Positions 1-64,000 of a stretch of 64,000 nucleotides of DNA are shown here, piece after piece. This DNA comes from Clostridiaceae bacterium BL-3 (GTDB lineage: Bacteria; Bacillota; Clostridia; Clostridiales; Clostridiaceae), in NCBI GenBank assembly GCA_902809985.1, contig CADDXC010000001.1, forward strand, positions 2,294,001-2,358,000, given 5' to 3'. Position numbers and translations under genes: made by a program. The first letter of the stretch is position 1; each line of letters starts with the position of its first letter. The notes beneath the pieces were generated by a model, which had not been told where the DNA came from, searched no databases, and worked only from the letters and a program-made list of their open reading frames with translations.

Positions 1-59
1 ATTATATTTAAGTTTAAATAGTTATCAAGTGATTCTAAGATTCAAATAACAAATAATAA

Positions 60-103
60 AATTAAGTTAGATAGTAGGTATTAACTTACCATCTAACTTA
101 ATT
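60..103 (-). terminator. Terminator of pheST
   Basis: A long inverted repeat (AATTAAGTTAGAT paired with ATCTAACTTAATT) lies just past the pheT stop. Read on the minus strand it is followed by TTTTATT, as expected for a Rho-independent terminator. Confidence 0.75.
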
Positions 104-118
104 AAATTTTGATTTTAC

Positions 119-2500
119 TTATCTAAGTTGTGCTCCAAACTTATGTTCCAACGCTTTTAATATTCTATCATGAACTTTATTTACTTCTTCATCTGTAAGT
201 GTTCTATTCTCAAGCCTGTAGGATATAGAGTAAGCTACACTCTTTTTTCCCTCTGCCACCTGCTTGCCTCTGTAAACATCGAAAAATTTCGCCCTTTCCA
301 CCATATTTCCTCCTTGTTCCTTTATAACATCTTCTATTTCTTTTACCAGGACATCTTCATCCACCAGTATTGCCAAATCCCTCGTAACTGCAGGAAATTT
401 AGGAAGTGGCTTATACTCTTTATTCCAATTGGCATATTTATAAAGCACATCCAAATCCAATTCTGCTATATAACACTTTTCGTCAACTCCATAATTATCT
501 AATACATTAGGGTGAATCTCTCCCAGTACACCTATAAAATCCTTTTTTATATATAGGGATGCTGTCTTTCCCGGGTGAAAACTTGGATTACCGCTTTCCC
601 TTTCAAAAGAAAACCTTTCTATTTTCAACACTTCTAATATATTTTCCACTATACCTTTTAAATCAAAATAATTTACTTTGCCATAAATGCCAATAGTCAC
701 AATATTTTTTTCCTGAGGCAGTTTATTCACATCCTTATTTGGTATATATACTTTACCTATTTCAAATAACCTGGCCAGTTCATTTTTCCTAGAATAATTT
801 CTGCTTAAAGATTCCATCATGGAGGGTATTGTAGTAGTTCTCATTATACTATAATCTTCTCCTAGAGGGTTTTTTATAACCACAGCATTTCTAAGAACAC
901 TATTCTTTGGTAAAAGTATTCTGTCAAATACTTTTCTGCTGATAAAAGAATAGCTTATAGACTGATTTAGACCGCTGGAAGTAAGTGCCCTCAGCACTTC
1001 ATCGTCCAATTTCTGTTTGGTATTTTTTCCGCCTCTGGTACTTACACTTTTTATTATGGTAGAAGGTATATTGTCATAACCATATATTCGGGCTACTTCT
1101 TCAGCAACATCTTCCTTTATTTTTATATCTCTGCTTCTAAAAGTAGGTACATCTATTTTTAGATCTTCGCCTTCTATTTTAGTATTTAGTTCCAGTCTAT
1201 TTAGACACTCAGCCATTTCATCTTGAGGTATTTTCGTACCCAAGAAATTATTTATCCAATTATAATTTACCCGCAAACTACCGGGTTCAATCTTTTCATT
1301 GTATATGTCTATGGTACCTTTCATGACCTCTCCTGCATTTAATTTTCCTATTAAATAACAGGCTCTGTCCACAGCCATCTCACATAAATTAGGATCTAGA
1401 TCTTTTTCAAATCTAGCTGAAGCTTCTGTTCTAAGGCCCAATTTTTGAGAAGAAATCCTTATATTAGTTCCATCAAAATTGGCGCTTTCAAATACTATTG
1501 ATGAGGTATCTTCCCTGATTTCCGAATTAAGACCTCCCATTATTCCTGCAATACCTACAGCTCTATCTCCATCCCTTATAGTAAGTACATTTTTATCCAA
1601 CAATCTTTCTTCATTATCCAGAGTAACAAACTTCTCTCTATTTTCTGCCCTTTCCACTATTATATTGTTTGACTGTATATATCTCGTGTCATAAGCATGC
1701 ATTGGCTGACCTGTTTCAAGCATTACAAAATTGGTTATATCCACTATATTATTTATAGGTCTTACTCCTGCATCCAAAAGCCTTTCCTGCATCCATCCAG
1801 GAGACTCTTCTATCTTTACATTTTCTACACCCCTAGCCATATACCTTCTGCAAAGCTTATCCCTTACTTCAACCTTTAAACTATCATTTATGTATTTACT
1901 TGAGGAAATCTCATATTCCAATGCAGGCATTTTATAACTTTCATTTAAAGTTGCCGCAGTTTCTCTCGCCATTCCTATAATACTCAAGCAATCAGGTCTA
2001 TTGGAAGTTATCTCAAAATCCAATATACTGCTGGTCATATTGAGCACATCTTTTATATCCTCACCAATAGGTGTATCTACAGGCAAAATCATAAGTCCAT
2101 GTACAGGTTTATCACCTGCTATTCCCAGTTCCTCTTCAGAACAAAACATCCCGTTTGACATGATTCCTCTCAATTTTCCCTTTTTTATCTTCACTCCTCC
2201 GTGAATTACAGAACCGTGAAGTGCAACAGGAACTATATCATTTTCCTTCATATTAGTGGCAGCCGTTATAATTTGAAGCAGTTCATCTTTTCCTATATCT
2301 ACCTGGCATATTACCAATTTATCTGCATGTGGATGTTCCTCTATCTTTACTATTTTTCCCGTAACTACATTTTGAATTTCATCTCCAGTTGTAATCACTT
2401 CTTCCACCTTTGAACCACTTAAAGTCAATTTATCTCCCAATTCCTTGCCTGTAATATCTATCTTCACATAATCCTTTAACCAATTTACAGGTACCTTCAT
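119..2500 (-). CDS. pheT: Phenylalanine--tRNA ligase beta subunit
   Basis: This is the large subunit of the cytoplasmic alpha2-beta2 enzyme that charges tRNA-Phe. The 793-residue length is normal for bacteria. The N-terminal OB-type tRNA-binding domain (about residues 40-150) contains [16 protein letters not shown]3/B4 and B5 domains follow, and the C-terminal anticodon-binding (FDX-ACB) domain starts near [18 protein letters not shown]. The ATG is preceded by an AAAGGGG-type SD. It lies 67 bp downstream of pheS on the same strand, is surely co-transcribed with it, and is therefore under the same T-box control. Confidence 0.97.
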
Positions 2501-2567
2501 AAAAAAATCCCCTTTCTTTGTTTAATTCAAATTATCAATTAAATTACAGTTATTCTATTTATTTAAG

Positions 2568-3590
2568 CTAAAACTGGTTTAAAAATCTCATATCACTTTC
2601 ATACATATTTCTTATATCATCTATGCCGTATTTCATCATAACCATTCTATCTACACCCATCCCAAAAGCAAATCCACTGTAAACTTCAGGATCTATACCA
2701 CAATTCTTAAGTACCTGAGGATGAACCATACCGCATCCCAGAAGCTCTATCCATCCCTCTCCTTTACATACCCTGCAGCCCTTGCCGTTGCACACAAAAC
2801 AGGTAGCATCCATTTCTGCAGAGGGTTCTGTAAAAGGAAAATGATGCGGCCTAAATTTTGTCTTCACACCCTCTCCAAACATTCTTTTAGCAAACAGTTC
2901 AAGAGTTCCCTTCAAATTTGCAAAAGTTATGCCCTTATCCACTACAAGGCCTTCCATCTGGTAAAATATAGGTGAATGAGTGGCATCTACTGAATCTGCA
3001 CGGTATACCTTCCCCGGAGATATCATCTTTATTGGAGGTTTTTGCTTTTCCATAGTCCTTACCTGTATTGGAGATGTCTGGGTTCTCAGCACTACATTGT
3101 CATTTATATAAAATGTATCCTGTTCTCCTCTTGCCGGGTGATTCTTAGGTATATTTAATGCTTCAAAATTATAATAATCCTTTTCGATTTCAGGTCCCTC
3201 TTCTATAGTAAATCCCATGGAAATAAATATCTCTTTCATGTCTTCTAAAATCTGTTCCAGCGGATGACTTCTTCCAATATTTTGCTTAACGCCAGGCATA
3301 GTTATGTCAATCGTTTCACTTCTGAGTTTTTCCTCCGTTTTAAGTGCCTTCATCTTCTTTGATGCCTCTTCTATAGAGTTTTCCAAAAGTATCCTGATCT
3401 CATTGGCTAATTTCCCCACTATAGGCCTTTCCTCTGGAGAAAGACTTTTCATTCCCCTAAGTATTTTAGTCAATTCTCCTTTTTTCCCCAAATACTTAAC
3501 TCTTATATCCTCTACACTTAAATTATTTTTTTTATTCTGCAATTCTTCAAGTGCACTTTCTTTAATTTTCTCTAATTTTTCTTTTATCAT
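2568..3590 (-). CDS. pheS: Phenylalanine--tRNA ligase alpha subunit
   Basis: This is the catalytic subunit of phenylalanyl-tRNA synthetase. Class II motifs are visible: motif 2 around [15 protein letters not shown] and motif 3 around [18 protein letters not shown] four-cysteine segment ([12 protein letters not shown]) is seen in many Firmicute PheS proteins. The frame extends upstream to a TTG at 3611. I chose the ATG at 3590 because GGAAGGGAG lies at SD distance before it, and because the resulting 340 residues match the family. It is the first gene of pheST, which is controlled by the T-box leader immediately upstream. Confidence 0.96.
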
Positions 3591-3640
3591 GCCAAATTCT
3601 CTCCCTTCCAAATAAAATTCAATTTTTAAATCTAAATATA

Positions 3641-3900
3641 AAAAATTCGTCCCTTAAAGGGACGAATTCCTAATTCCGCGTTACCACCCAAATTAATATC
3701 ATTTAAATAATATTCTCTTTGAAAATTTATCGGCATTACCGCTAACTGCTAATTATAATTTCACAGGTAGTACTCCAGAGCGAACTTCAATATATGGTAT
3801 TTTAAAAAAGCTTTCAGCCTTGACTTTTTTTCTCTAGAAAATACTGATATACCTACTTTCTCCTTCACAGTATAATACTATAAATTTTTTGTTATCTATA
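3641..3900 (-). promoter_or_regulatory. T-box riboswitch of pheST (tRNA-Phe)
   Basis: On the minus strand the conserved T-box GGGTGGTAACGCGG (3676-3689) is followed by a terminator stem (GAATTCGTCCC with GGGACGAATT) and a U-tract. Upstream are an AGTA motif, the pairing GGTAT/ATACC and a CTCTGGAGT stem-III-like element. The probable specifier is UUC (3782-3784), within ATTGAAG-TTC-G. The thrS leader has the same context with ACC, which supports the assignment. Uncharged tRNA-Phe would stabilise the antiterminator and permit transcription of pheST. The leader fills the gene-free stretch between pheS and the RNA methyltransferase gene. Confidence 0.93.
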
Positions 3901-3907
3901 CTTTTAA

Positions 3908-3936
3908 ATATTACATATAGTTTTCTCTGTTGTCAA
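3908..3936 (-). promoter_or_regulatory. Sigma-A promoter of the pheST leader
   Basis: The -35 is TTGACA (3931-3936) and the -10 is TAATAT (3908-3913), with a 17-bp spacer. The promoter sits immediately after the stop codon of the upstream RNA methyltransferase gene and just before the T-box leader. Confidence 0.85.
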
Positions 3937-3938
3937 TA

Positions 3939-4727
3939 TTAATTTTTTAAATTCTGCCTAACCAATTCAAACATCATTATAGATGCTGATACAGCTGCAT
4001 TTAAAGATTCAGCTCCACCCGGCATTGGGATTCTTGCTTTTATATCTGCAATTTGTTCTATATCTTCACTCAGCCCATTTGCCTCATTTCCCACTGCAAA
4101 TATAATTTTTCGATTTAATCTTACATCATAAAAATTAGTTTCAGCATCCAACAAACTGGCTATGAGTTTAAATCCATTTTCTTTCAAAACTTTTATCTTA
4201 TCAAGTTGCTCATCTTGAATTACCGGTACATGAAAAATTGAACCCATAGTAGATCTTAAAGTTTTTTCATTATATACATCCACTGTCCCTTTTGTGAGTA
4301 TAACTCCTAAAGCCCCAGCAGCATAAGAACTCCGTATTATAGTGCCCATATTCCCAGGATCCTGTATTCTGTCCGCCAATACATAAAATCCTTCCATATC
4401 TTTTTTATATCTTAACTTGGTGTTTTTCACTACTGCAACTATGCCCTGAGGATTTTCTGTAGTGCTTATACTCTTTAATACTTCATCAGTCACAATATAT
4501 ACAGAAGGCATATTTTTAATTTTTTCTTTCATTAAATTTCTTTCCCATATATCATAAAAATCACATGTTAAAAAAATATCAGTTATTGCAAAATCGGAAT
4601 TCACAGCCTCCATTACGAATCTCAGGCCTTCTATCAAGAACTTTCCATTTTCAACTCTATATTTTTTTTCCTTCAATTTTCTAGCCTGTTTTATTTGTAG
4701 ATTGTCTTTGCTCCTTATTATATCCAT
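3939..4727 (-). CDS. TrmH/SpoU-family RNA 2'-O-methyltransferase
   Basis: This is a SAM-dependent ribose methyltransferase of the SPOUT class, 262 residues, probably acting on rRNA or tRNA. The C-terminal knot carries the family signatures: DPGNMGTIIRSSYAAG (motif 1), AVGNEANGLSEDI (motif 2) and PMPGGAESLNAAVSASI (motif 3). The N-terminal 100 residues resemble the substrate-binding domain of RlmB/TsnR-type enzymes. It lies between rplT and pheS on the same strand, as in many clostridia, but a strong terminator separates it from rplT. The exact target nucleotide cannot be read from the sequence. Confidence 0.9.
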   Translation of the reverse strand: MDIIRSKDNLQIKQARKLKEKKYRVENGKFLIEGLRFVMEAVNSDFAITDIFLTCDFYDIWERNLMKEKIKNMPSVYIVTDEVLKSISTTENPQGIVAVVKNTKLRYKKDMEGFYVLADRIQDPGNMGTIIRSSYAAGALGVILTKGTVDVYNEKTLRSTMGSIFHVPVIQDEQLDKIKVLKENGFKLIASLLDAETNFYDVRLNRKIIFAVGNEANGLSEDIEQIADIKARIPMPGGAESLNAAVSASIMMFELVRQNLKN

Positions 4728-4758
4728 CTACGTACCCTCATAATCCATATTATAAAAA

Positions 4759-4820
4759 TCAAGTGATTTCTTTAAATTCACATGAATTAACAAGTCATGT
4801 AAATCTAAAAACCACTTGAT
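4759..4820 (-). terminator. Terminator after infC-rpmI-rplT
   Basis: A long hairpin starts with ATCAAGTG and closes with CACTTGAT, with much of the interior also paired (ACATGA with TCATGT). Read on the minus strand it ends in TTTTTATA, directly after the rplT stop codon. Confidence 0.8.
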
Positions 4821-4830
4821 ATAGTATAAT

Positions 4831-5190
4831 TTATGCACTCAGTTGTTTTTTTGCTATGTCAACCAATTCAGTAAATGTCTTTGGATCATTTATTGCTATT
4901 TCAGAAAGCATTTTTCTATTCACATCAATACCTGCTGTCTTTATCCCATTTATGAATTTTGAATAGGAAAGCCCATTTATTCTGGCTGCAGCATTTATTC
5001 TAGCTATCCAGAGTTTCCTGAAATCTCTCTTTTTTAATTTTCTTCCTATATATGCATTTCTTAAAGCTCTTATGACTGTTTCATTGGCTGATTTAAACAA
5101 CCTGCTCTTGCCGCCATAATAACCTTTTGCGAGCTTTAGTATCTTCCTATGATGCTTACGAGCATTCACAGCTCTTTTTACCCTTGCCAT
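4831..5190 (-). CDS. rplT: Large ribosomal subunit protein bL20
   Basis: This is an rRNA-binding protein needed for early 50S assembly, 119 residues, full length. The basic N-terminus ([18 protein letters not shown]) and the [15 protein letters not shown] segment are diagnostic. It has an AAAGGAGG SD and follows rpmI by 24 bp. In other Firmicutes L20 represses this operon by binding its leader; an L20-type leader is present upstream of infC here. Confidence 0.98.
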
Positions 5191-5214
5191 TTTAAAACCT
5201 CCTTTTAGAATACT

Positions 5215-5412
5215 TTATACATAAGGTATTAATTTTTTCATCACTTTTTCTTGAGCTTCTGCTACATATCCTGCCTTCCTAAGATTTCTCTTAGTCTTTG
5301 CGCTTTTTTTAGTCAATATGTGACTTTTATAAGCTTTTGATCTCTTTAACTTGCCTGTTCCTGTAACTTTAAATCTCTTTGCCGCACTTCTTTTTGTCTT
5401 CATTTTTGGCAT
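5215..5412 (-). CDS. rpmI: Large ribosomal subunit protein bL35
   Basis: This is a small, highly basic 50S protein of 65 residues with the typical N-terminus [20 protein letters not shown] and the [18 protein letters not shown] segment. It sits between infC and rplT in the conserved infC-rpmI-rplT order, with a strong GAGGAGG SD. Confidence 0.98.
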
Positions 5413-5427
5413 AATAACTTCCTCCTC

Positions 5428-5952
5428 TCAATTATGCTTTTTTGTTGATAATGTCATTATCATATTCCTGCCCTCAAGTTTTGGCTGCTTTTCTATTACG
5501 CTGATATCTTCAAGTTTAGAGTAAAAATTATCTAAAATTTTTTTACCCATAAAAGAATGACCAGCCTCTCTGCCTCTAAATCTTATAGTGACTTTAACTT
5601 TATCACCTGTAAGCAAAAATTTTTTTGCATTCTTAGCTTTAATAGAAATATCATGTTCTTCAATAGTTGGGCTGAGTCTCACTTCTTTTATATTGGTAAT
5701 TTTCTGCTTTTTTCTAGCTTCTTTTTCCCTTTTAGATTGTTCATAAATAAACTTTCCATAATTCATTATTTTACAAACTGGAGGGTTTGCCTTTGGAGAT
5801 ATCATAACCAGATCCAATTCTTTTTCCTCAGCAAGTTTTAAAGCTCTTTCTAAAGATACAATTTCAGCCTCATCTCCATCATTTGGAACTACTCTTACTC
5901 TTTTTGCAGCTATCTCATCATTTAAAAGAAAACCTTTATTTATATTATTCAC
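5428..5952 (-). CDS. infC: Translation initiation factor IF-3
   Basis: IF-3 binds the 30S subunit, prevents premature joining and checks the start codon. The frame encodes 174 residues with an N-terminal domain ([14 protein letters not shown]), a basic linker ([13 protein letters not shown]) and a C-terminal domain ([20 protein letters not shown] and [10 protein letters not shown]). The start is uncertain. The first possible codon is GTG (5950-5952), but the SD AGGAGG overlaps it with no spacing. An ATA at 5941-5943 lies 8 nt after the SD. Rare start codons are known for infC in other bacteria, where they serve autoregulation. Nearby thrS, reading the same way, may be co-transcribed. Confidence 0.95.
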
Positions 5953-5982
5953 CTCCTAAGTGAATCAAACAAAAAATATGAA

Positions 5983-6095
5983 AAAGGACGACTTACGCCG
6001 TCCTCTAAATACATGCAATAGAAAATTTATAATAAAATTTTCATAACCTTACTGGCCATGCCGTAAGGTGAGAAACGGCTAGTTTCTGCTTGACA
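5983..6095 (-). promoter_or_regulatory. L20-type autoregulatory leader with attenuator
   Basis: On the minus strand the leader folds into an AGAAAC/GTTTCT hairpin and a CCTTAC/GTAAGG hairpin. It ends in a terminator, GGACGgcgtaagtCGTCC, followed by TTTTT (5983-6003). GCCGT in the first hairpin and CTTACGGC in the second can also pair with the terminator arm ACGGCGTAAG, giving alternative structures. The position upstream of infC-rpmI-rplT matches the L20 leader of other Firmicutes, where L20 causes premature termination. The family assignment comes from context and folding by eye. Confidence 0.7.
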
Positions 6096-6101
6096 AATTG
6101 T

Positions 6102-6130
6102 ATTATACTATTTTTGTCATTACAAGTCAA
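6102..6130 (-). promoter_or_regulatory. Sigma-A promoter of infC-rpmI-rplT
   Basis: The -35 is TTGACT (6125-6130) and the -10 is TATAAT (6102-6107), with a 17-bp spacer. It lies just after the thrS stop codon and starts the L20-type leader. Confidence 0.85.
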
Positions 6131-6146
6131 TACAAAATTATATCAG

Positions 6147-8060
6147 TTATATGTCACTTACTTTTTTGGAAATTTCCTCTTTAAGTTTAGATATAAAATC
6201 ATCTAAAGACATAGCTCCTAAATCTCCATCTTTTCTATTTCTAACGGATATATTCTGTTCTTTTACCTCTTTATCCCCCAGGATAATCATATAGGGCACT
6301 TTCTGCATCTGAGCTTCTCTTATCTTGTAGCCTATCTTTTCATTTCTAACATCGGCTTCCACTCTTATATCCTGATCTTTAAGTCTTTTAATCACTTCTT
6401 CCGCATATTCTTTCTGATTATCTGTAATGTCCATAACTTCTACCTGGACTGGTGCAAGCCAAGCCGGAAACGCCCCTGCATATTGTTCTATGAGTATTCC
6501 TATAAATCTCTCTATGGATCCAAATATAGTTCTGTGCACCATAACCGGCCTGTGTTTTTCTCCATCTGCCCCTATATAAGTTAGATCAAATTTCTCTGGC
6601 ATCTGGAAATCCAACTGTACTGTTCCACACTGCCATGTTCTTCCAATGCAGTCCTTCAAATGGAAATCTATCTTAGGGCCATAAAAAGCTCCATCCCCTT
6701 CATTGATTTTATAATCAAGCCCTGATACCTTTAATGCAGTTTTAAGGCCCTCAGTTGCAGCTTCCCATTCCTCCTCGCTTCCCATGGAATTTTCAGGTCT
6801 TGTGGAAAGTTCAACAAAATATTCAAATCCAAACACCTTATAAAAATCGTCTATAAGTTTTATAACTTGAGTGATTTCATGGGTAATATCCTCTCTCGCA
6901 ACAAATATATGAGCATCATCTTGAGTAAAGCACCTTACCCTCATAAGTCCGTGAAGTGCTCCTGATTTTTCATGTCTATGGACAATTCCCATTTCACCAT
7001 ACCTTTTAGGTAAATCCCTATAGGAACGTATATCACTCTTGTAAACAAGTATAGATCCTGGACAGTTCATAGGTTTTATAGCATAATTTTCACCGTCTAT
7101 TTTGGTAAAATACATATTTTCCTTATAGTGATCCCAGTGTCCTGACTGATGCCACAATCCTTCATTTAACAAAATCGGAGTCATTATTTCATCATAATCA
7201 GCTTTTCTATGCATTTCTCTCCAAAAGTTTTGAAGCTCATTTCTAATTATCATTCCCTTTGGATGGAAAAATGGAAATCCAGGTCCCTCTTCATGCATAC
7301 TGAACAGATCCAATTCTTTGCCCAATTTTCTATGATCTCTCTTCTTAGCCTCTTCCATCATCTTCAAATAGTTTTCCAGATCACTTTTCTTTTCAAATGC
7401 AGTCCCATATATTCTCTGGAGCATTTTGTTCTTTTCATCTCCACGCCAATAGGCACCTGCTATGGAAAGGAGTTTTATTGCTTTTGCTTTCCCAGTAGAA
7501 GGTAAATGTGGTCCCGCACATAAATCCACAAAATCACCCTGCCTGTAAAAGGATATAACTTCACCTTCTGGCAGATCCTTTATCAATTCCACTTTATAAG
7601 GTTCTTTTCTATCTTCCATAAATTTTATAGCTTCTGCCCTTGGAAGTTCAAATCTCTCCAATTTGATATCTTCTTTTACTATCTTGTTCATCTCATTTTC
7701 AATCTTAACTAACAATTCTGGTGTAAATGAAAAATCTGCGTCTACATCATAGTAAAATCCTGAATCTATGGCAGGTCCTATGGCAAGTTTAACATCTGGA
7801 TACAGCCTTTTTATAGCTTGAGCAAGTATGTGAGAAACTGTGTGTCTCAATATTTTTTTACCATCTTCATCTTCAAAAGTGAGAATTTCAAGTTTACAAT
7901 CACCATTTATTGGATGATAGAGTTCAACTACTTCACCATCTAACTTAGCACCCAGCGCTTTTTTCTTCAGAGAAGTACTCAATTTTTCCGCCACATCAAT
8001 TACCTTTAATCCCTTCTCCACTTCTATTTTGTCACCATTTTTAAGGCTTATATTTATCAT
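6147..8060 (-). CDS. thrS: Threonine--tRNA ligase
   Basis: This charges tRNA-Thr and has a full-length 637 residues. Domains in order are an N-terminal TGS domain (1-62), the editing/SAD domain with the HTVSHILAQA zinc-type motif (about residues 76-90) and GAYWRGD, the class II catalytic core (MNCPGSILVYKSDIRSYRDLP; RVRCFTQDDAHIF), and the C-terminal anticodon-binding domain (EYAEEVIKRLKDQDIRVEAD). An AAAGGAGG SD precedes the ATG. It follows a T-box leader with a threonine specifier. No terminator is obvious before infC, so some read-through into infC is likely. Confidence 0.98.
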   Translation of the reverse strand: MINISLKNGDKIEVEKGLKVIDVAEKLSTSLKKKALGAKLDGEVVELYHPINGDCKLEILTFEDEDGKKILRHTVSHILAQAIKRLYPDVKLAIGPAIDSGFYYDVDADFSFTPELLVKIENEMNKIVKEDIKLERFELPRAEAIKFMEDRKEPYKVELIKDLPEGEVISFYRQGDFVDLCAGPHLPSTGKAKAIKLLSIAGAYWRGDEKNKMLQRIYGTAFEKKSDLENYLKMMEEAKKRDHRKLGKELDLFSMHEEGPGFPFFHPKGMIIRNELQNFWREMHRKADYDEIMTPILLNEGLWHQSGHWDHYKENMYFTKIDGENYAIKPMNCPGSILVYKSDIRSYRDLPKRYGEMGIVHRHEKSGALHGLMRVRCFTQDDAHIFVAREDITHEITQVIKLIDDFYKVFGFEYFVELSTRPENSMGSEEEWEAATEGLKTALKVSGLDYKINEGDGAFYGPKIDFHLKDCIGRTWQCGTVQLDFQMPEKFDLTYIGADGEKHRPVMVHRTIFGSIERFIGILIEQYAGAFPAWLAPVQVEVMDITDNQKEYAEEVIKRLKDQDIRVEADVRNEKIGYKIREAQMQKVPYMIILGDKEVKEQNISVRNRKDGDLGAMSLDDFISKLKEEISKKVSDI

Positions 8061-8126
8061 TTTTATTCCTCCTTTACAAACTTTTCTAATTTCGAATTTT
8101 TATTTAACTATAAAAATAAATAAAAA

Positions 8127-8375
8127 AATACTCCTCCCTCTACTGGGACGAGTATTACCGTGGTTCCACCCAACTTAATAGTATAAGCAAAGATCACAAA
8201 TACTATTCTCTCTACCTTTAACGCTGGCTAACGGAAATACTTACAAAACTTCAGTATACAACTCCTGGGTGGTTTTCAATAGATTTCATTTAAGGGATAT
8301 TTCAGCACACAATCCCTCTCTCTTAAAACAATTGATCTATTTACTCTTCCCTTTCATAGCTTTTACTTCTACTTG
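8127..8375 (-). promoter_or_regulatory. T-box riboswitch of thrS (tRNA-Thr)
   Basis: The T-box GGGTGGAACCACGG (8158-8171, minus strand) is followed by a terminator stem (ATACTCGTCCC with AGGGAGGAGTAT, 8127-8156). AGTA and an AATAGAT/ATCTATT stem lie upstream. The probable specifier is ACC (8271-8273), in the context ATTGAAA-ACC-A followed by CCCAGGAGTTG. This matches threonine and has the same layout as the pheST leader. It occupies most of the gene-free stretch between thrS and ytxC. Confidence 0.93.
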
Positions 8376-8380
8376 GCTTC

Positions 8381-8409
8381 ATTATATTATTCCAAAATGA
8401 TTATGTCAA
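8381..8409 (-). promoter_or_regulatory. Sigma-A promoter of the thrS leader
   Basis: The -35 is TTGACA (8404-8409) and the -10 is TATAAT (8381-8386), with a 17-bp spacer. Both hexamers are perfect consensus. Confidence 0.88.
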
Positions 8410-8431
8410 TAAAAAAATAGAATTTTGTAGT

Positions 8432-9334
8432 TTATATTCTATTAAGATGATTTTTTATAGACTCACATGTACTGCAATTATTGCAAAATCTAACTCTGTC
8501 AGTAAAAACTTTTTCAATGGTATTTATCAATTCTGGATTTTTACAATTTTCAGCACAGTGAATTACTATTTCATTGGGTGAAGTAGTTATAAGTGCACTT
8601 ATCAAAATATCATCTAAATCTGAATTTGTATCTTTATTACGATTTAATTCCTTTAAATCTCTAAAAAAGCTTTCTGTTATATCCTGCTCTTTATCTCTTA
8701 TTATATATTTACCATTATTATCTATTATTATACTTAAATAATCTATTTTACTTTCCTGAATTTCTACAAAATATTTTAAAAGCTTTATAAATTCATTATA
8801 TTCTTTATTTACCATATATTTTTCCACTACTTTATCAACTATACTTTCTAAATCGTCTAAAAGTTCTTTTATTCTAAAAGTCACAAATCCATCTATATTT
8901 ATTTCATTGTTCTCACTTATACAACTTGATATTTTATCTAGTATCTCATTTCTTTTATTTATACAGGATATAGAATTATCATCTATAATTTTCATCTCGC
9001 CCTTTAGCACTCTTATACTTTCTAGTTTGATTTCTTCCAATTCATCATATTTGAGAAAAAAATATTCATCAGACAAAAAATTCAAGATATCTTTTTCACA
9101 AAATTCCTCTATTACTATACCATATATAATATTTGCAACATACATATTGAATATATTCATAAGTTTGCTATTAATTTCTCTATCACAAAATAACTTAAGG
9201 AAGTGAGTATCAGATTCTATACTTTCATATATCCCAATAAGCACACCTTTATGTCTAAAATATTCCTTTAATTCCTGGATTCCCTGTATTACATTTTCTC
9301 TTTCTTTATTGTAAACTATAGTTAATAACAGCAT
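8432..9334 (-). CDS. ytxC: YtxC-family putative sporulation protein
   Basis: This is a 300-residue protein with no catalytic motif that I recognise. The N-terminus (MLLLTIVYNKERENVI), overall layout, terminal cysteine cluster (RFCNNCSTC) and location immediately upstream of thrS all match the YtxC family, known from Bacillus and Clostridium and linked to sporulation by expression. No signal peptide or membrane segment is visible. The ATG is preceded by GGGAG. The molecular function is unknown. Confidence 0.75.
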   Translation of the reverse strand: MLLLTIVYNKERENVIQGIQELKEYFRHKGVLIGIYESIESDTHFLKLFCDREINSKLMNIFNMYVANIIYGIVIEEFCEKDILNFLSDEYFFLKYDELEEIKLESIRVLKGEMKIIDDNSISCINKRNEILDKISSCISENNEINIDGFVTFRIKELLDDLESIVDKVVEKYMVNKEYNEFIKLLKYFVEIQESKIDYLSIIIDNNGKYIIRDKEQDITESFFRDLKELNRNKDTNSDLDDILISALITTSPNEIVIHCAENCKNPELINTIEKVFTDRVRFCNNCSTCESIKNHLNRI

Positions 9335-9526
9335 TATTCACACTCCCTTCAAAAATAGTATGCATCTAAACAAAATCTATATTCAAATTTCTATTGTCAA
9401 ATATCGACATACTAAAATCAACATTTTCAAAATATTGATCAATATATAGAATAAATTCCAAATAAGAATATATTAGCAACAATTTTGAAATCCACTACAG
9501 CCCGGCTGATTTTTTTATGCAAGGTA

Positions 9527-9555
9527 TTGACAATATATAGAACTCAATATATAAT
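9527..9555 (+). promoter_or_regulatory. Promoter of the tRNA cluster
   Basis: The -35 is TTGACA (9527-9532) and the -10 is TATAAT (9550-9555), with a 17-bp spacer. It is a perfect consensus promoter about 30 bp before the first tRNA, as expected for a strongly expressed stable-RNA operon. Confidence 0.92.
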
Positions 9556-9584
9556 ATGAATTGTCGTGGTAATAATGTGCTTAT

Positions 9585-9660
9585 GGGCGCATAGCTCAGC
9601 TGGGAGAGCATCTGCCTTACAAGCAGAGGGTCACAGGTTCGAGCCCTGTTGTGCCCACCA
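9585..9660 (+). tRNA. tRNA-Val (anticodon TAC)
   Basis: This is a 76-nt cloverleaf with acceptor GGGCGCA/TGTGCCC, anticodon loop CTTACAA and T-loop TTCGAGC. The CCA end is encoded. It is the first gene of the cluster. Confidence 0.97.
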
Positions 9661-9666
9661 TATTAT

Positions 9667-9743
9667 GGCCCAGTGGCTCAGTTGGTTAGAGTGCCGGCCT
9701 GTCACGCCGGAGGTCGAGGGTCCGAACCCCTTCTGGGTCGCCA
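9667..9743 (+). tRNA. tRNA-Asp (anticodon GTC)
   Basis: This is a 77-nt cloverleaf with acceptor GGCCCAG/CTGGGTC (one G-U pair), anticodon loop CTGTCAC between GCCGG/CCGGC-type arms, discriminator G and an encoded CCA. Confidence 0.97.
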
Positions 9744-9746
9744 TGT

Positions 9747-9822
<76 letters not shown>

Positions 9823-9836
9823 TTCATTTTAAATGT

Positions 9837-9911
9837 GCGGGAGTGGCTCAGTGGTAGAGCGTCACCTTGCCAAGGTGAACGTCGCGGGTTCAAATCCCGT
9901 CTTCCGCTCCA
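9837..9911 (+). tRNA. tRNA-Gly (anticodon GCC)
   Basis: This is a 75-nt cloverleaf with acceptor GCGGGAG/CTTCCGC, anticodon stem TCACC/GGTGA, loop TTGCCAA and an encoded CCA. Confidence 0.97.
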
Positions 9912-9920
9912 TTTATACAC

Positions 9921-9994
<74 letters not shown>

Positions 9995-9997
9995 AAG

Positions 9998-10053
9998 AAA
10001 GTACAAGGTAGTTTAATTATTGAAATATCAATAATTAAACTACCTTGTACTTT
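9998..10053. terminator. Terminator of the tRNA cluster
   Basis: A perfect stem of about 26 bp (AAAGTACAAGGTAG... with ...CTACCTTGTACTTT) has a 4-nt loop and a T-rich tail, directly after tRNA-Cys. It could act in both directions. Confidence 0.85.
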
Positions 10054-10146
10054 TAATACTGTTTTTTAAGTTGTAACTTTTTTTTGATTAATTAGGGAAC
10101 TGTGGTTATTTAAGTTAGGCGGCTATTATGAATTTGTGAATATTGA

Positions 10147-10572
10147 CTATCTTAACAAAGGCATACTACCTGTTAATTTATTAATTTTCTTCTTATTACC
10201 AAAAATAGCAATTCCAAAATATGTATGCTGATTTTCCAAAACAGTTGATACTTTCTGTAGATACTCACTGTAAACATTGCAACTTTGTGCAACATCCGAA
10301 AAGTCAACCGCAATAACATCATCAAAATCAGAAGTATATAGTTTTTCTCTTAATTCTCTAATAATCTCTTTATTCCCCTTTAAAATCGGTACTGGAATTG
10401 TAATAATACCTAGATGCTTTTTCCCGGAAGCGTCAGCAGCATCTTTGCCTACTAATTCAGGAATATGTTTTCCTAAGGTAATGCCCAATATTGCTGATGT
10501 ATTTGCAATCACCCCCAATGGAAGATCTTCATTTATTACCATGACACATTTTATGTTCTCTTGTTTATTCAT
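10147..10572 (-). CDS. DUF2000 family protein
   Basis: This 141-residue protein resembles the DUF2000 family: an N-terminal KCVMVINEDLPLGVIANTSAILG segment (here split over residues 9-31), then GKHLGI-type and YTSDFDDVIAVDFSD segments. Members are small, soluble and of uncertain function, sometimes compared with peptidyl-tRNA hydrolase 2-like folds. Its ATG overlaps the stop of the upstream AraC-type regulator gene (ATGA), so the two are translationally coupled. The regulator probably controls this gene and itself. Confidence 0.75.
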   Translation of the reverse strand: MNKQENIKCVMVINEDLPLGVIANTSAILGITLGKHIPELVGKDAADASGKKHLGIITIPVPILKGNKEIIRELREKLYTSDFDDVIAVDFSDVAQSCNVYSEYLQKVSTVLENQHTYFGIAIFGNKKKINKLTGSMPLLR

Positions 10573-11411
10573 TCATATTCTCCTTTGTCCGTAAATTTAT
10601 CTATAAAAATATTCATATATTGTTTTGGAGTCAAACCAATGAACTTTTTGAAAAATTTACTAAAATGGCTTTGGTCAGTAAATCCTGTATTTAATGCAAC
10701 CTCTATTGGGCTAATTCCATTTTCCAAAAATTTCCTAGATTTATCTATACGAATGCTCTCAAGATAACTATAAGGTGATATTCCTTTTTGCTTGGTAAAT
10801 GAACGCACCAAATTGTATTTACTTATCCCTGTCAGATTACTCAGATCATTCAGTGTAATATTTTTCATATAATTTTTTTCCAGAAAGTCACATACTGTTT
10901 TAATCTCCGTATTTATTTCCTGTATAACAGCTGCAGATATTGGTTTAGCATACTCAGTTATCAATTGTTCAATTATAAACAAAAAAATTTCCTCTTTTTT
11001 AAAATCTTTTTCACCTTGCATAATCATAAAGTATAATTCCTGTAATGATGTCACAATATCATTATTGAATATTACAGGCTCTGTAAAATACGGCATATAA
11101 TTTTTACCTGTAATTTCAAATACAATTTGTTTCATTGCATCAGGTTTAATATTTAAGCATCTATAATCAAGTGCCCTTCCATCAATCTGTTCACAAGTAT
11201 GATTGTCATGAGGATTAAATAAAATTAAATCACCATTTTTAATATCGTATTCTTTATTTTTACAAGACAAATGCCGCCTTCCATTTTTAATAAAGCCAAT
11301 AACATAATACTCGTGAAAATGGTTGGGAAATTTCTGCTTAATTCCTTTAAAATTATAAGCTTCTATATTTAACTCCTTATCTAAATAAACAGTTCGAGCT
11401 TCCTTTTGCAT
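10569..11411 (-). CDS. AraC-family transcriptional regulator
   Basis: This is a one-component regulator of 280 residues. The N-terminal cupin-like sensor domain contains FPNHFHEYYVIGFIKNGRR and NPHDNHTCEQ. The C-terminal pair of helix-turn-helix motifs includes LNDLSNLTGISKYNLVRSF and PIEVALNTGFTDQSHFSKFF, followed by the usual GLTPKQYMN. The frame extends further upstream without a family match. I chose the ATG at 11411 because AAAGGAG lies 9 nt before it. It is coupled to the DUF2000 gene downstream. The ligand is unknown. Confidence 0.92.
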   Translation of the reverse strand: MQKEARTVYLDKELNIEAYNFKGIKQKFPNHFHEYYVIGFIKNGRRHLSCKNKEYDIKNGDLILFNPHDNHTCEQIDGRALDYRCLNIKPDAMKQIVFEITGKNYMPYFTEPVIFNNDIVTSLQELYFMIMQGEKDFKKEEIFLFIIEQLITEYAKPISAAVIQEINTEIKTVCDFLEKNYMKNITLNDLSNLTGISKYNLVRSFTKQKGISPYSYLESIRIDKSRKFLENGISPIEVALNTGFTDQSHFSKFFKKFIGLTPKQYMNIFIDKFTDKGEYE

Positions 11412-11507
11412 TTTATAATACTCCTTTCTACTCGTTTTTAAAGATACCATAAATAAATCAATAATTCTTGTATGATATTGCATTACATATAAATTAATTT
11501 TCAAATT

Positions 11508-11537
11508 AAAAAAGACAACAACAAAGTTATCTTTTTT
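11508..11537 (-). terminator. Terminator after the histidine kinase gene
   Basis: On the minus strand AAAAAAGATAAC and GTTGTCTTTTTT pair around TTTGTT, ending in a T-run. It lies just past the kinase stop codon. Confidence 0.7.
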
Positions 11538-11568
11538 ATAATTAGGAAACATTTAATAATATTAAGTT

Positions 11569-12936
11569 TTAGCACTTTACATCCATGAATATTTTAAACA
11601 CCAGCTTCTCGTTTTCCCTACATGCCTTTACAAACCCACCGTGGTGTTTGACTATTTCTCTTACAATGGACAAGCCCAGGCCGCTGCCCTCTTTTTTTCT
11701 GGACAAATCACCTTTATACAGTCTTTCAAAAAAATTTTCTATATCTTCATCGCCAACTGGAGTTTCAGGAACATTTGATACTGAAACCACTGAATAAAAA
11801 CTATCATTGTATTTTTCCCTGCTTACATTGAATTCAACAATTGTACCATCTTTAGAATACTTGAGCGCATTGCTTAAAAGATTATTCACTGCCCTCAGAA
11901 ACAGATTGGGATCTGCTTTGATACCAATAGATTCCTGAGGTAATTTGAGTGAAAGCTTCAAGCCTTTCCGTATAAATTCATCTTCCTCTTCTTCAGCCAC
12001 CTGCCGTGCCAATTCATTTAACTCCAGACATTGCCTTTCAAGTATTATGTCCTTAGAAGACAGTTTCGAATATTCGAAAAAATCATCCAGCATACTTTTT
12101 AAATACAATCCTTTTTTATTCATTATATCTATATAATCCTCAAGTTCACGTTTCGAATCATATTTTCCATTTTTAATCATGTCTATATACCCCAGTATAG
12201 TAGTTAAAGGAGTTCTCAGATCATGGGATATATTGGTTAAGAATTCATTTCTGTTTTTCTCCTCTCCTTCAATCCTTGAAGCCATATAATTTATGTCTTC
12301 AGATAATTCTCTAAGTTCGTTTTTATATTTAAGAGGGACTCTTTCGGATAGATCGCCTTCGGCAATACTTCTAACTGTTGATTTTATTTTGGATATATAA
12401 GATATGCGTTTCCATATGAGCGTGAAAAATACAATTATGAAGATTAAAATTGCCATTACACCTACAATATTGCTATTATCCAATTTACCATAGCCAGTAT
12501 ATATGTAATACAGATAATACCCATCTTTTAGGTAATCACACCTGGTTATTTTAACCAGATTATCTCTATGGGCATTTAAAAATTTAAATGTTCTTTTTCC
12601 ATTTTCAATCTGATCATTATCTATACTTTTAATTTCTCTATTATTTGAAGCTATCACCCCTCCATCTTTTCTCACTACAAAAATAAAATAGGTCATACTA
12701 TATTCTCTGTCCATATATTTTTGTAATTTTCCAGAATTATTCATATCCATATTTTTCAAGTCCTGTTCAACTGGGGCAATCATGTTTTTATATATATATT
12801 CAGGAGTGCCATTATAACTATTCAAAAAAGAACCCAAAACAAATTCTCTCAAAAAAACTGCAAGTACAAGTGATATAATCACCGAAAAAACTGCAGAAAA
12901 AGCCAGTTCACTCCTGAGTTTAAATATCCTTTTCAA
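11569..12936 (-). CDS. Sensor histidine kinase (HAMP-type)
   Basis: This is a membrane kinase of 455 residues. It has a first membrane segment at about residues 12-32, an extracellular domain to about 155, a second membrane segment (GVMAILIFIIVFFTLIW), then a HAMP domain. The HisKA box FLTNISHDLRTPLTTILGY holds the phosphorylated His. In the ATPase domain the N box is NLLSNALKYS and a G box is KEGSGLGLSIVREIV. It overlaps the response regulator gene by 17 bp and follows an ABC exporter in one operon. This arrangement is typical of cell-envelope stress or peptide-antibiotic sensing, but the signal is not evident. Confidence 0.95.
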   Translation of the reverse strand: MKRIFKLRSELAFSAVFSVIISLVLAVFLREFVLGSFLNSYNGTPEYIYKNMIAPVEQDLKNMDMNNSGKLQKYMDREYSMTYFIFVVRKDGGVIASNNREIKSIDNDQIENGKRTFKFLNAHRDNLVKITRCDYLKDGYYLYYIYTGYGKLDNSNIVGVMAILIFIIVFFTLIWKRISYISKIKSTVRSIAEGDLSERVPLKYKNELRELSEDINYMASRIEGEEKNRNEFLTNISHDLRTPLTTILGYIDMIKNGKYDSKRELEDYIDIMNKKGLYLKSMLDDFFEYSKLSSKDIILERQCLELNELARQVAEEEEDEFIRKGLKLSLKLPQESIGIKADPNLFLRAVNNLLSNALKYSKDGTIVEFNVSREKYNDSFYSVVSVSNVPETPVGDEDIENFFERLYKGDLSRKKEGSGLGLSIVREIVKHHGGFVKACRENEKLVFKIFMDVKC

Positions 12937-13609
12937 TTTTATAACCTACTCCCCATATAGTTTTTATGTATTTACCCTGCTTAACACTATCTCCCAGTTT
13001 TCTCCTTAAATTTTTAACATGCATGGTTACAGTATTGTCATTTTCCAGAAAGGTATCCTTCCAGATTATCTCATAGAGTGTCCTGGTGGAATATACCCGT
13101 CCCCTATTTGATGCCAGCGTGTACAAAATTTCATATTCCTTTGGAGTAAGCACAACTTCCACATTATCTTTTTTTACTGTATGCTCCAGGGTATTTATTT
13201 CTATATCCCTAATTTTCAGCATATGGTTTTGCAGGGTATTACCGGCTTTAGCTCTCCTGAGTACAGCCATCACCCTCAATGAGAGTTCCGTAAAATCAAA
13301 GGGCTTTACTATATAATCATCACATCCAGCTATGAACCCTTTTATCTTGTCCATTTGCTGGTCTTTTGCAGTGAGAAGTATAACAGGCAGACTCGAGAAT
13401 TTCCTGAGTTTAGACAGCATGGTATATCCGTCCATCTTGGGCATCATAATGTCCAGAATTATCAGAGAAACTGGCTTTGATTTTAAAATTTCCAGACCTT
13501 TTTCTCCATCAGAAGCATTATATACCGTATAGCTTTCCTTTTGAAAATAATTTACAAGCATATTCCTTATGTCATTGTCATCATCTATTATCAATATATT
13601 TTCCCTCAC
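12920..13609 (-). CDS. OmpR/PhoB-family response regulator
   Basis: The receiver domain starts at ENILIIDDDNDIRN, with the phospho-acceptor Asp in LIILDIMMPKMDGY and the conserved Lys in YIVKPFDF. The C-terminal winged helix ends in TIWGVGYKIE. I chose GTG at 13609 because the receiver domain begins right there; an in-frame TTG at 13651 would overlap the permease stop (TTGA) and add 14 residues. It is the cognate partner of the kinase encoded next to it, and probably regulates the ABC exporter genes upstream in the same operon. Confidence 0.94.
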   Translation of the reverse strand: MRENILIIDDDNDIRNMLVNYFQKESYTVYNASDGEKGLEILKSKPVSLIILDIMMPKMDGYTMLSKLRKFSSLPVILLTAKDQQMDKIKGFIAGCDDYIVKPFDFTELSLRVMAVLRRAKAGNTLQNHMLKIRDIEINTLEHTVKKDNVEVVLTPKEYEILYTLASNRGRVYSTRTLYEIIWKDTFLENDNTVTMHVKNLRRKLGDSVKQGKYIKTIWGVGYKIEKDI

Positions 13610-13647
13610 ATCAATCACCCAATTTAAAATTATAGCACTTTGTATTT

Positions 13648-14817
13648 TCAATCAAAATCCCTTTTGCCAAAAACATAACTGCTTAAAAACAGCATGACTA
13701 GAGTCCATGCTAAACAGGTTATCAATATAAAAGCTACATTTATGGTACTGGTAAGTTGCACAGAAATATCACCACTCAATGTGCTTATTACGTCAACTAT
13801 ATATGGAACAGGCAGAAATTTTACCAAAACCCCGTATTTTGCCGATACAACATATCTGCCTGCAAAACCAAAAAGATACCAGACGGCCGTTCCTCCAATT
13901 AACATAAAACTTATAAGAGATGAAATAAGTGAATTTCTGCATAAAACCGATATGAACAGAATTATTGATACAATGGCTATTGAAACAATTATTGCAATCA
14001 ACACCATTTCAATAATTGCACTCCAGAGGGGAATAATTGATCTGCTTCCATTTACATACCTCATCTGTGAGGTTATTGGACTCAATATGAGAGAGCTGTC
14101 AAAAACATACTTTGCGCCTACATCAAAAGGCAGCCTTAAATCTGAAATGCCAAGGTGAATTCCACCTTCCAGTATGAATATTAAGGTACTTACAATCAAC
14201 GTACCTGTACTTAAGATTATGGCAGCAACAAACTTGGACATAATGATTTTCTTCCTTGAAATAGGTTTTGTAACCAAATTCTTAATTGTGTTCGGAGAGT
14301 AATCTCCTGACACTATGTCGGACAAGAATACAATGAGAATAAGTAAAAAAAACACCGGTATAAAATACGCCAGAATTTCCATAGCTGAATACATTCCCTT
14401 TGGTATAAGCTCATTTTTTTCTATATTATATTTTTTCTCATATTTCAATTGAAGCAGCTTGTATTCATTCTCAGGGTTATTTTCCCTTTCCAATTTTTGA
14501 ATTCGCTCATCCAATTTTGATTTATCATAATTTTTTATTTCATTGAGCTGCTCTTCTTTATCTTTTATCTCCTTCTGTGTACCCACTATATCTCTGGAAA
14601 ACTCGGCCTTTTTCAATTCTGAATCGGCTTTATCCCTGCCTATTTTTTGATTGACAAGAAGAGCTTTATATTTCTGGGATTGTGCTTCCAGAGTATTTGT
14701 TTTCAAGGTGATTATCAATCCAAATCCAATTGTAACCATAAGGACAATGACAATCCAAATTTTCTTTTTAACAACTATCCTTTTTAATTCCTCCCATATA
14801 TATTTATTCATCATCAT
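13648..14817 (-). CDS. ABC-2 type transporter permease
   Basis: This is a membrane subunit of 389 residues. It has an N-terminal membrane helix (IWIVIVLMVTIGFGLIITL), then an extracytoplasmic coiled-coil region rich in Lys/Glu (about residues 40-130), then five or so further membrane helices. The segment DYSPNTIKNLVTKPISRKKII is characteristic of ABC-2 permeases of the bacitracin/lantibiotic-immunity type. Its start overlaps the ATPase gene by 14 bp. With the ATPase it forms a predicted exporter whose substrate is unknown. Confidence 0.88.
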   Translation of the reverse strand: MMMNKYIWEELKRIVVKKKIWIVIVLMVTIGFGLIITLKTNTLEAQSQKYKALLVNQKIGRDKADSELKKAEFSRDIVGTQKEIKDKEEQLNEIKNYDKSKLDERIQKLERENNPENEYKLLQLKYEKKYNIEKNELIPKGMYSAMEILAYFIPVFFLLILIVFLSDIVSGDYSPNTIKNLVTKPISRKKIIMSKFVAAIILSTGTLIVSTLIFILEGGIHLGISDLRLPFDVGAKYVFDSSLILSPITSQMRYVNGSRSIIPLWSAIIEMVLIAIIVSIAIVSIILFISVLCRNSLISSLISFMLIGGTAVWYLFGFAGRYVVSAKYGVLVKFLPVPYIVDVISTLSGDISVQLTSTINVAFILITCLAWTLVMLFLSSYVFGKRDFD

Positions 14818-15751
14818 TTACCCCCATCATCTTTATAAATTTATCTTCCAGATTTTGCTTTATTTCAAAACAGCCTTCCACAATTATTCCGCTGTCATGT
14901 AATCTTTTCAATACCGTAAATAAATCACATGATTCAGTATTTATTAAAATTGAGACTCCATCATTTTTTACTTCCAACAGTTTTACATCAAATATATTTT
15001 TTATAATTTCCGATGCCTTTTCAGATAAATTCGTTTTTATAAACATGTTTTTTGCACTACTGGCTTTGGAATTGCTGCCTATTTTTTCAACGCCCACAAT
15101 TTTACCCTCATCTATAAAAACAACCTTTGTACATATACTCTCTATTTCACTTAAAATATGTGAAGATATAAGAACACTTACCCCCTTTTCCTCAGCTAAA
15201 ATCTTTATAGTATTTTTAAGTTCCACAACCCCGATTGGATCCAACCCATTTGTAGGTTCATCCAATATCAAAAGGGATATGCGGCCCATAAGCGCCTGGG
15301 CAAGCCCCAGCCTCTGCTTCATTCCCAGAGAATATGTTTTTACCTTTTTATCAATTTTTGAACCTAATTTAGAATATTTTATGACATCTTCTATCTTATC
15401 TTTTGTAACGCTTTCCATCATGCCGGCTATATAATTCAAGTTCTGTCTTCCAGTCATATAACCGTAAAACTCCGGTTTCTCCACTATAGCCCCTATATTT
15501 TTCAGTGCTTTTTCTCTTTCAGTTTTAAGATCTTTTCCTTCTATTAGAATTTCACCTTTATCCGTGGACAACATACTGGTTATAATTTTGATCAATGTAG
15601 TCTTTCCAGCACCATTTTTCCCTACAAGACCGCAGATCTCACCTGCATTTATGGAAAAAGCAATGTCTTTTAAGACTTGTACCTTTCCTCTTTTTTTAAA
15701 AACTCCTTTTAACTCCAATACTTTTTGTATCAATGGTATCATTCTCCTCAT
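14804..15751 (-). CDS. ABC transporter ATP-binding protein (BcrA-like)
   Basis: This is the ATPase of a drug/peptide-type ABC-2 exporter, 315 residues. Walker A is GLVGKNGAGKTTLIKI, the signature is YSLGMKQRLGLAQALMG, Walker B is LLILDEPTNGLDP and the H-loop is SHILSEIE. An accessory C-terminal domain of about 90 residues follows, as in BcrA-type proteins. The start is uncertain: ATG at 15751 has no SD, while AGGAG lies inside the first codons and could serve a TTG at 15733. It is the first gene of an operon with the permease, response regulator and kinase. Confidence 0.93.
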   Translation of the reverse strand: MRRMIPLIQKVLELKGVFKKRGKVQVLKDIAFSINAGEICGLVGKNGAGKTTLIKIITSMLSTDKGEILIEGKDLKTEREKALKNIGAIVEKPEFYGYMTGRQNLNYIAGMMESVTKDKIEDVIKYSKLGSKIDKKVKTYSLGMKQRLGLAQALMGRISLLILDEPTNGLDPIGVVELKNTIKILAEEKGVSVLISSHILSEIESICTKVVFIDEGKIVGVEKIGSNSKASSAKNMFIKTNLSEKASEIIKNIFDVKLLEVKNDGVSILINTESCDLFTVLKRLHDSGIIVEGCFEIKQNLEDKFIKMMGVNDDE

Positions 15752-15893
15752 AATCTATTTACTATGTTCATTTAAAATTGTAAAATATAAAAGTATAATA
15801 AAAATATATTAAAGATAAAGAAAAAATAAAGTTTTTTTCAGGGAGTATTAGCAATAATGATACGATAATTCAAAATAGATAGGAAGTGTAAAC

Positions 15894-17042
15894 TTGAACA
15901 GCATATCAAGAAATGTACAATCCGTGGAAATTTCAGGTATCAGAAAATTTTACAACAAAGTTATCCAATATCCGGATGCAATATCACTAACTTTAGGACA
16001 GCCTGATTTCAATGTACCCGGTAAAATCAAAACAGCTATGATAAAAGCTATTGAAGACAACAAAACTACATATACTTCAAATGCGGGTATCATAGAACTA
16101 AGAGAGGAAATATCAAAATATCTTAAGGGATTTCATATAAATTATAGTAAAGATGAGATCTGCATAACCATAGGTGGAAGTGAAGCACTGATGGATGTGT
16201 TTGCAGCATTGATAAACAGCGGCGATAAAATACTCATACCAAATCCCGCTTACCCAGCTTACGAAAGCTGTGTAAAAATTTTAGGTGGAAATATAGTCAC
16301 CTATAATTTAAAAGATGATTTCTCTATAGACTTTGACAATTTGAAAAGAACACTTGAAAATGAAAAGCCCAAGGTAATGGTTTTATCATACCCTTCCAAT
16401 CCCACTGGTGCCGTTTTGTCTGGAGATGACAATAGGAAACTTTATAATTTGATTAAGAAAAATAAATTGATTGTAATAAGTGATGAGATCTACGCTTCAT
16501 TAAATTTTGAAAAGGATTATTTTTCCCCGGCTCAATACAATGATATAAAAGATCACATTATATTAGTCAGCGGTTTTTCCAAAATGTTTTCAATGACAGG
16601 CCTCAGGATAGGTTATGTATGTGCCCATAAATCATTTATGGATGAAATAATGAAAGTTCATCAGTACAACGTGTCCTGTGCTCCATCCATATCCCAGTGG
16701 GGAGCCTATGCAGGATTAAAAAGCTGTATGAAGGATGTAGATTACATGTGCTCAAAATTTATTGAAAGAAGAGATTACATATATAATAAATTAAAATCTC
16801 TGGGATTTGAACTGAATCTACCTAGAGGCGCTTTTTACGTTTTTCCCTCAATAAAAAATTTCAACATGAAAAGTGAAGAATTCTGTGAAAAGCTCTTAAA
16901 GGAAGCCAAAGTAGCCGTTGTACCCGGCTCCGCTTTTGGAACAAAAGGCGAAGGGCATATTAGAATATCCTATGCCTACAGCATGGATAAACTTAAAACT
17001 TCCATGGGAAAAATAGAAGACTGGATAGCAAGTCATTTTTAG
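15894..17042 (+). CDS. PLP-dependent aminotransferase (PatA/AspC-like)
   Basis: This is a class I/II aminotransferase of 382 residues. Visible landmarks are SLTLGQPDF, TTYTSNAGIIELREEI, the substrate-site YPSNPTGAV, SDEIYA and the PLP-lysine segment VSGFSKMFSMTGLRIGY; a C-terminal HIRISYAYS carries the carboxylate-binding Arg. It starts at TTG after AGGAAGTG. It converges with dapB, and dapA and asd lie beyond. Because dapH (the acetylase branch) is also in this window, N-acetyl-LL-diaminopimelate aminotransferase (PatA) is an attractive role, but other amino-acid substrates remain possible. Confidence 0.88.
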   Translation: MNSISRNVQSVEISGIRKFYNKVIQYPDAISLTLGQPDFNVPGKIKTAMIKAIEDNKTTYTSNAGIIELREEISKYLKGFHINYSKDEICITIGGSEALMDVFAALINSGDKILIPNPAYPAYESCVKILGGNIVTYNLKDDFSIDFDNLKRTLENEKPKVMVLSYPSNPTGAVLSGDDNRKLYNLIKKNKLIVISDEIYASLNFEKDYFSPAQYNDIKDHIILVSGFSKMFSMTGLRIGYVCAHKSFMDEIMKVHQYNVSCAPSISQWGAYAGLKSCMKDVDYMCSKFIERRDYIYNKLKSLGFELNLPRGAFYVFPSIKNFNMKSEEFCEKLLKEAKVAVVPGSAFGTKGEGHIRISYAYSMDKLKTSMGKIEDWIASHF

Positions 17043-17061
17043 AACCGTCAAGCATTTTTTA

Positions 17062-17114
17062 GGTTCAGATGGAGTTTGTTTATGAGGAATACTCCTTCTC
17101 CATCCAAACCTTTT
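17062..17114. terminator. Bidirectional terminator between aminotransferase and dapB
   Basis: GGTT plus GATGGAG pairs with CTCCATC plus AACC, followed by TTTT on the plus strand and preceded by A-rich sequence. It separates two convergent genes. Confidence 0.7.
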
Positions 17115-17166
17115 ATACAATGAATATTATTCAGCACCTTTTCAAGTAAAAAGAACTACTTGATCT

Positions 17167-17913
17167 TTATGAAATTACATCATCCATGGAATAGAATCCG
17201 CTCTTTCGACCATACATAAACTCACAGGCTTTTAAGGCCCCTACTGCAAATACTTCTCTTGAAATAGCTGTATGTTTTATCTCTATGGTTTCACCCTGTC
17301 CGGCAAATATAACCTCATGCTCTCCTACTATGCTTCCGCCTCTCACTGCATGGATACCTATTTCATTATGAGCTCTTTTTCTGATTCCCTCTCTTCCATT
17401 TACAAAATTTATATCCTCTGATATGGAATTCTTTATGGTATTTCCCAGTAATAATGCCGTCCCACTTGGGGCATCAACTTTCTGGTTGTGATGCTTTTCT
17501 ATTATCTCTATATCAAAATTTTTATATAGAAGGACACTTATATCTTTTAATACTTTATTTATCACATTTATACCTATGGACATATTTGCGGATCTAAAGA
17601 TGGGAATACTATTTGAAGCTTCTTTTATCTTATTTATTTGCTGTTCACTATATCCAGTGGTGCAGAATATTACTCCAATGTTTTTTTTATTTCCATATTC
17701 AATAAGCGAATCCAATGCTTCAGGTCTTGAGAAATCTAGTATAACATCCGCATCCACATCACATTCTCCTATATTGTGAAAAACAGGAAATTTATTCTCT
17801 GCAGAATTCTTATCCACTCCTGCTACTATGGACACTTCTGAATTCTTTTCTGCCAGACCTGTTATTACCTTCCCCATTTTACCATTACATCCATTCAATA
17901 TAACCCTCACCAT
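17167..17913 (-). CDS. dapB: 4-hydroxy-tetrahydrodipicolinate reductase
   Basis: This reduces the DapA product with NAD(P)H in lysine/diaminopimelate synthesis. It has 248 residues, the usual length. The N-terminal nucleotide-binding motif is [10 protein letters not shown], the catalytic segment is [16 protein letters not shown], and the C-terminus contains [18 protein letters not shown]. It lies downstream of asd and dapA on the same strand, with a 143-bp gap from dapA that contains a hairpin. Confidence 0.97.
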
Positions 17914-17970
17914 TTATATCTCTCCTTAAAATTATTTATTTTAAAAAATTAAAACCCATTACATACAATT

Positions 17971-18000
17971 TAACGTGAAAGTAGCTTGTCTTTCACGTTA
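17971..18000. repeat. Hairpin between dapA and dapB
   Basis: TAACGTGAAAG and CTTTCACGTTA form a perfect 11-bp stem around an 8-nt loop. There is no U-run on the minus strand, so it is not a standard terminator. It could be a processing/attenuation stem or a protein-binding palindrome. Confidence 0.5.
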
Positions 18001-18056
18001 AATTTACGAAATGAAATTTTCCATTTACATAATATTCTCAATAATTCATTCTATTT

Positions 18057-18938
18057 TTATTTCAAAAGTCCATAATTTTTAAGTTCTGATTTCACGATCT
18101 TCAGGTTCTCTTCTGACATACTGCAGAGTGGAAGTCTCAAATGACCTACATTCATTCCCAAAATATTCATAGCTGTCTTTATAGGTATAGGATTTGTCTC
18201 TATAAACATAGTATTCATCAATGACAATGCCTTTAACTGCATAGCTGCTGCCTCTTCCACTTTCCCCTCTAAAAACAACTTACACATATCATGCATGTCT
18301 TTAGGAATAATGTTGGCAAGTACAGATATAACGCCTATTCCTCCCAGGGAAAGTATAGGTATTGTCTGATCATCGTTTCCTGAATACAGATCTATCTTAT
18401 CTCCACACAGTGCTTTTACCTGAGCAATCTGACTTATATTTCCACTGGCCTCCTTAATAGCCTGAATATTTTCTATCTGGCATAATTTTTCCAGTGTTTT
18501 AGGTCTTAAATTCAATCCAGTTCTCCCTGGTACATTGTATATAACTATGGGTGTTTTTATACTTGAAGCAACTGCTTTAAAATGTTCCACCAGTCCCTTT
18601 TGTGTAGTTTTATTATAGTAAGGCGTAATTACCAAAACTCCATCTACGCCTATACTTTCTGCCCATTTGCTCATATTTACAGCAGTTTCAGTACAGTTAC
18701 TTCCTGTTCCTGCAATAACTGGGATTCTTCCTTTAACTGTATCTACAGTAAACTTTATAGTATCTTTTCTTTCCTTTTCTGTCATAGTAGAAGCTTCTCC
18801 AGTAGTTCCACAAATTATTATGGCATCAGTACCTGACTCAATCTGCCACTTGAGCAATTCCTTCAATTTCTTAAAATCCACTCCACTATCATTAAAAGGA
18901 GTAATTATAGCAACTCCCGAGCCTTTAAATAAACTCAT
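18057..18938 (-). CDS. dapA: 4-hydroxy-tetrahydrodipicolinate synthase
   Basis: This condenses aspartate semialdehyde with pyruvate, the first committed step to diaminopimelate and lysine. It is a TIM-barrel of 293 residues. Landmarks are [39 protein letters not shown] (catalytic Tyr), the Schiff-base lysine in AIKEASGN and [15 protein letters not shown]. The ATG follows GAGGTG. It is 37 bp downstream of asd. Confidence 0.97.
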
Positions 18939-18975
18939 AATAACACCTCATCATTAAAATATTTAATAAAATATA

Positions 18976-19971
18976 TTATTTTTCATCTTTAATTATACAT
19001 TCTGCTATTTGGACAGCATTTGTAGCAGCACCTTTTCTTATATTATCCGCTACAACCCATAGATTGAGTCCTCTGTCCACACTAAAATCTCTCCTTATTC
19101 TTCCTACAAACACCTCATCCTTTCCGGCGCAGTCCAAAGGCATAGGATACACTAAATTCTCAACATCATCTTTTAATATTATTCCTTTACAATCTCCGTA
19201 TAATTGGAATATATCTTCTATGTTGAAATCTTTCTCAAGTTCTACATTTATGCTCTCACTGTGTCCATACACTACTGGCACTCTAGCTGTGGTAGCTGTA
19301 ATCTTTAAAGTATCATCATGAAGTATTTTTCTAGTTTCATTTATCATCTTCATTTCCTCTTTAGTATAGCCATTGTCCAAAAAAACATCTATATGTGGAA
19401 GTATATTTCCCGCTATTGGATAGGGAAATTTCTTAGGCGGATTTCCCTTATAGCCTTCCATAAGATCATTATAGCCACCCATTCCAGCACCAGATACAGC
19501 TTGATATGTAGAATATACTATTCTCTTTATGCCATATCTATCATATAAAGGCTTAATTGCCACCACTGCCTGTATTGTAGAACAATTGGGATTGGCAATT
19601 ATTCCACTATTCCATTTTATATCTTCCGGATTTACTTCAGGAACCACTAAAGGTATCCGTTTATCCATTCTCCAGGCACTGCTGTTATCCACAACTACTG
19701 CTCCATATTTTGAAAATACAGGTGCAAATTTAAGACTTACACTTGCTCCTGCTGAAAACAATGCAATATCTATTTTTTTGTTTTTTACATTTTTTTCATC
19801 TAACTCTTCTACAACAAAATCCCTATCTTTAAATTTTAGCACTTTTCCACTGGACTTAGCAGAAGCATACAAATACAAATTTTTTATTGGAAAATTTCTT
19901 TCTTCCAATACTTGAAGAAATTTTCTTCCTACCATTCCAGTACATCCAACTACAGCCACATTATAATTCAT
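18976..19971 (-). CDS. asd: Aspartate-semialdehyde dehydrogenase
   Basis: This reduces aspartyl phosphate to aspartate semialdehyde, feeding the lysine, threonine and methionine pathways. It has 331 residues. The NADP-binding N-terminus is VVGCTGMVGRKFLQVL, the catalytic cysteine is in IANPNCSTIQAVV, and the segment STYQAVSGAGMGG is typical of Gram-positive ASADH. An AGGAGGGG SD precedes the ATG. It is the first gene of asd-dapA-dapB. I found no lysine riboswitch upstream. Confidence 0.97.
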   Translation of the reverse strand: MNYNVAVVGCTGMVGRKFLQVLEERNFPIKNLYLYASAKSSGKVLKFKDRDFVVEELDEKNVKNKKIDIALFSAGASVSLKFAPVFSKYGAVVVDNSSAWRMDKRIPLVVPEVNPEDIKWNSGIIANPNCSTIQAVVAIKPLYDRYGIKRIVYSTYQAVSGAGMGGYNDLMEGYKGNPPKKFPYPIAGNILPHIDVFLDNGYTKEEMKMINETRKILHDDTLKITATTARVPVVYGHSESINVELEKDFNIEDIFQLYGDCKGIILKDDVENLVYPMPLDCAGKDEVFVGRIRRDFSVDRGLNLWVVADNIRKGAATNAVQIAECIIKDEK

Positions 19972-20183
19972 CTCAGTACCCCTCCTAAAAATTTATCAAG
20001 TTTCGCCTTATTAAATATTCTACACTAAATTACTGAAATATGTTATAAAAAATAAATATTATTTAGAATTAAAAATAACATAAATCAACTCTCTTACAGG
20101 TTATTCGTGCAGCATATGATTCATACATATTTATTAATGAGACAATTTATATCTAACTTTACTTCAAATATATATGCTTAATT

Positions 20184-21017
20184 TTAAATACTTATAACTT
20201 TTGCAAAAGCTAGAACAAGTACTATTATTCCTATAAATATTCTGTATACGGCAAATACTCTCATAGGTTTTCTCTTCAAAAATCCTATGAACTTATCCAC
20301 AACTACCAGTGCCACTAAAAATGAAATTACAAATCCTATGACAAGTCCAATTATCTGAATGGGGCTCATGGATATTTTAATTTTTATAAGAGACCATCCA
20401 GATGCCGCTATCATAGTTGGTATAGCCAGAAAAAAAGAGAATTCCGCTGCAGCTACATTGGTGAGCCCGCTTACCCAGCCTCCAATTATTGTAGATGCAG
20501 ATCTTGACATTCCAGGCCACAATGACAAGCACTGAAAACATCCAATTTTAAATGCCTGTACAATATTTACATCCTCAATTCTTTTAATACTATTTCCCCT
20601 TCTATATTTATTCTCCATATATATCATGAGTACACCCCCAAATACAAGGGCACAGGAAACAGTAATCGGATTAAACAATCTTTCCTGAATAATATCATTA
20701 AGAAAGAATCCAGCAGCTGCAGAAGGTATAAAGGCAACCAATATACTGAACCAGAGTCTAAACCCCCATTTACCAGGTGCAAGGTTCTTAAGGGAATTAA
20801 ATATCTTATTCCAATAAAGTACTACTATAGCCAATATCGCTCCAAGTTGGATTACAATCTCAAAGGTATCTATGTAAACTTTATTATAAGTAGGTGCTTT
20901 AAAATTTATTAAATTTCCTACTATTATCATATGTCCTGTAGACGATATGGGAAGAAATTCAGTTATTCCCTCTACTATTCCAATAATAACAGCTTTGATA
21001 ATAAAGATTATTTCCAT
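20184..21017 (-). CDS. uppP: Undecaprenyl-diphosphatase (UppP/BacA family)
   Basis: This integral membrane phosphatase recycles the lipid carrier for peptidoglycan and other envelope polymers and confers bacitracin tolerance. It has 277 residues and about eight membrane helices. The family motifs are GIVEGITEFLPISSTGHM near the N-terminus and WPGMSRSASTIIGG in the middle, carrying the conserved Glu, Ser and Arg residues. It stands alone between asd and pckA. Confidence 0.95.
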   Translation of the reverse strand: MEIIFIIKAVIIGIVEGITEFLPISSTGHMIIVGNLINFKAPTYNKVYIDTFEIVIQLGAILAIVVLYWNKIFNSLKNLAPGKWGFRLWFSILVAFIPSAAAGFFLNDIIQERLFNPITVSCALVFGGVLMIYMENKYRRGNSIKRIEDVNIVQAFKIGCFQCLSLWPGMSRSASTIIGGWVSGLTNVAAAEFSFFLAIPTMIAASGWSLIKIKISMSPIQIIGLVIGFVISFLVALVVVDKFIGFLKRKPMRVFAVYRIFIGIIVLVLAFAKVISI

Positions 21018-21102
21018 ACATCATTACTTCCTTTCTTGGCAAATTAATTTATACACCGTATTTTATTTCAACTATATAAATTTAGAGATTTCCTGATAAT
21101 TA

Positions 21103-21136
21103 TCAAGTATTAACAGATATTTGTCAAGTATTAACA
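21103..21136. repeat. Pair of direct repeats upstream of uppP
   Basis: TCAAGTATTAACA occurs at 21103-21115 and again at 21124-21136, exactly 21 bp (two helical turns) apart and about 90-120 bp upstream of the uppP start. The spacing suits a regulator binding side by side. No matching regulator is identifiable. Confidence 0.5.
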
Positions 21137-21223
21137 ATTGCCATCTATAAATCTACATATCCTCTATTATAATTTTATTAGACATCCATGTCTACTCTTA
21201 CATTTAACATAACGATTGCATAT

Positions 21224-21272
21224 AAAAAAATTAACCGCCAACAGTAAATTACAATTTACTCCTGGTGGTTAA
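21224..21272 (-). terminator. Terminator of pckA
   Basis: On the minus strand AACCACCAGGAGTAAATT pairs with AATTTACTGTTGGCGGTT and is followed by a T-run (TTTTTTT). It lies 34 bp after the pckA stop. Confidence 0.88.
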
Positions 21273-21306
21273 AATACTATTATAATACGAACAGACTTGT
21301 AAAATA

Positions 21307-22893
21307 TTATATATGACTTAAAGATCTGATTTTTGGTCCAGCATTGATTATATTTTGCGAAATTCCATCAAATCTTTTAAAATTATTATAGAACTTTACA
21401 GATAATTCCTGTGCTTTGGAATCATAGGCTTTTTTATCTTCCCACATATTCCTTGGATTCAATATTTTATCTGGAACCCCAGGACATTGTGTAGGCATCA
21501 TCACCTTAAACACAGGATGTTCTATAAAATTCACATTTCTAAGCTTACCCTCCAGAGCTGCTCTTACCATCGCCCTTGTATATGGCAGATCTATTCTGTT
21601 TCCAACTCCATATCCGCCACCTATCCAGCCTGTGTTCACCAAATACACTTCTGCATCATATTTATCTATTTTTTCACCTAGCAATTTAGCATAAACTATG
21701 GGATTCATCAACATAAAGGGTTCTCCAAAGCATGCTGAAAATGTTGTTTCAGGATCAGTTATACCTCTTTCCGTTCCCGATACTTTGCTGGTATAACCTG
21801 ACATAAAATGATACATAGCTGCTTCCTTAGATAATTTGGATATAGGAGGCATTACTCCATAAGCATCTGCAGTTAAGAATATTACAGTCTGCGGATTACC
21901 CCCCACTCCGCTTTCCTCTATATTGTCTATATATTCAACAGGATATGCTGCTCGTGTATTTTCCGTATATCTATTGTCATTATAATCAGGAACTCTATAT
22001 TCATCTGTCACTACATTTTCAAGAACAGTACCAAATTTTATGGCCTCATATATCTCATGTTCTTTTTGTCTATCAAGCCTTATAGTTTTGGCATAACATC
22101 CACCTTCAAAATTAAATACACCCTTATCGCACCATCCATGTTCATCGTCACCAATTAATTTTCTCTGACCATCTGCAGATAATGTGGTCTTTCCAGTTCC
22201 CGAAAGTCCGAAGAATAAAGAAGTTTTCCCATCTCCACCTACATTTGCCGAACAATGCATAGGCATGACTCCTTTTTGGGGTAATAGAAAATTCATTACC
22301 GAAAATACAGATTTTTTTATTTCACCGCAATAATGAGTTCCACCTATCAATATAATTTTTCTATCAAAATTGATAAGTATGAATGCTTCTGAATTAATTC
22401 CATCCTTTATACCCTCACCTTTAAATCCAGGTGCAGCTATAACATTGAATTCCGGCTGAAAGTTTTTTAGCTTATCAGGGCTCGGCCTTCTAAACATGTT
22501 GGTGCTGAATAACGCCTGTGATGCATTTTCACATATAACTTTTATAGGCATAGAATATTCCTCTAATGCCCCCACAAATCCATCAAATACAAATATATCT
22601 TTTCCCTTTAAATAATCTAGAACCTTTTCATATAATTTATCAAATACTTTCTCCTCTACAGGCAAATTTGAGTTTCCCCAGTTTATTTTGTCTTCTATAC
22701 TTTTCTGTTTAACTATGAATCTATCCTTAGGAGATCTGCCTGTATATTTTCCCGTGTTAATTACCAATGCCCCCTTGTCGGATAAAAGCCCTTCACCTCT
22801 TTTAATTGAAAACTCTACCAACTGAGCCGGTGATAAATTTCTATACACATTTTTATATCCCTCAATATTCAAATATGTCAAGTCACCATTCAT
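21307..22893 (-). CDS. pckA: Phosphoenolpyruvate carboxykinase (ATP)
   Basis: This interconverts oxaloacetate plus ATP with PEP, CO2 and ADP. It has 528 residues from the ATG at 22893; an in-frame TTG 15 bp upstream overlaps the G-rich SD region, so I did not use it. The kinase loop is FFGLSGTGKTTLSADG, the metal and substrate residues are in GWCDKGVFNFEGGCYAK and PVYNDN-like RVPDYNDNRYTENTR, and INTGWxGG appears as LVNTGWIGGGYG. In an anaerobe it may work in the PEP-carboxylating or gluconeogenic direction. It is monocistronic, with its own promoter and terminator. Confidence 0.97.
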   Translation of the reverse strand: MNGDLTYLNIEGYKNVYRNLSPAQLVEFSIKRGEGLLSDKGALVINTGKYTGRSPKDRFIVKQKSIEDKINWGNSNLPVEEKVFDKLYEKVLDYLKGKDIFVFDGFVGALEEYSMPIKVICENASQALFSTNMFRRPSPDKLKNFQPEFNVIAAPGFKGEGIKDGINSEAFILINFDRKIILIGGTHYCGEIKKSVFSVMNFLLPQKGVMPMHCSANVGGDGKTSLFFGLSGTGKTTLSADGQRKLIGDDEHGWCDKGVFNFEGGCYAKTIRLDRQKEHEIYEAIKFGTVLENVVTDEYRVPDYNDNRYTENTRAAYPVEYIDNIEESGVGGNPQTVIFLTADAYGVMPPISKLSKEAAMYHFMSGYTSKVSGTERGITDPETTFSACFGEPFMLMNPIVYAKLLGEKIDKYDAEVYLVNTGWIGGGYGVGNRIDLPYTRAMVRAALEGKLRNVNFIEHPVFKVMMPTQCPGVPDKILNPRNMWEDKKAYDSKAQELSVKFYNNFKRFDGISQNIINAGPKIRSLSHI

Positions 22894-22926
22894 GTTCCTT
22901 CCCCCCAAACAATCTTATAATTATAT

Positions 22927-22955
22927 ATTATACTATTTATAGAAAAATGCAACAA
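22927..22955 (-). promoter_or_regulatory. Promoter of pckA
   Basis: The -35 is TTGTTG (22950-22955) and the -10 is TATAAT (22927-22932), with a 17-bp spacer. The remaining 22956-23190 of this intergenic region is very AT-rich. I see nothing else there before the murT promoter. Confidence 0.65.
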
Positions 22956-23194
22956 AAAAATTATTAATTTTTTATTATCTATGGTTTTTGGATTAATGCT
23001 TGCAATAACATATTCTTCATTTATAATTAAATATTATTATGCTATTCTACTTTTATATATGATATATTATATCATGAATAATAAATTTCTTATTTGTGAA
23101 TTATAAGCTTCTATTTTCTAATATTTCTATCTTTTATATATAATTTATAAACCATTTTTTTTATTTTTATAATGTAAAAACCACTGTATTGTAT

Positions 23195-23200
23195 TATAAT
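23195..23200 (+). promoter_or_regulatory. -10 element for murT-gatD
   Basis: A perfect TATAAT lies 40 bp upstream of the murT start region. The hexamer 17 bp further upstream (ATGTAA) is a poor -35. Confidence 0.45.
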
Positions 23201-23240
23201 ATTTAGGAGTTAATTTGTATCAAGGAAGGTGGTGTGAAAA

Positions 23241-24590
23241 ATTAATATAAAGTCTTTTTTTAGCATTGTTATTTCCAAAGCTATAATAAAATTATCAAAA
23301 ATTTTATTTAAAGGTGGAAGTAATTTTCCTGGAAAAGTAGCATTAAAATTAGATAAAAACATCTTAAAAGTCATATGCAAGAATTACAAAGTTATACTTA
23401 TAACCGGTACAAATGGGAAAACCACTACTACAAGTATGATATACAACATATTAAAAGATGCTGGCAAGCGTGTGATAACCAATAGTACAGGAGCTAATAT
23501 GATAACTGGAATAGTTTCTTGCTTTGTAGAAAATTATTCATTTAAAAAATGTTGTGAAACAAGTTATGCGGTTATAGAATGTGATGAAGCAAATGTATCT
23601 TTTTTTACTGACTATATAACTCCAGAGATTATAGCTGTTACCAATTTATTTAGAGATCAGCTGGATAGATATGGAGAAGTTTATACTACTTTGAACAAAA
23701 TTCTTCAGGGTATTAAAAAAGCCCCTCTTTCAAATTTAGTCTTAAACGGTGATGAATCACTGCTTGGGGATTTGAACTTGCCTAACAGAACTATTTATTA
23801 TGGATTTAACTGTTCCCCCACGGGGAGCAGAAAAGTAGACGTCAATGCTGATGCTAAGTTCTGTAAGAAGTGCAAGAGCCCCTATGAATATAATTTTATC
23901 ACATACAGCCATTTAGGTGATTATTATTGTAAAAACTGCGGCTATAAAAGACCTAACTTAGACTACATCCTAGAGAAGATAGAAATTCAAACCCCGGAGA
24001 AATCCTTAGTAGTGATAAATGGTGAAAAGTACTACATAAATCAACCAGGCGTATATAATATATATAATGCCCTATGTGCCTACTCTGTAACTAGGATTTG
24101 TGGAATCTCCACTTCTCATATATATAATTCATTTAAAGAACAGCAAAGTGCTTTTGGAAGACAGGAAAGCATAAACATAGGTACTAAAGAAGTAAAAATA
24201 ATTTTGGTGAAAAATCCTGCTGGTTATGATCAGGCTATAAATACCATCAGTCTTGACAATAATACTTTTAATTTAGCGATACTTTTAAATGATAATTACG
24301 CTGATGGAAGAGATGTATCCTGGATATGGGATGTAAATTTTGAAAAATTGTCTTCTCTCAATATAGATAAAATAATGATATCGGGCATAAGACTCTATGA
24401 TATGGCTGTTAGATTAAAAATTGCAGGACTGCCTGAAAAAAATTTTGTAATTTGTAAAACTTATGAAAAATTAGTTGAGGAAATAAAAAGCTGTAAATCA
24501 GATACTGTGTACATATTGGCTACTTATACAGCTATGATAGATTTAAGAAAATTTCTCAATTCTAAGGGCTATATTAAAAAGTTATGGTGA
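23241..24590 (+). CDS. murT: Lipid II isoglutaminyl synthase, MurT subunit
   Basis: This is the Mur-ligase-like subunit that activates the D-Glu of lipid II for amidation by GatD. The central domain has FKGGSNFPGKVAL and the P-loop ITGTNGKTTTT. A four-cysteine zinc ribbon follows (CKKCKSPYEY and YCKNCGYK). The DUF1727 C-terminus begins around VKNPAGYDQAI. The first in-frame ATG (23436) falls after the P-loop, so it cannot be the true start. The frame opens after a TGA at 23235. An ATT at 23241, 8 nt after AAGGTGG, gives 449 residues. A GTG at 23234 would be in frame if the A5 run (23237-23241) were one A shorter. Confidence 0.93.
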   Translation: MNIKSFFSIVISKAIIKLSKILFKGGSNFPGKVALKLDKNILKVICKNYKVILITGTNGKTTTTSMIYNILKDAGKRVITNSTGANMITGIVSCFVENYSFKKCCETSYAVIECDEANVSFFTDYITPEIIAVTNLFRDQLDRYGEVYTTLNKILQGIKKAPLSNLVLNGDESLLGDLNLPNRTIYYGFNCSPTGSRKVDVNADAKFCKKCKSPYEYNFITYSHLGDYYCKNCGYKRPNLDYILEKIEIQTPEKSLVVINGEKYYINQPGVYNIYNALCAYSVTRICGISTSHIYNSFKEQQSAFGRQESINIGTKEVKIILVKNPAGYDQAINTISLDNNTFNLAILLNDNYADGRDVSWIWDVNFEKLSSLNIDKIMISGIRLYDMAVRLKIAGLPEKNFVICKTYEKLVEEIKSCKSDTVYILATYTAMIDLRKFLNSKGYIKKLW

Positions 24591-24622
24591 TTTATTTAAA
24601 CCAATGGGAGGTGTAGTATAAA

Positions 24623-25363
24623 ATGGAACTTAACATATGCCATTTGTATCCCGATCTGTTAAATGTATATGGTGACTTGGGAAATATTCGTATTCTAAAA
24701 TACAGAGCTCAGCAGAGAGGAATATCTGTAAATATATTCAACGTATCTTTAGGTGATACCTTTGATGATTCCAGTTACGATATAACTTTCTTCGGCGGCG
24801 GACAGGATTATGAACAGTCTATTGTATCAGAGGATTTAATTCAAAATAAAAAAGATGGCGTAATAAAATATATTAAAGGTGGAAAAGTATTTTTATCGAT
24901 TTGCGGCGGTTATCAACTTTTAGGCAAATATTACTGTACTCCAGATGGCGAAAAACTTCCCGGTCTTGACGTGTTAAATATATATACAGAAGGTGGAAAT
25001 AAAAGATTCATTGGAAATACGGTAATATACAATAAAAAGTTTAATGAAACCTATGTGGGTTTTGAAAATCATTCTGGAAGAACTTATATAAATGATCTGA
25101 AGCCTTTTGGGAAAGTTATCGTGGGATATGGAAACAATGGAGAAGATGGCTTGGAAGGATGCGTTTACAAGAATTGTCTATGCACTTATTTTCACGGCTC
25201 CCTCCTTTCCAAAAATCCTGAGTTAGCAGATAGGCTTATATACACAGCTCTTTCACAAAAATATAAAAATGTGAAATTAGAGCCATTAAATGATAAATTT
25301 GAAATAGCTGCTAAAAATTTTATAATAAAACGTGAAACTAAAAATAAGAAAGATCTTATTTAA
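24623..25363 (+). CDS. gatD: Lipid II isoglutaminyl synthase, glutaminase subunit GatD
   Basis: This is a class I glutamine amidotransferase of 246 residues that supplies ammonia to MurT for amidation of peptidoglycan stem glutamate. The nucleophile is the Cys in FLSICGGYQLLG; the catalytic His is in TYFHGSLL. The N-terminus HLYPDLLNVYGDLGNI is typical of GatD/CobQ-like enzymes. It lies 32 bp after murT in a two-gene operon with a GGGAGG SD. Confidence 0.95.
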   Translation: MELNICHLYPDLLNVYGDLGNIRILKYRAQQRGISVNIFNVSLGDTFDDSSYDITFFGGGQDYEQSIVSEDLIQNKKDGVIKYIKGGKVFLSICGGYQLLGKYYCTPDGEKLPGLDVLNIYTEGGNKRFIGNTVIYNKKFNETYVGFENHSGRTYINDLKPFGKVIVGYGNNGEDGLEGCVYKNCLCTYFHGSLLSKNPELADRLIYTALSQKYKNVKLEPLNDKFEIAAKNFIIKRETKNKKDLI

Positions 25364-25383
25364 AAAATAAGATCTTTCTTATT
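25343..25383. terminator. Terminator after gatD
   Basis: AATAAGAAAGATCTTATT pairs with AATAAGATCTTTCTTATT around a short A/T loop, and a T-rich tail follows. The upstream arm overlaps the last gatD codons. It could also act on transcripts from the minus strand. Confidence 0.85.
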
Positions 25384-25451
25384 TTATATTTAGAGTCACC
25401 TGATTATTGATTACAATAATCTTCGCTGCTCTTTTAAGCTAAAATTATAAT

Positions 25452-26369
25452 CTAGACTTTTTGGGCTGAACTGCCGCTTTCCTTTTTACTGGAGCTAATT
25501 TTAAAATAAGAACCAGCAATTATACATATTATACCTATGACCATATTCGTCTTTATACTCTCGCCCAGTATAAGTATGGCAAAAATAGTGGCAAGTGCAG
25601 GTTTTATTAAAAATACCATGGATGCAGTTATAGCTGATGTCTCCCTTATTGCACCCATATAGCATATATAGCCAACTGCCTTTATGAAAATACCCATATA
25701 CAATAGCACCAGTATATTCTGCAGTGTTATTCCTGAAAAAATTGGTCTGCCGGTTACTATGAGAATAATCAACAGTGCCAGTACTCCAAAACTAAAACCA
25801 AAGAAATTGGAAACATATCCTCCGTATATAGCAACTCTCTTTTTGCTGTATACCGTATAGAAAGACCAGCTCACCGCAGAGCCAAGTGCAAAAAGCATAC
25901 CTACGATATCCCTGGGGTTTCCAAGGCCGTTTATGATTTCTGACGGGTTGAGTATTATAACAGCTCCAGCCAGGGACACCAGCATGGATATGAGGGTTCC
26001 TTTTGTGATCTTTTCCTTTAACATGAAATATGCAAAGGGTATTGAGAATACCGCATTCAGACAATATAAAACCGCCGCAGTAGATGCCTTGGTATAAGTA
26101 ACTGCAAACTGGAGCAGTACCATGGATACAGTAACTGCCGATATACCGCAGATTGCAAAATACCTTAAATCATCGGCTTTTATCTTCAATTTTTTAGCTT
26201 TAATATCTTTGGTAGCCAGAGGACACAGTATTATTGCACCTATCAAGAAGGCAATGAACATAACCTGAAATGGATCCATGTTGCCTGCCTGTGCCAGAAT
26301 TCTTCCTGCAACTTCAGCCGTACTGTAGAAAATAGCAGTTAAAATAATAAATATATATCCCTTTTTCAT
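25452..26369 (-). CDS. EamA/DMT-family transporter
   Basis: This is a membrane protein of 305 residues with ten predicted helices and two EamA repeats (about residues 5-145 and 155-290). The repeat ends are YCLNAVFSIPFAYFMLKEKIT and FLIKPALATIFAILILGESI. Members of the drug/metabolite transporter superfamily export or import small metabolites. The substrate cannot be inferred. It ends in a polar Ser/Lys-rich tail. It stands alone between gatD and a gene-free stretch. Confidence 0.9.
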   Translation of the reverse strand: MKKGYIFIILTAIFYSTAEVAGRILAQAGNMDPFQVMFIAFLIGAIILCPLATKDIKAKKLKIKADDLRYFAICGISAVTVSMVLLQFAVTYTKASTAAVLYCLNAVFSIPFAYFMLKEKITKGTLISMLVSLAGAVIILNPSEIINGLGNPRDIVGMLFALGSAVSWSFYTVYSKKRVAIYGGYVSNFFGFSFGVLALLIILIVTGRPIFSGITLQNILVLLYMGIFIKAVGYICYMGAIRETSAITASMVFLIKPALATIFAILILGESIKTNMVIGIICIIAGSYFKISSSKKESGSSAQKV

Positions 26370-26743
26370 TTTTAATCTCTCCCCAAATATATTGATAATA
26401 ACCTCTTTCCGTTAATCTAATCCCGTATTGTGAATACTATATACCTCATGAAAATTGACAGTTATCACAGTTTAATATCATGAATATTCTTACTACTTTG
26501 GCTATTTAATTACAAAATCATCGCTGTCAATTTTTATTGTTGTATACGTTATAATTGTAATAAACGTATTTTAGTATTATATTATTAAAACGATTTCTAT
26601 AAAGTCTGAATTATCATTTGATAAAAAATCTGTTATAATATAGATGTGTAACTGCACATTTTTTAGAAGTCTATGATTTTACGTTTTAAGAAATGACATT
26701 CTGTTAAGATCTTACTATTGTTTATGAATATAATTTTAATTGA
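26370..26743. other. Gene-free stretch upstream of the EamA gene
   Basis: About 370 bp of AT-rich sequence with no credible reading frame. A small hairpin (ATGTG with CACAT) followed by TTTTTT lies at about 26645-26665 on the plus strand, after TATAAT at 26635-26640. This could mark a very short transcript or be chance. Confidence 0.4.
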
Positions 26744-26780
26744 AACCCGTACTATATTTTATATTTAATAAGTACGGGTA
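26744..26780 (-). terminator. Terminator of the propionate cluster
   Basis: On the minus strand ACCCGTACT pairs with AGTACGGGT, followed by a short T-rich tail. It lies 12 bp past the mmdB stop codon. Confidence 0.75.
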
Positions 26781-26792
26781 CTAATATAAATT

Positions 26793-27914
26793 TTAATGGG
26801 GAATCAAAGTTATAAGTATTCCACCCGCTATGGCAGTTCCGAAGACACCTGCCAGATTAGGGCCCATGGCATGCATTATAAGGAAATTGTACTTATTCTC
26901 CTGAAGGGCCACATTGTGTGAAACTCTGGCCGCAATTGGAACTGAAGCTATACCTGCAGATCCGACAAGAGGATTTATCTTTCCATGGGATAACCTGCAC
27001 AGGATCTTTCCTCCCCAGATACCTCCTGCAGTACCTGTCATAAAGGCTACAAGTCCAAGTACTATTATCTCAAGTGTTTTAACTGTAAGAAAAGTATCTG
27101 CTCCCATTCTTGAACCTATAGACAATGTCAGCATTATGGTAATTACATTCATAAATGAATTGCTGGCAGTTTTGGCAAGTCTGTCTACAACTCCACATTC
27201 CTTAAATAAATTTCCAAGCATCAGCATGGTTATAAGTGGTGCAATTGGAGGAAGCAATAAATCAATTATTACTGTTATAAGTATCGGGAAACAAATTTTT
27301 TCCCTTTTAGTTACTGTCCTTGACTGCTTCATCATTATATTTCTTTCCTCATGAGTTGTGAGCCATTTCATAATTGGCGGTTGTATAAGGGGCATAAGTG
27401 CCATATAGGAATAGGCAGCTACAGAGATCTGAGCCATCAAGTGAGGGGCCAGTGTCTGCGTAACATATATGGCCATGGGGCCGTCCGCTCCGCCTATTAT
27501 TCCTATAGCACCCGATTCAGCCAATGTAAAGTGAAGTACCTTAGCTCCAATGATTGCTATAAATATTCCCACATGGGCAAATGCACCCAGTACCATGAGA
27601 CTCGGGTTTGCAATCATGGGCCCAAAATCCGTCATGGCACCCACCCCAAGAAATATCAAAGGTGGAAAAACAACCTTTTGAACTCCCAGGTAAAAATAAC
27701 TGAAAAGTCCGCCTGGTTTAATAAGTTCATTGCCAGGTATATTTGCAACTATGCATCCAAAACCTATTCCTACAAGTAAAAAAGGTTCATATTTTTTAAC
27801 TATGGCAAGGTAAATGAACACTATACCCAGAATAATCAAAAATATATTTCCAATTGATAAGTTTATCAAAGACGTTGAATGCCACATTGAATTAAGTGCA
27901 TTAAGTATTATCAT
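26793..27914 (-). CDS. mmdB: Sodium-pumping methylmalonyl-CoA decarboxylase, beta subunit
   Basis: This is the membrane ion-translocating subunit of a biotin-dependent sodium-pump decarboxylase (OadB/MmdB/GcdB family). It has 373 residues and about ten membrane helices. The conserved GIIGGADGPMAIY carries the essential Asp. It decarboxylates carboxybiotin and extrudes sodium. The ATG at 27914 follows GGGAGG; an ATG 15 bp upstream overlaps that SD. Its context with MmdA, MmdC, MmdD and methylmalonyl-CoA mutase identifies the substrate as methylmalonyl-CoA rather than oxaloacetate. Confidence 0.92.
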   Translation of the reverse strand: MIILNALNSMWHSTSLINLSIGNIFLIILGIVFIYLAIVKKYEPFLLVGIGFGCIVANIPGNELIKPGGLFSYFYLGVQKVVFPPLIFLGVGAMTDFGPMIANPSLMVLGAFAHVGIFIAIIGAKVLHFTLAESGAIGIIGGADGPMAIYVTQTLAPHLMAQISVAAYSYMALMPLIQPPIMKWLTTHEERNIMMKQSRTVTKREKICFPILITVIIDLLLPPIAPLITMLMLGNLFKECGVVDRLAKTASNSFMNVITIMLTLSIGSRMGADTFLTVKTLEIIVLGLVAFMTGTAGGIWGGKILCRLSHGKINPLVGSAGIASVPIAARVSHNVALQENKYNFLIMHAMGPNLAGVFGTAIAGGILITLIPH

Positions 27915-28062
27915 GTTTTTCCCTCCCATGAGATTTCAGATGAATTTTATTAACCATTGGGAGTAATCTTAAAATCAAACCTATAACATACAGGAAAAAA
28001 AGCAGCAGTATCATATCTATTATGGAAATAAGAACTGCACCTGAAACAGAATCCGCTATCAT
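27901..28062 (-). CDS. Small single-helix membrane protein in decarboxylase operon
   Basis: This 53-residue frame starts at ATG 28062 after an excellent GGGAGG SD. It has one membrane helix (SIIDMILLLFFLYVIGLILR) and a basic tail (KIHLKSHGREKH). It lies between the biotin-carrier gene and mmdB and overlaps the mmdB start by 14 bp, suggesting translational coupling. In Veillonella a small epsilon subunit (MmdE, about 55 residues) accompanies this pump. I see no clear sequence identity to it, so a stabilising subunit is inference from size, topology and position. Confidence 0.7.
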   Translation of the reverse strand: MIADSVSGAVLISIIDMILLLFFLYVIGLILRLLPMVNKIHLKSHGREKHDNT

Positions 28063-28118
28063 CTTTCTACCTCCCTACTTCAAATTTAAACTATAATCAG
28101 ATATTGCTAATAAAGGTG

Positions 28119-28532
28119 CTATTTCAATACTGCCAGAGTATCTCCTGTATTTACCGAGGTCCCTTTTGAAACTACTATCTGCGCTACAGTTCCACCTTTT
28201 GAAGCCCTTATCTCATTCTGCATTTTCATGGCTTCCAGTATAAAGAGGACATCATCCTTTTTAACTGTGTCTCCTTCTTTTATCTTTACATCCAGCACTG
28301 TTCCAGGCATAGGGCTTGTAACTGTCTCTCCGCCGCTTACTATTGCCGGGGTTTTTTTCGCAGGTGCGGCCTTTTCAGGCGCCGGTGCTGCTTTTGGTGC
28401 CGGTGCTGGTGCTGCTTTTGGTGCAGATGCTGGTGCTGCTGGAGCCTGATAAGTGCTGGACGAGCTTTCAGTTATTTCATCTACTTCAACTTCATATGAT
28501 TTTCCATTCACAGTAATGTTAAATTTTCTCAT
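28119..28532 (-). CDS. mmdC: Methylmalonyl-CoA decarboxylase, biotin carrier subunit
   Basis: This carries the biotin that shuttles CO2 from the carboxyltransferase to the membrane pump. It has 137 residues: an N-terminal association segment (FNITVNGKSYEVEVDEI), a flexible Ala/Pro-rich linker (about residues 28-62), then a biotinyl domain with VTSPMPGTVLDVKIKEGD and the biotinylated Lys in FILEAMKMQNEI. It lies 12 bp downstream of mmdD. Confidence 0.95.
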   Translation of the reverse strand: MRKFNITVNGKSYEVEVDEITESSSSTYQAPAAPASAPKAAPAPAPKAAPAPEKAAPAKKTPAIVSGGETVTSPMPGTVLDVKIKEGDTVKKDDVLFILEAMKMQNEIRASKGGTVAQIVVSKGTSVNTGDTLAVLK

Positions 28533-28544
28533 AATTCATTCTCC

Positions 28545-28907
28545 TTACAAATTAGTCCCTTCATTTATTTTAGACATCTTGTTGCGATTAAATGTCTTCA
28601 TCTGTTCCCGACGCCCTGCAGTAGTCCAGGGTGAAGCTGCTGGTGTTATTTTTTTTATAGCTCTTATAAATACGTGGGAAGTTGATGTTCCCATAACTGC
28701 TGCAGCTGCAGCAGTTATAACAGCTATCAGCTCTTCATTACCTTCCCCGCTATTCTTTTCTTCTACTAAAACTTTCCGTTCTTCAAATTTAGCTGTATTC
28801 TTGACTTCAGTATTGTTGTCTTTTGACGGATTATAGGGCGGGGGAGTTAACTTAAACAACAGCATCATACAAGCAACTGCAGCTATTAGAATCAATAAAT
28901 CAGACAT
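28545..28907 (-). CDS. mmdD: Methylmalonyl-CoA decarboxylase, delta subunit (OadG family)
   Basis: This small membrane-anchored subunit assembles the soluble carboxyltransferase with the membrane pump. It has 120 residues from ATG 28907, chosen because AGAGGAGG lies before it (an upstream ATG at 28925 overlaps that SD). An N-terminal helix (LLILIAAVACMMLLFKL) is followed by a charged linker. The family C-terminus is ELIAVITAAAAAVMG and SPWTTAGRREQM. The gene follows mmdA by 26 bp. Confidence 0.88.
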   Translation of the reverse strand: MSDLLILIAAVACMMLLFKLTPPPYNPSKDNNTEVKNTAKFEERKVLVEEKNSGEGNEELIAVITAAAAAVMGTSTSHVFIRAIKKITPAASPWTTAGRREQMKTFNRNKMSKINEGTNL

Positions 28908-28933
28908 ACAAAACCTCCTCTGCATACCTCTTT

Positions 28934-30475
28934 TTACACAGGTATATTGCCGTGTTTTTTGGGAGGGCTGCTTTCCCTCTTCTCCTTTAACATTTCAAAT
29001 GCTGCTGCCAGCCTCTGCCTGGACTCTGACGGTACTATTATATCATCCACATATCCCCTCTTTGCCGCCATATAGGGATTTGCAAAATCATCCTTGTATT
29101 CCTGCACTCTCGCACGCCTTTCGGCTTCCGGATCAGCTGCAGCTTTGATCTGCTTTTTAAATACAATATTTGCTGCACCATCAGGTCCCATTACAGCTAT
29201 TTCTGCTGATGGCCAAGCATACACTATGTCCGCTCCCAGATCCTTGCTGCACATTGCCAGATATGAGCCACCGTAAGCTTTCCTGACAATCATGGTTACC
29301 TTTGGAACAGTGGCTTCAGAATATGCATAGAGCAATTTAGCCCCATGTCTTATTATTCCATCGTGCTCCTGGTTTTTGCCGGGCAAGAATCCTGGTACAT
29401 CAACTATATTTAAAATTGGAATATTGAAAGCATCACAAGTTCTTATAAATCTAGCTGCCTTATCTGAAGCATTTATATCAAGACATCCTGCCAGTACTTT
29501 AGGCTGATTGGCTATTATTCCTATGCTTTTTCCATTCATTCTTCCAAAACCTATTATGATATTCTGGGCATATCTTTCCTGTATTTCAAAAAAGCTGTTC
29601 TCGTCAACTACCCTGTTTATTATATCCTTCATGTTATAAGGTTTATTGGGATTGTCAGGAATTATAGAATCAAGTTCAGGAATAATTCTGTTTAAATCAT
29701 CCTCTGCCTGAAATTCCGGAGCACTTTCCATATTATTTGAAGGCAAATAGGACAGTAGTTTTTTTACCTGATCCAGAGAAGTTTTTTCATCCGCAGCTTC
29801 AAAATGTGCAACTCCCGACTTTGTGCTGTGAGTTCCTGCACCGCCCAATTCCTCTACGGTTACATCTTCTCCTGTAACTGTCTTTAAGACCTTAGGACCT
29901 GTTATGAACATCTGACTGGTATTGTCAACCATGAATATAAAATCTGTAAGTGCTGGTGAATACACTGCTCCACCGGCACAAGGTCCCATTATCATGGATA
30001 TCTGCGGTATTACACCAGATGCTTTTGTATTCCTGTAGAATATTCCACCATATCCTGCCAGTGCATCTACTCCCTCTTGAATCCTTGCTCCACCTGAATC
30101 GTTTATTCCTATTACAGGTGCTCCTGTCTTCACAGCAAGATCCATTATGTCACATATCTTTTTAGCATGCATTTCTCCAAGCGCCCCGCCTGTGGAAGTA
30201 AAGTCCTGTGCATATACATAAACAAGTCTTCCATCTATGGTACCGTATCCAGTTACTACACCTTCATCAGGTATTTCAACCTTTTCCATTCCAAAATTAG
30301 TACACCTGTGGCTTACAAATACTCCCACTTCGACAAAACTGCCTTCATCCAGCAGATATTCTATCCTCTCCCTGGCGAACATCTTTCCCTTTTTATGCTG
30401 TTTGTCAATTCTAGTCTGGCCCCCACCTTTTTCAATTTTCTTCTTATCCTCTATAAGTTTGTCAATCTTGCTCAT
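28934..30475 (-). CDS. mmdA: Methylmalonyl-CoA decarboxylase, alpha (carboxyltransferase) subunit
   Basis: This transfers the carboxyl group of (S)-methylmalonyl-CoA to protein-bound biotin, giving propionyl-CoA. It is a crotonase-fold carboxyltransferase of 513 residues. Landmarks are [18 protein letters not shown] (oxyanion/CoA site), [17 protein letters not shown], and in the second half [24 protein letters not shown] and [13 protein letters not shown]. The sequence alone could fit propionyl-CoA carboxylase beta. The adjacent MmdB-type pump and lack of a biotin carboxylase gene here favour the decarboxylase. Confidence 0.93.
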
Positions 30476-30503
30476 ATTCCTCTCTCCTTAATAGACAAAA
30501 TTA

Positions 30504-30911
30504 TTATTTCTGGCAGAGTTCCAAAAGTACACCATTTGTACTCTTTGGATGCACGAAAGCAATTTTTGCACCACCTGCACCATCCCTAGGTTTTTCATCT
30601 ATGAGTCTCATGCCCTGTTTTTTAAGCTCTTCCAGAGCTGCTTCTACATCATCCACTCTAACTGCAATATGCTGTATTCCCTCTCTCTTTTTTGCAATAA
30701 ACTTTGCTATGGGACTATCATCACTCGTAGGTTCCAGAAGTTCAAACTCACTCTCTCCAATAGGTACAAAAGCTGTTATTACTTTCTGAGATTTTACTTC
30801 CTCGGTTCCCTTGCATTTAAGTCCCAGAACACCCTCATAAAATTTCAATGACTCCTCAATGCTCTTTACGGCAATTCCAACATGGTCTATTTTTTTCAAA
30901 TCAATACTCAT
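30504..30911 (-). CDS. mce: Methylmalonyl-CoA epimerase
   Basis: This interconverts (R)- and (S)-methylmalonyl-CoA, linking the mutase to the decarboxylase. It is a vicinal-oxygen-chelate metalloenzyme of 135 residues with [19 protein letters not shown] (metal His), [14 protein letters not shown] (second His) and the C-terminal VLLELCQK containing the metal-binding Glu. The frame extends upstream inside meaB; I chose the ATG at 30911, which is 1 nt past the meaB stop and has GGGAG upstream. Confidence 0.94.
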
Positions 30912-30912
30912 G

Positions 30913-31869
30913 TTATTTTTCATCTCCCATTTTAAAATTTTTATATAATGTATCGGATGCAGTGTAAGGATCCATCTTTTTATTAAAGACGTCCTCCACA
31001 AGTCTTTTTAACATACCCGTTTTATAATCCAGTTTTAAAGCGGATCTTACCAGGTTGTTCTTCAATATAGAAATTATCTTGTCTTTTAATTTTGACTTTC
31101 TTCTCTCTTCCAGTACTCCCTCCGATGCCATACTGTCATAACATTCATCTATAGCTGAAAGTAATCTGTCAATTCCAGTATTGTCTTTTGCAGTTATGTT
31201 CAGTACTGGAGGCAGCTTCCCCCCTTTGTCATTGAAGCTCAGCATGGCCTCTATCTCTGCTGCTGTACGCTGGGCACCTTCCTTATCAGACTTGTTGACT
31301 GCAAATATGTCTCCTATTTCCATTATTCCTGCTTTCATTGTCTGTATATCGTCTCCCAGGCCTGGAACCATTACCATAACTACGACATCGGCCACTTTGA
31401 CTATATCCACTTCAGACTGTCCTACACCAACAGTTTCAATAAATATATAGTCCATGCCAAAAATGTCCAGAATATTTACAGTTCCATATACCGCATCAGA
31501 AAGTCCTCCCAGGGCCCCTCTTGTACCCATACTTCTTATAAATACCCCTTCATCGGTATTGAGATCATTCATTCTGACCCTGTCTCCAAGTATTGCTCCA
31601 TGTGAAAAAGGACTCGTAGGATCAACAGCTATGATCCCGACCTTTTTGCCCTGTTTTCTGATAAGTTTTGCTATTTGATCTGTCACTGTACTCTTGCCAG
31701 CTCCTGGAGGACCGGTTATTCCTATTACCCTGGCCTTCCCGGTTAGATGGTATAGATCTTTCATAAGTTCAAGAGATCTGCTGTCCTCATTTTCCATCAT
31801 GGTTATTAATTTTGCAGCAGCTCTTTTCCGACCGCCCATAATACCTCTTTTAATATCTTCAATATCCAT
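30913..31869 (-). CDS. meaB: Methylmalonyl-CoA mutase-associated GTPase MeaB
   Basis: This G3E-family P-loop GTPase (ArgK/MeaB) protects the B12 mutase and gates its cofactor loading. It has 318 residues. Walker A is [18 protein letters not shown], switch segments include [31 protein letters not shown] is the G3 region and NKSDKEGA is the base-specificity motif. I chose ATG 31869 over an upstream GTG because AAGGGTG is at the right distance. It lies between the mutase small subunit and the epimerase. Confidence 0.95.
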
Positions 31870-31886
31870 CACATTCACCCTTTAGC

Positions 31887-32285
31887 TTAGTTCAACTTAA
31901 CATTTTTTCTAATAAAGTCAACTGTGTCGGAGGTTTTTGTTCCCGGTGTAAAGATGGCTTTCACTCCTGCCTTCTTCAGCCCCGGTATATCCTCTTCAGG
32001 TATGACTCCACCTCCTATGACAAGAACATCTTCCGCACCCTTTTCTTTAAGCAGGTTTACTACCTTGGGAAACAGAGTATTGTGCGCCCCAGACAGTATG
32101 CTCATTGCAACACAGTCCACATCTTCCTGTACTGCTGCTTCTGCAATCTGATTTGGCGTCTGCCTCAGTCCCGTATATATAACTTCCATTCCGGCATCTC
32201 TGAGTGCCCTTGCTATTACTTTAGCTCCCCTGTCATGTCCGTCTAATCCCGGTTTTGCAACTAAAACTCTTATTGGTCTATCCAT
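31887..32285 (-). CDS. mcmB: Methylmalonyl-CoA mutase, small B12-binding subunit
   Basis: This is a stand-alone cobalamin-binding domain of 132 residues. The base-off motif is [18 protein letters not shown] (D-x-H-x-x-G, with His as the lower cobalt ligand), followed by [12 protein letters not shown] and [13 protein letters not shown]. In many bacteria the mutase is one chain; here, as in many anaerobes and archaea, the catalytic and B12 domains are separate genes. It follows mcmA by 27 bp. Confidence 0.95.
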
Positions 32286-32312
32286 ATCTAAAATCTCCCC
32301 TCACTTTTTAAT

Positions 32313-33977
32313 TTATTTATATTCTCCAAATACTCCCCTAAGGACATCACATATTTCACCCAGGGTAGCATATTGTTTTACAGCGTCAATTATGAAAGGC
32401 ATCAGGTTATCTCCCTTTTTAGCTGCATTTTCAAGTGAAGCAAGTTTTTCGCCTACAGCTTTTGAATCTCTTTCAGCCTTTAACTGTTTCAATTTTTCCT
32501 TCTGTTTTTCACCTACGGAAAGATCTACTTTTAAAAGTCCCTTTGGAGGTTCTTCTTCTATCTGGAACTTATTCATTCCTACAACTATCTGTTCTCCTGA
32601 CTCTACTTCCTTCTGGTACTCATAGGAACTATCTTCTATTTCCTTCTGTATATAACCTTTTTCAATTGCCTTTGCCGCTCCACCCAGTTCATCTATCTTA
32701 TTTATATATTCCATTGCCTTTTTCTCTGTCTCATCCGTCAGAGCTTCTACATAATAGGAACCTGCCAGAGGATCTATAGTATCTGGTACTCCACTTTCAC
32801 AAGCTATGATCTGCTGTGTTCTAAGTGCAACTCTTACCGAATCCTGGGTAGGAAGTGCCAGTGCTTCATCTTTCGAATTGGTGTGAAGGGACTGGGTTCC
32901 TCCAAGTACAGCTGAAAGTGCCTGAAGTGTAACTCTCACTACATTATTATCCGGCTGCTGTGCTGTAAGGGTACACCCTCCTGTCTGGGTATGGAATCTG
33001 AGCTTCAGGGATTTAGGATTATTTGCATGGAATCTCTCCTTCATGACTTTTGCCCATATTCTTCTTGCTGCCCTGAATTTTGCAACTTCCTGGAACAATC
33101 CATTGTTCGCATTGAAGAAGAATGACAATCTTGGTGCAAACTGGTCAACATCAAGACCCGCTTTTATAGCAGCTTCCACATAGGCAATTCCATCGGCAAT
33201 TGTAAATGCAACTTCCTGCACAGCAGTAGAACCTGCCTCCCTTATGTGATACCCTGAAATGGATATTGTATTCCACTTTGGAAGGTTCTTGGAACAAAAT
33301 TCGAATATATGGGTGATAAGTCCCATGGAAGGCTGAACCGGGAATATATACGTTCCCCTTGCCACATACTCTTTCAAAATATCATTTTGGATAGTACCCC
33401 TTAATTTTTCAGGAGTTACTCCCTGTTTTTCTGCTACAGCGATATACATTGCAAGCAGTATTGAAGCCGGAGCATTTATTGTCATGGATGTACTTACCTT
33501 GTCCAGTGGTATTCCATCGAAAAGAGTTTCCATATCTTTAAGTGAGTCTATGGCAACACCAACTTTACCGACTTCTCCCTCTGCCAATTCATGATCTGAA
33601 TCGTAACCTATCTGCGTAGGTAAATCGAAAGCTACACTAAGTCCTGTCTGGCCCTGTGAAAGTAGATATTTATATCTCTTGTTTGATTCCTCTGCAGTAG
33701 CAAAACCTGCATACTGCCTCATTGTCCAGAGTTTACCTCTGTACATAGTAGGCTGAACGCCTCTTGTATAAGGGTATTCTCCTGGAAATGAAAGCTCTTC
33801 ATTATAATCAATGCCTTGTACATCTTCCGGTGTATAAAGTCTTTTGACCTCTATGCCAGATGTGGTCTTAAAAGATTTCTTTCTTTCCGGAAATCTTCCA
33901 AGAGCTTTCCCAAGAGTTCCTTCTTCCCATTCTTTTTTCTTGGCTTTTACTTCATTAACTTTTTCTTCCTTAAACAT
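32313..33977 (-). CDS. mcmA: Methylmalonyl-CoA mutase, large catalytic subunit
   Basis: This is the TIM-barrel subunit of the adenosylcobalamin-dependent mutase that isomerises succinyl-CoA and (R)-methylmalonyl-CoA. It has 554 residues. Substrate-site signatures are [55 protein letters not shown] and [19 protein letters not shown]. The B12-binding domain is supplied by the next gene. An AAAGGGG SD precedes the ATG. It follows the CoA-transferase gene by 16 bp. Confidence 0.97.
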
Positions 33978-33993
33978 TTTCTAACCCCTTTCT

Positions 33994-35517
33994 CTATACT
34001 TCTGGACTTGATTTATCAGTTTTAAATTTCATGCTGCCAGTTTCCTCAAATCTCTCATGCCATGACAGCGCCTCTTTAAGTAAAACCGGCGTATGAATAT
34101 TTTTGCCTTGACTTGCCCTCTTAAAATAATCTTTAAGGAAAGGTCTATAATAAGGATGACTGCAGTTTTCTATTATGACTTTTGCCTTTTCCTTTGGTGA
34201 CAATCCTCTTAAATCAGCTACTCCCTGTTCTGTAACTATTACATCTACATCATGTTCTGAATGATCACAGTGAGGCACCATTGGAACTATTGAGGATATT
34301 TCACCATTTTTAGCAATTGACTCTGTAGTGAATATGGATATATATGAACTCCTCGTAAAATCTCCTGAACCACCTATTCCATTCATCATTCTGGAACCCA
34401 TTATCTGGCTTGAATTTACATTTCCATATATATCCGCTTCTATAGCTGTATTCATGGCTATTACTCCAAGCCTTCTGATCACTTCAGGATTGTTGCTTAT
34501 TTCCTGAGGCCTCAATATAAGCTTCTTTCTGTATTCATCAATTTTTTTATAGAATTTTTTTTGTCCCTCCTCAGAGAAAGAGACAGATGTAGCTGAAGCC
34601 ACTGAAATCTTGCCTTCATCCATGAGATTAAATACTGAATCCTGTGCAACTTCAGTATATACCTGCAGATCAGTAAATCTGGATTCTTTTAATCCTGCAA
34701 GTACTGCATTTGCAACAGAGCCAACTCCTGATTGAAGTGGAAGCAGATTTTCAGGAAGTCTTCCCTGTTTGACTTCATTTTCAAGAAAATCTATCAGATT
34801 TCCAGCCATTTTCCTGCTTGTTTCACTTATTGGTGCTACACTTCTAATATTATCTTTTATATCGCTGAAAACTATACACTTTATTTTTTTAGGATCTGTC
34901 ACTATATAGTCTGTCCCTATCCTATCAGATGCATGAGTTATAGGTATTGGCTGTCTAAAAGGCGGCTTCTCTGGAACATATATATCATGTATTCCTATAA
35001 GTGAAGTGGGCTGAGTTTCGTTTATCTCCACAATTACAATATCTGCATTTTTAACATATGTAGGTGAATTCCCTACAGATGTAGTTGGTATTATATAACC
35101 CTCTTCAGTTATACCGACAGCTTCAACTATCGCCACATCGATTTTGCCCATAAAACCATAATCCACCATCTGTGGAGACATACTGAGATGTGCATCTACG
35201 TAATCGATTTTGCCTGCATTGATGGCATTTCTTACATCCTTGTGTGTCTGATATGGAAATCTCTTTTTAATTGCGCCGGCTCTGGCCAGTTCTCCATCCA
35301 GTTCATCCCCTACAGAGGCACCTGTGTACAAATTGATTTTAATTTTTTCACCATCTTTTACCCTCTTCGCCAGTGCTATGGGCACTGATTTAGGATAACC
35401 TGAAAACGTAAAACCACTGGTTCCGACAGTCATGCCGTCTTTGATAAGTTGGGCAGCATCGTTTGGTGTCCCTATACGTTTTAGAAGTTCTTTGTTTTTT
35501 ATTCTATCCGTAATCAT
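33994..35517 (-). CDS. Succinate/propionyl-CoA (or acetyl-CoA) CoA-transferase
   Basis: This is a class I CoA-transferase of the acetyl-CoA hydrolase/transferase family (Cat1/ScpC-like), 507 residues. Landmarks are VGTSGFTFSGYPKSVP, the catalytic Glu region NTAIEADIYGNVNSSQIMG, then GGSGDFTRSSY and VTEQGVADLRGLSPKEKA. At the head of the mutase/decarboxylase cluster, the obvious role is to move CoA from propionyl-CoA to succinate, closing the cycle. The exact acyl donor is inference. It is the first gene of the cluster. Confidence 0.9.
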   Translation of the reverse strand: MITDRIKNKELLKRIGTPNDAAQLIKDGMTVGTSGFTFSGYPKSVPIALAKRVKDGEKIKINLYTGASVGDELDGELARAGAIKKRFPYQTHKDVRNAINAGKIDYVDAHLSMSPQMVDYGFMGKIDVAIVEAVGITEEGYIIPTTSVGNSPTYVKNADIVIVEINETQPTSLIGIHDIYVPEKPPFRQPIPITHASDRIGTDYIVTDPKKIKCIVFSDIKDNIRSVAPISETSRKMAGNLIDFLENEVKQGRLPENLLPLQSGVGSVANAVLAGLKESRFTDLQVYTEVAQDSVFNLMDEGKISVASATSVSFSEEGQKKFYKKIDEYRKKLILRPQEISNNPEVIRRLGVIAMNTAIEADIYGNVNSSQIMGSRMMNGIGGSGDFTRSSYISIFTTESIAKNGEISSIVPMVPHCDHSEHDVDVIVTEQGVADLRGLSPKEKAKVIIENCSHPYYRPFLKDYFKRASQGKNIHTPVLLKEALSWHERFEETGSMKFKTDKSSPEV

Positions 35518-35632
35518 ACTATCCCCTTCTTTATTAAATAATTAACATAATTATTATTTATTAAATTTTTTAATTTATGCTTTACACTCTCCTTTCTTTT
35601 TTGATCTAGGTATGTATAATAGAAAAACAAAA

Positions 35633-35670
35633 AACGGCATAAGTGCATTGAAAAATGTACTCATGCCGTT
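35633..35670 (-). terminator. Terminator between the DUF3870 gene and the propionate cluster
   Basis: On the minus strand AACGGCATGAGTACA pairs with TGCACTTATGCCGTT and is followed by TTTTTTG. It should stop most transcription coming from the B12-riboswitch-controlled DUF3870 gene. Confidence 0.85.
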
Positions 35671-35729
35671 ATTTTTATTAATTTTATATAAAGGTTTAGC
35701 CTTCATACCATAATAAAATGGCAATATTA

Positions 35730-36062
35730 TTAACTTTTTTTCTTTACTTTCTTTACTATTATTTTATACCTTTCATAACAATTTATCAATACCGCTATAA
35801 AAGATTTTTTAGCCATTCCAAAATAATTATCTTCTATATCCGACACAATTTCTCGAATATCATTCAAATTTCTTCCTATTAACAATTCTTTGGCATATTT
35901 TTTTGCGGTGTCAGTGACAAAAGAACACTCTATATCCTGTATTTCTCCTGAATACCTATTTACAATAACTCCTATGACAACTTCTCCACCGTAAAGCTGA
36001 CTTGCCGTTATCCCCTTCGGAAGCTTTGCATAGCCTGTAATAAATATATTATCCTTTTTCAA
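35730..36062 (-). CDS. DUF3870 family protein under a B12 riboswitch
   Basis: This protein of about 110 residues matches DUF3870: KKDNIFITGYAKLPKGITA at the N-terminus, a central GVIVNRYSGEIQDIECSF and AKKSFIAVLINCYERYK near the end. Function is unknown. The open frame continues to 36233, but that upstream part coincides with a cobalamin riboswitch and is not protein. I chose TTG 36062, where the family begins; a GTG at 36077 is an alternative. The SD region (GGAGGAAAGGG) lies in a small hairpin, TTCCT-TCGG-AGGAA, a likely translational switch. It is separated from the B12-dependent mutase cluster by a terminator. Confidence 0.75.
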   Translation of the reverse strand: MKKDNIFITGYAKLPKGITASQLYGGEVVIGVIVNRYSGEIQDIECSFVTDTAKKYAKELLIGRNLNDIREIVSDIEDNYFGMAKKSFIAVLINCYERYKIIVKKVKKKS

Positions 36063-36114
36063 AAAACATACCCCCACAACATATATATCCCTTTCCTCCG
36101 AAGGAATCAACATA

Positions 36115-36250
36115 TATATTAGGCAGGCTTCCTGGCTCAGATTCATCTTACTCCTTAGTCTTCCCAGACAATACATCCAGTGACATGATAAAGTTTCATC
36201 CTCCATACAGTAGCGGCGGACTGCAGTATTCAACTTTTCCTTTTACTTAT
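36115..36250 (-). promoter_or_regulatory. Cobalamin (B12) riboswitch
   Basis: On the minus strand the B12 box reads AGCCAGGAAGCCTGCC (36122-36137), close to the consensus AGYCAGGARACCTGCC. Upstream are CTGGGAAGAC (36159-36168), GTCACTGG (36177-36184) and the P4-P6-like segment CTGCAGTCCGCCGCTACTGTA (split near 36204-36224). The order and spacing fit the aptamer. The DUF3870 SD just downstream is in a hairpin, so translational repression by B12 is likely. Confidence 0.9.
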
Positions 36251-36291
36251 TAAAATAACACCTAATTAAATATTTAATTTTAACAAATTTC

Positions 36292-38886
36292 CTATATTTT
36301 TTCTATTTCAAATTTGTCTTTATAATCCACTCTTATATTACAGCCTTCATAAATATCACCCTTGATTATTTTCTTGGCAATAGAAGTTTCAAGAACATTT
36401 TCCATGTACCTTTTCAAAGGTCTGGCTCCATAAACCGGATCGTATCCTTCTTTTGCTATAATATTTTTTGCCCTGTCAGTTATCTCTATATAAATGTTTT
36501 TATCTTTTAATCTATTTTCTATATCTTTTAGAAATATGTCTATTATAGATTTGATTTCCTCTGTATTCAATGGTTTAAACATTATTATATCGTCCAGTCT
36601 GTTTAAAAATTCCGGTTTAAACTTCAACTTCATGTCATTCATTACTCTGTCTCTTACATCTTTGTCTATTCCCACAGCACTTTTATTTTCCAGAAGATAG
36701 CTGCTTCCTATGTTGGAAGTCATAATTATAATGCAATTTTTAAAATCCACTACCTTGCCCTGATTATCTGTAAGTCTTCCATCATCCAATATCTGAAGAA
36801 ATATATTAAATACATCGTTGTGTGCCTTTTCTATTTCATCAAATAATATTACACTATAGGGTTTTCTCCTAACTGCTTCCGTAAGCTGGCCTCCTTCTTC
36901 ATAACCCACATATCCTGGAGGAGCCCCTATAAGCCTGGAAACAGAATACTTCTCCATATACTCCGACATATCTATTCTGATTATATTCTCCTCACTGTCA
37001 AATAAAGTCCTGGCAAGAGTTTTGGCCAGTTCCGTCTTACCTACACCTGTAGGTCCCAGAAATATAAATGAGCCTATGGGCCTCTTTGGATCCTTCATTC
37101 CTGCCCTTGCCCTTATTACAGCATCAGAAACCGCCTTAACAGCTTCCTCCTGACCTATGACTCTTTTTGAAAGTTCATCTTCCAGCTTAACAAGTTTTTG
37201 TCTTTCTCCCTCTACCAATCTGGATACAGGTATCCCCGTCCATTTGGATACTATTTGTGATATCTCCTCTTCTGTAACTTCCTCTTTTAGCATAGCACTT
37301 TCATTATTTTCTTTTATAAGATTCTCTTCAGCTTTTATTTTACTTTCCAGTTCAGGTATGACTCCATATTTTAATTCTGCAACTTTATTTAAATCATATT
37401 CTCGCTCTGCTTTATCAATCTGGCCTCTCGCGACATCCAGCTGCTTTTTTAAATTTCTCACTTCAGTTATATTGGACTTTTCTTTCTCATATTTAGCTGT
37501 CAGTTCATTATCCTTGTCTTTTAAATCATTCAGCTCTTTTTCCACTGTTTTAAGTCTTTCCACAGATGCATTGTCTTTTTCCTTGGATAATGCCTCTTTT
37601 TCAATCTTCAATTGAAATAATTTTCTTCTCACATCATCCATCTCAGTCGGCACACTGTCAATTTCAGTTCTTATCATGGCGCAGGCTTCATCAATTAGAT
37701 CTATAGCCTTGTCTGGCAAATATCTATCCGTTATATACCTGCTGGAAAGTTTCGCCGCTGCCACTATGGCAGAGTCATGAATTCTTATGCCGTGGTATAT
37801 TTCAAATTTTTCTTTAAGTCCCCTCAGTATGGAAATGGAATCTTCCACAGTCGGCTCATCTATTACAACCGGCTGGAATCTTCTCTCCAGTGCTTTATCC
37901 TTTTCTATATATTTCCTATACTCATCAAAAGTAGTGGCACCTATGCAGTGAAGCTCCCCTCTTGCAAGCATTGGTTTTATGAGATTTCCTGCATCCATGG
38001 ACCCCTCCGTTTTTCCAGCTCCAACTATGGTATGAATTTCATCTATAAAAAGTATTATCTTTCCCTCACTTTTCTGTACCTCTTTTAATACAGCCTTTAA
38101 TCTCTCCTCAAATTCACCTCTGAATTTAGCTCCTGCAATCAGTGCTCCCATATCAAGTGAAAATATTATCTTATCTCTAAGTCCCTCGGGTATATCGCCT
38201 CTTATAATCCTCTCTGCCAGTCCTTCCACTATGGCAGTTTTCCCAACCCCCGGTTCTCCTATGAGTACAGGATTATTCTTAGTTCTTCTCGAAAGTATTC
38301 TTACCACTCTTCTGATCTCGTCATCTCTACCTATAACAGGATCCAGTTTGTTCTTTTTCGCTTCTTCAATTAAATTTCTTCCATATTTAACCAAAGCCTC
38401 ATAAGTTCCCTCCGGATCCTGGGTATCAACTCTTTGATTTCCTCTAACTTGAGACAGTGCTTCTAAAAAACCATTTTTCGTTATGTTAAATTTTTGCAAT
38501 ATTTCATCCACATCTCGAGAATGAATTTCCATAATACTCAACATTAAATGCTCTACACTTATATAGGAATCCTTAAAGTTCTTAGCTATACTCTCTGCCT
38601 TTACAAAAATATCTTCAAACCTCCTGGTAGCATAAAGAGAGCTGCTCTCTGCACCTTCTCCCAATACCTTCGGCATTTTATCCAGAACCTTCTTTGTTTC
38701 ATTTACAAGAGATTTTACGTCTACAGACATCTTTCCGAATATATTTGGAATCAATCCATCTTTTTCAAATACCAGCGCTGAAAATAAATGAATTACATCT
38801 ATTTGCTGATGATTATGTCTTACAGCTATAAGTTGTGCTTCATTTATTGACTGCTGGGCCTTTACTGTAAGCTTATTTATATCCAT
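36292..38886 (-). CDS. clpB: ATP-dependent chaperone ClpB
   Basis: This hexameric Hsp100 disaggregase works with DnaK to rescue aggregated proteins. It has 864 residues from ATG 38886. The N-domain is MDINKLTVKAQQSINEAQ. AAA-1 has GEPGVGKTAIVEGLA and IILFIDEIH; a middle coiled-coil region spans about 400-525; AAA-2 has LGPTGVGKTELAKTLA and VILFDEIEKAH. The upstream TTG at 38901 lies inside a hairpin and was not used. The strong SD AAGGAGGGA is 40 nt upstream and is brought close to ATG by that hairpin. Confidence 0.96.
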   Translation of the reverse strand: MDINKLTVKAQQSINEAQLIAVRHNHQQIDVIHLFSALVFEKDGLIPNIFGKMSVDVKSLVNETKKVLDKMPKVLGEGAESSSLYATRRFEDIFVKAESIAKNFKDSYISVEHLMLSIMEIHSRDVDEILQKFNITKNGFLEALSQVRGNQRVDTQDPEGTYEALVKYGRNLIEEAKKNKLDPVIGRDDEIRRVVRILSRRTKNNPVLIGEPGVGKTAIVEGLAERIIRGDIPEGLRDKIIFSLDMGALIAGAKFRGEFEERLKAVLKEVQKSEGKIILFIDEIHTIVGAGKTEGSMDAGNLIKPMLARGELHCIGATTFDEYRKYIEKDKALERRFQPVVIDEPTVEDSISILRGLKEKFEIYHGIRIHDSAIVAAAKLSSRYITDRYLPDKAIDLIDEACAMIRTEIDSVPTEMDDVRRKLFQLKIEKEALSKEKDNASVERLKTVEKELNDLKDKDNELTAKYEKEKSNITEVRNLKKQLDVARGQIDKAEREYDLNKVAELKYGVIPELESKIKAEENLIKENNESAMLKEEVTEEEISQIVSKWTGIPVSRLVEGERQKLVKLEDELSKRVIGQEEAVKAVSDAVIRARAGMKDPKRPIGSFIFLGPTGVGKTELAKTLARTLFDSEENIIRIDMSEYMEKYSVSRLIGAPPGYVGYEEGGQLTEAVRRKPYSVILFDEIEKAHNDVFNIFLQILDDGRLTDNQGKVVDFKNCIIIMTSNIGSSYLLENKSAVGIDKDVRDRVMNDMKLKFKPEFLNRLDDIIMFKPLNTEEIKSIIDIFLKDIENRLKDKNIYIEITDRAKNIIAKEGYDPVYGARPLKRYMENVLETSIAKKIIKGDIYEGCNIRVDYKDKFEIEKI

Positions 38887-38935
38887 AACAATATTGTGCA
38901 AACCTTATAAATAAGTATCTACACAATCCCTCCTT
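38887..38935 (-). promoter_or_regulatory. clpB 5' UTR: SD, hairpin, then start codon
   Basis: The SD AAGGAGGGA (38927-38935) is directly followed by a 33-nt stem-loop (38894-38926; TTGTGTAGAT with GTTTGCACAA, 10 bp including G-U pairs, a bulged A, then CTTA/TAAG and loop TTTA). Seven nt (TATTGTT) separate it from the ATG. Leaving out the hairpin gives normal SD spacing. Confidence 0.65.
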
Positions 38936-38976
38936 TTTATTTTAATATTGCATATACCATTCATTATAATTAACAA

Positions 38977-40239
38977 TTACAAAAATTTATATTTTTCTTT
39001 TAGATTTATAGCAAAGGTAAAATATTTAACAGATTCCTCCACATTACCTACCTTATAATACATCTCTCCCATTTCCATATATCTTTTATATATTTCTCTG
39101 CTGGTTCCAAATTTGAGAAGATTATCTAAAGAAAGATTCATACACATTTCTCCCTTTGAAAAGTCTCCCTCTTTTAATAATATCAAAGCTTTGTAATAAT
39201 ATGCCCTTTCTATAAAAGCTATATCGTCTAAATTTATAGCATAATCTAAAGCTCTGTTACATGTAATACATGCCCTCTTTAAGAATTTATTATCTATTAA
39301 TATATCTGTACTCATAAGCATAAAATGTACTAATTCCTTTATATTATCCTTAGGATATATTCTCAATGATTCATCCACATAACTCAACGCCCTATTTTTC
39401 TCCCCTAAATTAAACAGTACACGGGCATAATCAAACATTGCTTCACATTTATTCTTTAAATTTTTTTCACAGAGTTCATATACTTTTTTTTCATACTTAC
39501 TAAATTTATTTATGTCCATTTTTAATGAAAGTATAGCAAGCATTTGATAAATACATACATTTTCTATATCCTCCTGCATTGAATCCATTAAATTTACAAT
39601 TTTCATCGCCAGTTCATATGCCTTGTCATAATACTTCAAATTAATATAACAGGTAGCCTTATAGTACATAGCTTTTAATAGATATTCACCGCATCCATCC
39701 TCTTCACAAATCCGAATTACATTGTCATAATAATTTATAGCTTGAGAAAATTCTCCGGACACATAAAAATATCTGGCAATATCCATATAGTAAATTGAAT
39801 TTCTTTCATTGGAAAAGCATTTCTGTAGATAATCATAATAGGTTGAAATTATAAACTGCAGCTTTCCAAATTGTTTTTCATCCAGATAGTGATTAAAAAG
39901 CATATGCATTATAACAAAGCATATATCGCTATAAGAGTAATTATCCGCAAATTTTAAATTATATTGAAGTAATTTTTCATAATTTTCTCCAGGAGAATTT
40001 TTAGATATGTCATCTATATTTTTGATTATCTGACTTCTGACATCCTGTTTTAAATATTCAACATCGAGTTCAAGCTTACTTGATACAAATTTTAAAATCC
40101 ACTGTTCAGGCTTTATTTTATCATTTTCTATACAGCTCATCTTTGAAACGGAAATTTTATCACCGCATAACCTTTTTAAGGTATATCCCTTATATATCCT
40201 GGCTCTTTTAATTTTTTGTCCAGTAGAAAGTATCTCCAT
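38977..40239 (-). CDS. XRE-family regulator with TPR-like repeats (copy 2)
   Basis: This is a 420-residue protein with an N-terminal helix-turn-helix (MEILSTGQKIKRARIYKGYTL; residues 1-65) and a long helical C-terminus of TPR-like repeats (e.g. AINYYDNVIRICEEDG, KAMYYKATCYINLKYYDKA, SVKYFTFAINLKEKYKFL). The start follows AGGTGAG; three further upstream codons were dropped. It is 19 bp downstream of a paralogue with the same N-terminus. This architecture is that of RRNPP-type or clostridial TPR regulators. No peptide pheromone gene is visible nearby. Confidence 0.88.
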   Translation of the reverse strand: MEILSTGQKIKRARIYKGYTLKRLCGDKISVSKMSCIENDKIKPEQWILKFVSSKLELDVEYLKQDVRSQIIKNIDDISKNSPGENYEKLLQYNLKFADNYSYSDICFVIMHMLFNHYLDEKQFGKLQFIISTYYDYLQKCFSNERNSIYYMDIARYFYVSGEFSQAINYYDNVIRICEEDGCGEYLLKAMYYKATCYINLKYYDKAYELAMKIVNLMDSMQEDIENVCIYQMLAILSLKMDINKFSKYEKKVYELCEKNLKNKCEAMFDYARVLFNLGEKNRALSYVDESLRIYPKDNIKELVHFMLMSTDILIDNKFLKRACITCNRALDYAINLDDIAFIERAYYYKALILLKEGDFSKGEMCMNLSLDNLLKFGTSREIYKRYMEMGEMYYKVGNVEESVKYFTFAINLKEKYKFL

Positions 40240-40258
40240 AATTCTCACCTATTTTTAT

Positions 40259-41563
40259 TTAAGAATCTTTTAATAATCCTATTTTTTTAAAATTCTCAAC
40301 ACCTTCATTTAAATATTTAGCAGCTTCTTTATTTAAATTATTTTCTATATAAAATTTTCCTAACATTATTGATATTTTAGCAGCTTCCTCAATATAATCC
40401 ATATTATTTGCAAAATTCAATGCCATGATCAAAGTATTTTCTGCCTCTTTTTTATTAGACTCAAGCATATCTATTCTGAACTTCAGCAAATAATAATATA
40501 TTAAAGTTTTGCTATTCCCCTCATCTACTTTGTCCATTATCTCATCGAGAACTTTTTTTGAATTCTCAATGTCTTTTAGCTTTATATAATTTTCACATAT
40601 ATCCACCAGTGTTGTAACGACATCTCTGTCCTTCAGCTTTATTCTCAATTCTTTCGCCTTATTTAAATGAATAAAAGATTCTTCAATGTTGTCAAACTGA
40701 TAAAATAGTTTTCCCAAGTTATTTTCAATTTTAGCAACATTCATAGCATCATCCAATTTTCTGTACACTTCTAATGCATTTTTAGAATATTTTATAGCTT
40801 TATCTATGTCTCCCTTTTTACTATATTCTTCAGCTAGCAGAAAAAGTGTATTAGCATATTCTTTTTTGTTATCCATTTGATTAAATTTTTCTTTTGCCAA
40901 ATAGGAATAGTTTATGGCTTTTTCTACATTTTCTAACTTAAAATTTGCACATGCTATATAATAATATATTTCTCCCACTAAAAAATCATTCTCAATTTTG
41001 TTTTCATTATATACATTTTCCGCCTGTTGAAAATAACTGCAAGAAGAATGGTAAGATTTCAATTTCATTGTAATTTTACCTAAATTAATAAAAGTCTTTA
41101 TAATCTGTTCATATTTATTATTTTTAATAAATATCCCATTAGCTGATAGAAAAAATTGTTGTGAAATTAAATAATCACCTTTAGCCATGTGTATTACACC
41201 TTTTAAATACAAATTCTTTGCTTTCTTGTATTCTAGTCCATATTTATCCGCAAAATATAAAGTCTTTTCAATGTATTGTTCTGCCTGAATTAAGTTTTCG
41301 CTTATTATGCAGGATTCAGTTATGTTTTCAAAATAAGTACAAATTTTTTCTGCTTGAGTTTCCTCTGATTCCATTAGATATTCAACAGAAGTCTTCAATT
41401 CTGCTGCCAAATATTCCAGAAGATCCATACTTGGATTTGATTTTCCGGACTCTACAAGACTTATTTGTCCAGGTGTAATTCTATCTCCTGCTAAATCCTT
41501 CAAAGTCATGTTCAGTTCTTTTCTTCTTTTTTTTATTTTTTCTCCTAAAGAAAGTATCTCCAT
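40259..41563 (-). CDS. XRE-family regulator with TPR repeats (copy 1)
   Basis: This is a 434-residue protein. The HTH spans residues 1-60 (EILSLGEKIKKRRKELNMTL; ISLVESGKSNPSMDLLEYLA) and a run of TPRs follows (YEQIIKTFINLGKITMKLKSY, KGDIDKAIKYSKNALEVYRK, NLNKEAAKYLNEGVENFKKI). The ATG follows AAAGGAAG. The first gene of a tandem paralogue pair, it has a TATAAT -10 at 41643-41648. Targets are unknown; clpB next door is one candidate. Confidence 0.9.
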   Translation of the reverse strand: MEILSLGEKIKKRRKELNMTLKDLAGDRITPGQISLVESGKSNPSMDLLEYLAAELKTSVEYLMESEETQAEKICTYFENITESCIISENLIQAEQYIEKTLYFADKYGLEYKKAKNLYLKGVIHMAKGDYLISQQFFLSANGIFIKNNKYEQIIKTFINLGKITMKLKSYHSSCSYFQQAENVYNENKIENDFLVGEIYYYIACANFKLENVEKAINYSYLAKEKFNQMDNKKEYANTLFLLAEEYSKKGDIDKAIKYSKNALEVYRKLDDAMNVAKIENNLGKLFYQFDNIEESFIHLNKAKELRIKLKDRDVVTTLVDICENYIKLKDIENSKKVLDEIMDKVDEGNSKTLIYYYLLKFRIDMLESNKKEAENTLIMALNFANNMDYIEEAAKISIMLGKFYIENNLNKEAAKYLNEGVENFKKIGLLKDS

Positions 41564-41730
41564 AATTTCATCTTCCTTTACACTGTGCAACTATAGATCA
41601 TAAATTTTAACCACATTAAAATTTTTACTAAGTATTTATCCTATTATACCATATTTTTTGTAATAAAAGAAAATCTTTTAAAATATGATCTAAATTAAAT
41701 TTAAGTTAATAATTGTCTTATTTAAAATAA

Positions 41731-41780
41731 GATGTACATTTTTTCACTAACATCTGTAATATTATGAAAAAATGTACATC
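41731..41780 (-). terminator. Long inverted repeat after the YtxH-like gene
   Basis: GATGTACATTTTTTCA and TGAAAAAATGTACATC form a perfect 16-bp stem with an 18-nt loop; on the minus strand TTATTTTAAAT follows. It lies 30 bp past the small gene upstream. Confidence 0.6.
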
Positions 41781-41809
41781 AACCTTTATTTATATTAAAT
41801 TATAAATTA

Positions 41810-41962
41810 TCACTTCCTCCAATTCATCATTTCATCTGCAGTATCTTTTAGGTGTCTGGAGACTCTTTTTATTTTTCTCCGATTAGATCCCCCCAGCTCA
41901 GGCATCACCATCATGCCAACTGCCGCTCCGATTATTGCACCAGCTATAAATTTTCCATGCAT
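41810..41962 (-). CDS. Small YtxH-like protein
   Basis: This 50-residue frame has a glycine-rich hydrophobic N-terminus (FIAGAIIGAAVGMMVMPEL) and a basic, helical tail (RRKIKRVSRHLKDTADEMMN). The ATG follows AAAGGAG. YtxH-like proteins have this arrangement of a membrane-inserting glycine-zipper segment and an amphipathic tail. Function is unknown. It lies alone upstream of the XRE genes and is followed by a hairpin. Confidence 0.7.
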   Translation of the reverse strand: MHGKFIAGAIIGAAVGMMVMPELGGSNRRKIKRVSRHLKDTADEMMNWRK

Positions 41963-42067
41963 TTATATCCTACTCCTTTCTTAATTTTTCCTAAAATATT
42001 GATTTTTAATATAATGGGAATTTAACTATATTAAATAGGATATGTAAATTTAATTTTTTTAAACAGA

Positions 42068-43009
42068 CTAATTTTCACAATTATTTATAGGATGGGATTT
42101 AAATATGTTTCGAATCTGTTCTAAAATTTTAGATACATTTTTACCCCCTAATATTTCCGTGATATAATTCACTGCTTCCTTTGTAATTGAAACTATATTT
42201 TCTTCTCCCTGCCAATTATCCATTATGATCTTTTCAGGTATTTCATCTATTATAATATTAAGTGCAAAAAATGCTATGGAAATATCATCTATTTTTCCTA
42301 CAAAAGGTATAAAATCAGGTAGTATATCTATAGGACTTGCCAGATAAGCTGTCAGAGCAGTAAGAATAATTTTAACTTTTAAACTCACTCTTTTATCTTT
42401 GAGCAATCTCCAGAATAGCACTATTATATCCGGCACAAGCATACCATATTCTACAATTTTTTCGTATTTAGATGGCACTTTATGTAAAATTTTTTTTCTG
42501 AATTTATGATAACCATTTAAAATCAATGGGTTTTTCTTTTTATCTATATGGGGAAATTTTTTCTCTTTTTCATATTTTATATTTTCTGCCTCTATCTTTA
42601 AAGCATTGGGTAATGTCTCTATTCTTGTTAATTTAAGATTAAAATATGGTATGAGCTTTACAGCCAAATTTAAATCAATATTTATATTGTCTCCATTCAC
42701 ATTTATTCCGTAAGAAACAAAATTCTCCAATATTTTTTTTACTGCAATATTTTTAACACTTTTTATTACCTTCAATTTATAGATCTTTAAATCAAATATC
42801 TTTAAATTTATAATATTGTTTTTTATGCTGCCTAGCCCCAATTTAATCTCAAAGGCAGTATTTATTTTTTTCTTGTAGGTACCGCTTACAGTAATTATTT
42901 CTTGTATATTTATATTTTCTATATCCAATCCTTCTATTTTTAAATAATCTTTAGCTATACTGAGTATATCTTCTTCAGTTAAGATAACTTTTGCTGCAGA
43001 CACATTCAT
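42068..43009 (-). CDS. DUF1232 (YkvA-like) protein
   Basis: This 313-residue protein has a C-terminal DUF1232 segment (LTAYLASPIDILPDFIPFVGKIDDISIAFFAL; split here near residues 228-260), which is a small membrane-associated domain. The N-terminal 170 residues are rich in Ile, Lys and Asn with beta-type patterns (ENINIQEIITVSGTYKKKI; IFDLKIYKLKVIKSVKN) and I do not recognise them. No function can be assigned. It stands between the YtxH-like gene and the MutS-like gene. Confidence 0.7.
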   Translation of the reverse strand: MNVSAAKVILTEEDILSIAKDYLKIEGLDIENINIQEIITVSGTYKKKINTAFEIKLGLGSIKNNIINLKIFDLKIYKLKVIKSVKNIAVKKILENFVSYGINVNGDNINIDLNLAVKLIPYFNLKLTRIETLPNALKIEAENIKYEKEKKFPHIDKKKNPLILNGYHKFRKKILHKVPSKYEKIVEYGMLVPDIIVLFWRLLKDKRVSLKVKIILTALTAYLASPIDILPDFIPFVGKIDDISIAFFALNIIIDEIPEKIIMDNWQGEENIVSITKEAVNYITEILGGKNVSKILEQIRNIFKSHPINNCEN

Positions 43010-43085
43010 ATATAATTCTCCTCTCCATTATGACACATTATAACTAATTTTTACTATATTTCAAGAATCAAGCATTTTATCAAAA

Positions 43086-44792
43086 TCATTCAATCTGTTC
43101 TTTTTTCCACAGACCATTTTTGAGAAACGATGCTGCTTTTTCTTCAGCTCCACTTACAATATTATCTCCATATCCAAAAATGCTTAAAAGCTTTATTGCA
43201 TTTTGAGTCGTAGACTTCCCCGGGTAAATTTTGTAATCAAAAGATATTTCATTGTCCTCAATGCTCTCACGAAAATGATAATTTCTAAAATAATCTTCAA
43301 GTATGTACGTAAGTTCTATATCATGAGTAGCTGCTATACAAATACAGTTATTCAATGTAAAATATTTAAGCACCTGTGAAGAAGCCGCTATTCTCTCCAC
43401 TGTATTGGTTCCCCTGAGTATTTCATCCACAAAACACACGGTGGGTATACTTTTGTCAATGCTGTCCATAATCCTCTTCAAGGATCTAGTTTCCACTATA
43501 TAGTAACTTTCCTTTCCCAATACATCATCCCTTAAAGCCATGGAAGTATATACCTTTACATAATAGCCCTCAAAATAACTAGCAGTGCATGTACATATAG
43601 TTTGAGCAAATATGATATTCAAAGCTAAGGTCTTCAAAAAAGTTGATTTACCCGATGCATTGGAACCTGTGATCAAAATGGATTCTGTGATCTTCAAAGA
43701 ATTAGGTACAGCCCCTTTTATAAGTGGATGGACCAAATCTTTAACTACAATACTTTGATTTTTCTTACTGCTGCATATATGTAATTTTGGGACAGCATAG
43801 CTTTTTATCCTCACTCTATATGAAGCAATTGCTATACAGCTATCTATATTCCCAATTATCGAATAGATGGTTTTAAATTCATCACTTTTCTGTTCAAGTA
43901 CAGAACTCATTTTTTCATAGTTTATCAGATCCGTCAGGAATAATATACTCATATATTCCATCAACATGGCCATATCCGTGCCATTATTGAACAAGCTAAA
44001 ATAGAATTTCTTGATTTTTCTAACAGAATCAGAAGCATTTTTCAATTTATCAATACATTGACCCAGTTCTTCCACATGGATTTTCAATATCGAATTGGAA
44101 CACTTCACTATATTGATTATATAGGCGAAATCCCTGAGCTTATAATCTAATCTTCCTTTAAAAAAATAATGAATTGTAATATTTATGAAGCAGCATATAA
44201 TTAAAGAAAATGCCCCCACATATAAATTCACAATCATAAATGCAATTGAAGCTATAGGTAAAATCCTAAATAATCTATAAATATTTAATAAGGAATGCCT
44301 GTGTTCATAGTGATTAACATTATAAAAATAATTGGTTATAGAAATTCCTCTTTTTATCCCAAGCTTACCAAGCACATATTGTAAAGTTTTCCTCTTTTCA
44401 GGATTCTTCATAAAATATTCTATAATCTCATTTCTATATTTTAGAGCTTCATCATCATATATGGGTTTTCTCAACATGGCATAGAGAGATTCAGCTCCTG
44501 GAGTACTAGAAGTAGTATCCATATCTTTAAATATTTCATTCATTTCCAAATCATTCCATGTAATATCATCAACGAAAAAACTATTCTTTTCATATAGATT
44601 TATATTTCTAAAATATCCTGATATATCATTGATTTCTTGCCTATTGTATTTCTTATCTGATTTTTTACCCCATTGTTCTTCTATTCTTTTTTTTATTTCA
44701 GCATTATTTTTTAAAATCGATATAATGGAAACTACTGCAATTATTGTTACTACTACCAATAAGTATCCGATAACCTGAATCAATTTATTCAC
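43086..44792 (-). CDS. Membrane-anchored MutS-like ATPase
   Basis: This 568-residue protein keeps only the ATPase half of MutS: Walker A LITGSNASGKSTFLKTLA, then SYYIVETRSLKRIM, Walker B VCFVDEILRGTN and the AATHDIELTY region. The N-terminal mismatch-recognition domain is absent. Instead there is an N-terminal membrane helix (VIGYLLVVVTIIAVVSIISI) and a second hydrophobic region (about residues 180-225). A DNA repair role is therefore doubtful. A small group of Firmicute MutS-related proteins has this form; their function is unknown. Confidence 0.85.
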   Translation of the reverse strand: MNKLIQVIGYLLVVVTIIAVVSIISILKNNAEIKKRIEEQWGKKSDKKYNRQEINDISGYFRNINLYEKNSFFVDDITWNDLEMNEIFKDMDTTSSTPGAESLYAMLRKPIYDDEALKYRNEIIEYFMKNPEKRKTLQYVLGKLGIKRGISITNYFYNVNHYEHRHSLLNIYRLFRILPIASIAFMIVNLYVGAFSLIICCFINITIHYFFKGRLDYKLRDFAYIINIVKCSNSILKIHVEELGQCIDKLKNASDSVRKIKKFYFSLFNNGTDMAMLMEYMSILFLTDLINYEKMSSVLEQKSDEFKTIYSIIGNIDSCIAIASYRVRIKSYAVPKLHICSSKKNQSIVVKDLVHPLIKGAVPNSLKITESILITGSNASGKSTFLKTLALNIIFAQTICTCTASYFEGYYVKVYTSMALRDDVLGKESYYIVETRSLKRIMDSIDKSIPTVCFVDEILRGTNTVERIAASSQVLKYFTLNNCICIAATHDIELTYILEDYFRNYHFRESIEDNEISFDYKIYPGKSTTQNAIKLLSIFGYGDNIVSGAEEKAASFLKNGLWKKEQIE

Positions 44793-44977
44793 CTCTGTCT
44801 TTTCGGAATGTCCTATAATTAATTTATCTATATCATATCAATTTATACACAGTTCGTCTATACTTACCTAGAAGTAAAGCCAACTTAATTTACCGGGTAT
44901 CTATCCCCGCCATTTCATCAGTTTTTAGCTTTTTCCATAAATTACACTAGAAATATTTATGATTTTCATTAGACTAA

Positions 44978-45007
44978 TTGTCAAAAATATTATAATATCA
45001 TTATAAT
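44978..45007 (+). promoter_or_regulatory. Promoter of the FtsH-like protease gene
   Basis: The -35 is TTGTCA (44978-44983) and the -10 is TATAAT (45002-45007), with an 18-bp spacer, about 110 bp before the start codon. The rest of the divergent intergenic region (44793-45118) shows no gene. Confidence 0.6.
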
Positions 45008-45118
45008 ATTACAATTATTATAGTTTAAATTTGTTTTCAAATTATATGTAAAATAATTTAATTATAACTAATTTTTTGTAATTAAGCTAAAAATTATTTC
45101 AAGAAGGTGAGAAGTTCA

Positions 45119-46876
45119 ATGAAAAAAATAAAAAACAAGCTTGTTTTAATACCAATTTTAATATTTGTACTCTCTGTGGGTTTATTGGTGTTTATGAATT
45201 ATAACAATAATTCTATAAATTATAAATCATATACTTCATTTGAAAAAGATCTTTCTGCTAAAAATATCTCCACAATTTATTTAACAGACTCTCCCAAAAT
45301 AAGGGTACAATTAAAAAATGGTACAATATACGACACAGATAATCCCAGAACACCTAGTACTAAAGAAACTTTCTTGAAAAATGGAATAAATGTACTTGAA
45401 AATTATCCTGTAAATAGTAGGCAAGTATACCCTATTGCCCTGATGGCTGTTTCCATTATATCTATTATAATTTTGTCACTTAAACCTTCTGCAAAAGCTT
45501 CTAAAAAGGCATTTTCCCTGGATTCTCTGGATGCTACTGCTGTTGAAGACTCCAATTATAATTTTAATAATGTGGCTGGAAATGATGAAGCAAAAGAAAG
45601 TGTAAAAGATATAGTAGACTTCCTGAAAAACCCAGAAAAATATACCTCTTATGGGGCCAGAATGCCAAAAGGCATCATGCTTTATGGACAACCAGGTACA
45701 GGGAAGACCCTTCTCGCCAAAGCTGTTGCAGGTGAAGCAAATGTTCCTTTTTATGCAGTCTCTGGTTCTGACTTCATACAGGTATATGTAGGTGTTGGAG
45801 CCAGTCGTATAAGGCAGTTGTTTAAAAAAGCTAGAAATAACAATCAGGGAAAAGCCGTCATATTTATAGATGAAATAGATGCTATCGGCAAAAAGCGAAG
45901 TGCTTCAAATAGCTCTGGTGGTTCTGACGAAAGGGATCAGACTTTAAATGCCCTTCTTACAGAAATGTCCGGATTCAATGAAAAAGAAGGCATTGTAGTT
46001 ATAGCCGCGACCAATAGATTGGATATGCTGGATCCCGCCCTTTTAAGGCCGGGTAGATTTGACAGACATATAGAAATAACCTTACCAGACATTTCCTCAA
46101 GAGAAAAAATCATAAATCTACATTTGAAAAATAAACCTATAGGTGATATAGACATCCATGAGTGGGCTCAAAAAACTTCCTATTTTTCAGGGGCAAAAAT
46201 TGAAAATTTAATAAATGAAGCTGCCATAATTGCCTGCAAAGAAAATAGTGCTACTATTGAAAATGATCATATGGATAAAGCCTTCTCCATTGTATTGGCG
46301 GGATACGAAAAGAAAAATAGAGATTATATAAGAGATGTGGATAGAAAAATAACTGCATATCACGAAGTGGGACATGCATTGGTATCCTCAAGAATACTGC
46401 CAAATGAAAAGATATCTAAAATAACGATTATTCCAAGTACCAAAGGTGCAGGTGGATATACATTAAGTATTCCAGAGGACAAGCTTTATGAAAACAAGGA
46501 TTATTTAAAAAAGCGGATAATGGTACTCCTTGGAGGCCGTGCCGCTGAAGAAGTTGTATTCGGCTCCAACTACGTTACTACCGGAGCCCGCAATGACTTG
46601 CAGCGCAGTACCAATATAGCCTTTAACATGATAACTCAATACGGTATGGGAAAAACATTAGGTCTTTTAAACATGCAGGAGCTATATGATTTGAATATAA
46701 ATCAGGATAAAATAATTCAGGAATGCAAAAGTCTAATTGATTCCATATATGGAGAAGTGAAAAACATCATAATCGAAAACAGACACTGTCTTAAAAAAAT
46801 AACAGATTTACTTTTAAAAAAGGAAACTTTATTTTCAAAGGATTTAAGCGAATTAAAATCAACGGCATATAGGTAA
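45119..46876 (+). CDS. FtsH-family ATP-dependent zinc metalloprotease
   Basis: This membrane AAA protease degrades misfolded membrane and some soluble proteins. It has 585 residues from the ATG at 45119 (SD AAGAAGGTG; an upstream GTG at 45107 overlaps the SD). There is one N-terminal membrane helix, a short extracytoplasmic domain, a second helix (YPIALMAVSIISIIILSL), the AAA domain (GQPGTGKTLLAKAVAGEA; IFIDEIDAIGKKR; RLDMLDPALLRPGRFDRHIE) and the M41 protease with zinc motif HEVGH. It lacks the long C-terminal tail of many FtsH proteins and could be a second paralogue. Confidence 0.93.
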   Translation: MKKIKNKLVLIPILIFVLSVGLLVFMNYNNNSINYKSYTSFEKDLSAKNISTIYLTDSPKIRVQLKNGTIYDTDNPRTPSTKETFLKNGINVLENYPVNSRQVYPIALMAVSIISIIILSLKPSAKASKKAFSLDSLDATAVEDSNYNFNNVAGNDEAKESVKDIVDFLKNPEKYTSYGARMPKGIMLYGQPGTGKTLLAKAVAGEANVPFYAVSGSDFIQVYVGVGASRIRQLFKKARNNNQGKAVIFIDEIDAIGKKRSASNSSGGSDERDQTLNALLTEMSGFNEKEGIVVIAATNRLDMLDPALLRPGRFDRHIEITLPDISSREKIINLHLKNKPIGDIDIHEWAQKTSYFSGAKIENLINEAAIIACKENSATIENDHMDKAFSIVLAGYEKKNRDYIRDVDRKITAYHEVGHALVSSRILPNEKISKITIIPSTKGAGGYTLSIPEDKLYENKDYLKKRIMVLLGGRAAEEVVFGSNYVTTGARNDLQRSTNIAFNMITQYGMGKTLGLLNMQELYDLNINQDKIIQECKSLIDSIYGEVKNIIIENRHCLKKITDLLLKKETLFSKDLSELKSTAYR

Positions 46877-46894
46877 TCACAACATATTCCCTAT

Positions 46895-46941
46895 AAGAGT
46901 GCTCATCATCGGTTTTTCAAATTACCAGGAGCACTCTTTTT
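46895..46941. terminator. Bidirectional terminator
   Basis: AAGAGTGCTC pairs with GAGCACTCTT, followed by TTTTTCT on the plus strand. It separates the convergent FtsH-like and rhomboid genes. Confidence 0.8.
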
Positions 46942-46942
46942 T

Positions 46943-47965
46943 CTACTTCATCTTATCCAACAGCCAGGTTATAGATATACCTCCTATAAGTCCTCCTAAA
47001 TGTCCAAAATTATCTACATTTGCCACAGAAAATCCTATCATCAGATTCATTATAATTACAAACATTATATTCACAATAAATCCTCTTCCTACCTGCCTTT
47101 TCATTTTAAGGGCAAATACCAGAGAAGCACCTAAAAGTCCGAATATCGCACCAGATGCTCCTACAGAAATAGAAGGTGAAAATACACAGCTGAAGGCAGA
47201 TGAAATAATACCCGATACAAAATATATGATCACATATTTTATTTTACCATATATTTTTTCAATAAAAGTACCCATTATATAGAGAGAATACATGTTTACA
47301 GCTAGGTGTATTATTCCTGCATGTAAAAACATGCATGTGAATAATCTATAGTATTGTCCACTGTCTATAAGAGAATTGACCTTAGCTCCCATAAATATAA
47401 GTACATTTAAATTGCTATCAAATATATTTCCAGAAAAATATGATGTTACAATATAAGTCATTATGTTTAAAGTTATAATCACGTAAGTGACAATAGATTT
47501 AGTCATTTCCTCTCTTCTACCTACACCACTGCCATAAGAATTATTGAGGCCAATATGCTGCATTGCCTGAGCTATCTGTTCGGCCAAATTTCTCACAGCA
47601 TTTGTACACCCTAATACCCTGTTTAAATTGGGGTTGATTAAAATCAATTCACACTGTGGATAAATTTTATAATTTAACTGTGGATTACTACCATTTTGCA
47701 ATATATCGGCATTTTTATCTACAACTATCTGTATTAATCTCATATCCTCACCGGGAAGCAGCTTTCTAAAATTATACATTATATTTTCTACTACTATATC
47801 TCTATAACTTTCTATATCAGAAAAAAACATTATATTTAGGGCATCACCATCTCTATTATATATTGCCCATCTGCTGCATACTCCTGGCTGCTGATCCATC
47901 TCTATGATATTAAAATCATACAATTTATAAAGTTTATCTATTAAATCTTTAATATATGAATTCAT
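46943..47965 (-). CDS. Rhomboid-family intramembrane serine protease
   Basis: This 340-residue protein has a soluble N-terminal domain of about 160 residues followed by six or so membrane helices. The active-site Ser is in VGASGAIFGLLGAS and the catalytic His in DNFGHLGGLIGGI; HAGIIHLAVNMYSLYIMG matches the conserved N-terminal part of the fold. Rhomboids cut membrane proteins within the bilayer. The large N-terminal domain is like that of clostridial and bacillar YqgP-type proteins. Substrates are unknown. Confidence 0.93.
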   Translation of the reverse strand: MNSYIKDLIDKLYKLYDFNIIEMDQQPGVCSRWAIYNRDGDALNIMFFSDIESYRDIVVENIMYNFRKLLPGEDMRLIQIVVDKNADILQNGSNPQLNYKIYPQCELILINPNLNRVLGCTNAVRNLAEQIAQAMQHIGLNNSYGSGVGRREEMTKSIVTYVIITLNIMTYIVTSYFSGNIFDSNLNVLIFMGAKVNSLIDSGQYYRLFTCMFLHAGIIHLAVNMYSLYIMGTFIEKIYGKIKYVIIYFVSGIISSAFSCVFSPSISVGASGAIFGLLGASLVFALKMKRQVGRGFIVNIMFVIIMNLMIGFSVANVDNFGHLGGLIGGISITWLLDKMK

Positions 47966-48053
47966 GTTTATCTCCTGAAAATATAAATATTTAATGATTT
48001 AAATATTCTTAGATCTATTATACGCTTTACAAATTATTCTATACAATTCCATT

Positions 48054-49118
48054 TTATTCAACTATTGTTGCTATAACCAAATCTGTACTTTTCAGCAAAT
48101 CTATTTCAAAAGCTGGTATAGCTTCCCTGGTCTTTGCATCATACAGCACTCTTATCACCGGCCTATCTGGAAATCCCCTATTTTGCCTTATAACATAACC
48201 TTCAACCCCATTTGACAATTTGACACAACATCCCAGGGGATAAATAGCAAAAGTATTTTTAAAATAAGATACCAGATTTTGATCAAAACTGCTTCCGCTT
48301 CCTGAAAGAATGAGTTCATAGGCATCGTTAGGGCTAAATTTTTTTCTGTAACACCTGTCATTGCTCACCGCATCATATACATCACATATACAAACCAGTT
48401 TTGCAAATTTTGTTATCTGTCTATTACTGAGTCCATAAGGATATCCTTTCCCATCTACTCTCTCATGATGCTGCTCCACCATCTTTATTATATTATCTGA
48501 GATAGCAAAATTCTTTTTCAACAGTTGTGAGCCATATATAGGATGTTTTTTTATTTCATAAAATTCCTCCTCCGTAAGCCTGTCCCTTTTATTTAATATA
48601 GCAGTAGGAACTTTCGTCTTTCCCACATCATGCAGTGCCGCTCCTACTCCAATTTCCTTTAAATCCCAATTGTTATATCCTGCTGAAATGCCCAAAAAAG
48701 AAGCCATAATGCATACATCTATAGAATGAATAAAAGTATAATTATCATAAGTTTGTATATCATAAAGGCTTTTATTAACATCTCCAAGCTCAATTATATA
48801 ACTTATCATATCTTCCACATCTATTAATGATTCCTTTAGTTTTTTGCCATTGCAATCATGTATATTTGCAAGTATATTTGACATGCTTTTAATTGTAAAC
48901 TGTTTTAATTGGGTTAATTTTTCATCCTCCACCTGTACATCTTCTAATCTTTCATCCTCTACATATAAATAAAACACACCTAATTCTTTTAGTTTACTTA
49001 TGAAACTACTATTTAATTCAACTCCTGCTCTTAACAAAACTTGCCCTTCACTGGTTAATATGCTTTTCCCTAGTATATCCTTTTCTTTAACCCTATTTAT
49101 AAACTCTAACCTCATCAT
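48054..49118 (-). CDS. HD-GYP domain phosphodiesterase (predicted)
   Basis: This 354-residue protein has the HD-GYP signatures: FIHSIDVCIMASFLG, HDVGKTKVPTAILNK, KKHPIYGSQLL and VEQHHERVDGKGYPYGLS. Such domains hydrolyse c-di-GMP. An N-terminal segment of about 110 residues with no membrane helix precedes it, and an additional C-terminal beta-rich region (VKLSNGVEGYVIRQNRG) follows. No partner domain is visible. A role in c-di-GMP signalling is inferred from the family. Confidence 0.92.
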   Translation of the reverse strand: MMRLEFINRVKEKDILGKSILTSEGQVLLRAGVELNSSFISKLKELGVFYLYVEDERLEDVQVEDEKLTQLKQFTIKSMSNILANIHDCNGKKLKESLIDVEDMISYIIELGDVNKSLYDIQTYDNYTFIHSIDVCIMASFLGISAGYNNWDLKEIGVGAALHDVGKTKVPTAILNKRDRLTEEEFYEIKKHPIYGSQLLKKNFAISDNIIKMVEQHHERVDGKGYPYGLSNRQITKFAKLVCICDVYDAVSNDRCYRKKFSPNDAYELILSGSGSSFDQNLVSYFKNTFAIYPLGCCVKLSNGVEGYVIRQNRGFPDRPVIRVLYDAKTREAIPAFEIDLLKSTDLVIATIVE

Positions 49119-49344
49119 TTCACCTCAATAAAGTTTTGCATAATAATTTTATTTTTTACGAAACCATAACAACATATTATTTTAAAAATTAAAATACCAT
49201 GACTTTTAATTAAAAGCGTATCTATCAATATTCAGTTATTATTATTGAAAATTCTACCAGTAAATATGAAATTAGTATTTACTTATGAATAAATTTTAGA
49301 TATTATAATATTGAAAATATTTTTTCCATTATATGGAGGTAAAT

Positions 49345-49680
49345 ATGAAAAAATTTTTATTTTTAACTATGCTAATTATTATAAGTCTTGTAATAACAAA
49401 AAATATATACACGTCAATTAATTGTAGAAATATTGATTATGCAGTTACGCACTACTTTACAACGGGAATTTTTAATAAATATAAGATATACGATATGCAA
49501 GATATGACTACCTCATTTTCCAACGGTGCAGTTGCATTCATTAAAGTTGAGGGAATCTCAAGTGAATCCCCTCATAGAAGAGTAGGATATACTGTATTTT
49601 TGGAAAAAAACAACAGGGGTATATGGAAAGTAAAAAAGGTATATCCTGCCCAAGTAACTCTTAAGCAAAGTGATTTTTAA
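49345..49680 (+). CDS. Hypothetical membrane-anchored or secreted protein
   Basis: This 111-residue protein starts at ATG 49345 after GGAGG. It has a hydrophobic N-terminal segment (KFLFLTMLIIISLVITKNIY) that could be a signal peptide or an anchor, then a polar domain ending IWKVKKVYPAQVTLKQSDF. The tail resembles small extracytoplasmic NTF2-like or lumazine-binding-like domains, but I cannot assign a family. It is convergent with the Fur-type gene, 1 bp apart. Confidence 0.75.
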   Translation: MKKFLFLTMLIIISLVITKNIYTSINCRNIDYAVTHYFTTGIFNKYKIYDMQDMTTSFSNGAVAFIKVEGISSESPHRRVGYTVFLEKNNRGIWKVKKVYPAQVTLKQSDF

Positions 49681-49681
49681 T

Positions 49682-50110
49682 TTATACTTTTTTTATTTTC
49701 TTTCTGCAATCTCTGCATATACCTTTTATCTTAAAATCAAGCTTTTCCTCTTCAAATACAAAGCCTGTTTTACTCTTTATTATTTCCTCTACCTGTTGCA
49801 TGGGACAATCTATTTCTATTTGCTTATGACATATTTTACATTGTAATATATGCTTATGTTTTTCTCTTATTATTGAATAACTGTATTCCCCTTGACCTAA
49901 ATCAATTTTTCTTACAATCTTTTTTATTTCAAATAGCTCTAAAGATCTGTAAATTGTAGATAAATCCACATTTACGTTTTTTTCCTTGCACTTTTTAAAT
50001 ATACTTTCCGCATTTATTGCCTCCTCACTTTTACATAATATATCCATGATATTCAATCTTGCCTTTGTAACTTTTATGTTATATTTTCTCAAACATTTTT
50101 CTACATCCAT
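49682..50110 (-). CDS. Fur-family transcriptional regulator
   Basis: This metal- or peroxide-responsive repressor has 142 residues. The winged helix spans residues 10-80 (VDLSTIYRSLELFEIKKIV), and HKHILQCKICHKQIEIDCP begins the dimerisation domain. Two CxxC pairs (CKIC and CRDC) form the structural zinc site as in PerR/Zur. The specificity (Fe, Zn, Mn or peroxide) cannot be read safely. It lies 20 bp downstream of an MntP-type exporter gene and is surely co-transcribed with it. Confidence 0.93.
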   Translation of the reverse strand: MDVEKCLRKYNIKVTKARLNIMDILCKSEEAINAESIFKKCKEKNVNVDLSTIYRSLELFEIKKIVRKIDLGQGEYSYSIIREKHKHILQCKICHKQIEIDCPMQQVEEIIKSKTGFVFEEEKLDFKIKGICRDCRKKIKKV

Positions 50111-50130
50111 GAATTCACCCCAAGTTTCTC

Positions 50131-50682
50131 TTAAAAAAACATCATTTTAATACCAAATATAATAAGTATTATACCACCTATATAATCTGCATACTTGCTT
50201 ATAATATGTATTTTCCGAAGATACCCTGAAATCAGAAAGGCAATCAAAGATATTAAAAATGTAGTTACACCTATAAATAAAGTACTATACAGCAAATTCA
50301 AATTACTCTCTATATTATTCAAAGTGGTAAATCCAATTATCAAAGCATCGATGCTCACTGAAATTCCAAATACCATAACCATTCCCGGTTTAAAAAATAG
50401 AGATTCCTTTTTATTTTTCAAACCATCTCTCAGCATTAATACTCCTGTTATCAATACCAATGCCCCTCCTATAACCTCTGGCACGGAAACAATATATCTA
50501 TTGAATAGAAATCCTGCATATGCTCCAGATATTGCAAAAAAAAATTGGAAAAATCCAAAAGAACCTATAAATTGAATTTTAATCTTTCTACTTATTGCTT
50601 TATTTAATCCTATACAAAGTGAAACACCAAAAGCATCTAGAGAAAGTGCCAGTGCAATCAAGAGTAGTGAATAAAACTCCAT
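50131..50682 (-). CDS. mntP: MntP-family manganese efflux pump
   Basis: This is a membrane protein of 183 residues with six helices. It has the conserved Asp-containing segments ALALSLDAFGVSLCIG and FGISVSIDALIIGF that are characteristic of the MntP (DUF204) family, which exports Mn2+. The related sporulation protein YtaF is a less likely assignment. It forms an operon with the Fur-family gene. A palindromic operator candidate lies 69 bp upstream. Confidence 0.82.
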   Translation of the reverse strand: MEFYSLLLIALALSLDAFGVSLCIGLNKAISRKIKIQFIGSFGFFQFFFAISGAYAGFLFNRYIVSVPEVIGGALVLITGVLMLRDGLKNKKESLFFKPGMVMVFGISVSIDALIIGFTTLNNIESNLNLLYSTLFIGVTTFLISLIAFLISGYLRKIHIISKYADYIGGIILIIFGIKMMFF

Positions 50683-50750
50683 ATCAGTTTTCCTCTCACA
50701 TTACTTTTCTCGTATAAATATTATTTTACTTCATATTTCTTTTGATGTCT

Positions 50751-50765
50751 ACACTATAATAGTGT
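50751..50765. promoter_or_regulatory. Candidate Fur-family operator upstream of mntP
   Basis: ACACTATAATAGTGT is a perfect 7-1-7 inverted repeat, the architecture of Fur, PerR and Zur boxes. It lies in the mntP upstream region and includes TATTAT-like -10 sequence. The half-site does not match the classical Fur box. Confidence 0.45.
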
Positions 50766-50775
50766 ATCTAGGATT

Positions 50776-51492
50776 TTAAGGGAATCTAAGCATATATCCA
50801 TTATTTTTAAGCCAATTCCTTTTATCCAAATATTGAGGTATTATGGAGCCAACCATCCTCCAATATCCTCCGGAGTGATCCATATACACTAGATGACAGA
50901 GTTCATGCACAACTATATAATCTATTACATCCAAAGGTGCCATCAGAAGCTTGTAATTAAAACTTAGATTCCCTTTGGAAGAACAGCTTCCCCACCTGGT
51001 TTTCTGGCATCTTACTGTTATTTTATTGGGATGTACATTTATCTTTTTAGCATAAAATCTCACTTTTTCAGCAAAAATTATTTTGGATTTCTCTTTATAA
51101 AATTTACGGATGCTTTTGTTTATAGCCTCCTGATTTTTTATTAATAAACTATTGCCATAGATAATAATTTTGTCATTCAAAACTTCCACATGACATTCTT
51201 TTATATCTGACTCGCATTTTTTTACTTCTAGAAGTTTCCCCAGCCAAAGCATATTTTCCCCCTGTGAAATACCCATGGACTTCATATACTCAATCTTGTC
51301 TTTTATGATATTTTTACTTTTATATATCCAGTCCATTTTGCTTTTAACTATCTTTTCTACAGAGTCATAATTTATATCCCATGGAGCTATTACAATTATA
51401 TCCCCCTTTTCATCTATACTTATACTTACATTCTTTCTGTTTTTCCTGATCACTCTGTATCTAAGTGATGAAATTTTATGAGTAGTTTCCAT
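50776..51492 (-). CDS. YgjP-type zinc metallopeptidase-like protein
   Basis: This 238-residue protein has the DUF45/YgjP features: the zinc motif VVHELCHLVYMDHSGGYW (HExxH plus distal residues) and the upstream KTRWGSCSSKGNLSFNYKLL. Members are predicted soluble metallopeptidases, often linked to restriction or stress genes. Here the neighbours give no clue. The N-terminal 130 residues form the beta-rich domain normal for this family. Confidence 0.9.
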   Translation of the reverse strand: METTHKISSLRYRVIRKNRKNVSISIDEKGDIIVIAPWDINYDSVEKIVKSKMDWIYKSKNIIKDKIEYMKSMGISQGENMLWLGKLLEVKKCESDIKECHVEVLNDKIIIYGNSLLIKNQEAINKSIRKFYKEKSKIIFAEKVRFYAKKINVHPNKITVRCQKTRWGSCSSKGNLSFNYKLLMAPLDVIDYIVVHELCHLVYMDHSGGYWRMVGSIIPQYLDKRNWLKNNGYMLRFP

Positions 51493-51575
51493 ATTCCCAC
51501 CTTCTCACAGCAAATTTATTCTATTTCCTTTTTTAGATATTAATATTTCTTATACCTTCAATTTAAAATAAAGCA

Positions 51576-51616
51576 AATGGCAATTCACCACTATAACTTT
51601 ATGATAAATTGCCATT
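51576..51616 (-). terminator. Hairpin after ilvE
   Basis: AATGGCAATT pairs with AATTGCCATT. On the minus strand a loosely T-rich tail (TGCTTTATTTT) follows. Termination is plausible but not strong. Confidence 0.5.
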
Positions 51617-51694
51617 GATATTAAATAAGTTTCGTTATCTATTCACCACTAACTGATCACTTTGACCGGTCTTTTCAAATTTGCATTTATATAA

Positions 51695-52609
51695 TTAATA
51701 AACTGGTGTACAATATTTCGCATACTTAGGATTTTTCCCAGTAGTAAGTCCAAAGAAAAGCTCCTTGATTTTTTTATAAACCTCTCCTTGTTTACCCGTA
51801 CCTATAATTCTATTATCCACCTTTACTATTGGGGTAACTTCCATAGCAGTTCCACTAAAGAATATTTCATCTGATGCATAGAGTTCTGTCCTAGCAATGC
51901 TTCTTTCTACTACCTCAATTCCAAGTTCCTCTCTGCCAAGCCTCATGACAAGATCCCTGGTTATACCTTCTAGTATATTGTCAGAAGGCGGCGGTGTAAT
52001 CAACTGCCCTTTTTTAACAATAAAAATATTTTCTCCAGGTCCTTCGCAAACATGTCCACTTACAGTCAAGAACAGTGCTTCATCATATCCACTTTGATTT
52101 GCTTCTAAAGATGCCAAAGCGGAATTCAGATAAGCTGCAGTTGGCTTAGTCCTTGGAGGAAGCATGGTATCTTCCAGTCTTCTCCAAGAAGATATACAGA
52201 CGCTTAGCTCCTCTTTGCCTGCAAATTTGCCCATGGGTTGACAATATATAAGGAACTTAGGTTCCGCATCCGAAAGGGTTGGATTTATGTTTGTCCCTCC
52301 GTCAAATACGACAGGCCTTATGTAAGTAGTCTGTTTAAATTGATTTTTCTTCAACAAATCCACTGTAATTTTACATAACTCATCTACACTATAAGGAATA
52401 TTTAAATTAAAAGTCTTTGCAGATTGAAGTAATCTAACATAATGGTCTTTCAGCCTGAATCCATAAAGTTGTTTTTCATCCTCATCCCAGTAGGCTCTTA
52501 TACCCTCAAAGCATCCTAATCCATAGTTAAATGCCTTTGATCTTATGCTTATAGTTACCTCACTTTCATCTACAATTTTTCCATCATAAAATACATATGA
52601 TTTTGACAT
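51695..52609 (-). CDS. ilvE: Branched-chain amino acid aminotransferase
   Basis: This is a class IV PLP enzyme of 304 residues that makes or degrades valine, leucine and isoleucine. Visible features are GKIVDESEVTISIRSKAFNYG, the PLP-lysine region (PTAAYLNSALASLEANQSGYDEAL), GHVCEGPGENIFIVK and FFSGTAMEVTPIVKVD. The ATG at 52609 has a perfect AGGAGGG SD; the open frame upstream of it was rejected. It has its own promoter just after the upstream ltaE stop. Confidence 0.95.
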   Translation of the reverse strand: MSKSYVFYDGKIVDESEVTISIRSKAFNYGLGCFEGIRAYWDEDEKQLYGFRLKDHYVRLLQSAKTFNLNIPYSVDELCKITVDLLKKNQFKQTTYIRPVVFDGGTNINPTLSDAEPKFLIYCQPMGKFAGKEELSVCISSWRRLEDTMLPPRTKPTAAYLNSALASLEANQSGYDEALFLTVSGHVCEGPGENIFIVKKGQLITPPPSDNILEGITRDLVMRLGREELGIEVVERSIARTELYASDEIFFSGTAMEVTPIVKVDNRIIGTGKQGEVYKKIKELFFGLTTGKNPKYAKYCTPVY

Positions 52610-52706
52610 TAAAAAAGCCCTCCTTTTAAAATCATCTAAAAGCAAGTTGTCCAAAATCGCAACAATTACTTTTATGTGCCCCAAAAATTTAAAATATTTA
52701 CTATTA

Positions 52707-52735
52707 AATATACAGCTATAAAAAAAATAAGTCAA
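52707..52735 (-). promoter_or_regulatory. Promoter of ilvE
   Basis: The -35 is TTGACT (52730-52735) and the -10 is TATATT (52707-52712), with a 17-bp spacer. It leaves a leader of about 90 nt before the ilvE SD. Confidence 0.7.
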
Positions 52736-52745
52736 TACAAATAAT

Positions 52746-53786
52746 TTAGTTACAATTTTTACGAAGTATTTCCTTAAAAGTGTTTACAATATAAGGTATG
52801 TCCTGCTTTTTCACCCAATAATTGGTTACAAACCTCATCTTTCCGCCTTCTTCTGGATTTATTTTAATTCCCTTTTTATAAAATTCCTCTACTAACTTGG
52901 CACTGTCATAACCAGTTTCTGACATATCAAAAAAAACCATATTTATTTGAATGTCTTTCATATTCACTTTTATTCCAGGTATTTTGGACAGCTCCTCTCC
53001 AAGGAAAATGGCATTTTCACGATCTTCGCCCAGCCTGCCCACCATATCCTTCAGTGCCACAAGTCCTGCTGCTGCCAGAAAACCTGCCTGCCTTAATCCA
53101 CCACCCATAAGTTTTCTACATTTTCTAGCTTTCTCAATGAAACTTCTGGAACCTGCCAGCATAGAACCTACAGGAGCGCACAATCCTTTTGACAGACAAA
53201 ACATTACAGAATCACAATACTTCGTTATCTCCCTGGCATCAACTCCCAAATAGGAAGCTGCATTAAATACTCTGGCACCGTCAAGGTGAACTGGTATGTT
53301 ATATTCTCTGGCAGCATTATAAATTTCAGACATGTTTTTCAAGGAAAGTACTCTCCCATTGGAATAAGCATTTTCCATACATATAAGTCCTGTTTCTGGA
53401 TAATGTATATTTTTTTCAGTTCTTATTGTCCTTCTTACTTCTACAGGATCCATTTCCCCCGCATTAGTTCTAAGTGTTCTCAGCTGAACTCCTGCTATAA
53501 CCGATGCAGCACCTACTTCATGAACTACAATATGGCAATCATCTCCCAGTATTACTTCAGAACCTCTCTTACAGTGTGTAAACAAGGAGAGCTGATTTCC
53601 AAAAGTACCACTTGGCACAAACAATGCCGCTTCTTTACCTACAAGTTTAGGTGCATATTCCTCCAATTCTCTCATTGTCGGATCATCTCCGTACACATCG
53701 TCTCCAACTCTGGCATTATACATGGCATCCCTCATAGCTTGGGTAGGCTCAGTTGCAGTGTCACTTCTCAATTCTATAAACCTCAT
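52746..53786 (-). CDS. ltaE: Low-specificity L-threonine aldolase
   Basis: This PLP enzyme of 346 residues splits L-threonine and allo-threonine to glycine and acetaldehyde. Landmarks are RSDTATEPTQAMRDAM, the VGDDVYGDDPTMRELE segment, HLDGARVFNAASYLG (PLP Asp), the PLP-lysine region CLSKGLCAPVGSML and MGGGLRQAGFLAAAG. The ATG at 53786 follows GAGGAG. In a Clostridium growing on ethanol/acetate it may supply glycine. Confidence 0.95.
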   Translation of the reverse strand: MRFIELRSDTATEPTQAMRDAMYNARVGDDVYGDDPTMRELEEYAPKLVGKEAALFVPSGTFGNQLSLFTHCKRGSEVILGDDCHIVVHEVGAASVIAGVQLRTLRTNAGEMDPVEVRRTIRTEKNIHYPETGLICMENAYSNGRVLSLKNMSEIYNAAREYNIPVHLDGARVFNAASYLGVDAREITKYCDSVMFCLSKGLCAPVGSMLAGSRSFIEKARKCRKLMGGGLRQAGFLAAAGLVALKDMVGRLGEDRENAIFLGEELSKIPGIKVNMKDIQINMVFFDMSETGYDSAKLVEEFYKKGIKINPEEGGKMRFVTNYWVKKQDIPYIVNTFKEILRKNCN

Positions 53787-53863
53787 ATAAAACACTCCTC
53801 TTTTTATATACTAGTTTAATTATAAACTCACAAGCTGCAGAACACCATATTATCAAGGCAATA

Positions 53864-55120
53864 TTATTTTCGTATTTGGCCTTTCCCATATACCATATAC
53901 TTAGTAGTTGTCAATTCATTTAATCCCATAGGCCCCCTGGCATGAAGCTTTTGAGTACTTATTCCTATTTCCGCACCAAACCCAAATTCCCCGCCGTCCG
54001 TAAACCTGGTAGAGGCATTTACATATACAGCAGCTGCATCAACTTCCCTTAAAAATTTCTGGGAAGAAGTATAATTATTAGTTATTATGGCCTCAGAATG
54101 TTTTGTACCGTATTTATAAATGTGATCTATAGCTTCATCCACAGAATCAACCACCTTTACAGCCAAAATCAAATCTAAGAATTCCTCTTCATAATCTTCC
54201 TCGGTAGCCAATTTTATATTTGGAATCAATTTTTGCGTTCTTCTGCATCCTCTTATTTCAACATTTAACCTTCTTAAGGTATCTCCCAGGTGAGGTAAAA
54301 ATTTTTCAGCTGCATCCTTATGAACAAGTAATGTTTCCATTGCATTGCAAACTGCCGGCCTTTGTGTCTTGGCATTTACAACTATTTTCTCTGCCATATC
54401 CAAATCTGCATCAGCATCCACATATACATGACAATTTCCAGCCCCTGTCTTAATTACAGGCACAGTGGAGTTTTCTGCCACAGAATTTATAAGTCCCTTG
54501 CCTCCCCTCGGTATTAAAACATCTATATATCTATTGAGTTTCATCATAACCTCTACTGCTTTTCTCTCAGTAATATCAATAAATTCCATAGATCCTTCCG
54601 GAAAACCTGCATCAACAGCTGCTCTATTTATAATATTATATATAGCTGAATTTGAATTAATGGCCTCTTTTCCTCCTCTTAGGATAACTGAATTCCCGCT
54701 TTTAAGGCACAACGCCGAAGAATCCACTGTCACATTTGGCCTGGCTTCATATATTATCCCTATTGTTCCCAAAGGCACTCTCACTTTTTCAATACGCAGA
54801 TCATTAGGTCTTTTCCACATCTTTACGCCCTCACCTATGGGATCAGGAAGGGAAGCTACTTTTTCAAGGCCCTCTGCCATAGAATTTATTCTCTTTTCAT
54901 CTAAAGACAATCTATCGATAAAGGCATTGTTTTTCCCGCTTTTTTTGGCATTCTCCAAATCCAATTTATTGGCCTCTAAAATATCAACTTTATTTTTTTT
55001 AACCTGCTTCGCCATGGAAAACAGTGCTCTATTTTTATCTTCAGTACCCATATTTGATAAGATTCTCGCTGCTGTACTTGCCCTTTTAGCCTTCTCTACA
55101 ACATAATCATCTATATTCAT
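53864..55120 (-). CDS. proA: Glutamate-5-semialdehyde dehydrogenase
   Basis: This reduces gamma-glutamyl phosphate with NADPH, the second step in proline synthesis. It has 418 residues. Signatures are the N-terminal segment LDLENAKKSGKNNAFIDRL, VPLGTIGIIYEARPNVTVD, the catalytic Cys in KTQRPAVCNAMETLLVH and the C-terminal EFGFGAEIGISTQKLHARGP. No proB lies next to it in this window, which is unusual but not rare. Confidence 0.97.
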   Translation of the reverse strand: MNIDDYVVEKAKRASTAARILSNMGTEDKNRALFSMAKQVKKNKVDILEANKLDLENAKKSGKNNAFIDRLSLDEKRINSMAEGLEKVASLPDPIGEGVKMWKRPNDLRIEKVRVPLGTIGIIYEARPNVTVDSSALCLKSGNSVILRGGKEAINSNSAIYNIINRAAVDAGFPEGSMEFIDITERKAVEVMMKLNRYIDVLIPRGGKGLINSVAENSTVPVIKTGAGNCHVYVDADADLDMAEKIVVNAKTQRPAVCNAMETLLVHKDAAEKFLPHLGDTLRRLNVEIRGCRRTQKLIPNIKLATEEDYEEEFLDLILAVKVVDSVDEAIDHIYKYGTKHSEAIITNNYTSSQKFLREVDAAAVYVNASTRFTDGGEFGFGAEIGISTQKLHARGPMGLNELTTTKYMVYGKGQIRK

Positions 55121-55445
55121 AATTTTATTTTACAATCCTCCCTCTTTAATTCTGTACAACGTGCATAAAACCAATTAAATTTGATCCCGTCAAACCTCCT
55201 ACTCTTCAAGTAGAAAAAAATATTTATGAATTAATTTATCCATAATTGTATCAGTAAATCATTATACGGTCAATGTATTTCTACCTTCAAAAAATATAGG
55301 AGTAAGTATATATAATATTTTAAATATAGATTATAATTATTATATAGTTAGATAACTGCTTTTTTAATGAATAGGATTTCAATTATGTATAAATCTCGCT
55401 TTTGAGGTAAAAATAATTTATAGTAAAAGTGGGAGGGTGGTATTA
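55121..55445. other. Gene-free stretch between proA and the SASP gene
   Basis: About 325 bp of AT-rich sequence. No tRNA, riboswitch or reading frame is visible. TGAATA at 55368-55373 resembles a sigma-G -35 for the SASP gene, but I cannot find a convincing -10 downstream. Confidence 0.4.
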
Positions 55446-55715
55446 ATGTCAAAAACGCCGCTGAAGAAAATAATAAAGGCAAAATTAAAAGCAAACAGAG
55501 AACTTACAGAAGCTGAGAAACTGAGAGAAAAATTGAAATACGAAATAGCAGAAGAATTGGGATTAAAAAGAAAAGTGGATCTTTACGGCTGGAGCGGTTT
55601 GACAGCTGAGGAAACTGGAAGAATTGGTGGTATGATGACTAAAAGGAAAAAGGAACTCAATATACCAAAAAATGAAACTCTATTGAACAATGAGATAACC
55701 AAGAATACACAGTAA
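55446..55715 (+). CDS. Divergent alpha/beta-type small acid-soluble spore protein
   Basis: This 89-residue protein matches the alpha/beta SASP core in two places: KLKYEIAEELGL (like the GPR protease site) and YGWSGLTAEETGRIGGMM (like the GxWGxLTSRExGxxGGxM motif). SASPs coat spore DNA. The N-terminus (KTPLKKIIKAKLKANRELTE) is unusually basic, and the Lys-rich C-terminus is longer than normal, so this looks like a divergent member. The ATG at 55446 follows GGGAGGG. Confidence 0.8.
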   Translation: MSKTPLKKIIKAKLKANRELTEAEKLREKLKYEIAEELGLKRKVDLYGWSGLTAEETGRIGGMMTKRKKELNIPKNETLLNNEITKNTQ

Positions 55716-55793
55716 TTTGATTCACGGAGTGTATAAAAATAGCTTTAAGAGAGGGGAAATATCCATTATATATAAGATTATAATGGGATACAA

Positions 55794-56537
55794 ATGAATT
55801 GTTACGAAAAATTCGCACATATATATGATAAACTGATAAACGAAGATATTGATTATGGTAAATGGGCTTTAAAAATTTTAGATCTGTGCTGTACTTTCAA
55901 TGTAGAATTCAAGAATTACCTGGATTTAGCCTGTGGAACAGGAAATATGACTGAAAAAATAGCACCCCATTTTCAAAACAGCTGGGCAGTGGATCTGTCC
56001 AATGAAATGCTTTCTGAGGCAGATAAAAAATTGAGAAACAGAGGATTAAAAACAAATCTAATATGTGAAGACATAAGCAATTTAAAATTAAATAGACAAT
56101 TTGACCTAATAACCTGCTGCCTTGATTCCACAAACTACCTGCTAAAGGAAGAAAATCTGGAAAATTATTTTGAAGGCGTATTCAGCCACCTCAATCCCAA
56201 TGGAATATTTGTATTCGATATAAATTCCTATTATAAGATCACCAGCATATTGGGCAATAATACCTATACCTATGATGAGGGTGAGCTAACTTACATATGG
56301 GAAAATTATTTGCAAGATGAAATTGTGGACATGTATCTTACCTTCTTTGTAAAATATAAGGACATATATAGACGATTTGACGAACACCACAGAGAAAGAG
56401 CTTATAGATGTAATACAATAGAAAAATTTTTAAAAAACTGTAAATTAAGTGTTCTAGGAAAATTAGACAACTACCAGACTGACAGTATAACTGATATTTC
56501 TGAAAGAATAGTATATGTAGTAAAAAAATACAAATGA
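55794..56537 (+). CDS. Class I SAM-dependent methyltransferase
   Basis: This 247-residue protein has motif I LDLACGTGNMTEKIA and the post-I acidic segment AVDLSNEMLSEAD, followed by LKLNRQFDLITCCLDSTNYL. The C-terminus (DEHHRERAYRCNTIEKFL) is shared with small-molecule methyltransferases of the YjhP/DesVI type. The substrate is unknown. It is 33 bp upstream of hslO by its annotated ends and could be co-transcribed. Confidence 0.9.
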   Translation: MNCYEKFAHIYDKLINEDIDYGKWALKILDLCCTFNVEFKNYLDLACGTGNMTEKIAPHFQNSWAVDLSNEMLSEADKKLRNRGLKTNLICEDISNLKLNRQFDLITCCLDSTNYLLKEENLENYFEGVFSHLNPNGIFVFDINSYYKITSILGNNTYTYDEGELTYIWENYLQDEIVDMYLTFFVKYKDIYRRFDEHHRERAYRCNTIEKFLKNCKLSVLGKLDNYQTDSITDISERIVYVVKKYK

Positions 56538-56582
56538 AGTGGTTCACAATAAATTGCTAGCACTGAGGAGATGAATTTGATT

Positions 56583-57473
56583 ATGGAAGATAAATTGATA
56601 AGAGCTACAGCCAAAAACGACAACATCAGAATAATAGCTGCTTCTACTACAAGACTAGTAAATGAAGCTGTTAAAATTCACAAATGCCGCCCCACTGCAG
56701 CTGCAGCTTTTGGAAGAATGCTAACCGCTGGATGCCTTATGGGTGCAATGCTAAAATCACAAAGTGACAGTTTGACTTTAAGAATATCAGGTGGAGGAAA
56801 AGCAAAAGGTGTGCTGGTGACCTCCTATTCAGACGGACATGTAAAAGGATATATTGGAAATCCTACGGCAGATCTACCTCCCAACGGCAAAGGTAAATTG
56901 GATGTTGGGGGAATCATAGGCACAAATGGAAATCTAACCGTCACAAGAGATCTGGGACTTAAAGAACCTTATTCCAGCCAGGTACCCATACAGACTGGAG
57001 AAATAGGAGACGATTTGGCTTACTATTTTACAGTTTCTGAGCAAACTCCTTCTGCTGTGGCACTGGGAGTCTTAGTAAATGTAGATCTCAGCATAAAATC
57101 TGCCGGCGGATTTATACTACAGATGATGCCGGGGGCAGATAACAGCCTGTCAGACCTACTCACAAGCAGGCTGCAGGAAATATCTCCTATATCCACCATG
57201 ATAGATGTGAAGAAAAATATATATGAAGTATTAAATGATATATTTGGAGACATAGATCTAAAAATACTGGATGAGCTGTCTCCATCCTACAAATGTGACT
57301 GCTCCAGAGAAAGAGTTGAAAAAGCTCTCATGAGTATAGGATTTGAAGATTTGAAAAAAATCTATACTGAAGGTAAATCAGAGGAACTCAGGTGTAATTT
57401 TTGCAATAAATCCTATGTATTTACCCATGACCAAATAGGTAGAATACTTAAAAGTGCTAAAAAAGATCTTTAA
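56583..57473 (+). CDS. hslO: Redox-regulated chaperone Hsp33
   Basis: This heat-shock chaperone is activated by oxidation. It has 296 residues. The N-terminal substrate domain has [20 protein letters not shown] and [20 protein letters not shown], and the C-terminal zinc switch has the CDC and CNFC cysteine pairs ([26 protein letters not shown]). The start is unclear: an ATG at 56571 touches the SD GAGGAG, while 56583 is 12 nt away. I chose 56583. Confidence 0.95.
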
Positions 57474-57594
57474 AGACCATATTGTAGATTTTAAAAAACT
57501 TATATGTTATAATTGTTTAAAAATTAAAGATGCTTCTATATAATAAACGCCAGGAATTATTGTATAAACATATGAAAAGAGAGGATGATTTAAC

Positions 57595-58311
57595 ATGGAA
57601 TTAAAGTATGATCTTACAGATCCCTATCAAATAGCCAAGTACATAAAAGAAGCCAAAAAATCCACACCGATAAAGCTGTATATCCAGGGAAATATATCAA
57701 AATGTAATCTAAATGGCATGGAAATCTACGGGAGTGATAATTTTCATATTATATTTGGAGAAAGTGATGTGATATCCAAATTTCTAGTAGAGAACAGAGA
57801 TAAAATTGATCATTTCAGAATAGAACAGGATAGGAGAAATTCAGCTATTCCGCTTATGGATCTAATAAACATAGACGCAAGAATTGAACCAGGAGCAATA
57901 ATACGGGATAAAGTCAAAATAGAAAAAAAGGCAGTTATAATGATGGGAGCAGTCATAAACATAGGCGCTGAAATAGGTGAAGGCGCTATGGTTGATATGA
58001 ATGCAGTAGTGGGTGCCAGAGGCAAATTAGGGAAAAATGTTCATTTAGGTGCTGGGGCAGTAGTGGCCGGGGTTTTAGAACCGCCTAGTAAGTCTCCCTG
58101 CGAGATAGGTGATGATGTCCTCATAGGCGCTAATTCAGTCATCCTAGAAGGTGTGAAGATAGGAAATGGTTCGGTTGTAGCCGCAGGTTCGGTAGTAATA
58201 GAGGACATTCCAGCTGGAGTAGTTGCTGCCGGAACTCCTGCAAAAATAATAAAAAAAGTAGACAGCAGTACCATGGACAAAACTAAAATTCTAACAGATT
58301 TAAGACAATAA
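57595..58311 (+). CDS. dapH: Tetrahydrodipicolinate N-acetyltransferase
   Basis: This acetylates tetrahydrodipicolinate in the acetylase branch of diaminopimelate/lysine synthesis. It has 238 residues. The left-handed beta helix starts near [19 protein letters not shown] and continues through [20 protein letters not shown] and [19 protein letters not shown]. The N-terminal DapH domain begins [20 protein letters not shown]. It has its own GAGAGG SD region and lies far from asd-dapA-dapB. Confidence 0.96.
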
Positions 58312-58320
58312 TTTAAAATC

Positions 58321-58357
58321 AAGCGGATAAAATAAAGCTAAAAAACCTTATCCGCTT
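58321..58357. terminator. Terminator between dapH and the methyltransferase operon
   Basis: AAGCGGATAA pairs with TTATCCGCTT, with AAAAT on the left and AAATAC on the right. It lies between convergent genes and could serve both. Confidence 0.65.
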
Positions 58358-58373
58358 AAATACCTATTTACAT

Positions 58374-58790
58374 TCAATCTATCTTTAAGTCATATTCTGA
58401 TGGTATAAAATTATTTAAGTTTAATTCTTGTTTAATTTTATACCAAAATTCTTGTTCGTTTTCTGGAATATTTTCAAGTTGATCACTCATGATGTCAAGC
58501 CATTTATATTCTCTATCCTCAATACATACTTCCTTATTGTCAATTGCCTTTCTTATTTCATCCATTGCATCACGAACTATTTTATTAATTTCAATCCCCC
58601 ATTCTGGATTTACAGTCATAGGTGGAAGAAGCTCTAATTCCACCAACAAACCTTTGCAATATAATTCTTTCGCCCTCTTTAATACTCCTCCTATTACCAG
58701 TCCATTTTTTGTTGTCACTGGATTTTCAGCAACACCATATATAAAATCTTTTAATGAACTATAAGCTAACCTGTTAAACTTTTTATTCAT
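58374..58790 (-). CDS. Shortened MtaB-like corrinoid methyltransferase protein
   Basis: This 138-residue protein resembles pieces of MtaB (methanol:corrinoid methyltransferase). The N-terminus FNRLAYSSLKDFIYGVAENP and GLVIGG match the first MtaB segment; then VLKRAKELYCKG and LELLPPMTVNPEWGIEI match a segment that normally lies about 40 residues further on. Full MtaB proteins are about 460 residues, so an internal piece and the C-terminal catalytic part are missing. This looks like a degenerate or repurposed MtaB relative. It is the last gene of the SAM-riboswitch operon. The assignment rests on remembered family patterns. Confidence 0.55.
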   Translation of the reverse strand: MNKKFNRLAYSSLKDFIYGVAENPVTTKNGLVIGGVLKRAKELYCKGLLVELELLPPMTVNPEWGIEINKIVRDAMDEIRKAIDNKEVCIEDREYKWLDIMSDQLENIPENEQEFWYKIKQELNLNNFIPSEYDLKID

Positions 58791-58820
58791 ATGAAACCTC
58801 TCTCGTAAGATAAGACAAAT

Positions 58821-59465
58821 TTAACTTAAATATTTCTTTATCAAAATATCTTTTGCTGCTTCTGCAGCAGTAGCGGCATCCGGCATATAAATATCTGCAT
58901 CAACTTGCTTTGCATAGCTATCTGTAACTGGCGCACCACCTATCATAAACACATATCTATCTCTTACACCATTAGCTTTAAAATTTTTAATTACCTCACC
59001 AATAGATGGCATAGTAGTGGTCAATAATGCCGAAATACCTACAATATCTGCATTGACCTCTGCAGCTTTTTCCACAAATACTTCTGGTGAAACATCTACT
59101 CCTAGATCATGTACTTTTATTCCTGCCCCCTGCATCATCATTTTAACTAAATTTTTTCCGATATCATGCAAATCTCCTTTTACCGTACCAATAACAACTG
59201 TTCCTATGGGTTTTATACCTGATTCAGTTAATATTGGCTCCAATATTTTTAAACCAACACTCATGGCTTTTGCTGCAATAAGCATTTCAGGTACATATAT
59301 TTCATTATTTTTAAATTTTATACCAACTTGTTCCATAGCAGCTATTAAAGCTTCATCTAAAATTTTCTTTGCACTGATTTTTTCTTTTATTAACTGCAGC
59401 ACAAACTCTTTTGTTTTTTTTAAATTACCTTCTTGAACATATAGAGAAAGTTCTTCTAAATTCAT
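58821..59465 (-). CDS. Corrinoid methyl-carrier protein (MtaC/MttC-like)
   Basis: This 214-residue protein shuttles methyl groups on cobalamin between two methyltransferases. The N-terminal helical cap (LDEALIAAMEQVGIKFKNNE; YVPEMLIAAKAM) is followed by the B12-binding Rossmann domain with GTVKGDLHDIGKNLV (D-x-H-x-x-G, His ligates cobalt), SALLTTTMPSIGEVI and MIGGAPVTDSYAKQVDAD. The start at 59465 has an AGGAG SD and lies 11 bp past the stop of the UroD-family gene. Confidence 0.93.
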   Translation of the reverse strand: MNLEELSLYVQEGNLKKTKEFVLQLIKEKISAKKILDEALIAAMEQVGIKFKNNEIYVPEMLIAAKAMSVGLKILEPILTESGIKPIGTVVIGTVKGDLHDIGKNLVKMMMQGAGIKVHDLGVDVSPEVFVEKAAEVNADIVGISALLTTTMPSIGEVIKNFKANGVRDRYVFMIGGAPVTDSYAKQVDADIYMPDAATAAEAAKDILIKKYLS

Positions 59466-59476
59466 CTCAATTACTC

Positions 59477-60607
59477 CTATCTTCCATATTTTGTCCATTT
59501 ACGGGAAAATGTTAAAAATTCATCTGCCTCTTTTCTATTTGAACAATTTACAACAAAAAATACGCCATCTGGAGAAATATTATTTAAAATAGGCTCAATT
59601 TGCTCAGGTATAACCTCTCTTATAACTAATTTTTTTCCACAGGATTGAATTTGTTTATACACCTCTATCGATGTTTCACTGGAAAAATCCTTAATCACTT
59701 TATTAAATTTTGGACTATACTTTGGTACAGGATCCCATTCTATTGAATGAAGCCCTTCTAATCTCAACAATATAGATAAATATTTAACCTGGTCTTCACC
59801 ATCCAAATTAAAAAGAGCTTGATCTAAATAATCCGCTTCCCTTTGAATTGCAGGAAATACTATATCTTCAAACATAGTTGGGGAAATCATTGTTGAAAAT
59901 TCACTTAAAAGCGGATACCATGTTTTTTGATTTACAATAGGAACCCATGAAGTAAAGGTTCTTTTATACCTGCTTAGAATTTTTATATTTTCATCAAATA
60001 CTTCTTTCCAGAATTGATCAATTCTAAAAAGAAACCTTTTAACTTCATCCGGTTCAACAATCAAGTCCATTAGTAAATTTTCTCTTCCTCTCAAGGACGC
60101 CAATACATCCATATTAGCACCAACATCAGTAATACTTGTAATATACCTTCCCTGCGAAGCCTCACAAAAGCTTTTGGTAATACCAATAAATTTTTTATAA
60201 ATTTCGCTGTCTTTTAGAAGACTAAGCTTAGGTAAATCATTCCAATCTGAAATTATAGGTTTGGCATCATACCATATAGTATCCTCTGCTAATTTATATT
60301 CAGAGCCCAGAAATGAAGCTAATATACCAGAACCAAAGTCAATATTGGCAATAGGAACTGCATCACCAGCAAAATAAGTAGTATTAAGTTTTTGATTATT
60401 TTCTTCCAATCTATAATCTATATCAAACCATTTTTGTTCAAGAGAACCTGGAGGCTTTATTGGTGGATATTTATCAAGTGCTGTTTCATCTGGTGCCATA
60501 ATGGCAAAATATGCCCCTTCTCCTTCAAATCTTTTGTCCCAAAAATTATAATGCCTATTAAGTCGTTTCTCCATTTCCTCTAAATCCAACAAGTATTTCA
60601 CCTCCAA
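59477..60607 (-). CDS. UroD-superfamily methyltransferase (MtaA/CmuA-like)
   Basis: This 376-residue protein has the UroD/MtaA fold: GSGILASFLGSEYKL and FNLDGEDQVKYLSILL near the position where family members have DGPGAxxHL, then LHSIEWDPVP and IREVIPEQIEPILN. In corrinoid systems such proteins transfer methyl groups from the corrinoid protein to a thiol, or from a substrate to the corrinoid. The H-x-C...C zinc motif of MtaA and MtbA is not visible, so the acceptor and the mechanism are uncertain. It follows the ABC ATPase gene by 15 bp. Confidence 0.8.
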   Translation of the reverse strand: MEVKYLLDLEEMEKRLNRHYNFWDKRFEGEGAYFAIMAPDETALDKYPPIKPPGSLEQKWFDIDYRLEENNQKLNTTYFAGDAVPIANIDFGSGILASFLGSEYKLAEDTIWYDAKPIISDWNDLPKLSLLKDSEIYKKFIGITKSFCEASQGRYITSITDVGANMDVLASLRGRENLLMDLIVEPDEVKRFLFRIDQFWKEVFDENIKILSRYKRTFTSWVPIVNQKTWYPLLSEFSTMISPTMFEDIVFPAIQREADYLDQALFNLDGEDQVKYLSILLRLEGLHSIEWDPVPKYSPKFNKVIKDFSSETSIEVYKQIQSCGKKLVIREVIPEQIEPILNNISPDGVFFVVNCSNRKEADEFLTFSRKWTKYGR

Positions 60608-60622
60608 AATAAATAATAATCT

Positions 60623-61378
60623 TCAAATTGCATTTACAATAAACCTTTTAAGCGCCTTACCTATAAATTGACGTGTCCTATTTTCCGAAGGATTAGTAAA
60701 CATCTTTTCCACAGAACCTTCTTCAACTATTATTCCATCTTCCATTAAAACCACTTTGTCAGCCACATCACGAGCAAAACCAAGCTCATGTGTAACTATA
60801 ATCATTGTATTATCATCATTAGCAAGCTGTTTTATAGTATGAAGTACCTCATCAACCAATTCTGGATCCAGTGCAGAGGTAGGTTCGTCAAAAAGAAGCA
60901 CTTCAGGATTCAAAGCCAGGGCCCTGGCAATGCCAACTCTCTGCTGCTGACCTCCTGAAAGCTGGCACGGATAATAATCAACCCTATCTTTCAGACCAAC
61001 TTTATCTAAAATCTGCCTTGCAATTTCCACTGCTTTTTCTTTATTTAATTTTTTAACTGTTGTAAGCCCTATAGTTACATTCTGAAGCACATTTAAATTT
61101 TTAAAAAGATTATACTGCTGAAAAACCATAGCAGTGGAAGTCCTAAGCTGAAATATATCTTTTTTGCTTGCAGTTTGAGAATTAACCCTAAGTCCGTTGA
61201 TTTCAATTATTCCAGAGGAAGGCCGTTCTAAAAAATTTATACTGCGCAGTAAAGTAGATTTCCCAGAACCACTCGGCCCAAGTATGGCAATTACCTCACC
61301 TTTTTTTACTGTTAAATTCACATTTTTCAATACATGATGCTCAGAAAAATATTTATTAATATTTCGTAGATTAATCAT
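60623..61378 (-). CDS. Polar amino acid ABC transporter ATPase (GlnQ-like)
   Basis: This 251-residue ATPase has Walker A ILGPSGSGKSTLLRSINFLE, the signature LSGGQQQRVGIARALAL, Walker B LLFDEPTSALDP and the H-loop TMIIVTHELGFARD. These match the polar amino acid (PAAT/HAAT) subfamily. The ATG overlaps the permease stop by 1 nt (TGATG), so the two are coupled. It powers the importer encoded by the next two genes upstream. Confidence 0.96.
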   Translation of the reverse strand: MINLRNINKYFSEHHVLKNVNLTVKKGEVIAILGPSGSGKSTLLRSINFLERPSSGIIEINGLRVNSQTASKKDIFQLRTSTAMVFQQYNLFKNLNVLQNVTIGLTTVKKLNKEKAVEIARQILDKVGLKDRVDYYPCQLSGGQQQRVGIARALALNPEVLLFDEPTSALDPELVDEVLHTIKQLANDDNTMIIVTHELGFARDVADKVVLMEDGIIVEEGSVEKMFTNPSENRTRQFIGKALKRFIVNAI

Positions 61379-62097
61379 CAAACAACACTTCTTTCAAATA
61401 TTCTGCTTCGTTTTTCCAATAAATTAAGACACTTTTCAAGTATTATGCATATAAACCAGTATATAATGGAGACGGCTATATAAATTTCAAAAAAAGCCAA
61501 ACCTCTGGCTCCAATTATTTTTGCCTCCCCCATTATGTCTACAATACCTATCATAAAAATGAGAGAAGTATCTTTAACGGTGCTGATTAATGTATTTCCT
61601 AAATTAGGTATAGCTACAATCAGTGCCTGCGGAAGAACAATTTTGAGCATTATTTGAGCTTGGCTCATTCCTATAGAATTAGCTGCTTCAAACTGACCCC
61701 TGTCAACAGCTTCAATTGAAGATCGTATGGTCTCAGACAAATATGCCCCTAAATTAACTGAAAACGCCAATATCGCATAGTATTCAGGTGGTATTACATT
61801 TACATTAATGTTCTCAAACCAACCGTATTTTATCTGAAAAAAGTACAAAAATTTAGGCATACCAAAATAAATAAGATATAGTTGAACTAACAAAGGTGTT
61901 CCCCTTACAAAAGACACATAAACCATAGCAATTTGCCTTAATACTGATATTTTATAAATTTTAACAATAGCTATAAAAAAACCTACCAATAACCCAAATA
62001 ACATGGATATAACAGTTACCATCATCGTAGCTGATAAATATGGAATTAACTTTGGAATACACTTCACCATATAAGTAAAATCAAATATCTTGTCCAT
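61378..62097 (-). CDS. Polar amino acid ABC transporter permease
   Basis: This 239-residue membrane protein has about five helices and the HisM-family features SFVRGTPLLVQLYLIYFGMP and GAYLSETIRSSIEAVDRGQF, with an EAA loop containing EAANSIGMSQAQIMLKIVLP. It forms the import channel with the ATPase and the lipoprotein binding protein. The other half of the channel is presumably the same protein as a dimer. Confidence 0.95.
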   Translation of the reverse strand: MDKIFDFTYMVKCIPKLIPYLSATMMVTVISMLFGLLVGFFIAIVKIYKISVLRQIAMVYVSFVRGTPLLVQLYLIYFGMPKFLYFFQIKYGWFENINVNVIPPEYYAILAFSVNLGAYLSETIRSSIEAVDRGQFEAANSIGMSQAQIMLKIVLPQALIVAIPNLGNTLISTVKDTSLIFMIGIVDIMGEAKIIGARGLAFFEIYIAVSIIYWFICIILEKCLNLLEKRSRIFERSVV

Positions 62098-62142
62098 AAA
62101 ACACCCTCCTGATATGAAGTCATGATATTCTATACCATCTAT

Positions 62143-62958
62143 TTATTTAGGTATATACTCTCCACCAGTCCATTTTTTTGATAACTTTGCAAGCGTGCCG
62201 TCTTCTCTAAGCTGTTTAATTATAGGATCGATTTTTGATTTGAGTTCCTGCCCTTGCTTGTCTTTCTTAAAAACAAGATGTATCTTGTCACTTTGAACTG
62301 GTTTTGCAACTACCTGTACCTGTAAATTCTGCTTTTTGATAGTGGCCTCTGTCATTACTGGATCATTTACATAAGCGTCAACTCTTCCATTTTGCACATC
62401 TATCAAATTATCTGATGAATTTCCTGTATCATTATATTTTAAAATTATTTTATTACCATTTTCCTTATTATATTTTTCAAGCAATTGTGTGTATGAGTCA
62501 CCTACAGAAGCTGCTACACTTTTACCTTTTAAATCTTCCAACGACTTTATATCATTTCTACCTTTTTTTACAATTATGACTGACTCAGCTGTAAAATACG
62601 GCTGATCTGAAAAAAGATATTTTTTCTCACGCTCAGGGTTTTTAGCAATTTCATCTGCAACAATTTGAGTTTTATTTGATTCCAGCGAAAGAAAAATACT
62701 ATCCCAAGCAGCAGGTGCAAATGTAAATTTATATTCATCTAATCTCTTATCTATTTCCTTTATTACATCAATATCATATCCAGTTAAATTACCTTTGTCA
62801 TCATTGTAACAAAAAGGCGGATAATCATTTTGCGTACCTACATATATGGTTTTTACTTCTTTTTTGCTCGTATTGGGTTTTGTATTTGAAGAGCATCCGT
62901 TAAAAATCGCTATTATTACCACTAACGCTAAAATTATTGCAGTTTTCTTTTTTTCCAT
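62143..62958 (-). CDS. Polar amino acid ABC transporter substrate-binding lipoprotein
   Basis: This 271-residue solute-binding protein starts at ATG 62958 after AAAGGAG. It has a lipoprotein signal (ILALVVIIAIFNGC, with Cys at the lipobox). Family 3 landmarks are VGTQNDYPPFCYNDDKGNLTG (split), GYDIDVIKEIDKRL and AASVGDSYTQLLEKY. Such proteins bind amino acids such as cystine, glutamine or arginine. Control by a SAM riboswitch points to a methionine- or sulfur-related ligand, but the substrate is not known. The 245-nt leader between riboswitch and start has no recognisable element. Confidence 0.93.
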   Translation of the reverse strand: MEKKKTAIILALVVIIAIFNGCSSNTKPNTSKKEVKTIYVGTQNDYPPFCYNDDKGNLTGYDIDVIKEIDKRLDEYKFTFAPAAWDSIFLSLESNKTQIVADEIAKNPEREKKYLFSDQPYFTAESVIIVKKGRNDIKSLEDLKGKSVAASVGDSYTQLLEKYNKENGNKIILKYNDTGNSSDNLIDVQNGRVDAYVNDPVMTEATIKKQNLQVQVVAKPVQSDKIHLVFKKDKQGQELKSKIDPIIKQLREDGTLAKLSKKWTGGEYIPK

Positions 62959-63203
62959 ATTTTTCTCTCCTTTGAATTTTATTATATCTTTATCAATATT
63001 CACAACTATTTTAAATAAATCTGCAATATCACCGCCTTTTGATAATTATTTTGGGAATAAACAAAGGCCAAGAATTACCATTATAAAATTATAAATTCAT
63101 AATTTCACAACGGCAAAACTTAGCCTTTAGTTTTCTAATCAACTAATTTTAAATTAATAATCTTTAAATTTTTCCCAAGTCTCAAAAAATAATCAGAAAT
63201 AAA

Positions 63204-63358
63204 AAAACTTCTTGCAGAGAAAACTACAAGAAGTAACACTCTAATAATATCCTCATCTTTCAGGCTTCGCCTGATGGAATTAGCACCATTGAATACATAA
63301 TAATATCCAGGTTGCCGAGCTTCATAGGGCCAGTCCCTCCGCTTCTCTTGATAAGAAA
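63204..63358 (-). promoter_or_regulatory. SAM-I riboswitch (S box) with terminator
   Basis: On the minus strand the aptamer reads CTTATCAAGAGAAGCGGAGG (63338-63357), GACTGGCCC, GAAGCTCGGCAACC, GGTGCTAATTCCATCAGGC and CTGAAAGATGAGG, all conserved S-box segments in order. A terminator follows (ACTTCTTGTAG with CTGCAAGAAGT and a U-run, 63204-63234). SAM binding would stop transcription of the ABC/methyltransferase operon. Confidence 0.97.
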
Positions 63359-63396
63359 ATTAATTTTTAATTTATATTGCATATATTACGAGATTT

Positions 63397-63425
63397 AGTA
63401 TATAACATATCAATTTTTTTGTCAA
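63397..63425 (-). promoter_or_regulatory. Promoter of the SAM riboswitch operon
   Basis: The -35 is TTGACA (63420-63425) and the -10 is TATACT (63397-63402), with a 17-bp spacer. It starts the riboswitch transcript about 35 bp upstream of the aptamer. Confidence 0.85.
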
Positions 63426-63468
63426 CAGAAATCGAATTGTCAATTTTTTTATTCTTATCCATAATTAC

Positions 63469-64000
63469 TTAGGATATACGTTTACCTTCCACATTTTCAT
63501 TAAAATTGTTCTTTTGTTCTTCTTTTGCTTCTTTTAAATTTTCTTCACCTTTATCATCAGCTTTTTTCACGCATTCTTCATCGTTATCGTTTTTATTCAC
63601 TTTTTCCATTTTAGAAATGGAAACTTCATAGGCCACTTTTTTTACGACTTCTGTATCAGATATTTTTTTTTGATATTCTCTGCTCTGCAGCCTTCCCCAA
63701 ATTCTTATGTTGTCACTGACTTTCAACGACTTACAAAACCTAGAATTTCTTCCCCAGGCAATAGTAGGTATGTAGTCAGATTTATTATAGGCTCTATTTA
63801 CAGCTAACAGCATATCGGAGATCTCCCTTCCAAAGGGAGTTGTCCTATAAATTGGTTCTTTGCATATGAAACCGTCAAGAAAAATTTGATTTGGATTTTT
63901 ACTTTTTTCTTTACATAAACTTATATTCCTTGCAAATACAGTTAATATCAATCTATTTGCTCCATCTACAAATTTATTGTATGATCTCAATTGTCCTTCC
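63469..64000 (-). CDS. Single-stranded DNA-binding protein-like, two OB domains (partial)
   Basis: The visible C-terminal 177 residues contain an end of one OB fold (EGQLRSYNKFVDGANRLILT) and a second OB-like domain (GFICKEPIYRTTPFGREISD; YIPTIAWGRNSRFCKSLKVS; IRIWGRLQSREY), followed by a Lys/Glu-rich acidic tail. This is the form of clostridial SSB-like proteins with two domains. A TTG at 63990 is not the real start: the frame stays open and homologous (EGQ) to the window edge, so the gene continues beyond 64000. Confidence 0.8.
   Translation of the reverse strand, partial: EGQLRSYNKFVDGANRLILTVFARNISLCKEKSKNPNQIFLDGFICKEPIYRTTPFGREISDMLLAVNRAYNKSDYIPTIAWGRNSRFCKSLKVSDNIRIWGRLQSREYQKKISDTEVVKKVAYEVSISKMEKVNKNDNDEECVKKADDKGEENLKEAKEEQKNNFNENVEGKRIS

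Follow-up and report, generated by a model that had tools for sequence, protein, structure and literature searches.

A putative S-box operon joining importer and corrinoid-protein genes in Clostridiaceae bacterium BL-3: possible methyl salvage or partial decay

Organization of the locus

The analyzed window is a stretch of 64,000 nucleotides from Clostridiaceae bacterium BL-3 (contig CADDXC010000001.1). Near its end, the minus strand carries a riboswitch followed by genes for a lipoprotein, a permease, an ATPase, a UroD-like protein, a corrinoid protein, and an MtaB-like protein, with intergenic gaps of at most 45 bp after the lipoprotein gene:

63397..63425, minus strand: promoter-like site TTGACA-17-TATACT (11 of 12 consensus matches; a consensus match only)
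63250..63357, minus strand: SAM-I riboswitch aptamer (S box, RF00162; 91.3 bits, E = 1.6e-20)
63207..63234, minus strand: intrinsic-terminator-like hairpin of the riboswitch expression platform (terminator scan and folding)
62143..62958, minus strand: solute-binding lipoprotein, family 3 (SBP_bac_3), nearest to cystine-binding proteins
61378..62097, minus strand: ABC permease of the polar amino-acid type (BPD_transp_1)
60623..61378, minus strand: ABC ATPase, TcyN-like (ABC_tran)
59477..60592, minus strand: UroD-superfamily protein of an uncharacterized subfamily (profile-profile comparison), zinc-motif His replaced by Asn
58821..59465, minus strand: MtaC-like corrinoid protein (B12-binding, B12-binding_2), kin of same-genus mtaB-cluster corrinoid proteins
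58374..58790, minus strand: doubly deleted MtaB of 138 aa (Pfam MtaB positions 2-34, 67-111, and 398-460 kept)
58310..58372, minus strand: hairpin at the 3' end of the operon, before a convergent dapH-like gene (z = -3.75, 1 of 200 shuffles as stable)

All features described in the first-pass annotation were recovered in the same order, with Pfam matches to each family, the URO-D match being weak. As read from the sequence, the likely starts are ATG 62958 for the lipoprotein (its ORF is listed from GTG 63003), ATG 61378 for the ATPase, overlapping the permease stop, TTG 60592 for the UroD-like protein, with GGAGG 8 nt upstream, and ATG 59465 for the corrinoid protein. Codon use is ordinary in all six genes; for the short MtaB gene this test is weak, another frame scoring equally high. 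A plasmid search gave no match.

Riboswitch and transcription unit

The covariance-model score of the aptamer is well above the RF00162 gathering cut-off (44.4 bits), and the operon leader is one of 21 RF00162 matches in the whole genome. The riboswitch folded together with the terminator gives z = -3.57, with none of 200 shuffles equally stable. In the expression platform the downstream terminator was found, and the alternative antiterminator was not made out by folding. The riboswitch and promoter annotated ahead of the operon were thus recovered, and the strong RF00162 match together with the terminator-like hairpin argues for the proposed S-box control. At low SAM, the riboswitch would let transcription pass the terminator, so that the importer operon would be induced by methionine or SAM starvation. 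Promoter-like matches are about equal in number to those in shuffled sequences (35 vs. 27.7, sd 5.0). Some occur inside the operon and some downstream of the riboswitch (e.g., 63116-63088), making riboswitch-independent transcription possible.

The six genes plausibly form one transcription unit. A terminator between the ATPase and UroD genes had been named as an observation that would speak against this organization; no terminator-like site was found on the minus strand of that interval.

Importer genes

The best NCBIfam matches of the importer proteins are cystine systems (TcyJ/L/N), at scores below the equivalog cut-offs: 312.5 of 406 bits for the ATPase, 186.3 of 300 for the permease, and 137 of 312 for the binding protein. 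The best solved relatives of the lipoprotein are YtmK (2o1m) and Lmo2349 (4gvo). The earlier proposal of an importer for a methylated or sulfur-containing amino-acid-like compound holds as far as the type is concerned, since the proteins belong to an amino-acid-type family nearest to cystine systems and some relatives lie beside sulfur-metabolism genes; the substrate itself is only predicted.

Permease relatives with 47-55% identity occur in 4 of 390 other genomes of the class (E <= 1e-55). Importer contexts were read at 14 loci, comprising all four matches in other genomes of the class and 10 of the 25 family matches. An S box lies directly ahead of related, same-family importer genes in 4 of the 10 Clostridiaceae loci read (L279, L282, L286, and L288), and thus the front half of the operon is ordinary. 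Unlike the BL-3 operon, these four units contain no pair of UroD and corrinoid genes. In three of them a candidate processing gene adjoins the importer: a class-I aminotransferase-fold gene in L279, C-S lyase-like, which we take to be of the MalY/PatB type, and an ATC_hydrolase gene in L286 and L288. The adjacent gene in L282 encodes a PGA_cap protein. The corrinoid tail in BL-3 would occupy the place of the relatives' processing genes (C-S lyase-like gene or ATC hydrolase).

Corrinoid protein and MtaB derivative

The corrinoid protein has both B12-binding domains, as annotated, and a DxHxxG-type stretch. In the phylogenetic tree, from which MtgC and MtbC references were left out, it falls into a clade of five with the corrinoid proteins from mtaB clusters of the genus (support 100/99). 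The MtaC equivalogs of NCBIfam, which are methanogen models, were not reached (106.2 of 450 and 97 of 420 bits); the best matches, MtgC (183.7 of 370 bits) and MtbC (180.2 of 350 bits), score above MtaC and far below their cut-offs. The dN of the corrinoid gene (0.27) is well below its dS (1.36). Two MtaB-corrinoid clusters from the same genus (L091 and L092) encode corrinoid proteins 61-63% identical to that of BL-3 and likewise have the corrinoid gene followed by mtaB. They differ in that MtaB of BL-3 has only 138 aa, and L091 has neighboring genes for RACE and a pterin-binding methyltransferase, whereas the operon has neither.

The MtaB-like protein has lost about 32 and about 286 model positions by two in-frame deletions, and with them the TIM barrel and the zinc ligands, presumably Glu and two Cys (2i2x). 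Its description as a shortened MtaB-like protein is right about kinship and understates the change, the catalytic barrel being gone. No second MtaB was detectable in the genome with the short protein or PF12176 as query. The three retained segments are 50-59% identical to MtaB of L091; their dN of 0.33-0.41 against dS of at least 1.4 mostly reflects the time before the deletions. Intact MtaB is present in only 2 of the 12 other genomes of the genus. The same short form was not seen in a second genome: elsewhere, MtaB matches come from frames of at least 404 residues, save G344, where two frames of 195 and 197 residues resemble a split MtaB. The BL-3 product could not cleave methanol and would be a relic or, at best, serve as an adaptor.

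A functional role for it is conceivable. Made up of the N- and C-terminal segments of MtaB, it could be a small subunit, e.g., an adaptor or stabilizer by which the corrinoid protein docks to the UroD-like protein. The precise in-frame architecture, the identity of the retained segments to L091 MtaB, and a purine-rich ribosome-binding-like stretch ahead of the ATG are consistent with this; that the short form was not seen in a second genome speaks against it, and we consider such a role very unlikely.

A more serious rival, on the whole somewhat unlikely, is that a former mtaC-mtaB unit and a UroD gene are decaying behind an ordinary S-box importer, which alone works. The two MtaB deletions and the scarcity of intact MtaB in the genus point to such decay. 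Against it, every frame is open, both deletions are in frame, codon use is normal (weakly so for the short MtaB gene), the corrinoid protein is well kept, and dN is below dS in the MtaB segments, albeit mostly as a pre-deletion signal.

UroD-superfamily protein

The Pfam URO-D match of the UroD-like protein is weak (19.2 bits, under the 23.9 cut-off), and PDB searches with its sequence or profile gave chance-level matches only. Comparison with UroD/Mlp profiles by hhalign places it in the UroD superfamily (probability 98.7, E = 4.5e-16). In the profile alignment, its zinc motif reads N267-x-D269...C355 (residues counted from the ORF listed at 60607) vs. H-x-C...C in thiol methylases, whose His-Cys-Cys zinc site has been described (PMC10418091). 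Replacement of the His by Asn means that the thiol-methylase site is absent, and homocysteine methylation by this protein, suggested in the first-pass annotation, is therefore unlikely. A MtaA-type homocysteine methylase was rejected for lack of zinc ligands; a MetE-type methylase was also rejected, as URO-D was the sole Pfam family matched at E up to 1. With the MtaB core lost as well, the intact MtaA/MtaC/MtaB-like relay proposed earlier does not hold.

His267 is kept in all 70 aligned relatives; of the 80 UroD-subfamily loci, 10 without a usable full ORF had been excluded before this count, and one retained row (L201) is truncated. The departures in the active-site region of the operon protein are E236, N267, Y276, S278, and E290. 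The pattern used for choosing loci demands D at position 236 and allows only certain residues at 235, 240, and 242, so that conservation of D236 in 70 of 70 is partly by construction; H267 lies outside the pattern. Both D236 and H267 are present in each of the 16 relatives in alignment A1, which were found without the pattern and include some of the same genes. L236 and L252 share E290, and position 276 is likewise not His in L223 and L233; none of these four has a corrinoid-protein match, which makes the parallel with corrinoid-linked members loose. For the decay scenario the evidence is two-sided: an otherwise invariant zinc-motif His is lost, but five of six departures cluster within 236-290 and other conserved positions are retained, unlike spread decay.

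A scan of contigs with the single UroD sequence gave 131 pattern matches and no relative. No match was found in the other 12 genomes of the genus at E <= 1e-3, and thus the UroD gene at least may have been acquired. A recent foreign origin of the gene may be considered; for the operon, native codon use and the genus kinship of the corrinoid protein argue against it.

Co-occurrence across genomes

None of the other genomes searched yielded the complete combination of importer, UroD, corrinoid, and MtaB genes. The UroD subfamily has members in 40 of the 390 other genomes of the class (E <= 1e-30), and the four others with the permease (E <= 1e-55) among the 391 class genomes are not among these 40. 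Nor were relatives of the binding protein or permease found near the 80 UroD loci. The conserved association whose lack had been named as a refutation is thus largely lacking, the permease and UroD genome sets being disjoint; this also favors decay of the tail.

In the neighborhoods of the 80 UroD loci, reaching up to 7 kb, corrinoid proteins (CorP) are encoded at 10, RACE at 5, and MtaB at 5; in L201, MtaB and CorP lie 4-6 kb from UroD. The remaining 70 loci have no corrinoid protein nearby, and so members of the subfamily need not be corrinoid enzymes. SAM riboswitches were absent from the 12 loci examined of the 80. The association is partly rescued in Armatimonadota, without the importer: clusters L197, L198, L209, and L249 combine CorP, MtaB, UroD, and homocysteine methyltransferase (verified as PF02574 for L197 and L209), with a gene of the same UroD subfamily directly after the corrinoid and MtaB genes. 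Unlike the BL-3 operon, they have intact MtaB, H267, and the homocysteine methyltransferase, with RACE in L197 and L209, and no importer of the operon's type within the stretch. A closely related copy of the operon for testing selection after the changes was not found.

Comparison with known systems

Type 1 mlp clusters, proposed to serve methyl-selenium or methionine salvage, resemble the operon in combining UroD-superfamily and corrinoid proteins (Kountz and Balskus, PMC10418091). They are defined by at least two Mlps with a corrinoid protein and Ram within 2 kb on the same strand (PMC10418091). The operon was rejected as such a cluster: it encodes one UroD-like protein, of another subfamily and without His-Cys-Cys, and no Ram/RACE. 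A separate type 1 mlp-like cluster (L111) is present in the genome, as are RACE genes, eight other corrinoid-protein matches including MetH, and one homocysteine-methyltransferase domain, within MetH. For the core methionine synthases MesA-MesC, a corrinoid protein is the likely methyl source for methionine (PMC7857596). MesA-D belong to a different enzyme family; the UroD-like protein has no Pfam match to the MetE C-terminal domain.

These observations bear on the scenario in which the tail acts in trans: the corrinoid protein would be charged by a methyltransferase encoded elsewhere (e.g., in the mlp-like cluster), and the UroD-like protein would pass the methyl on. The S box would then reflect methionine demand, the importer substrate being unrelated (e.g., cystine for homocysteine synthesis). 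The additional corrinoid proteins, the mlp-like cluster, the cystine-like importer family, and the precedent of core methionine synthases that probably receive methyl from corrinoid proteins favor this scenario. The missing His-Cys-Cys site and the tendency of partners in one operon to act together disfavor it, and we regard it as quite unlikely.

No route linking uptake of a methylated sulfur compound to B12-dependent methyl transfer under a methionine switch was found in the open-access papers searched.

Proposed function

Tentatively, and at somewhat less than an even chance, we prefer to read the operon as an S-box-controlled importer unit whose corrinoid methyl-transfer tail probably acts on an S-methyl compound taken up by the cell. 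An amino-acid-like sulfur compound would enter through the lipoprotein, permease, and ATPase, and the UroD-superfamily protein would transfer a methyl group between the S-methylated import and the MtaC-like corrinoid protein, from which it could reach homocysteine through MetH or pass to folate. The cobalt would be reactivated by the RACE proteins encoded elsewhere.

A more specific version, which we consider highly improbable as a whole, starts from S-methylmethionine or another methylsulfonium or S-methyl amino acid. Its methyl is already activated, so that a UroD-family enzyme would no longer need zinc. A metal-free UroD-like protein would pass it to the MtaC-like protein and on to MetH, yielding two methionines per S-methylmethionine under the SAM switch. 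A zinc-free methyltransferase of the superfamily, CdmB, provides a precedent (PMC13222342).

In summary, the operon is unusual and lineage-specific. Since MtaB lacks its catalytic core and the active site of the UroD-like protein is altered, methyl salvage is a possibility rather than demonstrated, and partial decay must be taken seriously as an alternative. With an active tail, the operon would tie uptake of methylated sulfur compounds to methyl transfer by vitamin B12, directly governed by a methionine switch; with an inactive one, it would clearly exemplify a methyl-use module in partial loss. The analysis also points out an uncharacterized UroD subfamily, encoded partly with a corrinoid protein and MtaB, whose Armatimonadota clusters with homocysteine methyltransferase make a folate-free route to methionine testable.

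Structure of the operon

The minus-strand unit at 63425-58374 comprises a promoter-like site, a SAM-I riboswitch (S box), which is one of 21 such matches in the genome, and six genes. The regulatory features of the window are:

5' start of 63425-58374, minus: promoter-like site (consensus match)
Ahead of the six genes, minus: SAM-I riboswitch (91.3 bits)
63234-63207, minus: terminator hairpin followed by T residues (terminator-like-site scan)
36280-36105, minus: cobalamin riboswitch ahead of the genes in 28934-36280
8141-8366, minus: T-box leader (129.2 bits)
3655-3877, minus: T-box leader (115.5 bits)

The leader fold is far more stable than shuffled versions of the leader, and the six products match, in order, the Pfam families SBP_bac_3, BPD_transp_1, ABC_tran, URO-D (weakly), B12-binding, and MtaB. 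The promoter-like site, riboswitch, and gene order described in the first-pass annotation are present. No minus-strand terminator-like site was found in the scan between the first and last genes, including the interval between the ATPase and UroD genes, for which the first-pass annotation had named a terminator as a possible objection; a strong hairpin lies at the 3' end of the operon. Promoter-like matches within the unit are about as numerous as in shuffles, so internal transcription starts are possible.

Elsewhere in the window, the minus-strand genes at 28934-36280 encode, judging from translations, a CoA transferase, methylmalonyl-CoA mutase, MeaB-like GTPase, methylmalonyl-CoA epimerase, and a decarboxylase/carboxylase subunit, and probably form a B12-switched methylmalonyl-CoA operon.

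The importer

In NCBIfam, the three importer subunits score highest against the ATPase, permease, and binding-protein models of cystine systems, each below its equivalog cut-off; among solved structures, YtmK and Lmo2349 match the binding protein best. Permease relatives occur in 4 of 390 other genomes of the class (E <= 1e-55) and in 25 of 205 other genomes of the family (E <= 1e-50). We read the surroundings of 14 loci: all four class matches and 10 from the 25 in the family. Four of these 10 (L279, L282, L286, and L288) have a SAM riboswitch directly ahead of the importer genes. An aminotransferase-fold protein, which we take to resemble MalY/PatB C-S lyases, is encoded near the importer in L279, and also in L281, where the SAM riboswitch is present in the stretch but away from the importer genes. 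ATC_hydrolase adjoins the importer in L286 and L288, and PGA_cap in L282. Because of these riboswitches and neighbors, the front half of the operon belongs to a known type of amino-acid importer under S-box control, often accompanied by a possible processing enzyme. Genes adjoining the L265 importer are cysteine-synthase-like and Cys/Met-enzyme-like by their translations. In two of the four class loci the importer is preceded by a c-di-AMP riboswitch (L263, 206-345; L264, 10245-10106), and no S box was found at either; here the binding protein is fused to the permease. A relative of the window UroD or corrinoid protein adjoins the importer in none of the 14 loci. In L288, genes for a corrinoid-reactivating protein (RACE) and for corrinoid and UroD-type proteins lie within 12 kb, yet outside the importer unit.

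The genome from which the window comes contains other S-box loci with importers. At L125 (11353-16115), an S box is followed by genes for a Lyase_1/ADSL_C protein, a GNAT acetyltransferase, and a Tcy-type importer, with an M20-like peptidase gene adjoining; this resembles a succinocysteine-type salvage operon. Nitrogenase-like proteins (Oxidored_nitro, PF00148) at L122 (2885-4414) and L126 (1080-2561) are encoded beside ABC importers with S boxes nearby, and they may be methylthio-alkane reductase-type (Mar) systems.

The corrinoid protein and the deleted MtaB

The corrinoid protein is 61-63% identical to those of the mtaB clusters in two same-genus genomes (G007 and G009), with which it forms one clade (support 100/99). 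Each of these clusters has two such corrinoid proteins, one directly ahead of an intact mtaB, and one cluster (L091) additionally contains a pterin-binding methyltransferase and RACE. Only these two of the 12 other genus genomes have MtaB; judging from genome features, the genus may be akin to the Clostridium ljungdahlii/kluyveri group. Since MtgC and MtbC are the best NCBIfam matches and outscore the methanogen MtaC models, all of them under cut-off, we withhold the name MtaC; the protein is, by sequence, best named MtaC-like.

Alignment to 15 full-length MtaB proteins shows that three pieces survive in the 138-residue MtaB product: an N-terminal stretch, another short one, and the C-terminal region (Pfam model positions 2-34, 67-111, and 398-460), all in frame. 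The zinc ligands of MtaB are Glu164, Cys220, and Cys269 of 2i2x, and in the alignment to 2i2x these positions fall in the missing part. No second MtaB was found elsewhere in the genome. The operon therefore cannot supply a working methanol methyltransferase, and the gene first annotated as a shortened MtaB-like protein does not encode one.

The main rival explanation of the operon is that its tail is partly decayed. Pairwise comparison of the retained MtaB stretches with L091 gives dN of 0.33-0.41, with dS at 1.4, at 2.8, and at saturation; between the intact MtaB of L091 and that of L105, which share 66% identity, dN is 0.26 and dS is saturated. These values suggest mild relaxation at most, and the greater part of this divergence may be older than the deletions. 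Another form of loss is seen at L109 (genome G344, approximately 8600-9350), where MtaB matches are divided between one open frame of 195 residues and another of 197; this looks like a split or frameshifted gene, unlike the window MtaB.

The UroD-like protein

The UroD-like protein, a single copy in its genome, is an altered member of an uncharacterised UroD subfamily. Matches are found in none of the other 12 genus genomes and in 18 of 193 other relatives' genomes (both at E <= 1e-3), and in 40 of 390 other class genomes (E <= 1e-30; identity at most 38%). We considered the best 80 of 242 relatives, 70 of which remained for alignment after removal of 10 without a usable ORF. By profile-profile comparison, the subfamily belongs to the UroD superfamily, and its H-x-D motif lines up with the H-x-C zinc motif found in Mlp-type proteins. 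Mlps are described as having a His-Cys-Cys zinc site (PMC10418091); the corresponding residues are His-Asp-variable in the subfamily and Asn-Asp-Cys in the window protein. The histidine (His267) is retained in all 70 aligned relatives, which come from the best 80 of 242, as well as in all 16 relatives of a set found another way. With asparagine in its place, the homocysteine methylation tentatively ascribed to the operon is unlikely to be performed by this protein itself.

At the 36 columns conserved in at least 85% of the aligned relatives (from the best 80 of 242), the window protein departs at six, five of them within 236-290, compared with 2.1 on average for other members. Two of its residues, Y276 and E290, are partly paralleled (Q276, E290) in corrinoid-linked Armatimonadota (L197, L198, L203, L209, and L249); the pattern is present in L220 too, and one or the other of the two changes is also seen in members that lack corrinoid neighbors. 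In our interpretation, the changes appear to target the active site and not to be scattered by decay. CdmB is described as a zinc-free methyltransferase of the UroD superfamily (PMC13222342); therefore, loss of a zinc ligand alone does not imply loss of function.

The genome also encodes, at L111 (5213-10611), a row of RACE, UroD-type, corrinoid protein, and two more UroD-type genes, which has the composition of the type 1 mlp gene cluster described by Kountz and Balskus (PMC10418091).

Genomic context of the subfamily

Within 7 kb on each side of the best 80 of 242 UroD relatives, a corrinoid protein is encoded at 10 loci, RACE at 5, and MtaB at 5. The order corrinoid protein, MtaB, UroD, homocysteine methyltransferase-like protein is found in L197, L198, L209, and L249, the last gene following directly or after another UroD; it is confirmed as PF02574 in L197 and L209. 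Five loci (L183, L188, L190, L203, and L228) have a corrinoid gene near UroD but no MtaB, and at L174 RACE is just upstream of UroD. Hence, over part of its range the subfamily occurs together with corrinoid proteins, and in one lineage also with a homocysteine methyltransferase.

The four Armatimonadota clusters (L197, 4761-14731; L198; L209; L249), with DUF1638 in L197 and RACE in L197 and L209, resemble a folate-free route that would carry methyl groups to methionine from a donor such as methanol. In Clostridia, subfamily genes at L154, L155, and L156 lie beside sugar isomerase/aldolase genes (from translations) with no corrinoid gene, which suggests that some subfamily members have a different role that does not involve corrinoids.

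An importer-like binding protein or permease was found near none of the 80 UroD loci (E <= 1e-8; best 80 of 242). The four other importer genomes of the class lie outside its 40 other UroD genomes, with no overlap: among the genomes and loci searched, UroD is tied to the importer and S box only in the window, and the association has no conserved counterpart in these sets. A literature search, mostly of papers free of subscription, found no S-box operon of such make-up.

Proposed function

Of the proposed link between importer and corrinoid methyl salvage, the S box and gene order stand, the UroD protein is an improbable homocysteine methylase, and a route through MetH, the single PF02574 protein of the genome, is what we infer in its place. 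Under low SAM, the terminator would be opened and the importer would take up a sulfur compound resembling an amino acid. The UroD protein would exchange a methyl group between this compound and the corrinoid protein, with cobalt kept active by RACE proteins encoded elsewhere in the genome. The methyl group would then pass to homocysteine through MetH, or to folate.
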